Assembly (NCBI RefSeq): GCF_022376445.1
Contig: NW_025955046.1
Coordinates: forward strand, 62,001-126,000
Reading direction: 5' to 3'
Origin: Fomitopsis serialis
Taxonomy: Eukaryota; Basidiomycota; Agaricomycetes; Polyporales; Fomitopsidaceae
Length of the DNA stretch: 64,000 nt
Position numbers and translations under genes: made by a program. The notes beneath the pieces were generated by a model, which saw only the letters and a list, made by a program, of their open reading frames with translations, did no database searches and was not told the origin of the DNA. Shown here piece by piece: positions 1 to 64,000 of this stretch. Every line of letters starts with the position of its first letter. Positions within the stretch are counted from its first letter, which is position 1.

Positions 1-404
1 GTTGATGGAGGACTCGACAGCTTGTTGGCAGATAGGAAGCAATAGCGCATTGAAGCATGGGCCCATAGAACATGCTGTCCTCGTTGAATTGATAGAAGCT
101 GAGGCACTGCGGACTCTGCGATATGAATGGCGTCAAAACACAGGAAGTCCGATGCTGTCGAGCCACACGATGAAGGCGCCTTTTGAAGATGCACACACAT
201 GGAATGGGGCCTTAAGGCTCGACCCACTATTTCGCATCCTTCTGCGCCCTACCCTGCCTCTTCTCGGTGGACGCTTGTTATACAACGCAGAACAGACGAC
301 ACGACCTAGACAGCACTAGGTGAGCAAAAGAGCGAGTCTTGATGATGCAAAGAACTCAAATCGTGCATAAGCAGGCATGGTGTGGTATCCGTGCGTGGAC
401 GCCA
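1..404. other. No recognisable gene; upstream region of F-box gene 1
   Basis: An open stretch without stops runs along the plus strand to about 319, but its translation resembles nothing I know and has no clear start. I see no repeat, tRNA or convincing promoter element here. It probably holds the 5' flank of the F-box gene that follows. Confidence 0.4.
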
Positions 405-2309
405 ATGGCGATGGACAGACGGTTTCATGTGCCATCGATGTCCTGTCTCTCCGATGTAGACAAGATTATGATCAGCTCAGGTACGCCTATGTCGCGTCTT
501 CTCCGGGGTATCTGACACTCATCTGTGACTGCAGTGCAACAGAGGTCGGTTAGCCTTCGCTAGCTTCACTCATGACCCTCGCCTTTCTCTAACAAAAGCC
601 TGTTGCAGCTACTTCAAACCGAGAGGAGCTTGCATCTCATGCTTGCTGAGATTCACAGTCGACAAAACACCATGCTGCCGATACACCGAATGCCACCGGA
701 AGTCTTTAAAGCTATATTCGAGGATGCTTTGTCCAGGCGCACTCGGTATCTCGATGAAACGGCCATATCATGGGACTACCCAGTGTTGGGACTCACTCAG
801 TTAGCCAAGATAAGCTCGGTATGCAGGTACTGGAGGGCGATTGCTTTGGGTACGCCGACATTGTGGACCAACATCAGCCCAGGATGGATGGACCGACGTC
901 AAATCTTCAGCCGTGCGGCAACCATGTTCCTGGAACGTGCTCGCGATCTCCCTGTCGACCTCGTAGTCGATCACCACGGGCACGCAGGGAATCTCAGTAG
1001 CTTCATTACTGATCTAGGGCCCGACTTCACTTCACGTCTTCGACGCATTCACTGCCGACATGCGTGGGAGCATCTCGACATCGTCTTTAACTTCCCCGCT
1101 CCCCGCTTGGAGTCCTTGTACTTGGATGATACTCACACGGAGGTGACCGCAACAGACGTACCCCTGTTTGGAGGTCAAAATCCACAGCTGCGATATCTAT
1201 CTCTCTCCCGCATGGCCCGCATGCCCACATTCCAACTCCCTACATTGACGCATCTCCACATACATCGATGTACCGATTGTGGCCTTTCCGCCCTCCTTGC
1301 ATCTACCCCTGGGCTTACGGACCTTTCCTTATCAGAAGTTGGCGCGGATTCTTCGAATGGGACGTCGCCCTTAATGTCTCCCCTACATCTGCGGAAGCTG
1401 AAAAGGTTCGCACTTCACGGGATGTGTTGCTCCAGCGTCCGCGCGATCATGTTATATATGGCCATCCCCAGAAGTACAGCACTCCTCTTCACTGGCTGCG
1501 ACACTTTGAACGCGGAGACCATGGCATCTTCGGGCCTGCGCGACTACTTGTCTTCTCGGGCCTGGACAAGAATGTCAATCCGACCTGATGAGGAGGGAGA
1601 CTTTTGCTCAGTGACCGCAACAGATGATCACGTCGGCGTATCGTTCGACTGTGTGGCATCGAAGGAGCATCGTGATCCGGACGACTGGTGCTTCTACGAC
1701 ATCGGAGATATGCACTGGGTCATACCGCCCACTATGCCGCCGCCGTTCCAGAGTGTTCGCGAATGTTGGGTCATGGAGACCTTGCATGCCATGAACAGCT
1801 TCCGCGCGTCTGGGCTACGCGACATGCTCGGTTCCATGTGCAACTTGGAGACCTTGGTTGTATGTGCTTGGAGCCTAAAGGCAGTTCTCGAGGCGCTCTC
1901 CTTGCCATCGCAGCATGACGTGGAGGCTGGTGGGACAGAGGTTCTCGTCTGCCCCATGTTGAAGGAGCTTCACATCTTGACAACGGACGACCGGGGGTCG
2001 CGGATACTGGATGTGCTTGTCGATGCACGGTTCGACAGACTACGGTTCCTCGAGCGCGTCGTGCTTGACTACCTGCCTGGCTCTTGTGCGTCGAGCATGC
2101 GCGACTACAGGTCCGACAGACCTGTCGACGTTGTTGAGCTCACGGAGCAACCCGAGATGCCATTGCCCCTAGTGTGTTCGGTGGAGGTCCATGCCTTCTG
2201 GCCCAAGTGGCGACCTCACACAGAACATATCCTTGGTACGAAATACGAGACGCGGAAAGGGAGCCGACGGCACCCAAGATCCCGGCCCGTCATCGCTCGA
2301 AAATCGTAG
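405..2309 (+). CDS. F-box-like protein 1
   Basis: Likely an F-box adaptor of an SCF ubiquitin ligase, of the large basidiomycete F-box-like family. Near the N-terminus the protein reads PIHRMPPEVFKAIFEDAL, then CRYWRAIALGTPTLWTNI, the usual F-box helix pattern followed by the C-W-R and P-LW signature; leucine-rich segments follow and the C-terminus carries HAFWPKWRPHT. The large exon (609-2309) has no ATG at its open end and begins at a good acceptor, so I join it to exons 405-480 and 535-548 (introns 481-534 and 549-608), which gives about 596 residues in one frame. The 14-nt middle exon and its GTTAGC donor are weak. The frameshifted gene at 38.7-40.4 kb is a paralogue sharing the WPKWxPHT end. 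The substrate is unknown. Confidence 0.75.
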
Positions 2310-2894
2310 CCGTCGCACCCAAGCACAGAAAATCTTGCATCTGTAACGTGTGCTTGCTGTTCACGTCCGAGTCACTCGCTGTTCAATTGTGCTGGTGGTG
2401 GTCATTTTCTGCAAGTCGTCCGATGGATTGATACATGAACCGTATACTCCGCTATGAAGTGGTCCTCTTACTACCGGTGGCAATTAGTACAGCAGATTCG
2501 ACAAGATGTATTGATCACTTACATCAGGAGAATACAAGAATACACACGCGCCGGCATACTGGGACATTGCCCTGAACGATGCTGGGCTGCCGTCGAGACA
2601 TAGATATCGATGGATGTAAGTAGAGGTACCGCATGGGGTATCATGCACCGACCTCGCTCAAGCACACACAAAACACAACACATTCCTCGCACCGACCCTG
2701 AGTGGCACTGTCAGAGGTGTGGATCCATACACATTAATATTTAGTGCTACATCGAGGTGCGTGGCCATTATCCTGAGTGACCTCAGGCTCGTGTAGAGAT
2801 ACAGACAATAGAAGCTGACAAATGTGGTATCCCAGATAGCTCTAGAAGCCGAGGTACACCATGTAATCGGGCCACCGTCTGGAGCCGGACAGCA
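2310..2894. other. Intergenic, no gene seen
   Basis: About 600 bp between the end of F-box gene 1 and the edge of the duplicated monooxygenase block. Reading frames are short and unconvincing on both strands and I recognise no element. Confidence 0.4.
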
Positions 2895-5181
2895 AGTTTA
2901 CTCGAGGCAAGTACTGACTTGGAAGTTGCGCCACTCTGAGACGTGCGATGGTCGATGGTCTTGAGCCCGCCAGTAGTCTTCGGCTAACCCTGCTACACAG
3001 CCTGGGTCGCTAGCAACTTCATCGGGCGACAAGTGCGTAGCTGCACTTTACAGCAAGGGAGCCCTGGCGATATCAAGCTTCTCCTCATGGCCTTCGAGCG
3101 ATATCTCCCCCACCGTCAGCTGCGAGCCTGCCACCGCCTGCTGACCAGCGTTCGCCGACGGCCGCACATCTCGCGAAGTATGATTCGAGCTCTCCATACC
3201 CGGTCGCCCCACGGGGCCACGGTCCCGACTATGCCGTCCGGGCGAACGACGACCAAGCCACCCTCCGCCGCATCACCGCATACTTTGCATACGCATCCCC
3301 GGTCACGTCGTAGGCTGAGATGCCCAACGGCTGCTCGCCCAGCGTCTCAGCGGACTGCAGCGCACCCTCCCCACGCGGGATCGTCAAGAACGCGAACACG
3401 GGCGCGCGTGTGCGCGTGAACGCGTCTGGCGCATCCAGCGCCTGCTTGAGTGCGAGGTATTTGCCCGCGCACGCCGCGTTCAGCGCGCGCCCGCAGGTGT
3501 CGCCTCCAGCGCGCCGGCAAAGACGAGGATCCAGAACCGCCCAGAGTACGGCATCAGCTCGTAGAGCCGTCGCGGGAACGCGGCGCCTGGGAGGACGAGC
3601 GCGACGTCTGGCGCACGACGGCCCAGGAGCGCGGCCGCAGGCGTCGCACTCGCGCCGGCGCGGCGGTTCAGCACGTTCTCCGTGTACGAGATGCCGAGGC
3701 CGACGGTGAAGGACGCGTTGGTGGTGAAGACCTCGTCGAGGTACGAGTTGACGTCGGCGTCGGGTGGCGCGCGGAAGTGGCTGGGGATCTTGCCAGAGAT
3801 GAGCGACGCGATGTCGCGATCTAGCTGATTAGGTACTGTGCGGAGGCGCGGCGCTCGGCGTCGTACGTGTCGAGCACGCTCTCGTGCAGCCACCCTTGAG
3901 CACCCCGGCGAGCTTCCAGGCGAGGTTGTCGCGTCGTGGATGCCTGTGTTCATGCCCTAGGGACAGTGTTTCGTCGGGTCAGCTCTGGCACGCGTTACAG
4001 TGAGAGCACCCTGACCTGGGCCGCACCGGAGGAGTGCGTGTGTGCCGCGTCGCCCGCTAGAAGGACCGGCCCGTCCTTGAACGTCTCCGCCACGCGTTGC
4101 CCGATCGCGTACACCGTCCACCAGTCCAGCTCGACAAAGTCCAGAGTGAACGGCCGGACGGCTTTCTTGGCCTCCGCCATGATGACTTCAGCGGTCGGTG
4201 ACTCCCCATTCTGACCGAAGAGATGTTGTGGGCAGACGAAGCCGATCCGAGTGCGCCCGTTATCGATCGGGGTCCAGAGAACGTTGCCATGCTCGATGGA
4301 TTCGATCGCGACGCCGCCCCTCCTGCTATGCGGCATGTCCGTGCGCACAACAGCGTCCATGCGCACCCAACGATGATTTGAGTTTGTTCCAGGAAACGGG
4401 ATCCGGCAAATGGAACGGACGGTGGAGCGTCCCCCGTCAGCTCCTACCAGGTATCTGCTATTGAGTGGTTGTTATTTCGGAAGGGCGAGTTACACCCGGT
4501 GTGGACTAACCAGCGAACTTGGTAAGTTCTTTGATCCTCTTGTATTGTCGCAAGTACGGGGTACGGTGCGGTTGGATCAATAGAGTAGTCGATGAGTTTT
4601 GCGGGAGCTCGGAGGGCAGTCGGGTCGATGTATTGTATGGCCTCTCTCAAGGCAGCTTCAAGGTACTTTTGCCTGACACTGAAGCTGTTGGGGAGTTGAG
4701 AGGTGACCATGATGATGGTAAGAGGAGGTACTTCGCACCTGAATTCGAAGAAGGTGTTGCCTGCGATAGCGTCGCGCACGAAGGACCACCCTCGTGCTGG
4801 TACTTCTTTGCCATCTTTGAAAGTGATTGTCTCTCTGTGAACAGCGCCGGTCAAGCAAAAAATAACTGTTAAGTGAATAGAGCATATACTTGACCAAGAA
4901 TCCTATGTCTGCAATCCGAGCGTACATTCCGATCAGGTCAAGGAGCTCGACGGAGCGAGAGTAGAGCATGCATGCCCTTCCATACGAGGCCTGTGCCGCT
5001 TTATCGTACTGTTCTAAATCATGGTTTACTCAGCTTCTGCTCGGGGACATGCACAAGTGACCAACGAACCTACTGCAAGTGCAACAACCCCGGCCTTTAG
5101 CAGCATATACGTTGCTACGAGGGCTGTGGGGCCACCACCAACGACTAGGACATCCATTGCAGTAGGAGCAGGAGAGTACAT
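2895..5181 (-). repeat. Inverted segmental duplication, arm A
   Basis: This block repeats 30280 to about 32600 in inverted orientation. Similarity covers the whole monooxygenase gene and continues about 150 bp past its stop (shared words such as agagtggcgcaact near 2930 on the minus strand). It stops close to the start codons, since the upstream flanks of the two copies look unrelated. Confidence 0.8.
3048..5181 (-). pseudogene. FAD-dependent monooxygenase, decayed copy A
   Basis: A degenerate copy of the class A flavoprotein monooxygenase (phenol hydroxylase type) at 30280-32436, on the opposite strand. From the start at 5181 it keeps the GGGPTALVATYMLLK nucleotide-binding loop, the RSTVR-region exon and the FAD motif GDAAHTHSSGAAQ. 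The same introns are present. In the last exon it has lost single bases relative to copy B near 3928, 3894, 3826, 3486 and 3272, and further small losses near 3212 and 3160. The first three together restore the frame after a garbled stretch of about 40 residues; the later ones destroy the C-terminal thioredoxin-like domain. Every indel I found is a deletion. The stop at 3048 aligns with that of copy B. I call it a pseudogene, but consensus deletion errors cannot be excluded. Confidence 0.8.
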
Positions 5182-7607
5182 GCTCGTTCTGATACGGGTT
5201 CGTGTAGCAGGATAGAAAGGATCCAGTCGTGGCGAGCAAACTTCACAACACTAGTATGCGCGCCAGAAAGAGGCGGTGCATAACAAGACAATTGATGCAC
5301 ACAATTCTTTTTCGGCGCGTTTACTTGGAGATAGAAGTCAACCCAGAGTTTGCAAGTGTGATGAACCTCTGCTTACCACGGTCGTCCGCTTGAACTCCTA
5401 TCTGGGCGTCGCGAGACGTATATGCACTGGTGAGCTCCAAACCCTTGGAGGAGAATACAAGGTTCTCGCTTGTCGATCTTTTTCAAGACGTCATCAAGAG
5501 TTCTGCAGTGATGTGACGGAGGCCGCTCGGCGGGGATCTACACCTCTGTCCGAGAAGTTGCGTTTCAAGACTGCCTCGCGACAGCCCAACAATACACCGC
5601 CGATGATACTGCGAGTGCGTGGCACTGGCCTGGGAGTCTGGCAAGAACGTGCCATTGTGCAGCTTTGTGTGTGAAGTGGAGCGCTCGCAGCTCGACATCA
5701 AGACCCATCGTATTACAGCCATACGCCGGTAGGTAGCCCGGTGTGTCGCCGAGAGTGATCCTACAACGCCTTGTAGTATACCCGGGTCACCTACGTGGTA
5801 TGTACACAGATAGTATACGGCGCGGGCCGGCCCAGCGAACGGAAGCAGCTCCGCACCGACGAAATGCGAGTGTGCCGATGCGCATTCTGTCAGGACGATC
5901 CCAGCAAGTTGCAGACGACGCCGATATGTCGCGTATGGATTCAAGTTCAAGCTGGACTTTTGCGCCGATGAGGTATGCACGGCCGACGAGGACCATCCCC
6001 GAGCCGACGCACTCGGACTCGGCCATGCATACGAGCCGGCTCGACGGAGAGTTGGTTGGGGAGAACGAGAGATAGGAAGAGGATTCTCGACGCCACAAAC
6101 TTCATGACGCCTTGGTACCCGAGATAAGGACTCGGTGGGTGCGCGCGCGGTGTCGACCGAGATCGAGTCGAGCGAGGGACGACCAGGGCGGACCTGAGCC
6201 GCATTGTAGTGGCCATTACTGCCATAGCTGGCCCTCGCCTGGAGCTGGTCCCTGCCACACAGAGTCCCGTCAGTACGAGTGAGCGCACGCGCGGACGTAC
6301 CCGGCGGCCTCACGCTCCACACACCCCACACCCCTCGGCACGCTAGAACACCCGCCCCCTTCCACGCCGAATGTTCCTCGCAGCGCACCGATCGCGGAAC
6401 CCAGATCACGATCTGTCCATCTGCGCGCACCGGGCCCGGCGACGTTCCTGCCCGACGCCCTCTGATGCGCCACACCGGCGGGTGGTTCTCGCGCCGGGCT
6501 ATATATGGACGGAGAGAACCGAACTGCCGTGGTCGCGGTGGGTGGTGGTCGATCGGGCGGGGCCGCCCGGCGGACGCTGAGCAGGTACGTATATGCGCTT
6601 GCTGGTACCAAATGCGACAGGGTGTACTAGTGAACCCGCTAAGAGTAACAGTAGCTTGAATACGGATGGCCAAAATTGGTATTGGTTGGCAGGGAGGAGG
6701 TGGCTGAAACGACGTACAGTCAGCCACACCGTGACGGCGGCACCCGTACTAACGACTGTCGCAGTTGTCTGCCAGTGGCAGTGGACTGCGGCGGCGCCTG
6801 GCCGTTTGCAGTATTTGATCTGCATATGTAGGTGCGCAGCACAGGAACGGTGTCAAATGACAACGACCGAGGCAGCCAAGTGGGCCACTGGGACACCACG
6901 ACAAATGCGACGACAGGTTTGACAGCGTTCCGAGTCAGTCAGCTGCAGTCAGCGTAACGGAGGTGGGTGGTGTACTCGAGGCTTCCGCGACGAGCGCAGG
7001 GTGCGAGTCGATGATAGCCACGGGATCGTCAATCGATGTGAGCGCGTGGAGGTCGTCCGTCGGGTGAGGGAAAGCGGAAGGGGCGGGGAGCATCCAGGAA
7101 CATCTGCTTATGGTAATGAATCTGCCAGATCGGGGCGCATCGGGCTGGTGCGATCGAGGCGTCGGCCCGCCCGAGTCCGCGTCCGCATCCTTTTCCCACC
7201 CTCCCTTCCGCCTTGTGCCGCCGCGTTGGTCGCGCGCGACGCACAGCAAGGACGCAGCACAGCATGGGCCCCGCTCGTACGCCCGTCGGGGAAGCGTCGC
7301 GCGCGTTCCTGGGCCGAACATGGCCTGGGAGGATTACGGCTGCGAGATCTGTGGGGGCGTTTGTGGCAGGGAGATAACCGGGCGGGCCCTCATTGGACGA
7401 TAAGCAGCGCCCCCGCCCTACGTCGCAGTGCCAAGGCAGGCCGGACACCATTTATGAACGCAGCGCGGACGCGTTCCTCCTTCTCTTCTTCCTCCGAAGT
7501 CGTCGTTGACTCGCCCCTCGCCCGCCCACCGCGTCAGCCGCCGCGCGCGACCCCCCTCCCCCTTCCCCGACAGCGACCGCACGCACACATCTTCTGGCGT
7601 CGCAACT
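5182..7607. other. 2.4 kb without an assignable gene
   Basis: Long open frames occur on both strands (one on the minus strand from 6727 to 5483), but their translations are arginine- and proline-rich shadows with no family resemblance. A minus-strand ATG near 6105 opens a short hydrophobic, signal-like stretch (KFVASRILFLSLVLP) that ends after about 50 residues; a small secreted protein there is possible but unsupported. The right part is the ammonium transporter promoter. Confidence 0.35.
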
Positions 7608-9168
7608 ATGGTCAACGTCACCTACGATGCCTGTGAGTCGCGTTCAGTGGACTCACGCGAGCCTTGTACTGATCTTCACGCAGCTGGCGACCTTCAGTGG
7701 TACGATCCCAGCAGCGACACCACCTTGTCTACAACCTCGGCGACATTGCCTGGGTCCTCGCTTCCACCGCCCTCGTCTGGATCATGATTCCCGGCGTCGG
7801 CTTCTTCTACTCTGGTCTCCTCCGCCGCAAGAACGCACTCAGTATGATCTGGATGTCTATGATGACTCTCGCGGTGGTTTCATTTCAAGTGAGTGCATCC
7901 CTTTCTTCTGTCCGGCCTCCATATTGTTGGCGTTGGGTCGCTTCACTATATGCGTCGAAATCCCTCGGTATATGCGCCGAAATCACTCGGTCTATCACCA
8001 AAACCTCGGTATATGCGGTGTCTTGTCTCATTCCCGCTTCTACGCATCGTTTGAACGTCGGCCTGCTCGCGCAGCGTGCTTTTTCACGGAGACCGAGGAC
8101 TCAGCAGTTCGGGGGTGTGCACAACGAGGCCGCCGCTTCTCATGCCTGGCGTCTGCCTCTGACACGCCTGTCGAGATGCTGAGTTGCCCACACCGTGGTC
8201 CTCCCGAGCTTCCCGCCTCCGTCTACCTGTGGTCCCCCATTTCTGCGCTTACTGCTGTCGGGCGTGAGCCACAAAACCCGCCCACACATCTCGTGTTTCA
8301 GGGTGGCGTGACGCGTTGGTTCACACTGCCATGCAGGCGTAGGAATGGCCCACAGTGCGTTGATGGTCCACATTCAATTGCTTGCGGTGCCTGTCATTCC
8401 ATATGCGGCGTAGGAAGAGTACATCGCCGGTATTCCAGCATTAGCGTCGACTTTTCTTCCGTTCTCTGCGCCTGTAAGATCAATTGCTGACAGCCTTCCC
8501 TTCACAGTGGTTTTTCTGGGGGTGAGCAAGAACGCGCAAATGAAACGCACGAATGTGCCCGCTGACAGACGATACCACGACAGATTTCACTAGCTTTCAG
8601 CGACACCGCGACAAATCACTATATTGGTAACCTCCGTGAGTACCGGTTGCTTAGTTCTGGCGTCGCGAAGGTGGCAGCATCTTAATGCGGCTACGTCCGA
8701 GTCGATTACGCTCAGCGACTCCTGCGTTTGACCGCATACACCATGCTAACCTCACTTTGATTTTCAGAATACTTCGGTCTCAAGGGCGTCCTCGAGAAGC
8801 CCTCCGTCGGGTCAACGCGCATCCCATCCATCGCCTTCTGCGTCTTCCAGCTAATGTTCGCCGCCATCACACCTATGCTCGCGATCGGCGCGTTCGCCGA
8901 GCGTGCGCGGCTAGGCCCGGTCATGGTCTTCGTGTTCGTATGGTCGACGATCGTGTACGACCCGATCGCGTGCTGGACGTGGAACTCCTCCGGGTGGGCC
9001 TTCATCCTCGGCGGGCTCGACTTCGCGGGAGGCACGCCCGTGCATATCTCGAGCGGTACGGCGGCGCTCGCGATCTCGATCTACCTGGGCAAACGCAGGG
9101 GTTACGGAACGGAGCGGTTGGCGTACAAGCCGCACAACACGAGCTACGTCGTGCTCGGGACGATCTTC

Positions 9169-9203
<35 letters not shown>

Positions 9204-10045
9204 TGCGCTGAGCGCGAACCTGCGCGCGGTGCAGGCGTGCATCGTCACCAACTTGGCTGCGTCCGTCGGCGGTCTTACCTGGATGCTCTGGGTGCGTACA
9301 GCTTGCTCGAAAGCCTGACTAGATGCTGACGCCATGACAGGACTATCGCCTGGAACGCAAGTGGTCGACGGTCGGCTTCTGCTCCGGCGCGATCGCCGGC
9401 CTCGTCGCTATTACGCCTGGGTCCGGGTACGTCGGCTCGCCCGCCGCTGTGCTCTTCGGATTCATGGCGGGCACGGTGTGCAACTTCGCGACGCAGCTCA
9501 AGTTCTACTTCGGGTACGACGACTGCCTGGACATCTTCGCCTCGCACGCGATCGGCGGCGTGGTCGGGAACATCCTGACGGCCCTGTTCGCGCAGGCGAG
9601 CGTTGCGGGCTTCGACCACATCGCCGTCATCCCCGGCGGCTGGCTCGACCACCACTGGATCCAGCTCGGGTACCAGCTCGCGGACTCGGTGTCGGGCATG
9701 TCGTACTCGTTCGTGATGACTACGGTCATCCTCTGGGTCATGCACTACATCCCGGGCCTGCGCCTGCGCTCGTCGGAGGAGGCGGAGATCCTCGGGATCG
9801 ACGACACGGAGATGGGCGAGTTCGCGTACGACTACGTCGGCCTGGACTTTGTCGCGGGCGGCGGGGGCGGCGTGTTCCACGACGACATGCGCGAGGACCG
9901 GGGTGCGATCGCGGGCGGGCGGGAGCCGCAGCACAGCAAGCTGCACATGCACGAGCACGACGTGGAGGTGCAGGAGCGCGGCGCGGCGCCGGGCAACCAC
10001 GAGAGCGCGAGCGCGAGCACGGTGGACGAGAAGGCGCAACAGTAG
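7608..10045 (+). CDS. Ammonium transporter (AMT/MEP family)
   Basis: Plasma-membrane ammonium permease with about 11 transmembrane segments, for nitrogen scavenging and possibly nitrogen sensing. Diagnostic stretches include GVGFFYSGLLRRKNALSM, ITPMLAIGAFAERARLGP, DFAGGTPVHISSG, WFGWFGFNGGSALSAN and FASHAIGGVVGN, ending in a hydrophilic histidine- and glutamate-rich tail. By eye the exons are 7608-7632, 7698-7888, 8508-8521, 8584-8635, 8768-9291 and 9341-10045, about 503 residues. Two oddities: the intron at 7889-8507 is 619 nt, far above its neighbours, and the joint between the 14-nt exon (WFFWG) and the next one (SLAFSDTATNHYIGNL) is short by one base, so the frame fails there. The rest is so well conserved that a consensus error is as likely as a real lesion. 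Confidence 0.9.
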
Positions 10046-10995
10046 ATGGGTGGGACTGTAGAGGATTCGGCTTGGATTAATGTGAAGTAGATGTAGGAGA
10101 ATGGGGCGGGAGAAGACAAAACGTCGTTCATTTACATATCCGTATAACCAGATCTCGCGGCGGCCATACATATCCTAGTATTGTGGCATTGCGCGCACAC
10201 CTGTCTCAAGTACCTAGATACATAATGTACGTCTTCCAATGCATCGCTTTCGATATTTCTATATCATGACCTGTGCATGCTGTACCAGTATGACTCTGTT
10301 TCTGTGGCGCACTTCACTGTTTGAGCTGTCTGCGTTCCTTCTGCCCAGATGGCTGTATGGGTTCCCTTGAGGTGATACCTACCGGCCAGCGCAGTGCGAA
10401 CGTCGCGGGGAAGATGAGGACGGCTGGGCGCGGCTGTAGGTAAGTAGGTGGCGCGAAGCTCAGAGCCCGACACAACTCCTACATCTCGTACCGAGCAGCG
10501 CGATCAAGCTTCAGGACTGGGCACTCTAGTAAAGTGGGTAACCAAGAATGTGACGTCTTCGCCCGAATCCACGCTCACCGGAGCCTCGCGATGGTAAAGA
10601 GTACGTGGATGAGTTGTCGTTGTTGTGGAGAGATCAGTCTGACTTTTTCTGAATTTATCCTCGGACGAGCGGTCACCGGTCAAGAGCTCGAGGGAGATGA
10701 TATCGGAACGAACGATTGCAGTGTAGCCTGTGTTGTCAAAGTTTCAAAGAGCCGTTCAGTTCTGTGGCATATGCATAAAAGGACGTCCTCAAGTAGATTC
10801 AAAGTAGATTGTTCCCAAAATCACGTGCACGTGCATGTCTCCCTCCGACAGGCGCCTTCGCATCTAATTCTACCACCGGCGTCAGTGAGCTACGACAGTT
10901 ACGACGCCTCGATGAGTACACGAATACCATAAGTATGGTAAGTATACATCGATGTCATGCAGCGTCTTCACAACGGCATATGACTGATGAGTACA
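10046..10995. other. Intergenic with a small duplicated remnant
   Basis: No intact gene. Between about 10210 and 10480 the sequence is a shortened relative of 32670-33120 in the same orientation, with shared words around tgggttcccttgaggtgat and cgaacgtcgcggggaagatg. The middle part of the 32.8-33.1 kb sequence is missing here. Nothing is recognised between 10480 and 10995. Confidence 0.5.
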
Positions 10996-12000
10996 GGTTA
11001 CTCTCGCGGGACCGAACCATATTGCAGAGTCCACTGACGAAGCGCACAGTGAGCAACGCGGCACGACGACGTCGACTACAAGACTGCCGAGGAAATCGGA
11101 GGGTCGATATATGCCGCAGACCTGTATGTGCAAGCTTCTGTATCTTTGACCAGGGGGGACTAGGCTCATGCGGTCCGAATAGGAGGCACGGAAACTGACG
11201 CAGACGCGTCACACCCCAAACGACCTCTCACTGGCAGCTTGCTCTCAGCTCGATCAAGCTCAGTCCCGGTATCGGGAAATTGCTGTTCAATGACATTACT
11301 CAACAGCCGCAAATCGCATTCTGACAGGGGTATCTCCTCCCGCCGCGGCTATCTCCTCTAGTACGTCTATCGCTGTCTTCGTCTAGCATACCGTTCATTG
11401 ATACATTGTCACTCACCAGTACTGTTTGTCCGGTTCATGGATGACGTTCATGATTAAGAACATTTCCGGGGCCTCGGGCGGATCCTTTACATCGTGACGT
11501 CCAGTATGAATGGGACAGACGGCATCTCACTCAACGAGTTCATCTTAAGCATGCCCTAACACTGCATCGCGCTCATGGAAGGCATTGGTGTTCGAGAAGG
11601 TATGAAGCGCGACCTCCAGTCGGACATCAAGCGCCCAGGGAAGAGGAGAGCAGCAAAAACAACGCGCCGCTGATGCAGCATGAGCGAGGACAAGGAGTAG
11701 AGACCTGCTCTCGCATTGCTTCATCGGGTCTCAATGCGGTCGACGGCGTCGGCGTGCAGGAGGGCCGTATCCTGTTCGCGACGACGAGCAAACATTAGGC
11801 TCTGGACCCTGTGCTCTGACGACCCGGGCGGAAGGTTATCCACTTCGAGTTCAAGCTTGCAAGTTGAAGTCAAGCGGAGAACCTCTTGAAGTGCTTCTAC
11901 ACGCTGAGACTCTAGGGTTGGCCGAGGCCACGACTCCATATGCGGCAGCATGGGCAGCGATGGAAAGCATCGTGAAATTTTTAGTACGAAGGTCTCAGCG
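10996..12000 (+). pseudogene. BCS1-like AAA ATPase, dead copy
   Basis: A strongly eroded relative of the intact gene at 44961-46831, on the same strand. Matching landmarks appear in order: the exon starting tactctcgcgg (about 11000), the cgacctctcac block (11221), ctgacaggggtatctcctcc (about 11320), the region that should encode the P-loop (about 11420-11470), the catcgcgctcatggaaggcat Walker B region (about 11565), the caggagggccgtatcctgtt segment (11757) and gcggagaacctctt (11876). The P-loop glycines and lysine are gone and stops occur in every frame. It contributes no protein; it shows that this gene was duplicated and one copy lost. Confidence 0.8.
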
Positions 12001-12854
12001 CTCGCATTCCTTCAACCTTTTGCTGAATGTGACTCGTAGAGCCGCAGAGATTGTCAACGTAGAACAGCGCTTTCGTCGTAGTTGGGCCGGATAGCTCACG
12101 CCAGTGCGTGTGTAACGTTGCCTTGAAGGACGAAACCCTGATCTTTCGATGTCAATGCGAGTACGCCCTGTGACGCTATAAGTGGACCCTTGACTTCTTT
12201 CTCTGACAAGAACCTCAAGTTACAGGCCGGACCTTCTTAGGTTTGGCTTCGCAGAATTGCATCTGACTCGGTGACCGGACGCATTGGGAAGCGAAGCGAC
12301 GGGGTGGCAAGGCTGCTGTCGCCGTATCGATGGAAGCCAGTGCTCAAGCCACTTACGTCGCCCCAGCGTCTGGACGGTGTCACGAAGAATGCGCCTTCCA
12401 CGGGCCTGGGTATGCGATACTCCTGGATATGGCCAGTCCAGTGCCCGGGAGCTCCAATTCGAAGTGTAGCATCACCCGCAGGGGCACCCGTATCATATCT
12501 TGACTGATGTCTTGTTAGCCATCTCGACTGTACATGTGTCCATGTGCACGGAACGCTCAGAGGGAGAAGGTTGGTGCACCATATTCCGACAGAGTGGTTC
12601 TTCGTCTTCAAAGAAGCCTTCTCCTAGGGAATGTACTCCGGCAAATACTTAAATAAAACCAAGCCACTAGAGGAAAGGCAACGTTCGCACGGTACGAGTT
12701 TCGTGTTCTCTCTACTTTCATGCGATTTTCTTATAACCGCCCAGTGCTCTAGGTTCAGTGCCGTGACCGCAGCCTATAAGTTTGTAAATACCACCTCAAA
12801 GTATCTACGCAACGAGATATTCGAGCCGTTTGTCTCCGTATCGTCTTAGTAGAC
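12001..12854. other. Intergenic; nothing assignable
   Basis: A 124-codon open frame on the minus strand (12611-12237) resembles nothing I know. The right end is the P450 promoter, with a TATA-like tataag at 12775-12780, about 75 bp before the start codon. Confidence 0.35.
12775..12780 (+). promoter_or_regulatory. TATA-like box of the P450 gene
   Basis: The word tataag lies 75 bp before the P450 start codon. This is a plausible distance for a fungal core promoter, but the motif is short. Confidence 0.3.
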
Positions 12855-15073
12855 ATGTTTGCCGACCGCTTCACCACTGCTTTAGCGAACATGGCTAGCC
12901 CTCTACTGTCGGTCGGGGGGCTGGCTTTGGTTGGTCGCCCACACGTTGCTTATCCTTGTAGTGATCACTGAAAGTTCTATCTTAGGTCGCGCACTATTGG
13001 TTCAAGAAGTACGAGCCGACGGATGTCCTCTCACTCGGTGTCTTACTTGGCTTATTCCCGGTCCTGCCAGTCATCATGTCACCCCTATCCTCAACCTCTA
13101 CGCCATTTGCCATCCTCGCGGGCTATTGTTCTTTCTATGCTGCCTTGTTTTGTTCCATCGCCATATATCGGGTCTCACCGCTGCACACGCTATACAAGTA
13201 TCCGGGACCATTTATCAGCAGGTTTTCGAACTTTCACCTGGTGCTCGTTGCTGCTCGGGGAAGGCAACATCACTACTTCAAGAAGATGCATGAAAAGTAC
13301 GGTCCCATTGTTCGCCTGGGTGAGCAGTCCTAGTCTTATACCGCGTCCTGATCACTGATGCGCATCTTCCTGAAGGGCCGAACGTGCTATCTATTGTGGA
13401 CGTCGAATTACTTCCTTCCATCCTCGGTGCAGATGGCATGCCAAAGGGTTCAAGTACGTCCCGATATCTTTCAGTCGTCTGTATGTTTGACATTCTCTGT
13501 AGTGTGGGATGGACGCCGGATCTCCGGAAATCATGGACAGACTGCTGCCAGAATTGCGAAAGGCGATCTCGTTGGAGCTCGCGACAAGCAGATCCATGCG
13601 GATGCACGGCGGGTGTGGAATCGCGGTTTTACTAGCGCATCTATCAGGAAGTATGAGCCCATTCTCATTCGGCGCGTGGGCCAATTGGTTGAGATGCTGG
13701 AAGCAAAATGTCCCTCCGCTGTGACTCACGATGCGAGTGTACCTGAAGATATGTCAAAATGGCTGAACTTCTTCTCGTAAGCCCTCTTGCGGACTTCGCG
13801 CTAGCCATGACACTGATAGGCAGTAGATTCGACCTCATGGGGGACTTTGTGTAAGTAGGAAATGCCTCGAGGTCCCGTGCTGTGTTATAATGACACTGCC
13901 CGAGACAATAGCTTCGGTGGTCCGTTCGAGTTTCTGCGCGATGGTGACAAGGACGGCTTATTGCAGACCATTCAGGATGGGTTACGGTATGTTGGATCGT
14001 ATATACTATTCAGAAAGGTGGAGTTTACTCACGCAAGTAGTTTATCAAGCCTTACGGGCCATATTCCATGGTCGTTCAAGGCGGTCATGAAACTGCCCTT
14101 CCTCCCACCGCAAATGAAGGGAGTTGGGGAGTTTGCTCACAGGCAGGTCTTGAGGCGGCTGAAGGACGGTGCCATACACGACGATTTGTTCTACCACCTC
14201 GTAAGCTTGACGTTCTTACATACCTGTCAGATGTCTGTCTCATATGGTACATCTCACTTGGCAGAATGACGAGGAAAAAATCGACAATGATCCAACTCCC
14301 CTACCAGTCCTGGTCACATACGCCGTCACAGCGATCATAGCAGGCTCAGACACGACTGCGTTCTCTCTGAGCAGCGCGTTGTATCTGCTTATTGAACACC
14401 CAGCGTGTTATCAGCGGTTACGATCTGAAGTGGACGCCACATTCACTCCTGGAACCGGATTGCCGACGGACTTTGCCAAGCTTGCGCAACTCGAGTACCT
14501 CAACGCGGTAGTGTGAGCCATTTTCTCCAGCTCATACAAGTTGAGGCTGTTGATACCATCGTAACAGTAACGAAACCTTGCGTTTGTTTCCTTCGGTGCC
14601 GACATCGCTACAGCGTGCACCCACCCCAGGCAGTGGCGGCCACCTCCTTGGCCCCGAGTAAGTTCTATCCTCTGCATTGAGTAGCTGTGAATGTGACCTT
14701 CGCATGCAGCATGTTCATCGCCGAGGGTACGGCTGTCTATGTGCCGCCCTACGTGTATCACCGTGACCCGCGGTACTTTTATCCCGACCCAGACGCATTC
14801 CTCCCGGAGCGCTGGCTGAAAGGCGAAGACGACGTGGCGACGGTCCTCACCCCGAACGCGTTCATGGCATTCTCCGCAGGGCCAGCGAATTGCATTGGAA
14901 AGCCGCTCGCACTCATGCAGATGAGAATCATGCTGGCATCCCTTCTCCAAGCCTTTGACATGCGCTTCCCCGAGGGATATGATAGCAGGCAGTGGCTAGA
15001 CAGTCTAAAGGACTCGTTTGTGACGACGCGGGGATCTTTGCCTGTGATTTTGACCCGTCGCTCGAAGGATTAA
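12855..15073 (+). CDS. Cytochrome P450 monooxygenase
   Basis: Membrane-anchored haem monooxygenase of the basidiomycete multi-exon type. The N-terminus has a hydrophobic anchor, then KKYEPTDVLSLGVLLG and a second hydrophobic segment, then YKYPGPF. Conserved motifs are present: I-helix AIIAGSDTTAFS, the ExxR helix as NETLRLFP, the FLPERW region, and the haem loop FSAGPANCIGK with its cysteine ligand. I count about nine exons; the first is 12855-12929 and the second starts at 12986. Every splice joint I checked keeps frame, so the gene looks intact at roughly 550 residues. It lies just upstream of PAL in the same direction, which suggests hydroxylation of an aromatic or prenylated intermediate. 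The CYP family cannot be named from sequence alone. Confidence 0.92.
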
Positions 15074-15563
15074 TCGATTAAGGCTTCGATATCCTTTTCA
15101 CTGGTACATCCGCCGCCAACGATTCGTTCAACTGACTCTCTGTAGAGTTAAGGCGCCGAGTTAATCGAGAGTTGATGCTTCTAGTACACCTACAGGCTAC
15201 TAGACTCTAGTAGGAGCAATATTAGCACAGTGTGAGTCCAGCCGCATTCTCCGAGTTACGTGATTGGCCGATAGTACTTACCCGGTATGCCTCCAATACC
15301 TTTGACAAAGCGGGAGAAGTCTTGTACGAATCTCGCGGCTATGGAGATAACGGAACCTTTTGAGAACTTCAAATTGAACAGGTTGTCAGCGATGACAAGA
15401 GGCGCTGGTTCCTAGTTACGATGTCTGATTGCATTCTGATTCCTCGCCCCATGCTATAATCGACTGTATACTGACTGCGAGGCCACGACTCCGAGCAAAG
15501 CGCGCGGTTCAGTATTTAACGGCCCACTTGTACTTGATTCGCAACTCCTACGTATCAGCAGCC
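15074..15563. other. Intergenic; promoter of PAL
   Basis: 490 bp without a gene. It ends in a TATA-like tatttaa at 15513-15519, about 50 bp before the PAL start. Nothing else was recognised. Confidence 0.4.
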
Positions 15564-18348
15564 ATGTCGCGCCTGTCAAGCACCCCGTCCCCTCGAAGGC
15601 ATCTCGATGTGGTCCAGGTTCACTGGCGTGAGCTAATAGACTACAGGACAAACTCTCGAGTACCCGTCGTCGACGGTCGCACATTCAGTGTGGCGGCTGT
15701 GGCGGCGGTGTCACGGTACGTGTCTTCTCTATTTCAACTTCCCAACAAGGGAATATTGTTCTCTTGCTGGTTTCTCAAGGCAGCTCACTTGTTCAATTCT
15801 ACGAGCATGTCATGTATGCTTACACTCTATTTACAGGTTTCGCATTGTCCCGGAGCTGACGACGGCGGAAGACATTCTGGCAAAAGTGGACGCCGCAGCC
15901 ACAATCGTTGCACAGTTCGTGGCTCAATCAGCACTGTCCGGCGCAGGGAGTATGTACGGCACGACGACCGGATTTGGAGGCAGCGGTGAGTATCGTGTCT
16001 CAGTGTTGCCGCGTCGATTATTAAATATCCAGCCTGCACGACACCATGATTGTCTTCACGATGTCAGCGTATGTGTCTATACCGATGCTCTAGAGGAATC
16101 ATTCACTAATTACAAGTCACCGACGGATAGCCGTACTCGCATTACTACATCAGTTCCCAAGTTGCAACGCGTACTCATCCAAGGTCTTCAAGCTGGGATA
16201 ACTCTGCCGCCTCCTCGGCAGGAATCTGAGGGAGACGGGGTGCCACTAGCTGTCGGCATACGGTCTCTAACCTATGCCCAAGATCTCCATACATTGAATG
16301 CGAGCAGCCTCATCACGCCAGAAGAGTGGGTGAAAGGTGAGCTGTTACGCTAGCGGCCACGGTGTGTGGCAAGAATGGAATGCTTACACACCTTCGTTAG
16401 GTGCCATAGCGATCAGGATGAACTCCCTGGTCAGAGGACACTCAGGCGTTAGGCTCAGCGTAATCGAATCGTTGGGACAGCTCCTCAAGGAGAATATTAT
16501 ACCATGTCCTCCGCTCCGGTCCGTCTCTCATCTAGTACCTGTTGCACATCTACTCATTTTTCCGTGGTTTCTCCGGATTCTCAATCTCGTGGTCCATGTG
16601 TCACAGGCAAACTATCAGTGCCAGCGGCGATCTCGGACCTCTGGCATATATTGCCGGTGCGCTCACAGGAGACAACCACTGCCTCGTATGGGACGGAGAA
16701 GGGTTGGTGCGTGACAAGCATGAGAGGTTTCGAAGACTGACTCTCTGTGGCCAGGTCGAGCCGGGCTCTGACAACGGCCCCTCTCGCTCTCAGTCGTCGC
16801 TCGCTAACTCCTCTAGAACTTCTTCCCAAAGAAGGACTCGCGATCGTCAATGGAACTGCGCCGTCTTGCGCCGTTGCAGCCTGCACTCTGCATGATGCGC
16901 ATTTCCTGCTTCTTCTATCGCAGGCGACGACGGCTATGTCTGTCGAAGTGCTTCTGGGAACAGCGGAGAGCTTCACTCCCTTCATCAGCGAGGTCGCGCG
17001 GCCCCATCCTGGCCAAGTGGAGGTCTCAATGAACATACGGAATGCCTTATCTGGAAGCAAGCTTGTCCAAAGCTACGACGAACGTAATGCGACCGAGAGG
17101 CTCAGGCAAGATCGGTACAGCCTGCGAACTGCGCCGCAATGGCTTGGACCGCAGGTCGAAGAGCTGCTGAGCGCTCATCATACGATTACCATCGAAATAA
17201 ATTCGACGACGGACAATCCGATCATTGACGTGAGCAAGGGCGAGCGGGGAAACATCAGCGGCGGAAACTTCCAGGGAACATCGTTAACAGTCGCGATGGA
17301 GAAAGTACGCATTGGATTGCAGCATGTTGGTGGGTCCTATAAGAGCTCGATATATGTATGTCGCTTCAACGCTGCTTGTCTAGGAAGGATTGCATACGCC
17401 CAGCTCGTCGAGCTCGGCTCTCCGAGCATGAACCGGGGACTCGCTCCTGATCTCGCGGCGAACGAGCCTAGCTTCGATTATGGACAGAAGGCGCTCGATA
17501 TGGCGTGCGCTGCCTATCTAGCGGGTACGTATTGGACTGCTCGTGCTGCTCGTAAATTCTCCTGACCGTGGTGGCAGAGTTGTCGTTTGTGGCGAACACA
17601 GTGTCCAACCACGTCCAGCCTGCGGAGATGCATAACCAGTCCGTGAACTCGCTCGCAATGATCTCAGCGAGGTACACAGCGACGGCGGTACAGCTCGTCC
17701 AGATGGTTCGTTACACACATCATCTGTGCCGGGAGAGGCGCAGTCTGACGACCATTGCAGATTCTTTCGAATCTCCTTCTCTCTGTGTGTCAAGCCTCGG
17801 ACCTTCGCGCAATGTACGCTGCGTTTTTCGTCAAGTTGGGCGATAACCTTCACGACACCCTCTCCGCTACGATCACCCCGCCTCTGCCTCCTCCCGAAAT
17901 GGACCGGCTCTGTGCGATACTGGCCGACCAGGTCAAAGCGAGCTTCGGCGAGACCTCGTGGTTGGACACGAAGGATCGGTTCCACACGATGTGCAAACCA
18001 TTGCTCGCTGATGTCCACACCTTCCTTGTAGCGCAGGCACTCTCGGACATGTATTCCTTCAACGGTCATGCGTTCCACACCACGCTCGCTGCGTCTTTGG
18101 CAGCTGCCTGGATTTCGAACAGGGACACATACTTCCGGGATGGCAGCGCCGAAGAGTTGCTTGGGCATGGCACCCAGAAGCTCTATCGCTGGGTCAGACG
18201 TGGCCTCGGGTTGAGTATGCGTCGAGGCATTGACATTGATCGGGGCACCATTGATCTCGACGTCAGCAAGATATACGAAGGGATAGTCAATGGTGATGTG
18301 AACGATGTTCTCGTGGACGTTTTCGGCGGAATAGAGATGTCTCAGTGA
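15564..18348 (+). CDS. Phenylalanine ammonia-lyase (PAL/HAL superfamily)
   Basis: Deaminates L-phenylalanine (possibly also tyrosine) to cinnamate and ammonia, using the self-formed MIO electrophile. The MIO triad Ala-Ser-Gly lies in [18 protein letters not shown]. The catalytic tyrosine sits in [12 protein letters not shown], and [48 protein letters not shown] and [17 protein letters not shown] are typical of the family. The long C-terminal shielding domain of eukaryotic PAL is present, which argues against histidase. The start is the first in-frame ATG before LVDYR-like [16 protein letters not shown]; exon 1 is 15564-15715 and exon 2 begins at 15837. The joints I checked keep frame, including an unusual short insert [12 protein letters not shown] near the second junction. 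Its place beside a P450, a prenyltransferase and a hydrolase suggests that it supplies cinnamate. Confidence 0.93.
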
Positions 18349-19764
18349 TGATCTGAGACCAAGCTACAGCGAGTACGAGGAGCGGACGTCCGCGGGGGAG
18401 GTTTGTGTTATGCTAGGGTCAAGCCAGGACAGAGATTGCATTCCCTTCATAACGTGACACTGGTCGACTCGGTTAGCAGGCAGTAGACAACTTAAGACTC
18501 CTGAAGGGCAGCTATACCAATGCACAGGTCGACTATGAAACCGTACGGCACCAAGTACCCATAATGACCTGTCTACAGCGATGAAGCTTTGAAGGGCCGA
18601 CAACGAGAAGGCATATGCCAGGCCGTAGGTGGTACTGCACCGGATCCCGTATACGACCCATTGAGCCCAGAAGATCACAGTACGTCGCCTTCTGCTGTGT
18701 GGCTTCGTCGTAGTGTTTAACCTCCTTTGTCAATCCTCACACAGCTACATACGCTGTTGGACATCCCTGAGTACGACAACAGAGCGTCTGTACACATTTC
18801 ACGAGGGAATTGGCTATCGCCGACGAGGATGCGACAGTGACAATGGGCTGAAGCGCATTAATCAGTCATTGCCAGATCCTGACGAATGATTAATGAAGTC
18901 GACAGCCGCTTCGTAAGTGAAACTGCATTAGATTGCGAATTGTGGAAGCAATCTTACTATCGCCAGGACACGGCTGACCAAACTACGAGTGTAGATGCTC
19001 TGTGCCAGGCAGTGTCTGTGTGAAAATAGCTCTAGGCTCAGCCTCTGGCGCCGCGCGGGAGGCCAGCTTCCACCAATCTTTTCACATGGCGGAGTACGCC
19101 GCTGGCATCCATTGGCAGGCACCTGGTAGGCACTCAGTGATATCACCGTTCCGGAACATCAGAAGGACACTGAGCTTTGCGCTTCGTGGGCAAGAGGTGG
19201 AACTGCCAGTGGGCACAAGATCCGGGACTCACCAATACTGACGGACCACGGGAACATGCTTCGTCAGAAGGCGACGACCATTGACATCTTCCACTGCCAG
19301 GTGTGGGGACTCGGTGCCAGCGCTGGCACCCAGATTCGGGAATCCAACCCACAGGTTGGATCGCTTTGGCTGAGTAAGTACAGTTGCCGTGTCGTAACCG
19401 GCATGTCCGAGTCAACTTCGACGGGCTTTCGGAAATCCCACCACTGCAGAGGAGGAGGGGATTCCACGTAGTCAAGTATTGGCACTGTGCTCGCGATCGA
19501 GCGCACCGCATGGCAGCACACAGGCCTATTATGTAGATACTTACAGTACATGATAATGCCAGTGATACCGTAGGGCCGGAGGATGCGTGTGCATTTCCCC
19601 CGGACACCTGTTACACGGAACTTGAGCTTGAACTTACAATAATGGACCAGGCGAGCTCTCCACGTCCGGCAGCGAGCCGCTTCCACGGGCCGACGTTCGC
19701 TGCCCAGGTGGTTCATTATGTAAGCTCATTCGACCGACTGCTACGGTTACGGAGATTCCTAACA
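18349..19764. other. 1.4 kb without an assignable gene
   Basis: Minus-strand frames near 18.4-18.7 kb give a hydrophobic segment (GLAYAFSLSALQSFIAV), and frames near 19.2-19.7 kb stay open for about 150 codons. Neither resembles a family I know. They could be remnants or exons of a lineage-specific gene. Confidence 0.35.
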
Positions 19765-19773
19765 TCAAGCTTC

Positions 19774-20018
19774 CAGCTAGGTCCATATCGTTGGGCCCCG
19801 CACGGAAAGTGCGCATAGGAGCGGGGGTCGTCGGACGTTGGTATTTGGTGATCCGGACATTGTGCCGCTCGACCTGGGCCGCCTAGCCAAGGTCGCGGCT
19901 GCCTGGCTCAGCCTGGCCGTCAAATTCCGCTGCGCCCGGCGTGATCCCATATCAAACCCGTTGGACTCCGCCTATGTGTGTTTGAAAGGCGCGGGGCCCA
20001 ACGATATGGACCTAGCTG
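19774..20018. mobile_element. 245-bp MITE with 28-bp perfect TIRs and 9-bp TSD (Mutator-like)
   Basis: Bases 19774-19801 and 19991-20018 are perfect inverted repeats, starting cagctaggtccatatcg and ending in gggccccgc. The 9 bases outside each end are the same word, tcaagcttc (19765-19773 and 20019-20027), a clean target-site duplication. A 9-bp duplication is typical of Mutator-like elements; hAT elements make 8. The interior has no coding capacity, so this is a non-autonomous element. The left two thirds is repeated at 48163-48325. Confidence 0.85.
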
Positions 20019-20027
20019 TCAAGCTTC

Positions 20028-20622
20028 AAGTGTCCGCGCCAAGATTGAAGTACTGATATCCGTTGCCACAAGTCCAATATCCCGAACTGCGTGACACGGG
20101 TAGTCTGCATGATGATACCTGGGCACGCCGGGTGTTTTTGCGCAGCTGTGACTCGTGTCAAGTTTACCAGACAAGCTGGGATTGCGGCTGCAGATGAGAC
20201 AGATGCTCACTTCTATGCCCATTCGAGAACACGTTGATTATGCTAGACGGGTACGTAACCTTCATTCTGTGTCTAGGAAAGATCTCATGGTCGTCATTTC
20301 CTACGGATGCTCATCCACATCATGATCATATGGGAAGAAGCGCAACTACAACACTCACGTTCCAATCAAGCCTGCTGTAGCTCTTCTGGACTGCAATCAC
20401 TGAACCTGATATTGAGCAATCAAATGATCTCATGTGCGGCGGTGTCAGCGACTCCAGCGTTTGCAGTAGGCAAGGAATCATGATGTACGAACAGAAAGCC
20501 GCCAGAGGCGTGGTACACGCACCGAGAGTACGTATTAGTCTATGCCTTTCGAGCACACTCTGTACTAACATCCCTGTTTCGTAGCTCGTCCTTCACTGGA
20601 TCTGCAATCTGTTGCGCTCTCT
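20028..20622. other. Intergenic; upstream of the prenyltransferase
   Basis: About 600 bp, no gene recognised. It presumably holds the promoter of the DMATS gene. Confidence 0.35.
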
Positions 20623-22129
20623 ATGACCATAGAATCCAGGACTCGATACATAGACACGATGCCTGACGATTACGGCTTGGTATGTTGCATTATAGACTGC
20701 CACTGTACCGCAATTCATGACATGGTTGCCAGACGTCGTCTTGTAGGGTGGAGACTGGATTCTGGTGGAAGACGACTGGCGAACCCTTCGCGCGGATGTT
20801 GGCCAAGTCAGCTTATCCCGCTTCCGTGCAATCCGCCTATATGGCTATGTTTTACCTTATTGTCTGCCCCGAGTTTGGCACGAGTCCTTATCTCGCCTCG
20901 CCATCCATCGGCTCGCCCTTCACCATGGGAGCGAGTGGACAAGGTACCGACCGAAGCCCACTGCACCAGCATTTTCCCTCGTACATGACAGACGACCACT
21001 CGCCGATCGAGTTGTCCTGCATCTACGGGAGGGGAAGGTCGCCCCAGATACGTTTTGCCATAGATCCCATAAGTCGACATCGAAGCATCGAGCCTGCCCC
21101 CGGGTCTTCCAGCAGCTAGCAGATACACTCTCGCTAGTTGACGCTGACCTGACTTGGTGCTTAATTTGCGCAGAGGAGCTTGCTGTGCCAAATGCTGCGA
21201 GGATTCCCAAACACCCCTCACGATACTTCGTTGGTCAGTACGGGTTCCTTCGCGTACAATGTCTCACTCACTCAGCAGCAGGATTCGATCTTGGCCCCCA
21301 GTCTTTACATCTCAAGGCCTACTTTATGACCGAAGCTCGCGCATCGAGCCTCGGTGTCCCAAAGCTGGAACTTGTGGCTGCTGTTGTCCGACGGCTCTCA
21401 AGCATACCCCACGACCCCCTCCCGAATCTGATGATTGCGTGGGGCACCCTTCACAAATTCCTTACTTCTCTCCCCGCCCACCTCGCACCTTCTGTGGATA
21501 TTGTCGCCGTTGACTGTGTCCCCTCACGCGAGAATCGACTGAAGGTCTATGTCCGTACGTCTCGGGCCTCCTTTTCCAACCTCAGACACCACATGACACT
21601 GGGCGGCACACAAGAAACACGTACGACGTCCTCGGCGCTCAAGATGGCCAGTGCCTTTTGGAAGCTCCTCTTCTCCAATCTCCCTGACGGAGACGAGCCG
21701 GACGTCGCCCAGGAGCGTCTGCGTCATCCTACCAGTGGCCTCCTCTTCTACTTCGAGCTTCGTGGCGATAGTACCATTCCACTTCCGAAGGTATACATAC
21801 CTGTCCGGCATCTTTGTCCGGACGACGAATGTATTGTTCGTGCCGTGGAGATGACATATGCCATGATCGGACTGGAAGACGCCAAGCAACAATACGGTAA
21901 CTTTGTACGAGGAAGCTTGTGAGTGTTTGAATTGATGACCTCCGCTGTACACTGCTCTGAGAGTGCCCTTCCACGCAGCACCCACCGCCCGCTTTCTGTA
22001 CATGCAGGCATTCATACTTATGTCGCGTTCGCGGCGAAGCCAGACAAAGCAGAGATCACTACGTACTTTAGTCCGGAGTGTTTCGGGCCTGAACGCGAGG
22101 CCGAAGCAGTTCCTTCGGTCCGTCTGTGA
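20623..22129 (+). CDS. DMATS-type aromatic prenyltransferase
   Basis: Soluble ABBA-barrel enzyme of the fungal dimethylallyl tryptophan synthase family, which transfers a prenyl group from diphosphate to an aromatic acceptor. Family features in order: GFWWKTTGEPFARML, a MAMFYLIVCPEFG helix, the acceptor strand YMTDDHSPIELS, FFxLKAYF-like SLHLKAYFMTE, IVAVDCVPSRENRLKVYVRT, RHHMTLGG, and the C-terminal GIHTYVAF with ITTYFSPECF. Exon 1 (MTIESRT...) joins to TGFWW when the acceptor is read as gggtggag, and a last intron precedes THRPLSVHAG. Between IRFAIDPIS (about 21065) and VFQQLADTLSLVDADLTW (about 21110) the frame slips by one missing base. The gene is otherwise complete, about 435 residues. 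Acceptor unknown; a PAL-derived phenolic acid is an inference from position. Confidence 0.85.
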
Positions 22130-22845
22130 GCATCTGTCAGTATACCTGAAGGCAAGAATGAATTAATGACTCCCGGATCACGCACATGATCGTCGCTAGC
22201 ATTAATTGGTCGCAGTGTCGGTTCGATTGAGCTCACGGATTAGCAATCGGCAGCCCCCAAAAGGATGCGCGAAGGTGTATACACTGTCATCATGTAGACG
22301 CGAGCGCTCTGTTGTAGTTGTTACTAGAATATCCAAGCGTCACATACGGGGAAATGACGACGACTTGAGCATCTCTCACCAGCACCGCCGCACACTGGCA
22401 CCCCGGATCTAGTCCTATATGGAGTCAACGTTCCCTCAATGATGCCAGTGCACGGTGTACATCAACTTCCCTAGTCTTGTCGATGCGACCGGTGAAAGAG
22501 TGTGTGGACTGACTCGGAGGACTCGTACAGTGTTCTTGCCGATGGTACTCCAGACACCGCCGCGGAGAATCCTATCAAGAAAGAAGGCAATTGCCTGGAT
22601 GCATGAGAAATTGATATTTGAAATTAGAAAGCCTGGAGCGAATACCGCAACTAAAGGTTTCATGCTATGTATCCATCAGAGCATTCCGCGAGTGGTTATT
22701 GTCAGAAGCTGGCACGAATAGTTATCCTTGTCTGAACCTTATGTCATTTGAGAACATGTGAGCAGTGCGCACCGGATAGAACGAGAAGAGTATCACTACC
22801 TGTACGTCTTTCCGAGTCTGCGACCATCTGCGACCGTCGAACGCT
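22130..22845. other. Intergenic; nothing assignable
   Basis: About 700 bp between two genes transcribed in the same direction. The open frames here are short and unrecognised. Confidence 0.35.
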
Positions 22846-24581
22846 ATGCCTGCCAGTCAGCCTCTTTGCTACCCAAGATACGACGGCCAACCTACTAGTA
22901 ATGGAGTCCCGATTCCACCGCTTCTGCCTCTCGTACCGCCGCGGACATTCTCCACCGCTCTCTACCACAATCTCCCTGAGCCAGCGAATGTAGCAAACTA
23001 CAGAAGGACGTCTCATTTGGTCCCAGCAGCGAGCCCACGATCGCTCACCTTTACATCGCCTTTGCGTGAAGACGCGACGAGGAGCGAGCGCGTCGACGCA
23101 AAATCCCTTGCAAAGGCACTCATCGACGCGAAGATAGATTTCGAGACGGGACCGGCGCAGAGACAGTACAAAGGACGGTCGCAGGCCACGCTGTGGAACT
23201 GCGTAGATCGCTATGTCCGTCGGAGTCCTCCAATCGACCACCGCAACCGCGGCATCACGTTGTTCCTGACCCACGCGACTGGCTCGCCTCGTCAGGTTAG
23301 ATCCAAGTCGCTGACGCCTATGGGCGACATTGATCCCTCTATCTCAGATTTGGGAGCCCACCCTAATCCGCCTGTTTGGCCACGCGCAAGCAGTGTCGTC
23401 GCTGCTGATTGACGAGATATGGTCGTTTGAGTCCGTGCAGCATGGTGACTCTGGCGTCCTGAACGACGCAGAGCTGCGCGATGTATGTACGTATCCTTGC
23501 CCTGTCTCTCTCGAACGTCGCTGAGGACTGGTCTCAAAGTCGACTGGCAGGATCAGACTCGCGATATCCATAATTTTGTCCTCCATTACTTGCCTACCCA
23601 CTGCTCTGCCGCATCCCTCCCTCTCCATCTAGAATACATCGAGGCCCGTCCTGAGCAACGCCCGATCATCGGAATCGGACATTCGTATGGAGGAACCACG
23701 CTGTAGGTGACTACGAATTACCTCTACTATCTCGTCATGCTCACAACGTGTTGCACACTGCCTGCGGCGCAGCATACGGGCTGCAATAGCTAAACCTGAG
23801 TTATTCCAGCGTCTCATCCTGGTTGAACCAATGATCACTCCCCCGACTTTCACTCGTGGAAAGGGGCTGAACCTCCTGCTCTGGAGCGCGCTCGGGAAGC
23901 CGAGTCAATGGTCGTCCAGGTGCGTACCACGCCGACCAGCGTAGCAGCTTATCCTCACGCGATTGTGCCTACAAAGGGCGCATGCGAAAAGCGACCTGTC
24001 ACAGTCCAGGGTGGCGAAGGCTTGGCACCCGGATGTCATCGACATCTTCGTCAAGCACGGGCTCGTCGGGTGCGGCGATGCGAGGGCACCGGACACTGTT
24101 CGCCTGAAGACACGGCCGTTCGACGAGGCCGTTGTCTACTGCGAGTGGAACGTGTGCTATGAGGCGTGGACGGGCCTGAAGGACATCCCTCCTGGGCTCA
24201 GCCTCCACTGGATTATGAGTGCCAAGTCAAATGCGACGTGGGTTTCTGCCTAGCACGATGTATATGTATCGTTGAGACGTGCACCAGGACTGGTGGAACA
24301 GCCATGACACAAGAAACCGTGTGGAGAAGGGCTGAGAACGCCAGCAATGTCCGCGTGGACGCGGGTCACCTTGTGAGTACCGCTTCTCTGTCCGTTTGGC
24401 ATGCGGTGCGCTCAGACGACGGTACATAGATCGTTCACGAGGCGCCTGACGAATTGGGTGAGTCGCTATCGCGTGCGGTATGCCTCAGGCAGCCATACTG
24501 ATTCAATGTCGCCCAGCTCGCGAGCTCATCAAAGCCCTATCTGGGTGCCCGTTAGTTCCGCTGCCCAAGTCCCAGCTGTAA
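22846..24581 (+). CDS. Alpha/beta-hydrolase fold protein
   Basis: Serine-type alpha/beta-hydrolase. The oxyanion-hole strand reads ITLFLTHATG followed, across an intron, by IWEPTL; the nucleophile elbow is GIGHSYGG; VEPMITPP follows; and the histidine is in VRVDAGHLIVHEAPDELARELI. Splicing by eye: exon 1 ends at SPRQ (about 23294), then WEPTLIRLFGH, DVFDWQDQTRDIHNF, a joint into IRAAIAKPELFQRLILV, SSRAHAKSDLSQSRVAKAWHPD, and two small C-terminal exons ending at 24581. One base seems to be missing near 24250, just before the exon encoding MTQETVWRR; otherwise all joints hold. In this setting it could hydrolyse, cyclise or transesterify a pathway intermediate. Such folds also include plain esterases, so the role is open. 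Confidence 0.85.
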
Positions 24582-24952
24582 CAGGGGAAGAAGAGGAAAT
24601 AATCTCATGACATCTAGTACAAGTGTTCAGCGCTCAACGTTTCAACTGTCGCAATGATAAATCATGAGCCCACGTAGCTGACGTCTATCGGTGGCTTCAT
24701 GGTTACGGTTTCGCTCGCCTTGCCGCCCCAATTTCTCCCCCATATTTCTCACTGTCAAGATATACTGAGTACTCTGGGCAGTCGCATGGTGCGTCTCTGA
24801 GAGTGAATAACGTGACATAAGGACTAGGAACATAGCAGTCTACTTCGTCCCCGTATTTATAGAGCATGATCGAGATGCCCACGGGACTTCCAAAATGTAT
24901 GATGTACATCATTTCGGTACCTCTGCTGCTAAGCATCGAGCGGCCGAACGCA
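24582..24952. other. Short convergent intergenic region
   Basis: About 370 bp between the hydrolase and the transporter, which are transcribed towards each other. It should contain both 3' ends. No element is recognised. Confidence 0.4.
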
Positions 24953-26815
24953 TTACACCCAAGGCGTATCGCGCCGCCTAGCATTCATGGTCCTCCCAAG
25001 ACCAATAACGAATGCACCGACGAGAATTACAGTCTGCGGCATACTGCGTCAGCCTAGAGCCCCGAATGCAACAACCATATGCAACTGGCGACTTACCGCG
25101 CTGAATATGATCGGGCGGTACCAGTAGTACGGTCCGGCGGTCAGAAGGGCGCCGTCAATGGGCGTGCCGGTGAGGTTGCAGACGGACCCAATGAAGAATG
25201 CGAGGCCGAGGCGGACGCTGTGCGTGGCGAGAGTCACAAGTCAGATCGTGACGGAGGACACGGGCGGCGTACCCGATCTGACTCGGGTGGGGAGACAGGG
25301 AGGCCAGTGTCGGCGACACCAAGGAGAGCACTGGTGACGACAGCCGCAGCAGAGGTGTCAGTGATCAGTGTGAGAGCGGACGCGGCCCGGGAGACCTACC
25401 CGCGCCCGAGAAGAAGCCGTAAAGCACGGCAAATACAGCGACGCCAGCGACGGTTGATACTCCGAAGAGGCCCAAGATGAGGATGCCCGCGCCGAAAGAC
25501 ACCGCGGTGAGCGCGTTCATCGGGCCAAAGTAGTCCGCGAGCATGTTGGGGATCGTGCGGCCGAACACGGAGCTGGCGTTCAGGATGGCGAGCTGCGAGG
25601 GCAGTAAGAGGCGAAGCGGATGCCTGGATGACAGAGCGGGACGTACAGTGTAGAACCCGAACGTCGCATCCAGTCCATGCGAGATCGTGAAAAGCTGTAA
25701 GTAAAAATCTGGAATGGTATGAGCTTACAGAATCTTGTGTGCGTTTTGTAAACGTACACGGGAAGAAAAGGCCCCAGAATACCAGGAAGAACCTGGGAAG
25801 GCACCTTTAGCTTGGAGCGGACACGGCAAAGGAAATTACGACGGCTCACCCAGCAACAGAGACGATGTAAGTCGCATCCGTTAGTACGTCTTTCAGCGAG
25901 AAGGCACGAGGCGGTGGCGCGCTCCTCTTGGCATTGCTCGTAGAGAGACCGAGCAGCATGAGGCCATTCGCAAGGGCGAGCAAGCCCAACGTGAGGTAAG
26001 CGGTCGCCCGGACGCTCGGACCAAACCCGATTTGCCTGTCAAAATATAACTGGTTCAACAGGATCGGGTAGATGATTCCGCCAACAGAAGAGCCTGGAAG
26101 CGGACATCGTCAGCACGTAGCTCAGAAAGTCGCGTCTCGACATACTCACCGGTGATCACTGCTCCCATGGCAAGTGCGCGGCGCTCTTTCCAGTAATGGG
26201 CTTGGATCGCGACAGCAGGGACGTATAGTAGTCCGGAGCCGAGGCCCATGCCAATACCCAAGGAAAGATACATTTGATAGTAGCTGGAGACATGAGCGAG
26301 CGAAACCATGAACAACCTGCGCACGATGGGCATGAGTGAGCAATGTGATTTGGAGCAAATCGGATGAAGATACTAACGAGAATACATAGAGGACGGAGCC
26401 AATGACCATGGTTTGTCTGAAGTAGCCCTTGTCGAGAAGTCTGCCTGCGGGAAGAGCCATCGCGTTGAAGAAGAAGAGCTGTGTAGAACCAATCCAGCTG
26501 ATGTTTGACGGTGTGGATGTTTTGGAAGTCGTGAGCAGGTCCTGGTAGACACCGAACGCATTCGTGTAGCCAAAGGTCGTGAAGAGCAGAAGCCAGCTTG
26601 AAGAATGTAGGCATCAGGCGAACGAGTTTCACTCCAGTAGTGTGGCAGACATACCTTCCGACGAGCACCAACCAGGCATCCCTGCCTGGGCGCGTGGGGG
26701 TTGCTGCCGCAACGACTTGCGTTACCTCTGGCTTGCTGTCGGCAAGACCGTCCTCTGGCATGTGTGGTAGTGCGGCCCCGTCCGTGTTCGCGGCGGGAAG
26801 AGTATCAGTAGACAT
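24953..26815 (-). CDS. MFS transporter, monocarboxylate-permease type
   Basis: Major facilitator of the fungal monocarboxylate-transporter-like group, with about 12 membrane segments split over many exons. The N-terminus (26815) is hydrophilic, up to GRDAWLVLVGR. Then come WLLLFTTFGYTNAFGVYQ, WIGSTQLFFFNAMALPAG, LSLGIGMGLGSGLLYVP with WKERRALAMG (typical of this family), the loop IGFGPSVRATAY, SHGLDATFGFYTLAILNA-like segments, RTIPNMLADYFGP and FFIGSVCNLTGTPIDGALL. The last exon ends FVIGLGRTMNARRRDTPWV at a TAA at 24953. It is on the opposite strand from the biosynthetic genes around it and could export or import a pathway compound. Substrate prediction inside this group is unreliable. Confidence 0.88.
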
Positions 26816-27816
26816 TGCCGTTCAGACAGGACAGGCGGTATGAGCCCAGGGCGCGACAAGTGCCCGTGCAGGGTACCACGACGCGAAATGGTCTTGCGGA
26901 GGCAGGCCGGCATAGCACTGCGATCGTGTTTGGCAAGTGTTATACCACCCTAGTGTCCCATGACATCGCCGTGACATGATCCAACAGCGTGTGGTACAAT
27001 ATTTAATATCCATTCGAATTCCTCGGGCTAAGTAGAATGGAAGTCGTTCGCCGAGAGAGGAAACGCCACCATGGTCGGGGACCCCGGACCGTGGAGGGTA
27101 TTCCATTTAGTCACCCCAAATCAACCTCGCCACTCCGCCTTCTTGGGCGCTAGCATGGATTAGTCACGATCCGAGCCTGCAGGGCGAACACCGTGACAAT
27201 CATGATTTCACTCAGGATCTCCTCCGGAGTGCATGGCAGCGAGCGCTGAGGGCACTCCCTCGGACACAAAGAGGGCGGTCATGCGCGGATCCCGCACCGC
27301 TCAATTGGAAGCTCGTGGAGACGGCAATGGCCACTGTGGTAAGCAGAATCCCGTCCATTATACTTGCAGACTCTGGGCTGACTTCCATCAAGTTAAGAAC
27401 ACGCCGCCGGCGCAGAACCGCGTGCATCGTGGCATTACCTTCCCATGCGTCGCCACGTATCGTATGTATCTGAACACTAATGTAGATGTACTGCGCGCTG
27501 CCAGTGTTGGTCTGTTGCTGCCCACTGATGGGTGCAGCCTTCCTACCACGAAGACGAAGCATGCCTGGGATCGCATAATTTCTCCGCATTCTCCTCATGA
27601 TTGAACGTGAACGATGAAATCCAGTCTCCAATCAACATCGTAAGGTAGCGCGCCTGCTATCGCTTACTCCATTCCGTACCTGCGCCAACTCTCTCACTCG
27701 AGTCTAAGTTTTGTGTGCCTCCATTTGCACGGTGTGCATCAAAAGTGTCCGTCACCTGCGCGTCTTGTATATAGTGCCTCAGCCACGCACCGACCGCGAA
27801 CTTTACCCTGGTGGCC
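26816..27816. other. Divergent promoter region
   Basis: About 1 kb between the transporter (minus) and the DUF6534-like gene (plus), so it serves both starts. A TATA-like tatatag lies 44 bp before the plus-strand gene. Open frames of about 120 codons on both strands near 27.2-27.6 kb are not recognised. Confidence 0.4.
27768..27773 (+). promoter_or_regulatory. TATA box of the DUF6534-like gene
   Basis: tatata followed by g, 44 bp upstream of the start codon at 27817. Position and sequence fit a core promoter. Confidence 0.4.
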
Positions 27817-29348
27817 ATGGCTTCAATTGACCTCACCGCTGGCGCCGTCGAGGTTGGCATCGTGATATCGACATTCCTGTACGGCATTGCGACGGTGCAG
27901 GCCTACATATACAGTCGGTCAAATCATCAAGATCCACTCTGGCTCAAGTCGCTGGTAAGATTTTCGTCGCATCCATGTTTTCCGCGATCTCATTCTGTGT
28001 GAACAGGTTGGCGTAGTATGGTGAGTACTCTGGCGGCATGTCTAGAAGTGACGACTAACGGACGACCCAGGCTACTCGAGACCCTGCTCACCGTGCTGAC
28101 GTGCATGTACCTGTACTCCTTGACTATCACCCATTTTGGCGACATCGATACCCTGCAGAACCTACCATGGCCAATGGACGTCACATTTGCGATCGGCGGC
28201 ATTGTCAGTGGTCTAGTACAAGTAAGTCTCGCCGTGTGGCTTGCCGTGTCGCATCTGATTTTTGCCAGTCATTCTTCGCCTGGCGCGTCTACGTTATTTC
28301 CCGCCGCCTAGAGACCAGCATCGTGTCCTGGGTAGGGTGTGTATGCCGCGTCGCAATCACGCTCACCATATGCATACTCGACATCAAATCGAAGACCGTC
28401 GGTCGCTATGAGAGCCGGTACGGCTGGACGATCACCTTCTCCCTCTCGCTCGCCATGTTCATCGACGTCCTCAACACTTGCTCCCTCTGCTTTTGGCTGT
28501 GGCGTAAGAAGGACAAAGAACACTCGTGCGAGCACATTTACCTGCTAGCGTTCTCCCCGCCAACACTGACTCTTGCCCTCTCAGGACCAGCGCATTGATC
28601 GACAAGGTTATGACGTGGACGATTGGTGGGTCCGCCTTGATAAACAGCCTTCCTCCTGTCTGACTGCATGGGACGCACTATGAAAGAGACCGGATTAGTG
28701 ACTAGGTAAGCGCGACGCAGGAATACCAGCTGTCATACTCATACTTGGAACAGTATCTGCGAAATACTGATGCTATCCCTCGTAAGCTGATCCTTTCCTT
28801 GCTACTACTGACACTCGTCGGCTCTGATCTCGCTCGCCCTAGAACCTGACCCGGCCTCAAGACGGTAAGTCTCCTGTACGTGTCCCTCTCTTCGGTACTC
28901 ATTCGCACTATTCCGCCAAGACATCTGGATTGCCATCCTCATGTTCTACGCCAAGCGTAAGCACGCGCGTCGAATGCAGAAAGAACCGCGCTGACATCGT
29001 CCGCGCCCTCAGTCTACTCAAACTCCATGCTCATGTCGTGAGTCCGCACTGCTCCTCGCGCGCCGCCGCCCCACGCGTCCCGGCTCACCGTAAGCCGTCT
29101 AGGCTGAACGCACGAGACTCTCTGCGGAAGCGCGTTCCCATGCCGAGTGTCTCCGGCCTGCAATTCGCTACGCAGCCGATCTCCGTTTCCGTGAGGCAGG
29201 TGGGTGGCAATCGATTGATCGCTGTGCAGCATGCGAGTTCTTACGCAGTGTGTTTTCTCTCTAGCAGGACGTGGAAAGCAGCTTGGAGATGGACGCGCTC
29301 GGGGAGTCGCAGCCCTCCAAGCGGTCGTTCTCGTGGGCCGCACATTGA
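27817..29348 (+). CDS. DUF6534-type multi-pass membrane protein
   Basis: Basidiomycete-specific membrane protein of unknown function, about seven transmembrane helices. The first helix begins VEVGIVISTFLYGIATVQ, followed by YIYSRSNHQDPLWLKSLV. Later come LLETLLTVLTCMYLYSLT, FAIGGIVSGLVQSFFAWRVY, WVGCVCRVAITLTICILD, ITFSLSLAMFIDVLNTCSL with WLWRKKDKE, then RTSALIDKVMTWTIG, the family's conserved cytosolic turn. Several tiny exons follow (KETGLVT, SICEILML, IWIAILMFYAK, VYSNSMLMS), then LNARDSLRKRV and a final exon ending SKRSFSWAAH at 29348. The order matches the family, so the gene seems intact, though I did not verify every joint. It could be sensory or a bystander in the cluster. Confidence 0.8.
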
Positions 29349-30279
29349 GCCCAAGCTGGGGTGGTGGCTGAGCGTTCTTGGACTTTGCAAGTTGGTAGCC
29401 GTCCGATCATCTCGAGGCCGGATGTATGGTTTGATATGTGTACTCTCTGCCACTCTGCTCGTTTCTGAAAATTGATACTTATGTTCCAACATCGTGATAT
29501 GCGGAGCGCGAGAATGTACCTCAGGAGGCCAGTATCCCCTGGTTCTCGTGGACTTGGGTCTCGCATTGGTGTTGTAGGAGTAAAGACCCGGATCATCCAA
29601 CGTTCAGCTTCTCAGCCATTCCTGTGTTATCCAAACAGCCTCGTCTAGGGAAGAAGACAAGAGACATACAACGATTCATCAAGAACGGTAGATATATGTG
29701 GGGATGTTGCCTTCAAGTCCCGACAAGGGACCCACGGTCTAGCGACATGTTTTATATTGGTGAAGGCTGCTTGAGGCTGATCAAGCAGCTTGCGAGACAC
29801 CGCGATGCAAAACCGCGAGATGCTAAGTATTACGGCAAGATCGCTGAATTGGAGGCACCCTAAGTTCGTACCTACCCTGCCGAGTACCTTACGATCGCGC
29901 ACGGTGTATTAGTATTAGTACGGTTGGCGGGCGAATAGGGACGAATCGAGAAAACGCCGCGAGGCTGACAAAAAAGCATCCGCGACGCAGCGCGCGGGAT
30001 CTAGATCTCAGCTATCTCAGCGAAGTCCATGTATAAGAGTGCCCGGGGTCCCCGACGGCACATCCTTCAACGTCACCGCGGTCAAGCTTCTCGCACGGCG
30101 CGCATGGCCTGCAGTACTTGCGATCCCCCGCGTCCGGATTCTTGTCCGCGAAGGGCGCAGCTTACGGTATCTGGATGCTTGTCTGGATGTCCACCTCTTC
30201 CTCAACGTTCACATCCCGCAATCGGGCTCGCATGTACCACGACCGAGCGCTGTCTATCTACTTCATCGTCTGAGCAAAC
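29349..30279. other. Intergenic; promoter of monooxygenase B
   Basis: About 930 bp. An 80-codon plus-strand frame ends at 29863 and a longer one begins at 30039 but runs out of frame into the monooxygenase gene; neither is recognised. This flank does not resemble the flank of copy A. Confidence 0.35.
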
Positions 30280-32436
30280 ATGCAGTCCTCTCCAAACGCT
30301 TCAGCCCGTTCAGTAGATGTCCTAGTCGTCGGTGGCGGCCCCACAGCCCTCGTAGCAACGTATATGCTACTCAAGACTGGGGTTGTTGCCCTTGCAGTAG
30401 GTTTGTTGGTTGCTTGTGCATGTCCCCGAGCAGAAGCTGAGTTTACCATGATTTAGAACAGTACGATAAAGCGGCACAGGCCTCGTATGGAAGGGCATGC
30501 ATGCTCTACGCTCGCTCCGTCGAGCTCCTTGACCTGATTGGAATGTACGCTCGGATTGCAGATATAGGATTCATGATCAGGTATATGCTCTCTTCGCTTG
30601 CAGGTCGTTCCTTGTTTCACCGGCGCCGTTCACAGAGGCTCGATCACCTTCAAAGATGGCAGGGAAGTACCGGCGCGAGGATGGTCCTTCGTGCGCGACG
30701 CCATTGTCGGCAACACCTTCTTCGATTTCAGGTATGATTTCCCCCCTCTTATCATCATCATAGCCGCCTCTCAACTCCCCAACAGCTTCAGTATCAGGCA
30801 AAAGTACCTCGAGGCTGCCTTAAGGGAGGCCATACAATCCATCGATCCCAACGCCCTCCGAGCTCCCGCGAAACTCATCGAGTACTCTATTGATCCAACC
30901 GCACCGTACCCCGTACTTGCGACAATACAAGAGGACCAAAGAACTTACCAAGTTCGCTGGTTAGTCCACACTGAGTGTAACGCGCACTTCCGAAATAACA
31001 ACCACTCAATAGCAAATACTTGGTAGGAGCTGACGGGGGACGCTCCACCGTCCGTTCCATTTGCCGGATCCCGTTTCCTGGTACAAACTCAGACCATCGT
31101 TGGGTGCGCATGGACGCTGTTGTGCGCACGGACATGCCGCATAGCAGGAGAGGCGGCGTCGCGATCGAATCCATCGAGCATGGCAACGTTCTCTGGACCC
31201 CGACGGATAACGGGCGCACTCGGATCGGCTTTGTCTGCCCACAACATCTATTTGGTCAGGACGGGGAGTCACCGACCGCTGAAGTCATCATGGCAGAGGC
31301 CAAGAAAGCCGTCCGCCCGTTCACTCTGGACTTTGTCGAGCTGGACTGGTGGACGGTGTACGCGATCGGGCAGCGCGTCGCGGAGACGTTCAAAGACGGG
31401 CCAGTCCTTCTATCGGGCGACGCGGCACACACGCACTCCTCCGGTGCAGCACAGGTCAGGGCGCCCTCACTGTAATGCGCTCCGGAGCTGATTCTTCCCA
31501 CGATGAAACACTGTCTTCTAGGGCATGAACACAGGCATTCACGACGCGACCAACCTCGCCTGGAAGCTCGCCGGGGTGCTCAAGGGGTGGCTGCACGAGA
31601 GCGTGCTCGACACGTACGACGCCGAGCGCCGCGCCTCCGCACAGTACCTAATACAGCTAGATCGCGACATCGCATCGCTCATCTCTGGCAAGATCCCCAG
31701 CCACATCCACGCGCCGCCCGACGCGGACGTCAACTCGTACCTCGACGAGGTCTTCACCACCAACGCGTCCTTCACCGTCGGCCTCGGCATCTCGTACACG
31801 GAGAACGTGCTGAACCGCCGCACCGGCGCGAGCGCGACGCCTGCGGCTGCGCTCCTGGGTCGTCGTGCGCCAGACGTCGCGCTCGTCCTCCCGGGCGCCG
31901 CGTTCCCGCGACGGCTCTACGAGCTGATGCCGTACTCTGGGCGGTTTTGGATCCTCGTCTTTGCCGGCGCACTGGAGGCGACACCTGCGGGCGCGGCGCT
32001 GAACGCGGCGTGCGCGGGCAAATACTTCGCGCTCAGGCAGGCGCTGGACGCGCCAGACGCATTCACGCACACACGCGCGCCCGTGTTCGCGTTCCTGACG
32101 ATCCCGCGCGGGGAGGGTGCACTACAGTCCGCTGAGACGCTGGGCGAGCAGCCACTGGGCACTTCGGCTTATGACCTGACCGGGGATGCGTATGCGAAGT
32201 ATGCGGTAGATGCGGCGGAGGGTGGCGTGGTCGTCGTTCGCCCGGACGGCATAGTCGGGACCGTGGCCCCGCTGGGGGCGACCGGGTATGGAGAGCTCGA
32301 ATCCTACTTCGCGAAGATTGTGCGGCCGTCGGCGAACGAGGGGCAGCAGGAGGTGGCAGGGCAGCTGACGGTGGGCGAGATATCGCTCGAAGGCCATGAG
32401 GAGAAGCTTGATATCACCAATGCTTCCTTGCTGTAA
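30280..32436 (+). CDS. FAD-dependent aromatic monooxygenase, intact copy B
   Basis: Class A flavoprotein hydroxylase of the phenol 2-monooxygenase type, which uses NAD(P)H and oxygen to hydroxylate a phenolic substrate. The Rossmann loop is VDVLVVGGGPTALVATYM; then KYLVGADGGRSTVR, the FAD-ribose motif VLLSGDAAHTHSSGAAQGMN with NTGIHDATNLAWKLAGV, and a C-terminal thioredoxin-like domain ending TNASLL. Exon 1 is 30280-30396; exon 2 starts at 30462 (YDKAAQASYGRACMLYARS). A 55-nt intron leads into GSITFKDGREVPARGW, another into FSIRQKYLEAALREA, and another into KYLVGADGG. The last intron sits inside the FAD motif, just before GMNTG. All frames agree, so this is the working copy of the inverted pair. 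It suits a ring-hydroxylating or decarboxylating step in the neighbouring pathway. Confidence 0.92.
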
Positions 32437-32600
32437 ACTAGCAGCTACGCACTTGTCGCCTGATGAAGTTGCTATGTAGCAACTGAGGCTATAAAACAGC
32501 ACTAGCGTGAGCCGGGTACCACCGGGCTGACCATCGACTATCGCACCTCCCAGAGTGGCGCAACCTCCAAATCAGTACTTGCCTCGACCAAACGCGTGCT
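30280..32600 (+). repeat. Inverted segmental duplication, arm B
   Basis: Partner of 2895-5181. About 2.3 kb in inverted orientation, separated by about 25 kb that contains the metabolic block. Similarity continues past the stop to about 32600. Confidence 0.8.
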
Positions 32601-33229
32601 TGCTCCCAACATCGGCATTGAACTTGGTCGTAAATCCCACTTTCTGCGACTTACTGGGGTCACCCTGAATACATGATGTACGTCTTCCGATGCATCTCAC
32701 CTCAGCGCAATCATTCGTAGCTGCTGAGTACTTACTCCCGTCATGACGTTGTCATGATCAGCGGATGCTGTACCAATATATAACTCCGTTTCTACAACGC
32801 ACTTCACCTCTATTCGATCTGTCCGCGCTCCTTCTCCACGGCCCAGATGACCGTATGGGTTCCCTTGAGGTGATACCAGCGGAACCAGGTAAATTTACGT
32901 TCAGTGTCAATGTTCCGCGATACCTGCGTCCACAGGTCGGCCGTCCATTCTGGACTAGCGAAGGGTAAGGGAGGAAACGTACCGGTTCTGTGCATGAGAG
33001 TATGCACGTGCGCCGCCAGCTCATCAGTCTCGCGGGGTCGACCAGCCAGCGCAGCGCGAACGTCGCGGGGAAGATGAGGGCGGCAGGGCTGTATGTCGCG
33101 ACAAAGTAGGGGCGGGGACGACCTGGGGGACCGGCAAACCGCACCCACGCTGACGCTGACGTGGCCTTGATGCTGCAGAGGCCAACGTGTCAGTCGATAA
33201 CCGGCGAAACAGCAAGGGCCGGAGGATAC
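32437..33229. other. Unassigned region with possible minus-strand exons
   Basis: On the minus strand, 33170-32810 stays open in two frames, reading YFVATYSPAALIFPATFAL and, further on, SPEWTADLWTQVSRNI and HLKGTHTVIWAVEKE before a stop at 32810. A shortened relative is present at 10.2-10.5 kb. This could be the 3' part of the F-box-like gene to its right or an independent small gene. I recognise no family. Confidence 0.35.
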
Positions 33230-34910
33230 GCACATGCGATCGCTGTCTCTCTCGATTGCGTAGTGTTTGATTCGTTCCACCCAGATGTCCTTTTGGAAGC
33301 CGGGCTTGCACGCCGCCCACGATGGTATGCTAACATGGATGATAAGTCTCGGAGGATCATTGGAGGCTTGAGGTATAATCCGCGCCCATACAACTTCTTC
33401 CGCCGCCTGCGATTCGTCTACAGATGACGTAGGCTACCCTCAGTAAATTGCTCACGGTGAAAACGAGATGGCTCACCGCCCGGATCATCACTGGGAGAAT
33501 TCGTTTCAACGGTAATCCACATCTTGTCTACCGTGCCAGCTATTAAGAACGGGATGGCACACAAAGTTTCGACTTCGTCTGCTGGATCCATAACATGAGG
33601 CGCAATCTTGATGAGCAGGTTCTTGAGGTTCCCGCAGTGTTGCAGCGCAGTAGAGAGGAATGACACTGCGGTGCAATGAGAACATAGGAGTCTGGTCGTA
33701 GCGCTCTGTTACTCACCTAGTCCTCCTTGGGATAGGTCGGAGCCGTGGAATATGATGGTTAACTGGCTGAGTGAGGGTGGCAGGCTGGCGACGAACTTCT
33801 CATAGTTCGTGAGCCCGGTATCAGGATTCCGGTCGTGGTGGGGGACAGAGTACACACTCAACCACACAGAGCGGCTTTTTCGTGCAAGACCCGCCATCGC
33901 AAAGAGGTCGACAATGGCGTCTCCGTCCGGACAATCAAGAATGAGCTTCTTCAGTTCGAACGGAGGATCTCGCAGGATTCGTAACGCGGCCGAATCGCCA
34001 TAGCGTTGTTTCGGCGTAGTCGACACCGTGACATTAACGCATTCGAGGGTGCGCAAGCCGGGCAGAGCACAGATAAAATGGGCGAAGGCGGTCGTCGACG
34101 GCAAGGTTACGTTGCGGAGGCGCAGGCGGTGGATTGCTGTGAATGTGGGGAGACGTCGACAGAGTATGATTATGTTCAGTGCCGCAACCTTCCATATACC
34201 GTCGACGATATGGAGCTCTTCGAGCTGACGAAGCTTGCCTGATAGCATCGCCGCGAACGTCCCGAAATGCGCAAGCGATCTGGAGTGGGGATCGCCGTAG
34301 ACATGGACCGCCTTCGTACGCAATGCGCGAACGCGAGAGAAACGCGAAAGAAGGATCACTTCTCGCCGACTGGGAAGACCTACGGCGTGTCCGTCACCTT
34401 GAGGCAAATACAGTTGGGCACGAACATGCCACGCTTGGCAGACGGCGGTGCAGGCTAGAAGCGCGGACCAGTCGTGCTGACTCAGGTAGTCTATGATCAT
34501 CCACCACAGCTCAATCGGCAGCTGGACCGCTGGAGCAGTCTTCGCGGCGTCTGCGTGAGGCTTCGCGATTTCTCCATCTCTGGGCGAAAGTGTTGGTCAA
34601 TCGAGTCAGCATCAGTACAATCTCACTCGGTGCAATGAAGTACTTACAAAGAGTCCCGGCGGTGACGAACCACTGGTATCAAACCGAAGGGGAGGCTAGG
34701 GCCCCTGCCATTCGTGTCTGTTATATGTCGCAGCGAGTTCCTCAGCCTCTGTCGCATTCTGCTCAATTTGGATGTCTTCAGACGTGCGGCGAGGTCCGCG
34801 GGGACCCCCGGGCCACTGCTTTCGGTGGAGGCTTCCATGGTGGGTTTGAGAGACTCGTGTTCGCTCCGTTGAGGCTGTTGCTCGATCAAACGTTTATTGC
34901 GTTTATCCAT
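33230..34910 (-). CDS. F-box-like protein 2 (HSGS-LGTFAAMLSG family)
   Basis: One of three related proteins in this window (others at 35738 and 53034). After a basic N-terminal exon starting at 34910 or upstream (MDKRNKRLIEQQPQ), an intron leads into VQLPIELWWMIIDYLSQHDW, an F-box-like helix pair, and VCQAWHVRAQLYLPQG. Then come RFSRVRALRTKAVHVYGD, HSRSLAHFGTFAAMLSGKL and leucine-rich repeats. Downstream exons encode LLIKIAPHVMDPADEVE and IIHVSIPSWAACKPGFQKD, the family's C-terminal signature. The exon 1/2 joint was checked and keeps frame, and a short intron joins PSDDPG to DESQAAEE. The true C-terminal end, around 33230 or lower, is not settled. Probably an SCF adaptor; target unknown. Confidence 0.7.
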
Positions 34911-35737
34911 TTCTGTTGCCACAGCTTGCAATTGGCCAGCAACGGTCGTGGCGAATCCTGCGAGATCGGATTGATCCGAGACGACGCGTGATGCGTGACG
35001 GATTGGGAAGGTATGATACCGGAAAAGGAAAGTATTGTACAAAGGGAGGGCGGCGACGCAGCCATCCGTTGAATCATCTTCCGATTTTGGACGCTGATTT
35101 GAACGAGAAAGAGAAAATTTGGAGAAAATCAAACTGTGCATGTACATAATCGGGACTCTGACGCAAAGAGGCGTCGAGCTCGACGTGCGTCGACCGTTTC
35201 CTCCGTACCGTTCAAACACTGAGGTAGGTACACTTTGGCACGGAAATGATGCTCAACAGACCTTGGTGCAGGTCAGTAGCGCCGACCAGTCGTGCTGAAG
35301 ATAGGAGTCTATGAATCGTCATCATACGTAGGCATGACTCCCGAATCTGGACACCTTGTCTGGAAGCTGTGTCACTGAGGCTGTACGTGGCAGTACCGCG
35401 TTACAGCCTGAGCCGAGGTATTGAGTATCTCTCGTCTACTTCCAAACAAGTTGCTACCCTTCGGTTCACATCAGTGCTCTCGGCAGTGGCCCATCGTCGA
35501 TATACACGCGTCATACACACTACGTAATTCGTAGACAGCTCTGAGCCTGAGGGGCAGAGTAGCCTGGCTTGCGGCGAGTAGTATCGGGAGTCGTAAGGAG
35601 AGAAACTTGTACGTGAAGAGGGAACTTGAACGGGAGAGCTCTGGTAAGTACTACTCGCAGCGAAAACGACCTCTGCTATGCCAAGATGCGCAACCGTGCT
35701 AATCCACATTGTCATATAGGGAACCCCCCTAGCGAAC
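34911..35737. other. Divergent region between two F-box-like genes
   Basis: The minus-strand frame upstream of 34910 stays open to 35219 and reads FATTVAGQLQAVATEMDKR just before the chosen start, so a 5' extension of F-box gene 2 is possible. Otherwise I see nothing. Confidence 0.35.
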
Positions 35738-38121
35738 ATGGCGAGAATACGTGCTCAACCATTGCCCCCCGAGTTGGCATCCATGATAGTAGATCATCTA
35801 CACGACGACTGGGCAGCACTATTGGTCGTTGCTGCCGTCTGCAAAGGATGGCGTAGTCTTGTGCAAAAGTACCTTCCTCATGGGCGAGGCATGTGCGTCG
35901 AGCTACACACGCAGAGAGAGGTCGTACGTCTCTCAAGTATTGCTCGAAACCGCAAGTTGCTAGCCCGGGAGGTGCATATCCGAGGGGATGCCCATTCTGG
36001 CTCGCTGACGCATCTCGGGACCTTTGCTGCGATGCTTTCCGGCTATTTGCCTCGACTCGAAGATCTTCGCATGTCCAACGGTGTATTGAAGACTCGATCC
36101 ATAGACGCACCAAAGCTTCTCTCATGTTTATCCACGTTCACAACGATCCGCGGTCTGCACCTTGTCGATGTCGCACTTCCATCGACCACAATGTTTACCA
36201 ATGTGGTATCTGCCCTAACGCACCTGCGATACGTCACTTGCTACGGCGTCTCAGTGGACAGACAGGATAATCACGCCGCATTGCCCAATCCTACGCCTCC
36301 GTCAGAAGGGCGTGCTGGAGAAAAACCGTATCCACGTCGGGAACTTCGTTTGGATTGCCGAACCGACATGGAGGCCGCTCTGTCGTCTTTAGCAGCTGCA
36401 GGATTTACCCCTGAAGTTCATAAGATCACCGTCGATCTGAAAGGATCGCCGGCACGACTCGAGGCTTTGACCACGCAGCTCCACAGGCTTCATCAACTCG
36501 GTCACTTGTGCCTAACGAACAACTCATGGAAGGTGGAGGATGAACGGAAGTTGTTTCAGGGTCTATTCACATCGGCAGTCGTCCGACTAGACCTCATCCA
36601 TGTTACACTCCCATCGCCCACGTTTCTCGCTGGCGTACTGTGCGCTCTAGTCCAATTGCACACCGTTACCTGCCGCGACGTTCGTTTCGCGTCGACAACT
36701 TCACAGCAGAACAGCCACGGATCCCGCTCATCATCTCCGAGTCGCCAGGGCAAGCTGGAGAATTTGTTTAGGGTGCTGGATCTGCACGTCGCCTCTGGTA
36801 CTGGCCCAGGAGGCTTCGCACCAGCCAATCTTCCGCTGCCAGATTGTTGTAACGTCCGCTTGGTTGGATCGTTGCCAGTCCATCGCCTTGAGACACTCGC
36901 CGAGATGCTCTCCAAATACGGAGGTAGACATGGCAGCTCGCGCATATCCGATGCTGTATGGGGAGCTGGACGAGTCACGCCGATTGGAGGAGAGTTGAAC
37001 CCAATGACAGTGGACAGCCTGAGATGGGTGTCATTGATGCCTGCAATGGGAGCAATCCGCAATCTCCACCTCCACAACGTCGAGCTACCATCGAGCGGGA
37101 TGTTCGTCCGGATCATCCGAAATCTACCTCAACTGTGTGCCGTCAGTTCTGGCAGCATCTCGGTGGTGAGTAAACAATGTTACCATGTGCCGCCTGTAGC
37201 ACCAGAAGGTGTGATGGACCGGGTATCACCAGTCGGCCGCCACCCTACTCAGGCATGGTTCCTCGATCTGGATTGTCTTGACATGTACGACATCTTAGCG
37301 TGTGTCACGACGACGCCAAGTTGGAGTTTTAAGCAGCAACTCGTCTCCTTTGGACTCGGTATCCACGCTGCTCCCGTCTCCGGTTTTGGTGGCTTCCGAT
37401 ATCGGGACTACGCGATGTTTGTCGCGAACCTAGAGTCGATAACTCATCTGGGGTTCGTGATCTACGAGGACTTGCCCCTTGACCAGCTAGGTGAGCTTTG
37501 GGACTGGGAACATTGCAAAATACTGGAAGCACTCACGATTTGATTGCACTGATACAGCGGCGTACCTCTTCCTGGCGGTGTTTCACAGTAAACGGCTTCG
37601 CCGCCTAACCATCAGGGTTGCTCCTTGTGTTGACACGGCGTCCGACTTCACAGTCATGTACGGCATTCTCTACTCCGTGGCTCATGACGCCACCGGGAGT
37701 GCTGTGTTTCCCTACTACAGTGAATTCGCACCTGAGAGGTATGACCGGACCGGGTGGAATGTAAGTCACCTAACAGGTTGCTTCACCACACGGCTGAAGC
37801 GCTGACCGACGTACTTAGACTCGAGAGTCGGAGTGCTCGTGGACCTTGAATGTATCGGTATCGAAGGCGGACGACATGGCATCATCGGAAGAAGGACGGG
37901 GCCTCGAAGAAGTACTGGATATCGTCTTCCACGACACTGAACCCGAAACGTCACTCTGGAGCGAATCCCGAGAATCCACGTCTACGTTTAGGATACCGAC
38001 TTGGGTGGCGCGCGCGCCAGGGTTTTCGATGGATGCATGGATGGAGCGAGCCCGTCGGGAGTTGATTTTTTCCTTCGACAAGTATGCCTACTGCGGAACG
38101 GCTTGCCATCCGAAGCCGTAG
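35738..38121 (+). CDS. F-box-like protein 3 (HSGS-LGTFAAMLSG family)
   Basis: Long F-box-like/leucine-rich protein. The start MARIRAQPLPPELASMIVDH opens directly into the F-box-like helix, followed by DDWAALLVVAAVCKGWRSLV, QKYLPHGRG, the signature HSGSLTHLGTFAAMLSG, and several leucine-rich segments of the form FTTIRGLHLVDVALPSTT. It carries two LRR blocks, so it is longer than its relatives. A first intron after PLDQL (about 37490-37557) leads into AAYLFLAVFHSKRLRRLTI. A second, from about 37760, leads into TRESECSWTLNVSVSKADD and the C-terminal TFRIPTWVARAPGF. All frames agree, giving roughly 765 residues. It lies head to head with F-box gene 2, which suggests a local duplication. Function is inferred from the fold only. 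Confidence 0.8.
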
Positions 38122-38698
38122 ATGAATAGATTGAACAATTCTTTGAGGTTTCACCCCCTCTTCCGTCAGTGCATGATCCCTTGTCTGCCATAAAATCACA
38201 ATCATGAAGCCCTGCTGAGTCTCCGTTTGCTCAGGCACAGGCCTGACCACTCACCTGAGCTTGTCGAGGCAGTAGCAAGACTGTAGGAGACTAGGGAGTC
38301 CCCTGCCGTGAACCGATCATACGTGCGCGAGGTCACCTGTTGCTCAATGCGCAATTCCGGCCAACGGGCTCACCTCTCCGACCTGGGATGTCCGCAAGAC
38401 CGTCTATGGTCGCATGGATATCGGATGTTGGCCGTCTGTAGGAGTCCTTTACGGGCCCATCTGTGATTTGACAGATGGGAGGATGATGAGGATAGTAGGT
38501 CAGCGGTCACTCAGCCACCGGCCGCGGGCACATAGAACAGTTGGCCGGGTTGACGACCGGAGACTGCCACCGAGATACATGCACCACGTCCGAGTTTCAG
38601 TCCGGTGCTGTGATGTTACAGTCATCGTAGTACGTGTCCATGGCCAAGTTCTCCATGCAAACCTCGGTGCACCTATGTACACCACACTCAGACGTAGT
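38122..38698. other. Convergent intergenic region
   Basis: About 580 bp between two genes ending towards each other. No element recognised; plus-strand open frames that continue into the next gene are antisense shadows. Confidence 0.4.
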
Positions 38699-40430
38699 CT
38701 AAAGATACAACACACGCTTTCCGAGGGACCTGATACGCACCATCCGACCGAGGCCATCGGTATGTGGTTTCCATTTCGGCCAGAAAGTATGTGCCTCGGT
38801 GGTACATACCTCGGGGAGCTCCATCGCCGGGTACACCGTCAATTCGGCATACTCGACCGCGCTGTTGAAGAACTCGTCCAGGGGGGAGTGGCGCGCACGC
38901 GATCCGTGGAAGCCTGGCAGGTAACCGACGACGACACGCTCGCAACGGCGTCGCTCTGGTACTGGCTCCCGGAGAACGGGTGTGCCCATCGCCTGGTCGA
39001 GATCCCGCGTATTCCTAGCAAGGATGGTGAGCGTGCTGAGCCTGGGACAGATCAGGTCTACTCTTGCGTCGGCGTCGCGCTGGGTCGGGAAGGACAGCGT
39101 GTCCAAGACAACCGCAGAGTTCCATGCGCATACGACCAGCGTTTCCAACTCGCTCAGGCCGCCCAGCATGTCGCGCAACCCCGCAGCGGAGAAGGTGCAC
39201 ATAGCGTCGGGGTCGTAGTCCTCCATGATCCAGCACTCGCGCACTCCCAGGAATGGTACGATGGGCGGCCGGACCCAGCGCCGTTCGCGCTCGTTATATC
39301 GATGGTATCGCGATGTTCTATGGCCACCGCGAAGTCGCCTGACAGACCGCCAATAGCATCGGCCGCGATGACGGAGCAGAGGCTCTCCGTCGGCTCGAAC
39401 TTGATGGACATCCTCGTCCAGGCCCGCCCGGCGACGTACAGCTGCAGACCCGGACACGACGTCAGCTCGTCCTCCAGGAGCTCGCAGTGCTGGAAGAGGA
39501 CGGACGTGCCCTCGGCGAGCGATACGGACGCCATGAAGGTGCGGATGTCTTTGCGTAGCGTCGTGTCGATGGTGAGGCGACGCAGTTTTCGCAGGTTGAC
39601 ATACGGCGCGTCCGCGATCGGCCCGACGAACGTCATCATCGACAGCACGAGGTCCGTCAGCTCTGGACTCGACTGCAGGAACACCATTAAATCACTTTCA
39701 GGATTCAACACAAAGCCGCATACGCGGAGGTGGAGGTGAGTCAAGGAAGAGAGTCGGTTTTGGGGCACCCAGATCATGCCCGTGAGCGACAGGTACCGTA
39801 AACGTGGCGCGTGTCCCTGAAAGAGAGGCGTCTCGATCTTGCGGAGCACTAGTGCTCTCTCTTCTTGCAATGACAGGGACTCAAGGAGCGGAGCCGGAAA
39901 ATCGAAAGTCTCGTGGACGGGGTCGCAGAGAGGTCGGCAGTAGATGGAACGAAGTCGTGACGTGAGCTGAGGACCCATCTTGCGGAAGAAGCTTTCCAAG
40001 CCCCCTGCCTTTGCTCGGTTATCAACGACGAAGTTGAAGGGTAGATAGCGAGCGCGCTCGAGGAACATGAGTGCCGTCCTCTCGAAGCATCGCGACGGTC
40101 AATCCAGCCAGGACTAATGTCGGTCCACAGGGTGGGCGTGTTCAAGGCGACTGCGCGCCAGCGTTTGCATACTGAGGTAAGCGTAGCCTGGACGTGTCCA
40201 GCCATGGGGAACTCCCATGGTAAGGGATCTTGGCCTACAAATTCTGCACTGTAGCGTCTCGACAAGGAGAGTTTGAAAATCGCCTGGAGGAGCTCCGCTG
40301 GGAGCTTGTGAACTACCACAGCGCTGTCCGGGATCCCGTGTAACGTGTCCAGCCACGCTTCTGTGGTATTGTGTTTCTGCGAATGTATTTCGTCGTCCGT
40401 GAGCGCATGATAATGGTACAGGACGATTAG
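38699..40430 (-). pseudogene. F-box-like protein 4, frameshifted paralogue of protein 1
   Basis: Clear relative of the gene at 405-2309. It opens with DDEIHSQKHNTTEAWL and HKLPAELLQAIFKLSLSRR, then CKRWRAVALNTPTLWTDISPGW. The frame then slips by one missing base near 40085 before FERTALMFLERARYLP, and again near 39300 before ERRWVRPPIVPFLGVRECW. It ends with the shared TEAHTFWPKWKPHT. Between the slips the protein is well conserved. Upstream minus-strand exons probably exist (40.5-40.7 kb) but no joint I tried keeps frame. Either a young pseudogene or an intact gene with two consensus errors; both indels are one-base losses. Confidence 0.7.
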
Positions 40431-41633
40431 CTCACCTGGTGCACCTGCTAAATTAATCAGCTTGCCAGGAGAAGTAGACTGACTTGCGTCGACTTACGTG
40501 AATTCAATGTTGTTACGGACCGTAGAGCCCGCCGTACTAGCGATCTATTCGTACAGCGCATCATGCGTAAGCGACAAGAATTCCAAAGGCAGTATGATAC
40601 TCACCGAGGTCCAAGGGGTACGTGGGGGTTGTTGCATGTTGAGAAGCATTGTCGCGTTTCTGGCAGTGGACCGTGATGAGGGATGTGAGAGATAAGGAGG
40701 AGACGAAGAAGTTGACGGGATATATCCTTACGTGTCCCATGGAGACCTTATGTTGTGATCGCGCGGGAGACACAAGGATGCTCCCTATTCCGGACTACTA
40801 GTAATCTCAAGCCATAACGCGTAGCCTGGATCGACCTTGTTATACACTTCATGGCGTGTTCGTTGGAGAGATACAAGACGCACCATGTTGAAATGAAATG
40901 CTAGTTACCACGTTCATAGCGGCAGTGCTGGCCAGACTGTTGCGTGCTTGTCGGGAACATCGTTCCCAGAGTTTCGGACTCTGTTAGATAGTGTGGTCAC
41001 TGGTATCCGCAGAGGTTCGTATCTTCTTTACCCGGCAGTAGTAAGTTAAAGGGTAGTTCCGCTTTTGGACGGCGCTTCCGCTTCGGAAACGTTGAACGGA
41101 TTTGGCAAGTGTCGTTCTGGTCCCGTCAGTTCTGGTAAGCACTGGTGCTGCACGCTCGAAACGGTTGACTCGCTTGCAGAATACAATTTTATGAAACTGC
41201 ACGGATAGCCTGTTAGTGAAGTGACACGGTACCGTTGCAGTACCGTCGTCTTCGACAGCTGAGACTCTGAGTTCGCGAAGTCACATGCTTGTCCAGGCCG
41301 CGCGCCTATCCTTATGTTGCTGCTTGCGACCGTTCCATATTACAGAACTTGCCACCATTACACGGATGCATGATCAGGCCCAGGTAAGTATGCACACTAC
41401 AGTCGTTTGTCTTAAACTCACGCGTGTCAACTCCGTCTAGCACTGACGTCCCAAATTCGAGCGTTATCATCGCACCTTTCAGCAGTCGAAACTGCGGAAT
41501 TAACGCATAGGAACGGAGCCCCGACGTGCTCCCTTTCTAGCTTGCTGTAGTCAGGTGCGGCTCTCTGCCGTAGCGAGATTTGGGTCTATATTGACTAGAC
41601 AAGTACAGTGCGCAAGGTGTCCGGAACCAAATC
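40431..41633. other. 1.2 kb without an assignable gene
   Basis: The left part probably holds 5' exons of the minus-strand F-box gene. The right part, 40.8-41.6 kb, has only short frames and no recognised element. Confidence 0.35.
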
Positions 41634-43025
41634 ATGGCCCCTTCGCAGAGGGTTCTCCGGCCCCGAGCGACCCAGCCGGCTTCGGAGGCACCTGTCCAGG
41701 CAAGTCAGCATTCAGGTCATTCTTTTCATATGACTACAGTACGTCGACGTGTAGCCCAAGGCCAAGCGAATCAAGCGCGTGCGAACGGCGCGGTCTGCGG
41801 ATCCGGAGCAGAGCGATGCAGCGGCGTACTCATTGAAGCTCCCACTTGAGCTGATCCTACTCATCCTCAAACAGGTCGACTCTCCCCGCACGCTTGCTGA
41901 TGCAAGTCGTGTGTGTCGCACTCTTCAGCTCGAAGCCGAGCGTCTCTTGTATCGAGAAGTATACGTGGGGCGCGTTCCGCACGTTCGCGGTCTGCACCGG
42001 GCTCTTACGAAGGCCTCCAGACGGGCATCCCTCGTCAACGTATTCAAGGTTAACGACAATGGGCGCATGACTCCCGTGATTCCGCTGGTGATCGAGATAC
42101 TCCTCATGCTCACAAAGCTCGAGCACTTGGAGCTCAACCTTCTTGCAAACCACGAGAGGCCCGCGATCTTTACCACCGTACTTCGTGCGCTTGCACAGTG
42201 CACGTTCAAACTCAAGTCGTTCGAAGGCTGGGTCACCTATGATGGTGACTTTGTTCACTTCCTCCGACGGCAGACCGCCTTGGAATCACTGTACATACAA
42301 GGTCTCAGCACACCTGCCTGGAAGATACCACAAGATGCCCTCCCATGCCTCAAATACGTGCAGACGTATCAAGAGCTCTTTGCGCACAGCATCTGCGCCC
42401 CTCACGCAATTACGCATCTCGATCTCACTCTTTATGGATGGGATGAGCGGGATCTCAACGAGTTTCTTCGAGTGGTACGGCACCAGCTGATCAGCCTCAA
42501 GTGCAAACGATCGTCCTTAGAGGTCCGAACTCCCGTTTGGTCCCTGTTGTCGAATACGATCAATTGCGGGCTCATGCCAAATTTGAGGTATCTCGAGGTA
42601 GAAGACGGCAATGATGCCAGCGTATGCACCCACTTCCCATGCCACCGCATTTATTTCGTTTTTACTAATGCTCTCCACAGTTCCTGCCGTGCTCAGATAA
42701 TGGTCTCATGCAGACGGGTAGGGACAACGTTGCGCTGGAGACGTTCGTTTGGTCTGCGGTGTATAACGACCGCATGTATCTCTTACAAGACGATGACAAC
42801 AACGCCGCCGCTACCAGCTGCAATCGGCTGGCTTCTGTCCGTCCCTGGGCGAAGAAGATTCTGAAGACTTTCAGCTCTTTGCGCCGTTTCTTCTATGTCG
42901 AGCTAGAGAGGGAAAATAGCAGCCTACAGACGAACTTCGTGAGGTTGTTCACGTTAACGCCTGATGATAGGCTTGTGGAGGAAAGGAAAGGGCCGAGGGA
43001 CTTACCTATTTGGAGTGATATCTAA
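41634..43025 (+). CDS. F-box-like protein 5
   Basis: F-box-like protein of a different subgroup. The domain reads LKLPLELILLILKQVDSPRTLADASRVCRTLQ, a typical LPxEL start with a conserved valine-cysteine pair, followed by LYREVYVG and leucine-rich segments such as LMLTKLEHLELNLL. The frame before the domain lacks an ATG. An ATG at 41634 (MAPSQRVLRPRATQ) connects if a 37-nt intron starting gtacgtcgac near 41740 is removed; this is short and uncertain. A second intron, starting gtatgcaccc near 42622 and ending in cacag, joins GNDAS to FLPCSDNGLMQTG and keeps frame to the stop at 43025. About 440 residues, with no lesion in the domain. Targets unknown. Confidence 0.65.
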
Positions 43026-43315
43026 AAACATTATGGACTCGGGTGCTCCGTGGGCTTTGTGTCTATGAAAATTGAACGGAAACTCGTCCTGATCAAGCTC
43101 GTACATCGTACAGGTCAAGGTATGTAAGTGACCACGAAGACAGTGGGCGCTTACTTGATAGAGTCTCGGCAATCACCGGCGGCTGATCAGCTGAGTGTTG
43201 TGCCGAATATGGCTCAGGTGTTGCCTTTCTTGGAAACACAATTTTCGCCATTTTCGCCATCGCCTTCCACTTCAGCTTGCTTGGGTTCAACTTGCGCCCT
43301 CCACCTTTCGACGCT

Positions 43316-43948
43316 ATGACTGCTCCAAAACAGGAACCACAGGAAGCGGTTCTCCCGCCATCAAAGCCTGCACACAAGCGTCCCGTCGCGAGCGAGAAAG
43401 CCCGCAAGGACGCACTCAAAACCATTACGGCTATCCGACGTGTCTCCGCTTGGCAAATACACCGCTGGCCGCTAGAAAAGCGGATTGTCGACGAGCGCAC
43501 GCGGGTGCATCTACCACGCACATACCTCGGGAAGGACGGCATCGACGTCCGAGTAGTTCGCGCCGGACAGGATCTAAACCAATTTGTTCATCGTTATTAC
43601 TCAGAGGAGCTCGGGAAGGAAGCAGGCAAGGAGAACGAAGAGGGGAAGAACTGGGTCAACTTCGTGACACCAGACAGCGTATTGAAGAGAAGGTATGTTA
43701 TATTCCGTGTTTCGGAGCATTGGCATGGTGTCGGACGATCTGTGGTTACTGTTTGTGTGTGCCGTCATTGCAGACATGAATACCTAGGACCGGATCCTCG
43801 AGTAGCGGGATACCGGTGCGACGTCGCTGGAGATATGCACATCAAGTGGTGGGATGCGTTCCTGCAGGATCAGTGGATGAACAAGCAGAAGTGGACTTTC
43901 GATGTGAGGATGGAGGAGGATGGGAGATGGGTGGAGATAGACGACTGA
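43316..43948 (+). CDS. Hypothetical protein
   Basis: I do not recognise the family. The ATG at 43316 opens TAPKQEPQEAVLPPSKPAHK, a lysine-rich disordered start. Then comes an ordered part with AIRRVSAWQIHRWPLEKRI and GIDVRVVRAGQDLNQFVHRYY, a charged GKEAGKENEEGKNW linker, and after an intron (about 43692-43774) HEYLGPDPRVAGYRCDVAG with IKWWDAFLQDQWMNKQKW. The intron joint keeps frame, which supports a real gene of about 180 residues. It stands alone between an F-box-like gene and the BCS1-like gene, both in the same direction. Confidence 0.55.
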   Translation: MTAPKQEPQEAVLPPSKPAHKRPVASEKARKDALKTITAIRRVSAWQIHRWPLEKRIVDERTRVHLPRTYLGKDGIDVRVVRAGQDLNQFVHRYYSEELGKEAGKENEEGKNWVNFVTPDSVLKRRYVIFRVSEHWHGVGRSVVTVCVCRHCRHEYLGPDPRVAGYRCDVAGDMHIKWWDAFLQDQWMNKQKWTFDVRMEEDGRWVEIDD

Positions 43949-44960
43949 AGTAGGTTTCATTTTTGCTCTCATCCGATGGTGTTCAATGTTTATCTCTGAC
44001 GAGACTGTGCTTCGATTGTACAGGACAAATTGTCTGAAGTACGAAGTCCGGCTGCAGTAGGGCACTCAGTAGGTGGCTGGCGGTGGAATGTAACAACGCT
44101 GAAAACTTTCTCCAGACCAGTGTTGCGCGTCTGGAATGTCTGTTGGGATACGATGTTTGATTCAGGCCGTCGGGCCTTGTTCATAGTTCAACGTTCAACG
44201 TTCAACGTCGGAAACGTCGTATGAAGCTGTAGTAGTACCTCACGGGCTTCCCTCGGGCTTTCCTGATCGAGTATGTATGTACAGCATACAGCGCCGAGCG
44301 ACAACTTTAAATTGTCCCTTCATTTCATGTTCGAAGCCAGCTGCGCCCTCGTCTCAGCTCCGGACGCACCGGACCGCAAAGATTACAGGATTCTGAATTT
44401 CCAGTCATGGCACGCTGATCACTCGATTCACAGCAAAGGAACGAGAAGTCTTTTCACACGCGCGACGGCTGTTCGGGGAGTCACATCCAGGCTGCCGCCA
44501 CCCGGCGGTAGCTCTGCCATGCAAATGACTCGCAATAATGCATCGCAGGCATGGACTCAGAAGAAAACGTTTTCTACCCCACTAGGCGAGTCACAATTTC
44601 GACTCTTCCATCGGCAGGCTAATGATACCGACGCTTGCCGACAGTAAGAAAGGCGGAGTTGTCCAATGAGCCGCACTGCATGCCCACCTCATGCACCGCA
44701 GGGTTGTCCGTTGGCACTCCGCAGTGCACCATACCGAGTCATTCGCGACAAATCCGCGCCGCGGCACGGAAACTCAACATGATTGTGTTCGCGTGCGCCA
44801 CTTGTGAAAGGCGATACGTCCTGGCATATAAAGAAGGGCATGTACGCCTGTTGTGCTGCAAGCAAGACAGGCCTCTCCGCCCGTTGCGCACTCCCTTCTC
44901 CAGACTCGTCTGTCGCACTTCCCCGACTTTAAATCCTTTGTACCAAGCTACACCACGACC
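43949..44960. other. Intergenic; promoter of the BCS1-like gene
   Basis: About 1 kb, no gene seen. A TATA box tataaa lies at 44827-44832. Confidence 0.4.
44827..44832 (+). promoter_or_regulatory. TATA box upstream of the BCS1-like gene
   Basis: tataaa about 130 bp before the start codon at 44961, compatible with a core promoter plus a short leader. Confidence 0.35.
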
Positions 44961-46831
44961 ATGAACGCCACTAACGCAACAGCTTCCGTTGCGTCAAGCA
45001 CTTCTACGCCCCTTCCGGGGGACTTCCACTCTCTCGTGTCAACACTGTTCTCGATCTCTGCGCTGGCGGACTGGTTCAACTCTTCGTTGTCGGTGGGGCG
45101 CTCGAGACGTGCCGCCGCCACCTGTCTACTTGGTGGGAGCGACTAACGCAAGCACTCTGGATCACCGCGACATTCGACGCCAATGACGAAAGCTACAGTG
45201 AGTGCTGCCCTCTGATCATGCTCCACCCGATGATGACGCGGACTATGCTCATCAGGATGGATGCTCTACTGGCTCTCCCGCAACCCAATCTGGAACGAAG
45301 CACGAACGATCGCAGTCTCAACACGCTCGTTCGGGCTGGATGCGGATGAGGATGAGGATAGCAGCTCTTCACTGGGCCAGGTCTCTTATCTTCCGTCACT
45401 CGAGAGCACGTACAACATCTGGTACAGGGGCCACTACGTGACCGTCTCGAGGGAAGAGAGGTCGGAGAATCAGTGGTCTAGCAAGGAGACTTTGCGGATA
45501 CAGTGAGTCGACAACAACAACGAGCAGCGTTGTCAGAACGACATATTGATCAATGCGTGTAGGATACTCTCGCGGAACCGAGCCATACTTCAGAGCATAC
45601 TCGACGAGGCACGCGAAGCGTTCAAAGCTGCCCAGACGAAACTCATCTCGATTCACGCCGCAGACATGTATGTTTTAATGCGGATATTTGTATCTGACCA
45701 GGAAGACTGATAGTGCGGCCGCGATTGCAGACATGGAGACTGGAACTTCATGGCATCACGCCCTAAGCGACCTCTCAGCTCGATCATCCTCGATCCGGGA
45801 ATCAAGGAGCTGCTCCTCAATGACGCACGCGATTTCCTCGGCAGCCGCAGATGGTATTCTGACAGGGGAATCCCCTTCCGTCGCGGCTACCTCCTCGTAC
45901 GTCTATAGCTGGACCCGTATGACGTACCGTTCACTAACACGTCGACCACCAGTACGGTGCGCCCGGTTCGGGGAAGACGTCCATGATCCAGAGCATCGCA
46001 GGAGAGCTCGGGCTGAACGTCTACATCGTGACGCTCAGTCGGATCGGGTTGGACGACAGCGCGCTGAACGAACTCATCTCGAACATGCCCCGCCGCTGCA
46101 TCGCACTCATGGAGGACATCGACGCGGCGTTCACCGCAGGAATCAAGCGCGACCTCCCGCTGGACATCAAGCGACCGGGGGAGGACGGCGACGCCGAGGA
46201 CGCGCCAAAGAGCCCGCGCGAGCAAGCACAGGCGCAGGGAATGGACACCGGCTCTCGCATCACCCTTTCGGGCCTCCTCAACGCGCTGGACGGTATCGGT
46301 GCGCAGGAGGGCCGTATCCTGTTTGCGACGACGAACAACTACAAGGCCCTGGATCCTGCGCTCTGCCGTCCAGGGCGGATGGACCTCCACATTGAGTTCA
46401 GGCTAGCAAGTCGATACCAGGCGGAGAACCTCTACAAGTGCTTCTACATGCCCTCTGGCGCGGACGAGCCCGAGGTGGTTAAGGTCGACGAAGGCTACGA
46501 CTCGAGACGGAGCAGCGTGGGCAGCGATGAAGCCGACGATGAGAAGACCTCAGAACTCGAACCGCTCCTCTCATCTCCGCCTACACCCTCGCCGCCGTAT
46601 TCCCCATCGCTGTCAAAGCCTATCAACTCCCTGATACCAAGTCATCTCCTTCCGCGTAGAGAAGTGCTCGCGCTCGCAGCACGTTTTGCAGACGCGATCC
46701 CTGAACGGGAGTTATCGATGGCGAGCCTCCAGGGATACCTCATGACGTACAAAAGTCGACCGCGCGAGGCAGTCGATGAGGTATCACAGTGGATCGAGAA
46801 TGAAAGACGGGCGAGGAGAGAGCGAAGCTAG
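44961..46831 (+). CDS. BCS1-like AAA ATPase
   Basis: AAA-type chaperone related to mitochondrial Bcs1, which in yeast inserts the Rieske protein into complex III. Basidiomycetes have many such paralogues whose roles are largely unknown. The N-terminal part has the hydrophobic FVVGGALETCRRHLSTWWER segment, then WMLYWLSRNP, RPKRPLSSIILDPGIKELLL and [20 protein letters not shown]. Walker A is GAPGSGKTS, Walker B CIALMEDIDAAF, and sensor-1 ILFATTNNYKALDPALCRPG with RMD. A low-complexity serine/proline segment precedes the C-terminal helices. Introns were checked at RILSRN, DWNFMASRP and YGAPGS and keep frame. Near 45072, between SISALADW and QLFVVGG, one G seems to be missing. The dead copy at 11-12 kb is a relative. 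Confidence 0.88.
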
Positions 46832-47118
46832 AATGGACTGCATCATACCCGTTGTAATGAAGATTTAACACTGTAGCATACCCGTTGTACACGACGACAT
46901 GAATGATCTTCACGCTGAATGTCTTCTGAGATGCCGAATCTTTCTCTTGTCCGAGTGAGAAGGCGACTCATCTGCCATAGACACCTACTAATTAAGGACT
47001 CGGAATGAGGCGGTGTATCAAAGCATGTACATGTTGCCATTTTGGGTAAGTGAGTTACTTGCTTTCCACGTTGCCACCGCGCGCGGGTCTGACTCTGCTT
47101 CAGCCACCTCCTCCAGTC

Positions 47119-47566
47119 ATGTCGGCGAACTTGAAGGACAGCCTGCTCGACCTGTTCGAAGGCAAGATAGTGAGTCAAACTGTTTGTGATATTCAAGCTG
47201 ATCTTGATGCAACATCCTTCCACAGGATTTCGAGGGGCAGAAACTCGCTGAGGACATCACCAAGTTCACCTTGATTGCAGCGGCGGTAAGTGGTTCGGTT
47301 CGATCCATTCTCGCCGTGAAGCTTGCAGCCTCATATCCTACTCTCAGGTGTTTGCGTTCATAGTTGGAGCTCTCTTCCAGTCTCTGCGCGTCACTCTCGG
47401 TATCTTCGGGGTCGCCTCGGTCGTTCTCTGCCTAGTATGTCCATCATAAACTTGATCCGTAGGGGCACACTCACAAGTCAAGCAGATTGTCTTACCTCCA
47501 TGGCCCATGTACAATCGACACCCTGTACAATGGCTTCCAACGAAAGAGTCGGAACCTTCGTCATAA
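47119..47566 (+). CDS. SPC1: Signal peptidase complex subunit 1 (SPC1/SPC12)
   Basis: Small membrane subunit of the ER signal peptidase complex, which tunes substrate choice at the translocon. Four exons in frame: MSANLKDSLLDLFEGKI, DFEGQKLAEDITKFTLIAAA, VFAFIVGALFQSLRVTLGIF with GVASVVLCL, and IVLPPWPMYNRHPVQWLP ending at a TAA at 47566. The cytosolic DFEGQKLAE motif, two membrane helices and the PPWPxxNxxPxxWL tail are the family's hallmarks. Length, about 85 residues, is normal. It is intact and housekeeping. Confidence 0.93.
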
Positions 47567-47730
47567 TGCATGGTATCGGTTCGCCTTGTCGGGTATAGAT
47601 GTGTGCAGTGTAGGCTGTAGGTCGTCGTCCCCTCGCACTTGCTGAAAAGGCCCACCCCAGCAGCGAAAGGGCCGGACTACACTTCTATGCGCCGGCCGTT
47701 CTCAGCACTGCCGTTCATCGCGCTCGTGCT

Positions 47731-48042
47731 ATGGGAGACATGGATCTACTCCCCCGAAGACTCGAGGCGCGTAAGAAGGAGCACAAGAAGGAACCGCCTA
47801 AAAAGGCCGCTCCTGCGAAACCGAAGCCCGCAAAGAAGAAACACAACATCAACTGGAAGGAGATCGGCAGCACCGCCGCTACCGTCGCCGGAGAGGGCAA
47901 ATTCTTCCTGCACTTACCTCGCGAGGATCCGGAGCTCTTCGCACGTCTGCTCGATCACGATGAGGAGTTGATGGCAAGAGAGGATCTGGTGGAGCTCTTG
48001 AGACGTGGTGGTGGTGGTATGGTTCTAGACCGCCTAGACTAG
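47731..48042 (+). CDS. Small lysine-rich hypothetical protein
   Basis: Not recognised. From MGDMDLLPRRLEARKKEHKK it has a lysine-, proline- and alanine-rich stretch (PPKKAAPAKPKPAKKKHN), then an acidic ordered part, FFLHLPREDPELFARLLDHD followed by a glycine run and a stop at 48042. The same frame stays open upstream (HFYAPAVLSTAVHRARA), so the true start or an earlier exon may lie around 47640. It could be nuclear or part of a larger protein. The frame's length and composition suggest coding, but no family supports it. Confidence 0.5.
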   Translation: MGDMDLLPRRLEARKKEHKKEPPKKAAPAKPKPAKKKHNINWKEIGSTAATVAGEGKFFLHLPREDPELFARLLDHDEELMAREDLVELLRRGGGGMVLDRLD

Positions 48043-48162
48043 AGCGTCTTAGGGCTAGGATGACGTTTCGTGGAGTCAGCTTTGTCTAGCCTCTTGAACA
48101 AATGGCGGTATGTTCCGCCCAATTCGCGTTTCTTGAGACTGAGTGACTTCAGAACACGTTCA

Positions 48163-48325
48163 CAGCTAAGTCCCCAACGTTGGGCCCCGCACAAAAGGTG
48201 CGCATAGGAGCGGAGGTCATCGAGCGTTGGTATTCGGTGATCCGGCCACTGTGCCGCTCAACCTGGGCCGACGTAGCTAAGGTCGCGGCTGCCTGGCTCA
48301 GCCTTGCCGTCGAATTCCGCCACGT
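48163..48325. mobile_element. Left fragment of a MITE related to 19774-20018
   Basis: Starts cagctaag and follows the 19774 element through ttgggccccgcac, gtgcgcataggagcgg, gttggtatt and ggtcgcggctgcctggctcag, then similarity ends. The right TIR is absent, so this is a truncated copy with more differences than the full one. Confidence 0.75.
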
Positions 48326-48500
48326 CTGGGAGCCGCTTACTACACATAACTTGTCAATCGCCGCTCGTCGAGGGCGAGTTTGCGAGACCGAATCCGACAC
48401 TAGCGGAGGTGATCCAGGCATCTGTCATGCGTGACATCAAACGTCTGCTTCGATGCGAAAGAAATCCCGATCCAATCCATATATACCTCGGAGACATGGA

Positions 48501-48575
48501 CTCGCTCTTGCTCTATCAACTCGCTCTTGCTCTACCAACTCGCTCTTTGCTCTACCAACTCGCTCTTGCTCTACC
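48501..48575. repeat. Tandem repeat, four units of 19-20 bp
   Basis: The unit ctcgctcttgctctaccaa begins at 48501, 48520, 48539 and 48559 with small changes. It ends about 13 bp before the start codon of the alcohol dehydrogenase gene, so it lies in the leader or promoter. The pyrimidine-rich unit could affect transcription start or translation. Confidence 0.85.
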
Positions 48576-48588
48576 CCACCACCAAGAC

Positions 48589-49966
48589 ATGGCCCGAATA
48601 AGACAATTCCGCATTCCCCAGTTCGAAAGCGCAGAGCGCAAGGGCCGTGACGCTGTGTTCGGTGCAGACTACGTCAGCGCAGTAACCGAGGAGGTCAACA
48701 AGCTGGGATGTTCCAAGGTGTACCTCGTCGCGTCGACGAGCCTGAACGCGCAGACGGATGCGGTCAAGAGATTGGAGGAGGCGCTTGGCAACAAACTGTG
48801 CGGAAAGAAGATCGGTGTGAAGAGCCACACGCCGTACGACGAGGTGCTCCAGATCGCGAAGGAGACGAAGGAGAACGGCGCCGACATTATCGTGACGCTA
48901 GGAAGCAGCTCGTACAGTGATGCGGCCAAGGCTGCCCTAGTGAGTGTCGATTATGTGCGCGAACAAAACACTCACTAATATATACGCGTCGAGTCAGATC
49001 ATTCACGCCTCGCTTCCCGTTGATAAAATGGACGTCGACTCCATGGAGTCTTTCAACGGTGGATATGTAGACAAGAAAACAGGCGAATTGAACTCGCCGG
49101 CGACCGTCAGAGAACCCACGCTCAAGCTCATATGCGTGCCTACCTCTCTTTCAGCGGCGGAGTGGAACGCAAACAGCGGCTGTACGAACCCGATCACACG
49201 CAAGAAACAGCACTTCGGTCACCCCGCCTGCGCACCAAACCTCATTGTGCTCGACCCGCAGCTCTCGCTCACGACCCCACTGCACCTCTGGCTGAGCACG
49301 GGCGTACGTGCGGTGGACCACTGCGTCGAGACGCTCTGCACCGACAGAAGCAGCGCCGATATCAAGGACACCGCGGAGGAGGGCTTGAGGGCTCTCACGG
49401 AGGGTCTGCTGAAGTGTAAGGAGGATGAGACCGATGCCGCGGCGCGTGCGGAATGCCAGATCGGCGCGTGGAAGGCAGTGCGGTCTATCGTATCCAAAGT
49501 CCCACTGGGTGCGTCGCACGCGATAACACATCAGGTAAGTTGAAGCTTACATACTGAATGCGAGGCCCCTACTAAGCCATGCCACCGAATGTAGCTGGGC
49601 GCATTTTGTGGTGTACCACACGGCATAACCTCCTGCATTATGCTCTCTCCGGTGCTCAAGTACAACGCGGCGCACTCCCCGTCGAACGCACAGCTGCAAC
49701 AGCGGGTCTCAGCGATCTTCTGGTCCGCTATACCGGACACCCTTGTTCGGGCAGGACTTGAAGAAGCTCAGGCTGACGCCGGAGACCTCGTAAAGGCCTT
49801 CGTGCAGGCTCTGCGTTTCCCGACGACATTGACGGAGGTGGGTGTCGGCGAAGATGTATGGGACAACGTCGCGAAGGCGTCCCTGGAAGATGCGTGGGGA
49901 AAGACCAACCCTGTGCCGCTTGAAAGCGTTGAGCAGGTGAAGGAGATCCTCGCGATGGCTAAATGA
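48589..49966 (+). CDS. Iron-containing alcohol dehydrogenase / maleylacetate reductase-like
   Basis: NAD(P)-dependent, metal-containing oxidoreductase of the Fe-ADH superfamily, which also includes maleylacetate reductases of aromatic catabolism. The start is MARIRQFRIPQFESAE at 48589. The nucleotide domain has VYLVASTSLN and GADIIVTLGSSSYSDAAKAA; then comes LICVPTSLSAAEWN in place of the usual TTxGTGSE-type loop. Metal-binding candidates are the aspartate and histidine of STGVRAVDHCVETL and the histidines of LGASHAITHQLG and CGVPHGIT. The tail is LESVEQVKEILAMAK. Two introns (after AAKAAL and after AITHQ) keep frame, about 420 residues. It looks intact. A cytosolic role in reducing maleylacetate or an aldehyde is possible; I cannot decide which. 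Confidence 0.88.
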
Positions 49967-51087
49967 TTGACGAGTCCTGGCCTGTCACCGCGTCATCATG
50001 ATTACATGCCCTATATTTTTTTTCCTTTTCTCCCTCGTTTCTCTGCATCGCTGAATGAGTCTCTCAACAGACTCTTACGATGCGATTGCCTATGCGCAAA
50101 CTCGTCGATGTCCCGCCCGCGCTCTCCTATTCATCTTATCTCTCTCGCTCTGCTGTGCTTCCAGAATCTCGCGCGTGTATTTGTACTGGGCCGCGTGACG
50201 GCGCGGCGCCCTGATCTCCATCGAATTCCCTCTCCCCGAGTTCTCTCTCCTCCCGCGTCTTCGACTCCGGCACTTTTGCGCGACAAGACGGTTCGCGCGT
50301 GGAATAAATGTCGAGTAGAACGTGTCGAGACGTGTTTCGATACCAGTACGTTTTCCATTGACATTCGGCGGCCTAACTACTCTATCTAGACCACCTTTGT
50401 CGTCCTCGCTGAGCCCTACGTCTGCCTCGACTCCCGACCTCCCTGCATCAAGGACGAGCGCACGTGTGTTGGTTTGTCGTCGCCCAAGCACGTCTTCTCT
50501 CCGACAACGGCGCTTTCTCTAGAAGTTAGTGCACGATACCACAAAAAATGTGACTCAGAGGTTCTACCGTGTAACAACAAAGGCTACATCCTCATTGCGC
50601 CCTACTATTGTTCGTTACGAGGTGTCGGGTTGTACATCCACTTTCGGCCTGATATGACTCTGAAGCAACAGACACACCTGAGACAAACCTGAGATTCAAC
50701 GAACTCAGTCCATTCTTAGACCATCTCGTTCCGTTCTAATCATAGCCCAGAGCTGTTCCGCCGAGGTCTGCTGCCAGCTGGGGCAGAACACACGAAGTGT
50801 TCTTAGTCACCGCATTTCACGGTATCATGTCAGATTACAGTGCCTAGCTTCCCCAGTGAGACGAGTGTTGCACGTTCGCAATGAATTACGTACCTTATTT
50901 GATGTTCATTACCGGTATGTGTATCACTATCCCCGCTTTGACATGCGTGACGACTTAGTTACCAGACTCTCCACTGGTTCAACCTATAGGTCGCGGTCTC
51001 ATGGCCAGGGTCACATCCTGGAATATCAAAATGACACCCTGACAAGTACACATCCGCAGCACGTCCAGCAGATAATGGAGCGACCGT
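49967..51087. other. 1.1 kb without an assignable gene
   Basis: Frames on both strands near 50.1-50.5 kb are arginine- and serine-rich and unrecognised. Pyrimidine-rich tracts just after 49966 suit the 3' untranslated region of the dehydrogenase. Confidence 0.35.
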
Positions 51088-51802
51088 TCACATTACCCAC
51101 CACTTCGCCTCGCCTTCGCTCTGTACATGCACCATACCCAATCCGACGCCCGACGCTATCTTCTTCCTTTGATACCGCCCCCTCGTCGGTGACGGCATGC
51201 CAACATCTCCTCGGCTGGCAACAGGTGTCGGAGGAGTGATGCGTACTTCTACTGCGGCGCCCTCTCCGTCCTCCGTATCGACCTTGAAGATGCGCGGGAG
51301 CGAGGGCGAGATGACCACGTTGAGCGTGGACACGGAGGTATCTCCGCAGTCTTTCTCGGGGTCGCGGCTGGCCCGCGCCAAAGGCATAGGGGAGCTGATG
51401 AGGTCCACAGAGAGCTTGGGCGCGGCTTTGCGAGATGGAGCCCGCCTCGCACGTCGTTGCGGGGTCTTACTGAGGGGCGCAGGTTTCTCGGCGGACAGAT
51501 GAGACGTGTCGACGGATACAAGTTGTCGCCGGTGATGAAGGATAATACCGGTAGCGGATAAGACGATGAGGACAAACAGCGTTCCTATTACGATGCCAGC
51601 TATGGCGCCTGTAATGTTAGAGTGAGTCGGCGTGTCAACGATTGCACGCAGTTGGCACGTACCCGGAGCGAGCTCGTGCTTGGAACCAGACATCGTTCGC
51701 TTGAGTAACGTTGGCGTGAGGTACTATGATCAAGGACATCAACACAGAACAGTAGAATGTGTTCTTGCCCAGGATGGCTGACACAGTGGCTGACGACTGC
51801 AT
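51088..51802 (-). CDS. Single-pass membrane protein with a basic cytosolic tail
   Basis: No named family, but the layout is clear. From the ATG at 51802 the protein starts MQSSATVSAILGKNTF with a hydrophobic, signal-like FYCSVLMSLIIVP, then NVTQANDVWFQARARSG. An intron (gtacgtgcca ... ttacag) leads into AIAGIVIGTLFVLIVLSATG, a textbook transmembrane helix, then the stop-transfer IILHHRRQ. The tail is rich in serine, proline and arginine (TPQRRARRAPSRKAAPK) and ends AKWWVM at 51088. The joint keeps frame, giving about 215 residues. Such proteins are common in basidiomycetes and are sometimes compared with wall-stress sensors, but no ligand domain is seen here. Confidence 0.65.
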
Positions 51803-53033
51803 GTTAGCAGCGTCGCTAGTCTTCAGTGCGCCATGAAGTCGAATTAAGAGCAGGACGTCACATATTGGCCATGATAAAACTTGACCGGAATACGCTTAAT
51901 ACGTTGGTGTGGAGGCTAAGCGAGTGCATACTAGTATGTATACGTAGTGTGGATGGCACCAGCAAGCCAGCGACTGAGCGCGAAGTAACTAAGTCTCTGC
52001 GTTGCATTCCTATGAGTTGCACCTCTCTTACCTCGCGGGTCAAGGGTACTATTGCCAAGTTACAGTATGCTGGTAAACCTTGGGCGGGAGCCAGCGTTGA
52101 AACGTTGTGTGAGGCTGAGCCAGCGGCAGGTGCAACGACTCGACTCAGCAGTGTACTACTTACATAAGCTACTGAGTAGGGGCCCAGGCGTCGGGCGGTG
52201 CGGTGGCTGAGCCGACCGTGGGAGAAATGTGGACGGTGGAGCCACTCAAAGCCAACTTCAACTGCTGTTTGTAGATGGATTCTTTCTGATCGACGCTCAG
52301 CGCTCAACTGCAACGGCTGGTATTACGATACTTCGAGAATGGTGCGAATAAGTGAGTGAAGGCGTATTAAAACTGGGCAAATACCGGGCCTTGGCATAAC
52401 ACTGGATCGCCGCGCCGGGTCCAACTGGATAGTAACTGCCCTCGGACTCGGAGGCACAGTACTCAACGTCAATCGTATGTTCGCTCGAATGACTCCGACC
52501 CTTTCCTAGACCCCCAAATTTGGACTTCAGAAGGCAGCGGGTGAGTCAAATTCATGACCTGTGACATGCTTCACACGAACGCATGCAACGATCAGACGCC
52601 TGTCGGTCATAAGTCGTTGTATTCTCATAAACACCACTGTGGTGATTTTCTATCACTGCCCCGCCGTCTGGAATGAGGGCGTGAGATTCAGTCTTCGCTA
52701 CCTCACATATCCTCTTGTTCCCTGCCGCTTCCCGCCAGCAATGTCTTCATAACCCCTCGTCCTTACGCTAGTGTCTCTGCCAGAAATCCCTTCTCAACTG
52801 ATTCTGTGACTCGTAACGAAGCTTACTATGCCGTTCGCAGTCGTGTAAGACCCTGTTGTTGCAGCTTCCGCCAGTTTTGACTTTGACGCTCTCGGCTACT
52901 CCCAGGCAGAGCACAAAGGAGAGATTATGGACCTCCCTGCGCAACTTGACGATCGGCACTGGAGGGAAGCATTCAGACATACCTATCATGCTATCGCCGA
53001 TTTACGCGCCGATTTCGTGAGTATCTGCCCAAC
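51803..53033. other. 1.2 kb without an assignable gene
   Basis: Open frames around 51.8-52.3 kb on both strands are not recognised. The right end should hold the promoter of the following F-box-like gene. Confidence 0.35.
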
Positions 53034-54751
53034 ATGAATCTGATGCCTATCGCTGAAGCACTGCCACCATTTGCATCTACCAGGGAGGAGCCGCCTAACA
53101 CTAAAACTGAAGATGCACGACCCACATTCAGCCTTAATCCGGATTGCAAATTGCCACTTGAGCTCTGGTGGACAATCATTGACGAATTCCAGCATGACTG
53201 GCTCGCATTATTTGCATGCAGCGTCGTCTGTCGGTCGTGGCGTGCTCGTACCCAGATTTATCTACCCCAGGGCTATCGACGCACCGTGGAGCTCTACAGC
53301 CAGAGAGACGTAGCCAGTCTTTCGAGGTTCGCTCGCGTCCGAAAGCTGCAAGCACGGACGGTCCAGATTCATGGAAGTCGCCATTCCGGCTCGATAGCGC
53401 ACCTCGGAACGTTCGCGGCGATGCTCTCGGGGCAACTGCGTCATCTCAACGAGCTGCATGTCATGTACGGCGCTTGGCAGACGGCCACAGTGGACACATG
53501 TTCTCTTTTCCGATGTCTCTCCACGTATTCGACCATTCGACATCTACGGCTCTGCGGCGTCACATTGCCGTCCACAACGTCCCTCCTCCGCTTGTTATAC
53601 TCTCTCCCCCGATTACGCTCCTTCGACTGTGTTGATGTATCAACGACAGACAGGAACTATGGGAACCGAGCGAGCGCACATTCCGCCCGGCTCTGCAAAA
53701 TCGAGGCGTTTGTTCTAGATTGCTCTGACGTGGACGACATATTCGACCTCTTCGCCGCGGCCAGCCTTGCGGAGTACAGCGGTACCGTTGAACTCGGTAT
53801 ACACTCCGCTCGCGATGTCGAAGATGGCGAGCGAACACATTTCGCGAGATTCACCAGGAGCTTGACCTCTGTCTCCCGACTCACGATTGTACTCCGCGAT
53901 GCGGATATGTCTGACGAAGCACTAGGTGAGCCTCGTCTAAACTTTTGTACCTGAGCTTTACGAAGTTATATAAAGCGATGTGCCTTTCACTGGCGCAGCA
54001 TCACTGCGAACGACTTGAATATCTCATCATTCAAGCCATCCCTCGTGCAAGCCCCATATTCGAGTTCTCGTTCATATCTGCTATCCTGTCGTTCGTGGCC
54101 ACCAACATCACCAAGCGATTTATCATACTTGATATACAACGCGGGTACTTACACGGAAGTGAGTCATCCATACTCCTCTTTCTCGTCGGAAGTAGCTCAA
54201 ATCCCGATCCAGGCCAACCAATGGATTTCATGGATACGACATCATTCTCAGAAGGAAGACGAGGCGCTGACCAAGTACTCATGGTCAAGTTCCAGGACCG
54301 CAAGGCTACGCGTCCCGCGATACTTCGGAGAGCGTTCGTCACTCTGAGCATACCGTCGTGGGTGGCTCGCGCCCCGGGTTTCCGGGAGGACGTATGGATT
54401 CGACAGATTAGGCAGCACGTAGGCATTTTGGAGCGGCGAGACGATCTAGAGTACGTATCCTTCTCATTCATTCAGCTCACTGATCGTCTGAAGTTGACTG
54501 CCGCATTTCACGCGTTTACAGCATCGGCGAGATATACTTCCGGTGACGTTACTTTCAGTGCCGTTGGGCTGCCTGGAGACAGTTGCTTGCTTGCAATTGA
54601 CATATCACGTCGAGACCAACTTGTGATCTGCCAGTTGTTGACAGTCTCGACGGTTGGTGTAACGCGCCGATTTTACAGAGCACTGGTTCTTAACAAGTAC
54701 GCATTTTTTATATTTCCTCGTCTCATGATTGACCAGTTAACTCAAGAATAG
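53034..54751 (+). CDS. F-box-like protein 6 (HSGS-LGTFAAMLSG family)
   Basis: Third member of the family seen at 33-38 kb. From MNLMPIAEALPPF a disordered start leads into CKLPLELWWTIIDEFQHDW, then VVCRSWRARTQIYLPQG, ASLSRFARVRKLQAR, HSGSIAHLGTFAAMLSG and leucine-rich segments. A 50-nt intron after DEALG (gtgagcctcg ... tataaag) joins AMCLSLAQHHCERLEY in frame. The C-terminal signature TLSIPSWVARAPGFREDVW is present. After YVSF the frame may continue to 54751 or splice near 54451; I could not decide. No lesion was found in the domain. It is 15 kb from its relatives, so the family is scattered rather than one tandem array. Confidence 0.75.
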
Positions 54752-54837
54752 GTACGCAAAAGCACGCGAGTGCGAGAGGGGTCGGATTTAGCTCTACTAC
54801 CATGAAGATATGCCGGTACTGCTTGCGCTAATACGTG

Positions 54838-55310
54838 ATGGATATTGACCACCCGCACACGCATATCTTGCTCACTGACTCGGAGACGTTGACGAGGAAG
54901 GATACGGAGAGTGGGGGACCGTGGCACCGTCACATTGTCGAGGTCACCCGACGCCTCGTCGATTCCGAGGGCAAGATGATCACCTCGGGCTCTGTCTTCG
55001 TCTTCGACGAGGACGAGAGTTGCATCAAGCGATGGCCCGGACGGACGGGTTCTTTTGGAGCCCGAGTCGTATATTGGGCAATCTCCTACTCTACCGCGAG
55101 ACGGAGAAGCGCGGTGCGGGGAACAGGGGCGCCCGCGTTGAGCAGCAATAAGAAGTGGACGCGAAGGGCGAGGGGCAGTCGCTGAGCAGGCCGAAGTATG
55201 AGGCACACCGTCTGACGGGCGTCGACCGCCAGCGCGAGCGCAGTCTCCGAGTAGGCAGCTGCCGGCGGGGTCGCTCAAGTATAGAAAATGTACATTTACT
55301 GCCTGTGATC
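54838..55310 (+). pseudogene. WOPR (Gti1/Pac2) transcription regulator, broken fragment
   Basis: Recognisable pieces of the fungal WOPR DNA-binding domain, known from morphology and virulence regulators such as Wor1 and Gti1/Pac2. Present in order: VTRRLVDSEGKMITSGSVFV, FDEDESCIKRW, then one missing base near 55037, then DGFFWSPSRILGNLLLYRE, GNRGARVEQQ, an in-frame stop at about 55150, then SLSRPKYEAHRLTGVDRQRE with RSL. The second half of the domain (usually YKF...KKT) is absent; the recognisable sequence ends about 50 bp before the transposon at 55353. With a frameshift, a stop and a missing half it should not make a working regulator. Confidence 0.75.
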
Positions 55311-55352
55311 TCTAGCATTGGATGAGCCCCGAATAACGATGCATGATTCTTA

Positions 55353-55943
55353 TTGCTGTTTGCAAAAGTCTTGTCGCGGCGCCAAAATCACAAAAAGTTC
55401 GCACGACGCGACCTTGCGACCTCTTGCTCAGAATCGCTGTTCCTCGCTCAATTCTCAACCTATCGGCTCGGCAACTACAGCGTTCGATTCGCCTCGGTGA
55501 GACGCAGCACCTGGTATGAAGAATATGGCGAAATTCGAAGGTCTCAAAATCTCGATTTTCGGGTGTGCGCGTGAAGGAGAACGGCGGCGGCGAGCGTAGG
55601 AGAGGCCAGGGAGCGTCGGGAATGGCTGGGACATGTTTGGTTGGGTAGTATGCAGTGCCCAAAAATGCGATGGTGAGTTTCGACCGCTCTGTTCTGTTGC
55701 CCGCGAGGTCTTTGACGCGAAACACGACCTCTTGCTCAGAGTCGCGGTTTCTCGCTCAATTCTCAACATATCTGCGCGGTAACTACAGCGTTCGAATCGT
55801 CTCGCCGAGACGCAGCACCTGGTATAAAGAACACGGCAAGATTCGTGAACCTCAAAATCTTGATTCTCGGGTGCGCGCGCGAAGGAGAATAGCGGCGGCG
55901 AGCGGAGGAGAGGTCAGAGAGCGTCGGGAATGGCTGGGACATG
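55353..55943 (+). repeat. Left terminal inverted repeat with internal 308-bp direct repeats
   Basis: The arm contains two related units in direct order; for example, ctcttgctcagaatcgc at 55421 recurs as ctcttgctcagagtcgc at 55729, a spacing of 308 bp. Unit 2 continues past the end of the arm to about 56050 on this side only. Neither unit encodes a convincing protein. Confidence 0.88.
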
Positions 55944-56790
55944 TTTGGTTGGGTAGTATGCAGTGCCCGAAAATGCGATGGCGAGTTTTGACCACTCTGT
56001 TCCGTTGTACTCACCTGCCCCCAGTTGCCTGCGAGGTCTTCGACGCGACGCGAAACATGCAGAGCACGCCCAGCTCTCATAAGATCTACCCAACGCTGAT
56101 GCCATTCGACGCCTCTCATAAGGCTGCAGTGCGCTTCATCAAGAACAGTAGAAAGGACAAGGTTTCGGTGGGTGGGCCCTTCACTCGGACCAGGCAAGCA
56201 TCGCGCGTCTCACGATTGGCATGACTGCCCCGTTGTGCTTGCAAAACCGCATCAAGGTATGATGTAAAATTACTATAAACCTGTTTGTATTGTCTTCTTT
56301 CCATCGCGCCGGCTCTCGAGCCTTTATTCCAGATCGGAAATGCGCTGTGAATTGCTATTCTGAAGGTGTGCGCCCGCGCGCTACACACGGTGGCACGGTG
56401 AGTTCACGCCCATTCTGATGCAGTCTCCGAGTTGCGACGGCAGGCGGTTGTCTCGGGACTTGTCAAGCCTTGCGCCTGATATAGTCTGCTAGTCTGATAT
56501 GCGCAGACCATTGGCATCAACCTTTGCAATCTCCCCCAATCCAATTCCGGACTTTTGATGTTGCTCGCTGGCCTGCATGGCGACATATTGATCTTGGCCG
56601 ACGTATGTAGTATCTACTAGCCCATAGATTATTCGAATAAATAATGAACATTCGTACATTGATCTTGTCCGACACCGATATCTACATATGTGGCGTGCAC
56701 CAGTGCGATCACAAGTCTTGAAGGGTGCCGCGATCTCACCGGTCGGCGGTCCCTCTTTTGTCTTGTGCACTCATCATCCACGTTCTCAAA

Positions 56791-58026
56791 ATGCCACAGA
56801 ATGTGCCGACACTCACCAAGGATCTCTGCTGGGTGCTCATTTACATGCATTACATCTCCCAGCTGTCTACCAAGGATATCTCAACATTGACTGGTATCAG
56901 GCTGCGCACACTACAGCGCCTTTTCCGTCTGCACTTGATGACCGGGGATGTCGCCACACACCGGAAACGAACTGGCCGGAAACGAAAACTTGATCAAAAT
57001 GCTGAAGAGGTACAGATGCCATCTATAGTGCTGTACATTGCTCATTACATTCACAGTTCATTCAAGGCTTGATCGAGCACTCGCCTGATTCGTACCTTAT
57101 GGAGCTGAGGGACAGACTTCAGGAGATCCATGGTGTACAGGTGGACATGAGCACAATTTGGAGGACTCTAAAGAAGCTTGGTTTCACATACAAGAAGGCA
57201 TGTACTAGTGTTTTGGCAATGGGGATGTGGATATCATAAACTCAACTCATGTTATCCTGGTTGTCCACAGATCTCAAAGAAAGCACTGGAACGAAGTGAT
57301 ATCAAGCGCACCGAGTACATCATGCGGATGGCTTCGCAATATAGTCCTCATCAGCTTGTCTTTGTTGATGAGAGTGCCTTTGACCGACGGACAACATATC
57401 GTGGTCGGGCATGGGCGCTCAAGGGACACAGGGCAGTGCGGAAGTGTTTCTATGTGCGGGGAAAGAAGTATGAATCTAGTCATAGTACATTATCTGGTCT
57501 CTGTACTGACTCCTGAGCCATGTATCAGATTTTCAATTTTGCCTGGCCTGTCACTCGATGGCATGCTATATTGCCGGATTGTCGAGGGGTCATTCAACAC
57601 TGCACGGTTCATCCAGTTCATTGAAGGTTTACTTGAACAAATGCAACCTTATCCTGGGCCAAACTCAGTCATTGTCATGGACAATGCACGCATACATAAG
57701 GATCCATCAATTGCTGAACTTGTGGAATCACGGTAATGTTCAATTGTTCAGATCTCACTCTCTCAACTGTTCATGAATTATGATGATTTAGTGGCATGCG
57801 GGTCGAGTTTCTCCCTGCTTATTCGCCAGACTTCAATCCAATTGAGCAAGCATTTGGTGTCATAAAGGCCTATATGTGTCGTACACATCATGATTTTGCT
57901 CGTTCCAATTCGACTGGTGCTGATTCGGAGGATCTGAATGAAGCATATATCATGCTGTATGAGGCTGTCTACTCTATCACAGCAGGCAATGCACGCTCCT
58001 TCTTTAATCATAGCGGGTATAGATAG
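56791..58026 (+). CDS. Tc1/mariner DD34E transposase, apparently intact
   Basis: Cut-and-paste transposase with a DDE catalytic triad. The N-terminus has a helix-turn-helix (LSTKDISTLTGIRLRTLQRL) and a basic KRTGRKRKL linker; a second helical DNA-binding region is ELRDRLQEIHGVQVDMSTIW with RTLKKLGFTYKK. The catalytic residues are the first D in LVFVDESAFD, the second in VIVMDNARIHKD, and E in YSPDFNPIEQAFGVIK. Counting between the second D and the E gives 34 residues, the Tc1 spacing. Four introns are needed (after NAEE, FTYKK, VRGKK and VESR); the second uses a GC donor. All joints keep frame over about 330 residues, normal for the family, so the protein could be active. The stop is about 200 bp from the end of the convergent accessory gene. 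Confidence 0.9.
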
Positions 58027-58230
58027 CCTGTACAGCAATTGTCCAATAGTCTAATGCATCTGAGTTTAATGTAAATGGAATGCTTCAGAGGGAGTCCGAG
58101 TCTTAGCACTTCAGATCTATACAAGAACAAATTATCTGTATATTAAAGATGCTCTACTCTACTCAATAAGCAGGTCAACTATATACATCTGCTATGATAG
58201 ACTAATTAGGGTGACAACGAGACATCAAGA

Positions 58231-60404
58231 TCAGAAGCGCAACCTCTTCGTAGCTCTCCTTGCACGGCGCTGGAGTTCTGCAACATCCTCACGGGCCCAC
58301 TTCTTCAACTGCAATGCAATGCCCAGAGGCATTTCGAAATACTGCTGGAGCTGCTCTTCAGTAAGCAAATGAAAGTCATCCAGACGTGCAATTCGCTGTT
58401 CCCACAAAGCCTGTGCCCATCCTACGAATTGGAGCTGATCCCGTCCTCGATACGGATCATTGTCGAGGCCGAGAAGCCACTCGTACATCGTAGGATAGTC
58501 GACCTGAACTGGCTCATCATCAGATATGTCGAGGCTTGCACGGCGACGTCGTGAACGAGAGGTTGATTGGGATGGCGAAGAATCTACAGATCCCGCGCGG
58601 TGCCGATGAGGTCGATCATGATGACGGGGAGTCTGTGGCGTATACATTGGGGCAGGTGGGAATCCATACGGCATAGGCGGGTAGCCATAGATCGGGGGTG
58701 GCAGTGGCAAAGGCGCCGCATAACCTGGCAGCGATCCCGGATAGATGCCTGCATGCGGAGCAACTGACATTGCCGACGGATGCCCTTGCATTCCCAGATA
58801 GCCCGGGGCACCAGGATAGGGGAATGTCACTGCACCACCGACCGCAGACTGCGCAACAGGGTCTGCGTCTCGGGGAGCCCCGGCAGCCACATCACTACTG
58901 CTTGCACTGGAGCCAGCATCCCTCGGCTTCGGCGGAGGCGCAATCTTCAGTTGGGGCGGGATCACATCAACTGTCGCATCGCCGCCGCTCTACAGAGTGA
59001 ATAATCAACATTTATTTGTAGATGTGAGTGTCGAGTGATTAAATCACGTACCACGAGTCTGATCCACGTCGTGAGTTCCCACATACTGAATTCCCGATGC
59101 TTCCCAACGATCTTTAATGCACATGCCTTGTCGCATTTCTGGCAGTACCAGATCCGCTGCAGCTTCGCAAGAACACGAGCATACGCGGTAGACGTAGGCT
59201 CGCCAACATTATCTTCATTCTCGCTGGTATGTGTGTCCTGGCCTTGGGCAGCAGACGTCGATCCGCGCGCCTTCTGCTTCGCCTTCGTGTTCTTCGACAG
59301 AACCATCAGCCAATATCACCAAATCAAGATCAAGCATACCTTGCCAGTGACGGGCGCAGCACTAGACACGTCAGATTCCATGAGAGGGACTATACGGACA
59401 TGGTATGGCTTGACGCCGTTCTTGCCGCGCGACTGCGAATCAACGAACATGCGCACTTGCTCCGTCAAGCCTTGCCACTCTTCCGCATCATCGAGCGAGT
59501 TTGCTGCAGGGTTCTTTTGATTGCTCTTGAACTCCCACGACGGGATATATGCAAGGCGACTCGGCGGGATCATGACGCCGAGGATGCTTTGTCGAACTGT
59601 CTCCCACTTCGCAGTCGACTCCACGCGGATATCTTTGACGGTGTTCGCGCCAATCGGGACCTTCAAAGGGATGACCAATGTTGCTAGAACTGCATGTTAG
59701 CATTGGTGCGTGAGCCTAGCAAATCTGTACATACCAGGTGTTGACTCCGACTCCAAGTCTGCAGCCGCAGAGGTACTGGCTTTACTACGGCTCGGGGTGG
59801 CATTGCGGGACCGGCCCTTCAACTTGGACGGAGGAACCTTGATTTTGAAAGACGGCATGACCTGGTCATAGACCTTGTCCCAAAAAGCCTCGTTCCTCTC
59901 GTTCTCCTCGTCCTGTTGTTGGCTGGGAACGATCTTCTTGCGCCCGGGCCATTTGCCAGCTGCATCCTCCAACTCCCCATCCACCTCTGCCGACTCGTCC
60001 TCCTCGTCCTCGTCCTCGTCATCCTCGTCCTCCTCGTCATCCTCGTCACCTTCATCGTCCGAGCCTGACCCAGGTGCGTCGGGCGTATCCGATGAGGCGT
60101 CAACATCAATGATATCGGAACTGACTTGAGCCGTCGCCTTTGGATGCGTGGAGGAGTCCCGACGCAGGCCCACTAGGATCGATGCCGCTTCCAGCTCGGT
60201 TTCCTCGCGAGTCTCAGACTCCTGGACATTGCCATTCCGCAAAGCACCTTTGTAGGCAGGCCTTGGACGAGGTCTCGGAGGCGGAGGCGGCGGCGGAGGC
60301 GGCGGCGAGTCTGGGGTGGTCTGACGTCGAGAGGACTTCGAAGTCTTCCGAGTTGTGCGTGGTTTCCCTGACTTCCGCTTCGATTTGTTCCGTTTGTCTG
60401 CCAT
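58231..60404 (-). CDS. Transposon-borne accessory protein: acidic, cysteine-knuckle, SAM-like end
   Basis: No named family. From MADKRNKSKRKSGKPRTTRK (nuclear-type basic start) it has a run of about ten prolines, a long Asp/Glu tract and IIDVDASSD. An intron (59734-59690) joins in frame to VLATLVIPLKVPIGANTV and an ordered domain with AYIPSWEFKSNQK. The third exon has the cysteine pattern CQKCDKAC followed by a histidine in VGKHREFSMWELTTW. The last exon is Pro/Tyr/Gly-rich and ends with YEWLLGLDNDPYRG, FHLLTEEQLQQYFEMPLGIA and LQLKKWAREDVAEL, which has the feel of a SAM-like helical domain. Four exons, no lesions, about 670 residues. Its place between the inverted repeats, tail to tail with the transposase, suggests it belongs to the element; host-gene capture is the alternative. 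Confidence 0.75.
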
Positions 60405-60770
60405 AGAGTCTAGAGATGAGAAGAAGGAGTGTGTAGAGTGTATGAGTGAATGTGCTAGGGTAGGGTATACGGGTATGTGCAATGTCAAGTTCAACTTGCA
60501 AACACCGACTCGGCTGTGTAGCGATCTTCACGCTGGATGTGATCCCGGCCATACACGTAATGGCAGGGCTTTCTCTCTCGACACTGCAAGCATACATGCT
60601 GACCATCACCATGTCACACATTAGCTCTTTCACTTCATAGAAATATATTGTTGTTCGAGTCGTCAGGGCATAGGTACCGGGTCGGTGTCACATAGCAGCG
60701 AGGAGAGCCTGAAAAAAGAAAGTTCTCTGCATACCTGCGACTATGTCGTGCTGCGGTGAACTCCCCTGAG

Positions 60771-61361
60771 CATGTCCCAGCCATTCCCGACGCTCTCTGA
60801 CCTCTCCTCCGCTCGCCGCCGCTATTCTCCTTCGCGCGCGCACCCGAGAATCAAGATTTTGAGGTTCGCGAATCTTGCCGTGTTCTTTATACCAGGTGCT
60901 GCGTCTCGGCGAGACGATTCGAACGCTGTAGTTACCGCGCAGATATGTTGAGAATTGAGCGAGAAACCGCGACTCTGAGCAAGAGGTCGTGTTTCGCGTC
61001 AAAGACCTCGCGGGCAACAGAACAGAGCGGTCGAAACTCACCATCGCATTTTTGGGCACTGCATACTACCCAACCAAACATGTCCCAGCCATTCCCGACG
61101 CTCCCTGGCCTCTCCTACGCTCGCCGCCGCCGTTCTCCTTCACGCGCACACCCGAAAATCGAGATTTTGAGACCTTCGAATTTCGCCATATTCTTCATAC
61201 CAGGTGCTGCGTCTCACCGAGGCGAATCGAACGCTGTAGTTGCCGAGCCGATAGGTTGAGAATTGAGCGAGGAACAGCGATTCTGAGCAAGAGGTCGCAA
61301 GGTCGCGTCGTGCGAACTTTTTGTGATTTTGGCGCCGCGACAAGACTTTTGCAAACAGCAA
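60771..61361 (-). repeat. Right terminal inverted repeat
   Basis: Reverse complement of 55353-55943, with the same length and one mismatch by eye. It contains the same pair of 308-bp direct repeats. Confidence 0.88.
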
Positions 61362-64000
61362 TAATACTGTATTTTCTGGGATGGCGAAATAGCTGGTACG
61401 AATGCACGGGCGCTTCTACCCGAGTTCTGGCAGTCACCGAGTTAGCGCCGGTTCTGTTCTGCGAACAACTTGAATTTTGGGCTCCTTCCTCGCTGCACGA
61501 TCACGTCGCGTCGTCAGTCTGTACTGAACTACACTTTGGCTGCTCGCGCGCTCTTGAGTGAATGGAACGATTCCATTTTCCCGTGTACCAGACGAAAGCA
61601 TTGGCGTACGGAGTCTGACTTCCTACCACCACGTCGACTTCTTCGTACCCTGTTCTGTTTCCCTGGAGTCAAGGAGCGCTCAGAGCGATGATAAATATGG
61701 AGAAGGATCGCAAGATGCGCGGTCTGAGGTTGTCAGTGTTGGATGATCTGTGTTGAAAAGGTACGTGCGGTATTTCTCAAGCGTTCGCAATCTCGACTTA
61801 CGACAGTATCCTGCTCTTCACTGAAAGCGCACATGATGCGGACTCGGAGTACTCTGAGACATGCCGATCGCCAGAGCAATGTCGTTATCGGTGAGCAACG
61901 AATACAGCTCCTTGGATGTACCTGCTCACGGTGGCTAAAGCCGCATCGCAAATGGATTCAGAGCGTGCTGGTACCGTTCTCCGAGTCCATAAGGCCCGGT
62001 TCCCTGAGCCTTCCACGTTCAGCAGCACACCATTTGTGCCATTCGCTGTCTTGTGCGCGGCCTTGCGCTCCGGACATATGTACTGCAGGCCACATCAGAA
62101 ACCCCTTTCGAGTTGGCCTCTACGCGATACGAACAACGCTAGCTTCAAGAAGCGATCCTCCTGTGTCGATTACGGCGATAGGCACGAGCGCGCCCGCACT
62201 ACATAAACCCGTCTAAGGACGTCCAGGGCGACCACCAAACGGCCCACATCAAGTGAGCGACTGATACGTTGGTGCTGGTCTGTCGCGGACTCGCGGTGCG
62301 GATGCACGGTTGCTTTGGACCTTTCGGGAGGCCGAGCGATTAGTTGCCCGCCCGTGGAAGACCTATTCCTTGGCGTGCGTACCTGTCTGTAGTGACCCTA
62401 CGATTGAGGCCTCCCAAGGAGAAGCCGCAACACCGCTCGCGACAGCCATCCGTTCGCCATGATAACCACGCAGCCCTTTCCTTTGCTATACTTCAACTTG
62501 TATTGGTCACGGGCGCCATGGTGGATGTCGCAACAATAGATGCGCGATGACGATGCACACATGCACAGCGAGCCGGCGACTTCGCATATGCTGCTGCTCA
62601 TATCCATCCCAGCCACCGGCCCAACCCTTTCTCCCCTCGTTTGAGCATGTGCGTCACGCCGCACTAGATCGCGGCACATGGGCGTACGATTCTGCGCGTC
62701 GGGCGTATGCCATGTCATCGCGTCTCCACAACACCAACGTCCTCTCATACCTTGCAACACTCGCCTTGCTGTGTCGCATTACACCACAGGCACAGCATTG
62801 GTCTCCGCAATGAACCACGGCGATGTCTCCGCCCCAGGTTGCGCTATGCTGGTCATCCTCAACAGTGTTCCGGCCCCTCACCGGCGTTGATCGCTATCCT
62901 CGCCCTTCACTCGCACAGGTGTACGTGTCCTCCTCCGGTCGAGATTCTCGCTGTCGTGGCACGACGAAGACCGAGGCATGCCCCCGATGCACACCAGCGG
63001 CGACCCTATCATCGGGAACCAAGCGACCACGGGCTAGGGTTATCACTCGCCAGCGACGAGACCGAGATCGAGGACGAGTGGTGCCTTTTCAATTATCAGT
63101 AGGTAGAACCACCTCTCGCTGCTCGCTGCCGCCCTGCGACAACTTACCTCTGGACCTGTCGGCTTGCTATACAAGACGCGGTGTCATTGGCTGGTCGTGT
63201 TGGTATGATCATCGCGCGTAGGCCCAGGCGGCGAAGAGAGCAGCCCGAACTGGGTCAGTGCCTGCTTTTCTTGCGACGTTCGACCGATGTGGCTCACAGT
63301 CTGCCTGTGGATAGCGAGGAGCGCTCATTCGACACGCGTCCATGAACTACTGCCGCCACATGTCGATATCGCCTCGCTCGGTGAATATGTACTCCTTGGA
63401 GTCGTTAGCATTTATCAATCATCAGATGCTCATATAACCCTCCATGACAGTCAAGCACCCGTACGCGGACACACTTCTAAGTTCGCGGCTTGCTCGAGTT
63501 GAGGCATGTCCGAAATAGAGCTGCAGATGTAGACAGATCGCTCGCCCGGGTACATCGACCACGAGCGGCCTGGTCTGTCCGCAGCAGTTCAACGCAAGAA
63601 CAGTTGTAGGAAACGGACCGAGGAAAACGTCACGGTGACTGGATGCTCGAATGACATCCGGTGTTCTGGCAGGCAGCTTTGCCATTCCCCTCGATCCCTG
63701 CACTATAGCATGTCGCGAATTCTCGATATTCATTGGATGACTTTGTGAGCCATCCCGTTCCTCGTCCGCGTCATGTAATCACACGTCTCAGGCTCGCCAT
63801 GTGGTAGCAGTCCTCAGAGTAGCTGTCGATTTCTGTCTGGACGACGCGATGTATGTAGTCGCAGGATTGGGGTTCCGGGCAGAGGCGAATAAGCCGGGTT
63901 AATTTCAATGGATGGCGAGATGTTACCTGCCGATACTTCAGGTACGGCTCGCCGTTCCTTGTGTTCTTGGTCCACAATCGTCTGTGAACCTGCGTGTATA
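61362..64000. other. 2.6 kb without an assignable gene
   Basis: Right flank of the transposon. Several frames of 60-157 codons exist on both strands (for example 61743-62216 plus and 62760-62398 minus), but none resembles a known family or shows a good exon structure. I see no repeat shared with the rest of the window. The missing half of the WOPR gene was not found here. Confidence 0.4.

Follow-up and report, generated by a model that had tools for sequence, protein, structure and literature searches.

A two-gene Tc1/mariner-type element with long inverted arms in Fomitopsis serialis and a sister family with varied target duplications

Limits, arms and target site of the element

The window, a 64,000-nucleotide stretch of Fomitopsis serialis DNA, contains a single 6,009-bp element at 55353–61361, as delimited by an inverted-repeat search and a base-by-base check. 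It is bounded by terminal inverted arms of 591 bp, the left (55353–55943, plus strand) starting TTGCTGTTTGC and the right (60771–61361) lying on the minus strand, and the base-by-base check finds a single mismatch between them, at 55846. The repeat search returns the arms as 55350–55943 and 60771–61364, 594 nt that include the TTA/TAA outside the 591-bp arms, and the 593 matches over 594 positions of this inverted repeat are far beyond chance. The termini are TTG/CAA and each abuts a TA (55351–55352 on the left and 61362–61363 on the right), with the inverted identity ending one base past the TA on either side. Another contig of the same assembly (C416) carries the empty site, with one TA (C416:13698–13699) where the element has two, so that exactly TA has been duplicated; because of this empty allele the insertion is polymorphic, and it is the empty allele, not the identity of the arms, that indicates its recency. 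Together with the DDE_3 transposase described below, the inverted arms and TA duplication are those of a Tc1/mariner-type element, as the initial annotation had proposed, and its limits, its single difference between the arms and its flanking TAs are all exact. It had also named the search for an empty site beforehand as the test of the TA-to-TA limits, and C416 matches them.

Two other copies begin at the same base as the element: a solo 521-bp arm that is 97% identical and has TA at its left end (C412), and, at its left end, a third copy with a deletion (C56), which has TA at both ends and a right end without the four terminal bases. No empty site was found for either in a genome search. Few ends of this family are readable, but all have TA, with a T before it at three left ends and an A after it at two right ends. 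Near-identical arms of such length are unusual for Tc1/mariner elements and might be taken for the product of misassembly or of a fold-back event that duplicated sequence rather than for the element's own termini; however, the stop of the inverted identity just beyond the TA on both sides, the one TA of the empty allele, and the starting base shared with C412 and C56 make this extremely improbable. Within the element, a non-coding stretch (56171–56563) matches C490 (L022 3849–4618) collinearly, in three blocks of 92%, 80% and 70%, and a search of the window for a nested element within the arms gave no exact inverted match of at least 11 bp between 55944–56790 and 58027–60770.

Each arm consists of an unrepeated tip of 64 bp followed by a 308-bp unit and a 219-bp partial unit. 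In the left half the tip (55353–55416, plus strand) is followed by two direct repeat copies (55417–55699 and 55725–56007, both plus strand) that the repeat search finds 88% alike over 283 bp at a spacing of 308, the final 64 bp of the second copy extending beyond the inverted repeat. In the right arm the outer unit (61079–61297) and the inner partial unit (60771–60989), both on the minus strand, are 86% alike over 219 bp inside the arm, with the same period. Arms of two 308-bp units, as first described, are thus right as to the spacing and one full unit, but the second is only a 219-bp partial unit, and the tip has to be added.

In Sleeping Beauty the outer repeat sits at the tip, and this element and others with an IR/DR organization likewise have long inverted arms with direct repeats. 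The available part of one description gives Sleeping Beauty TIRs of ~220 bp that hold two short binding repeats, an outer and an inner (PMC7827188), whereas the 308-bp repeat of the window element omits the outermost 64 bp. The likeness suggested initially does not hold in this respect: the direct repeats start 64 bp inside the end, with no copy at the very end, and the element was not assigned to the Sleeping Beauty IR/DR type. A PDB match to SB100X is non-significant (E 0.92).

Cut-and-paste transposition takes both arms along unaltered, and their identity is therefore no clock, unlike that of LTRs; the earlier step from near identity to recent movement is not supported, and the arm comparisons fit homogenization. 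The outer parts of the two window arms are identical at 372/372 positions and the inner parts at 218/219, the arm at C412 is 2.4% diverged from either of them, and the two arms of C56 are 13% apart, a pattern that points to homogenization within the element.

The transposase and its convergent neighbour

The transposase gene (56791–58026, plus strand; exons 56791–57009, 57057–57197, 57271–57467, 57529–57732 and 57792–58026) reads through its five exons to a protein of 331 aa, for which the second intron (57198–57270) must be GC-AG. In a profile search the window transposase matches DDE_3 (E 2.9e-31, residues 148–284), and a by-eye count on the translation gives 34 residues between the second D and the E, i.e. 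DD34E. For a possible N-terminal helix-turn-helix DNA-binding part the matches are HTH_32 (E 7e-7), HTH_33 (2e-5) and HTH_Tnp_Tc3_2 (1e-4), all under the curated cut-offs, and the closest protein match is P0002 of Tricholomella constricta, with 55% identity. The enzyme is intact, as had been claimed, and the element is best explained as a complete and probably autonomous member of the cut-and-paste IS630-Tc1-mariner group.

Convergent to the transposase gene is a second gene (gene B; 58231–60404, minus strand; exons 60404–59735, 59689–59340, 59291–59052 and 58989–58231), which reads through its four exons to 672 aa and bears out the earlier count of two genes. The protein contains a Cys/His-containing segment and low-complexity stretches that are acidic, lysine-rich and proline-rich, and its C-terminal segment is modelled, at low confidence, as helical. 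P0001, from a 3,714-nt JGI contig, is 88% identical over gene B residues 185–672 and spans all three gene B introns, already spliced at the predicted sites, which suggests that this near relative is transcribed. It was the sole relative among the best 7,988 and 7,999 candidates scored in protein searches, and viral contigs scanned with it gave no match. Neither a Pfam match above the cut-off nor a significant match in PDB was obtained for the gene B protein; both structure models are of poor quality (pLDDT 41 and 57), and a fold search with the second model gave no match at E ≤ 0.001, two yeast SAM structures appearing at non-significant E values of 2.8 and 5.0. Because of the poor models and the empty fold search any domain label is unproven, and the labels 'ubiquitin-like', 'zinc' and 'SAM-like', which came from recall, were dropped, only the Cys/His segment being statistically supported between the window and C223 copies.

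The genome has 15 DDE_3 profile matches on 12 contigs, three of which provide the loci compared here: C792 (the locus in the window), C223 and C612, these being the loci found with the window transposase as query among the best candidates scored. Matches on C579, C239, C802, C22, C667, C469 and C534 are DDE_3 of an apparently different kind, in which a long Cys-rich stretch precedes the last motif, and those on C129 and C590 are unconvincing; neither set was counted with this group. All three loci have a second gene next to the transposase gene, tail-to-tail every time, with gaps of 204 bp (C792), 95 bp (C223) and 242 bp (C612). The four transposase introns have the same positions and phases (0, 0, 2, 2) throughout, and the second genes share three introns matching in place and phase: the first, of phase 1, interrupts a Val codon ahead of the middle segment, and the next two are of phase 0, the last of them lying within the Cys/His segment; in the C223 gene there is one additional intron upstream. 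The C223 and C612 transposases belong to a well-supported clade other than that of the window transposase. A contig that is presumably the other haplotype (C407) shows the insertion site of the C223 element empty, which supports mobility of the C223 gene pair as one unit; a search for terminal repeats flanking the C612 pair found none, its best inverted match scoring 37 and shuffles up to 38.

The second proteins of C223 and C612 are significantly alike in all three segments (z 5.8, 11.5 and 3.8; 1, 0 and 5 of 1000 shuffles). Between the window and C223 the Cys/His segment is significant (z 4.8, 0/1000 shuffles), with no significant likeness outside it in the shuffle test, and between the window and C612 none of the three segments is significant (z 0.35, 1.3 and 1.0); cross-segment controls (n = 12) give z of at most about 1.5, and a profile-profile comparison reaches E 0.24 only. 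For the window's second gene, the main grounds for the proposed homology are gene order, introns and a single segment. Genome searches with the window and C223 second proteins returned only their own genes, a fragment in C56, and C88 (E 0.17), and hence no free-standing copy at E ≤ 0.001; since neither query found the other's gene, diverged free-standing copies may exist in the genome.

Target duplications in the sister family

All 15 complete insertions of the C223 family (14 short derivatives and the C223 element) duplicate two bases, but the sequence of the dinucleotide is varied, with TA in three and another in 12; those seen apart from TA are TG, AA, GC, GA, TC, CA and AC. The sites are mostly T-NN-A, and the C223 element itself has CA duplicated when compared with its empty site. 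The C223 relative no longer requires the TA landing site typical of the Tc1/mariner class. A matching empty site is present elsewhere for 10 of the 14 short derivatives, and none was found for the other four (L077, L083, L089 and L093); because the sites of L067 and L075 match two and four places, they may lie in repeats. The end readings cover a subset of the family's genome matches, and eight single or degenerate ends (L095–L102) were left out of the 15. Within this set, L095, L097, L098, L099 and L102 fit T-NN-A on the visible side, the ends of L098 and L099 being altered, L100 has a G at the expected T, and L096 and L101 have no intact end.

Proposed role of the second gene and comparison with known elements

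The best joint explanation, to which we assign a probability of about 0.7, is a complete transposon with a TA-inserting transposase, converted arms, and an accessory second gene that predates the split of the clades. The transposase would bind the arms, cut at the TTG/CAA ends and insert into TA, and conversion between the arms would keep them alike. The second gene would encode an accessory nuclear protein that assists the transposase, for instance in binding and pairing the ends or in directing the choice of target, and would have accompanied the transposase since before the genome's two transposase clades separated. Because it recurs as the convergent neighbour at all three loci, with three introns matching in place and phase, it has the look of an old component integral to the transposon and not of cargo.

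Chance capture of a host or foreign gene with no role in transposition would agree with the lack of a known domain, with the weak similarity of the window's second protein to the others outside one segment, and with the presence in the element of the 0.39-kb non-coding stretch matching C490, i.e. sequence found elsewhere. It is nevertheless unlikely, given that orientation, tail-to-tail arrangement and the places of three introns agree at three of the three transposases found, across two clades, and searches of limited reach with the window and C223 queries gave no free-standing copy at E ≤ 0.001. A gene product with anti-silencing or regulatory functions and no part in DNA cutting or joining is a somewhat doubtful alternative; a chromatin or regulatory protein could have such acidic, lysine-rich and proline-rich stretches and such a Cys/His segment, but no result favours this above a direct role.

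A further possibility concerns the C223 family, in which a short inverted-repeat element of another transposase superfamily, making 2-bp duplications, could have taken up the pair of genes with the DDE_3 transposase. Tc1/mariner transposases are not known to make variable 2-bp duplications, and 14 of the 15 sites come from short copies that are tied to the C223 transposase by shared sequence only. However, no gene other than the pair was found inside the C223 arms, from which the genes are ~155 and 191 bp away, and no inverted repeat of at least 10 bp surrounds the pair (3701–3844 versus 6752–6942; there is one of 8 bp). One fully read short copy, moreover, matches the C223 element past the arms (54 bp, E 4e-5; on the other side 19 bp, E 0.02), and the T and A of T-NN-A are common to the T-TA-A of the window family; we thus consider a different superfamily quite improbable.

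Returning to the transposon with an integral second gene, we speculate, at roughly even odds, that mushroom genomes contain an old DD34E two-gene lineage of Tc1/mariner type in which a conserved second protein, its gene regularly tail-to-tail with that of the transposase, is needed for transposition, and that one branch has shifted its recognition outward from the central TA to the flanking bases, giving T-NN-A with any two bases duplicated, a shift that the second protein may allow. Because one genome holds three gene pairs from two transposase clades and both target types, TA in one family and T-NN-A with a varied dinucleotide in its sister, the determinant of TA choice and the contribution of a second gene to this simplest of eukaryotic transposons are directly testable. 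The T-NN-A family would be a natural entry point for work on shifts in target choice.

Tc1/mariner elements are usually regarded as one-gene transposons with a TA target. The window element is like their DD34E members (Agaricomycetes DDE_3) in its DDE_3 domain, DD34E motif, TA duplication and terminal inverted repeats, and differs in its 6-kb length and in having a convergent second gene, one also seen beside related transposases; the sister C223 family differs in its varied two-base duplications at T-NN-A. The initial annotation had emphasized unusual size and arms, but neither long arms nor lengths of 6–7 kb are new by themselves, as Sailor and Tec show (PMC8533490, PMC7325037); the second gene, on which that annotation touched only briefly, is more unusual, and is a larger finding than the long arms. 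Sailor of Lobosporangium (1,362-bp TIRs, 6,979 bp) is likewise fungal with long TIRs, and has an altered target duplication, mostly TATA, but is DD82E rather than DD34E, and the accessible text mentions no second conserved gene (PMC8533490). The ciliate Tec elements are described as having ~700-bp TIRs and three ORFs, one in the complement, with a site-specific recombinase, and TBE elements as having a zinc-finger protein (PMC7325037). Compared by description only, Tec and TBE share with the window element a DD34E transposase and several ORFs, but have three of these and are restricted to ciliates (PMC7325037); Pfam and PDB searches found no site-specific recombinase domain as in Tec in the second gene. 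In the literature searched (without most subscription papers and without Repbase) we found no description of fungal Tc1/mariner elements that carry a conserved second gene, nor of a varied 2-bp duplication at T-NN-A. Changed target duplications are described for Fot/pogo elements (TAA, TAAA; PMC7386202), and in the accessible part of that account all start with TA, whereas 12 of the 15 read in the C223 family do not.

Limits, copies and age of the window element

The source assembly comprises 66.2 Mb in 806 contigs, with the window at positions 62001–126000 of contig C792. An inverted-repeat search and base-by-base comparison place the left arm of the element at 55353–55943 and the right arm at 60771–61361, with the flanking TTA/TAA also within the identity; the initial annotation had reported that the arms agree at all but one of 591 positions, and the single mismatch lies at 55846. 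The direct repeat inside the arms has the proposed period of 308 (86–88% identity), and because its first unit begins 64 bp from the end, each arm is composed of a tip, a unit and part of a unit, and not of two full units.

The 2 kb to the left of the element match C416:11697–13699 at 96%, and the 2 kb to the right match C416:13698–15629 at 91%; the two matches meet on one TA, an overlap of exactly 2 bases. C416 thus holds the empty site of the window element that the initial annotation had proposed to look for, and the TA that had been seen abutting both ends is exactly what is duplicated relative to it. The adjacent bases read T-TA-A in the filled allele (window 55350–55352 and 61362–61364) and A-TA-C in the empty allele, a difference that may be due to chance, given that the haplotypes are several percent apart here. 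T nevertheless precedes the TA at all three left ends seen (C792, C412 and C56), and A follows it at both right ends seen (C792 and C56). At least two loci occur twice in the assembly, once filled and once without the insertion, as expected if it holds two haplotypes.

Other copies include a solo left arm of 521 bp on C412 (97% to the window arm) and a deleted copy of 1.77 kb on C56 (4143–5907 of the extracted stretch L021), in which the two arms survive along with a remnant from the 5′ part of the second gene. Within the window element the outer arms are identical at 372/372 positions and the inner units at 218/219, and within a single arm the outer unit is 87.6% identical to the inner. Identity is 97.6% between the C412 arm and either window arm, and 86.9% between the left and right arms of C56. 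These comparisons indicate that the window arms have been homogenised within the element, so that their near identity, previously read as a sign of recent movement, is no measure of the time since insertion; recency is supported instead by the empty allele.

The right arm of the C56 copy seems to hold a single repeat unit, and its right end is without the four bases (GCAA) before the TA, a state that looks like recombination between direct repeats. The non-coding stretch between the left arm and the transposase (window 56171–56563) has a collinear match on C490 (L022 3849–4618), upstream of which is an ORF resembling the end of a Plavaka-type transposase.

The transposase and its convergent second gene

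Both genes of the window element read through; the initial annotation had described two genes, with an intact-looking transposase. The transposase has five exons encoding 331 aa, with a DDE_3 match (E 2.9e-31, domain search), a D-D-34-E triad (spacing by eye) and a GC-AG second intron. Four introns with phases 0,0,2,2 lie at matching places in the window, C223 and C612 transposases, which supports the window gene model; the C223 (333 codons including the stop) and C612 models likewise read through. The first acceptor of the C612 gene as modelled is non-canonical, with an AG three bases further on, in frame (by eye). The high-listed named relatives of the window transposase in a protein search are from Agaricomycetes, on which ground the genome is taken to be that of a basidiomycete. 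A tree that took in 38 of the 120 listed homologues groups it with P0002–P0004 (P0002 is from Tricholomella constricta) with support 96/97, and joins the C223 transposase to that of C612 in a separate clade of eight rows (support 100/100).

The window second gene is on the minus strand, with four exons encoding 672 aa. Among the matches listed in two protein searches its only protein homologue was P0001, which is 88% identical over the part searched and crosses all three predicted junctions with the introns already removed. P0001 derives from a 3,714-nt JGI contig, so its source is probably a transcript. C223 and C612 have a gene in matching position and orientation beside the transposase (458 and 630 aa, respectively). 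Common to all three second genes are a phase 1 intron that splits a Val codon ahead of the middle segment, a phase-0 intron after that, and a further phase-0 intron at a matching place in the Cys/His segment (WIRLV/SGGDA, WAHEI/AAGKA and LAKKI/ALNHA, with slashes at this last intron); the C223 gene has one extra intron near its start. Sequence comparison shows clear homology between the C223 and C612 second proteins across all three segments. The window second protein has significant similarity to that of C223 in the Cys/His segment only and to that of C612 in none of the three, a profile comparison was below significance (E 0.24), and for the window copy sequence alone would not prove membership. 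Order, orientation and introns agree, however, and the three genes are therefore taken as one family.

Genome searches with the window and C223 second proteins found no other copy of the gene at E<=0.001, and each also missed the other's gene; diverged free-standing copies may be present in this genome. In the window second gene, an Asp/Glu-rich coding repeat (window 59963–60060) has many short matches genome-wide, probably through chance or low complexity. The third transposase and convergent second gene pair, at L048 2063–5567 (C612), reads through; terminal inverted repeats were looked for around this pair and not found.

Target sites of the C223 element and its short derivatives

The sister element on C223 (L049 3548–7094) holds a transposase and second gene between arms of 142 and 152 bp that are 89% alike and start CAGCTAGTTGCAG; its ends are CAG...CTG. 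In a genome search its joined flanks match C407 without a break, and in the alignment to C407:2250–2500 the last two bases of the left flank coincide with the first two of the right, CA. A genome search with the C223 arm gave 38 matches, many paired about 0.5 kb apart, and these pairs are a family of short derivatives. Read from end to end, one of the short copies aligns with the C223 element in the arms and also past them, on one side over 54 bp (E 4e-5) and, weakly, on the other over 19 bp (E 0.02), and so looks like an internal-deletion derivative.

Target sites were read at both ends of 14 complete derivatives of about 0.5 kb (e.g. L103) and of the C223 element. Each of the 15 insertions is flanked by an exact 2-bp direct repeat, and 0/15 by a 3-bp repeat (14 counted, L093 by eye), the duplicated pairs being TA (3), CA (3), TG (2), GA (2), TC (2), AA, GC and AC (1 each). 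T stands before the duplication in 14/15, A after it in 13/15, and both in 12/15 (binomial P about 1e-8 and 2e-7 for T and A, against window base composition). When the 14 joined 38-base empty sites were searched against the assembly, ten had a full-length match elsewhere (92–100%, gap-free by equal length), and eight of these ten derivatives have a non-TA duplication. The L067 empty site matches two places and that of L075/L076 (C113:310511–311107) four others at 92–95%, so these sites may lie in repeats. From the 2-bp repeats, the varied pairs and the flanking T and A we conclude that the C223 family duplicates two varied bases at T-NN-A; the three copies of the window family have T-TA-A only. 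According to PMC8533490, a GRPR-like motif is the supposed TA binder. GRPR is kept in the C223 and C612 transposases and, by eye, the window transposase reads GRKR instead; the motif alone therefore does not account for the choice of TA here.

Known systems and the role of the second protein

The wider group already offers examples of long TIRs, of several ORFs and of altered duplications, in ciliate Tec/TBE (PMC7325037), in Sailor (PMC8533490) and in Fot, which duplicates TAA/TAAA (PMC7386202); MarorTcMar-18 of Marasmius oreades is a mariner-type family of 3,972 bp (PMC9674265). The literature searched yielded no description of fungal DD34E elements with a conserved gene pair, nor of a varied dinucleotide duplicated at T-NN-A. 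Going beyond the initial annotation, we read the find as a two-gene Tc1/mariner-type lineage within which the target rule has changed.

The ends, duplication, intact genes and insertion polymorphism of the window element are matters of observation, and a transposase dimer would pair the arms, then cut and paste the element; in the C223 family the target-choosing contacts would fall on base pairs outside the duplicated two. For the second protein we tentatively favour an accessory role in transposition (probability about 0.45). Regulation or anti-silencing is a rather unlikely function, and carriage as cargo somewhat less likely still. Elements requiring two proteins occur in other superfamilies, for example Harbinger, which has a Myb-like protein, and En/Spm, which has TnpA; they serve as models for comparison, not as tests.

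A separate DDE_3 kind is present on seven contigs (L055, L056, L057, L060, L062, L063 and L064), in open frames of 211–795 aa whose last motif is preceded by a Cys-rich stretch (..CCCRRML..LPKFHPELNPIEQCW.. and variants).
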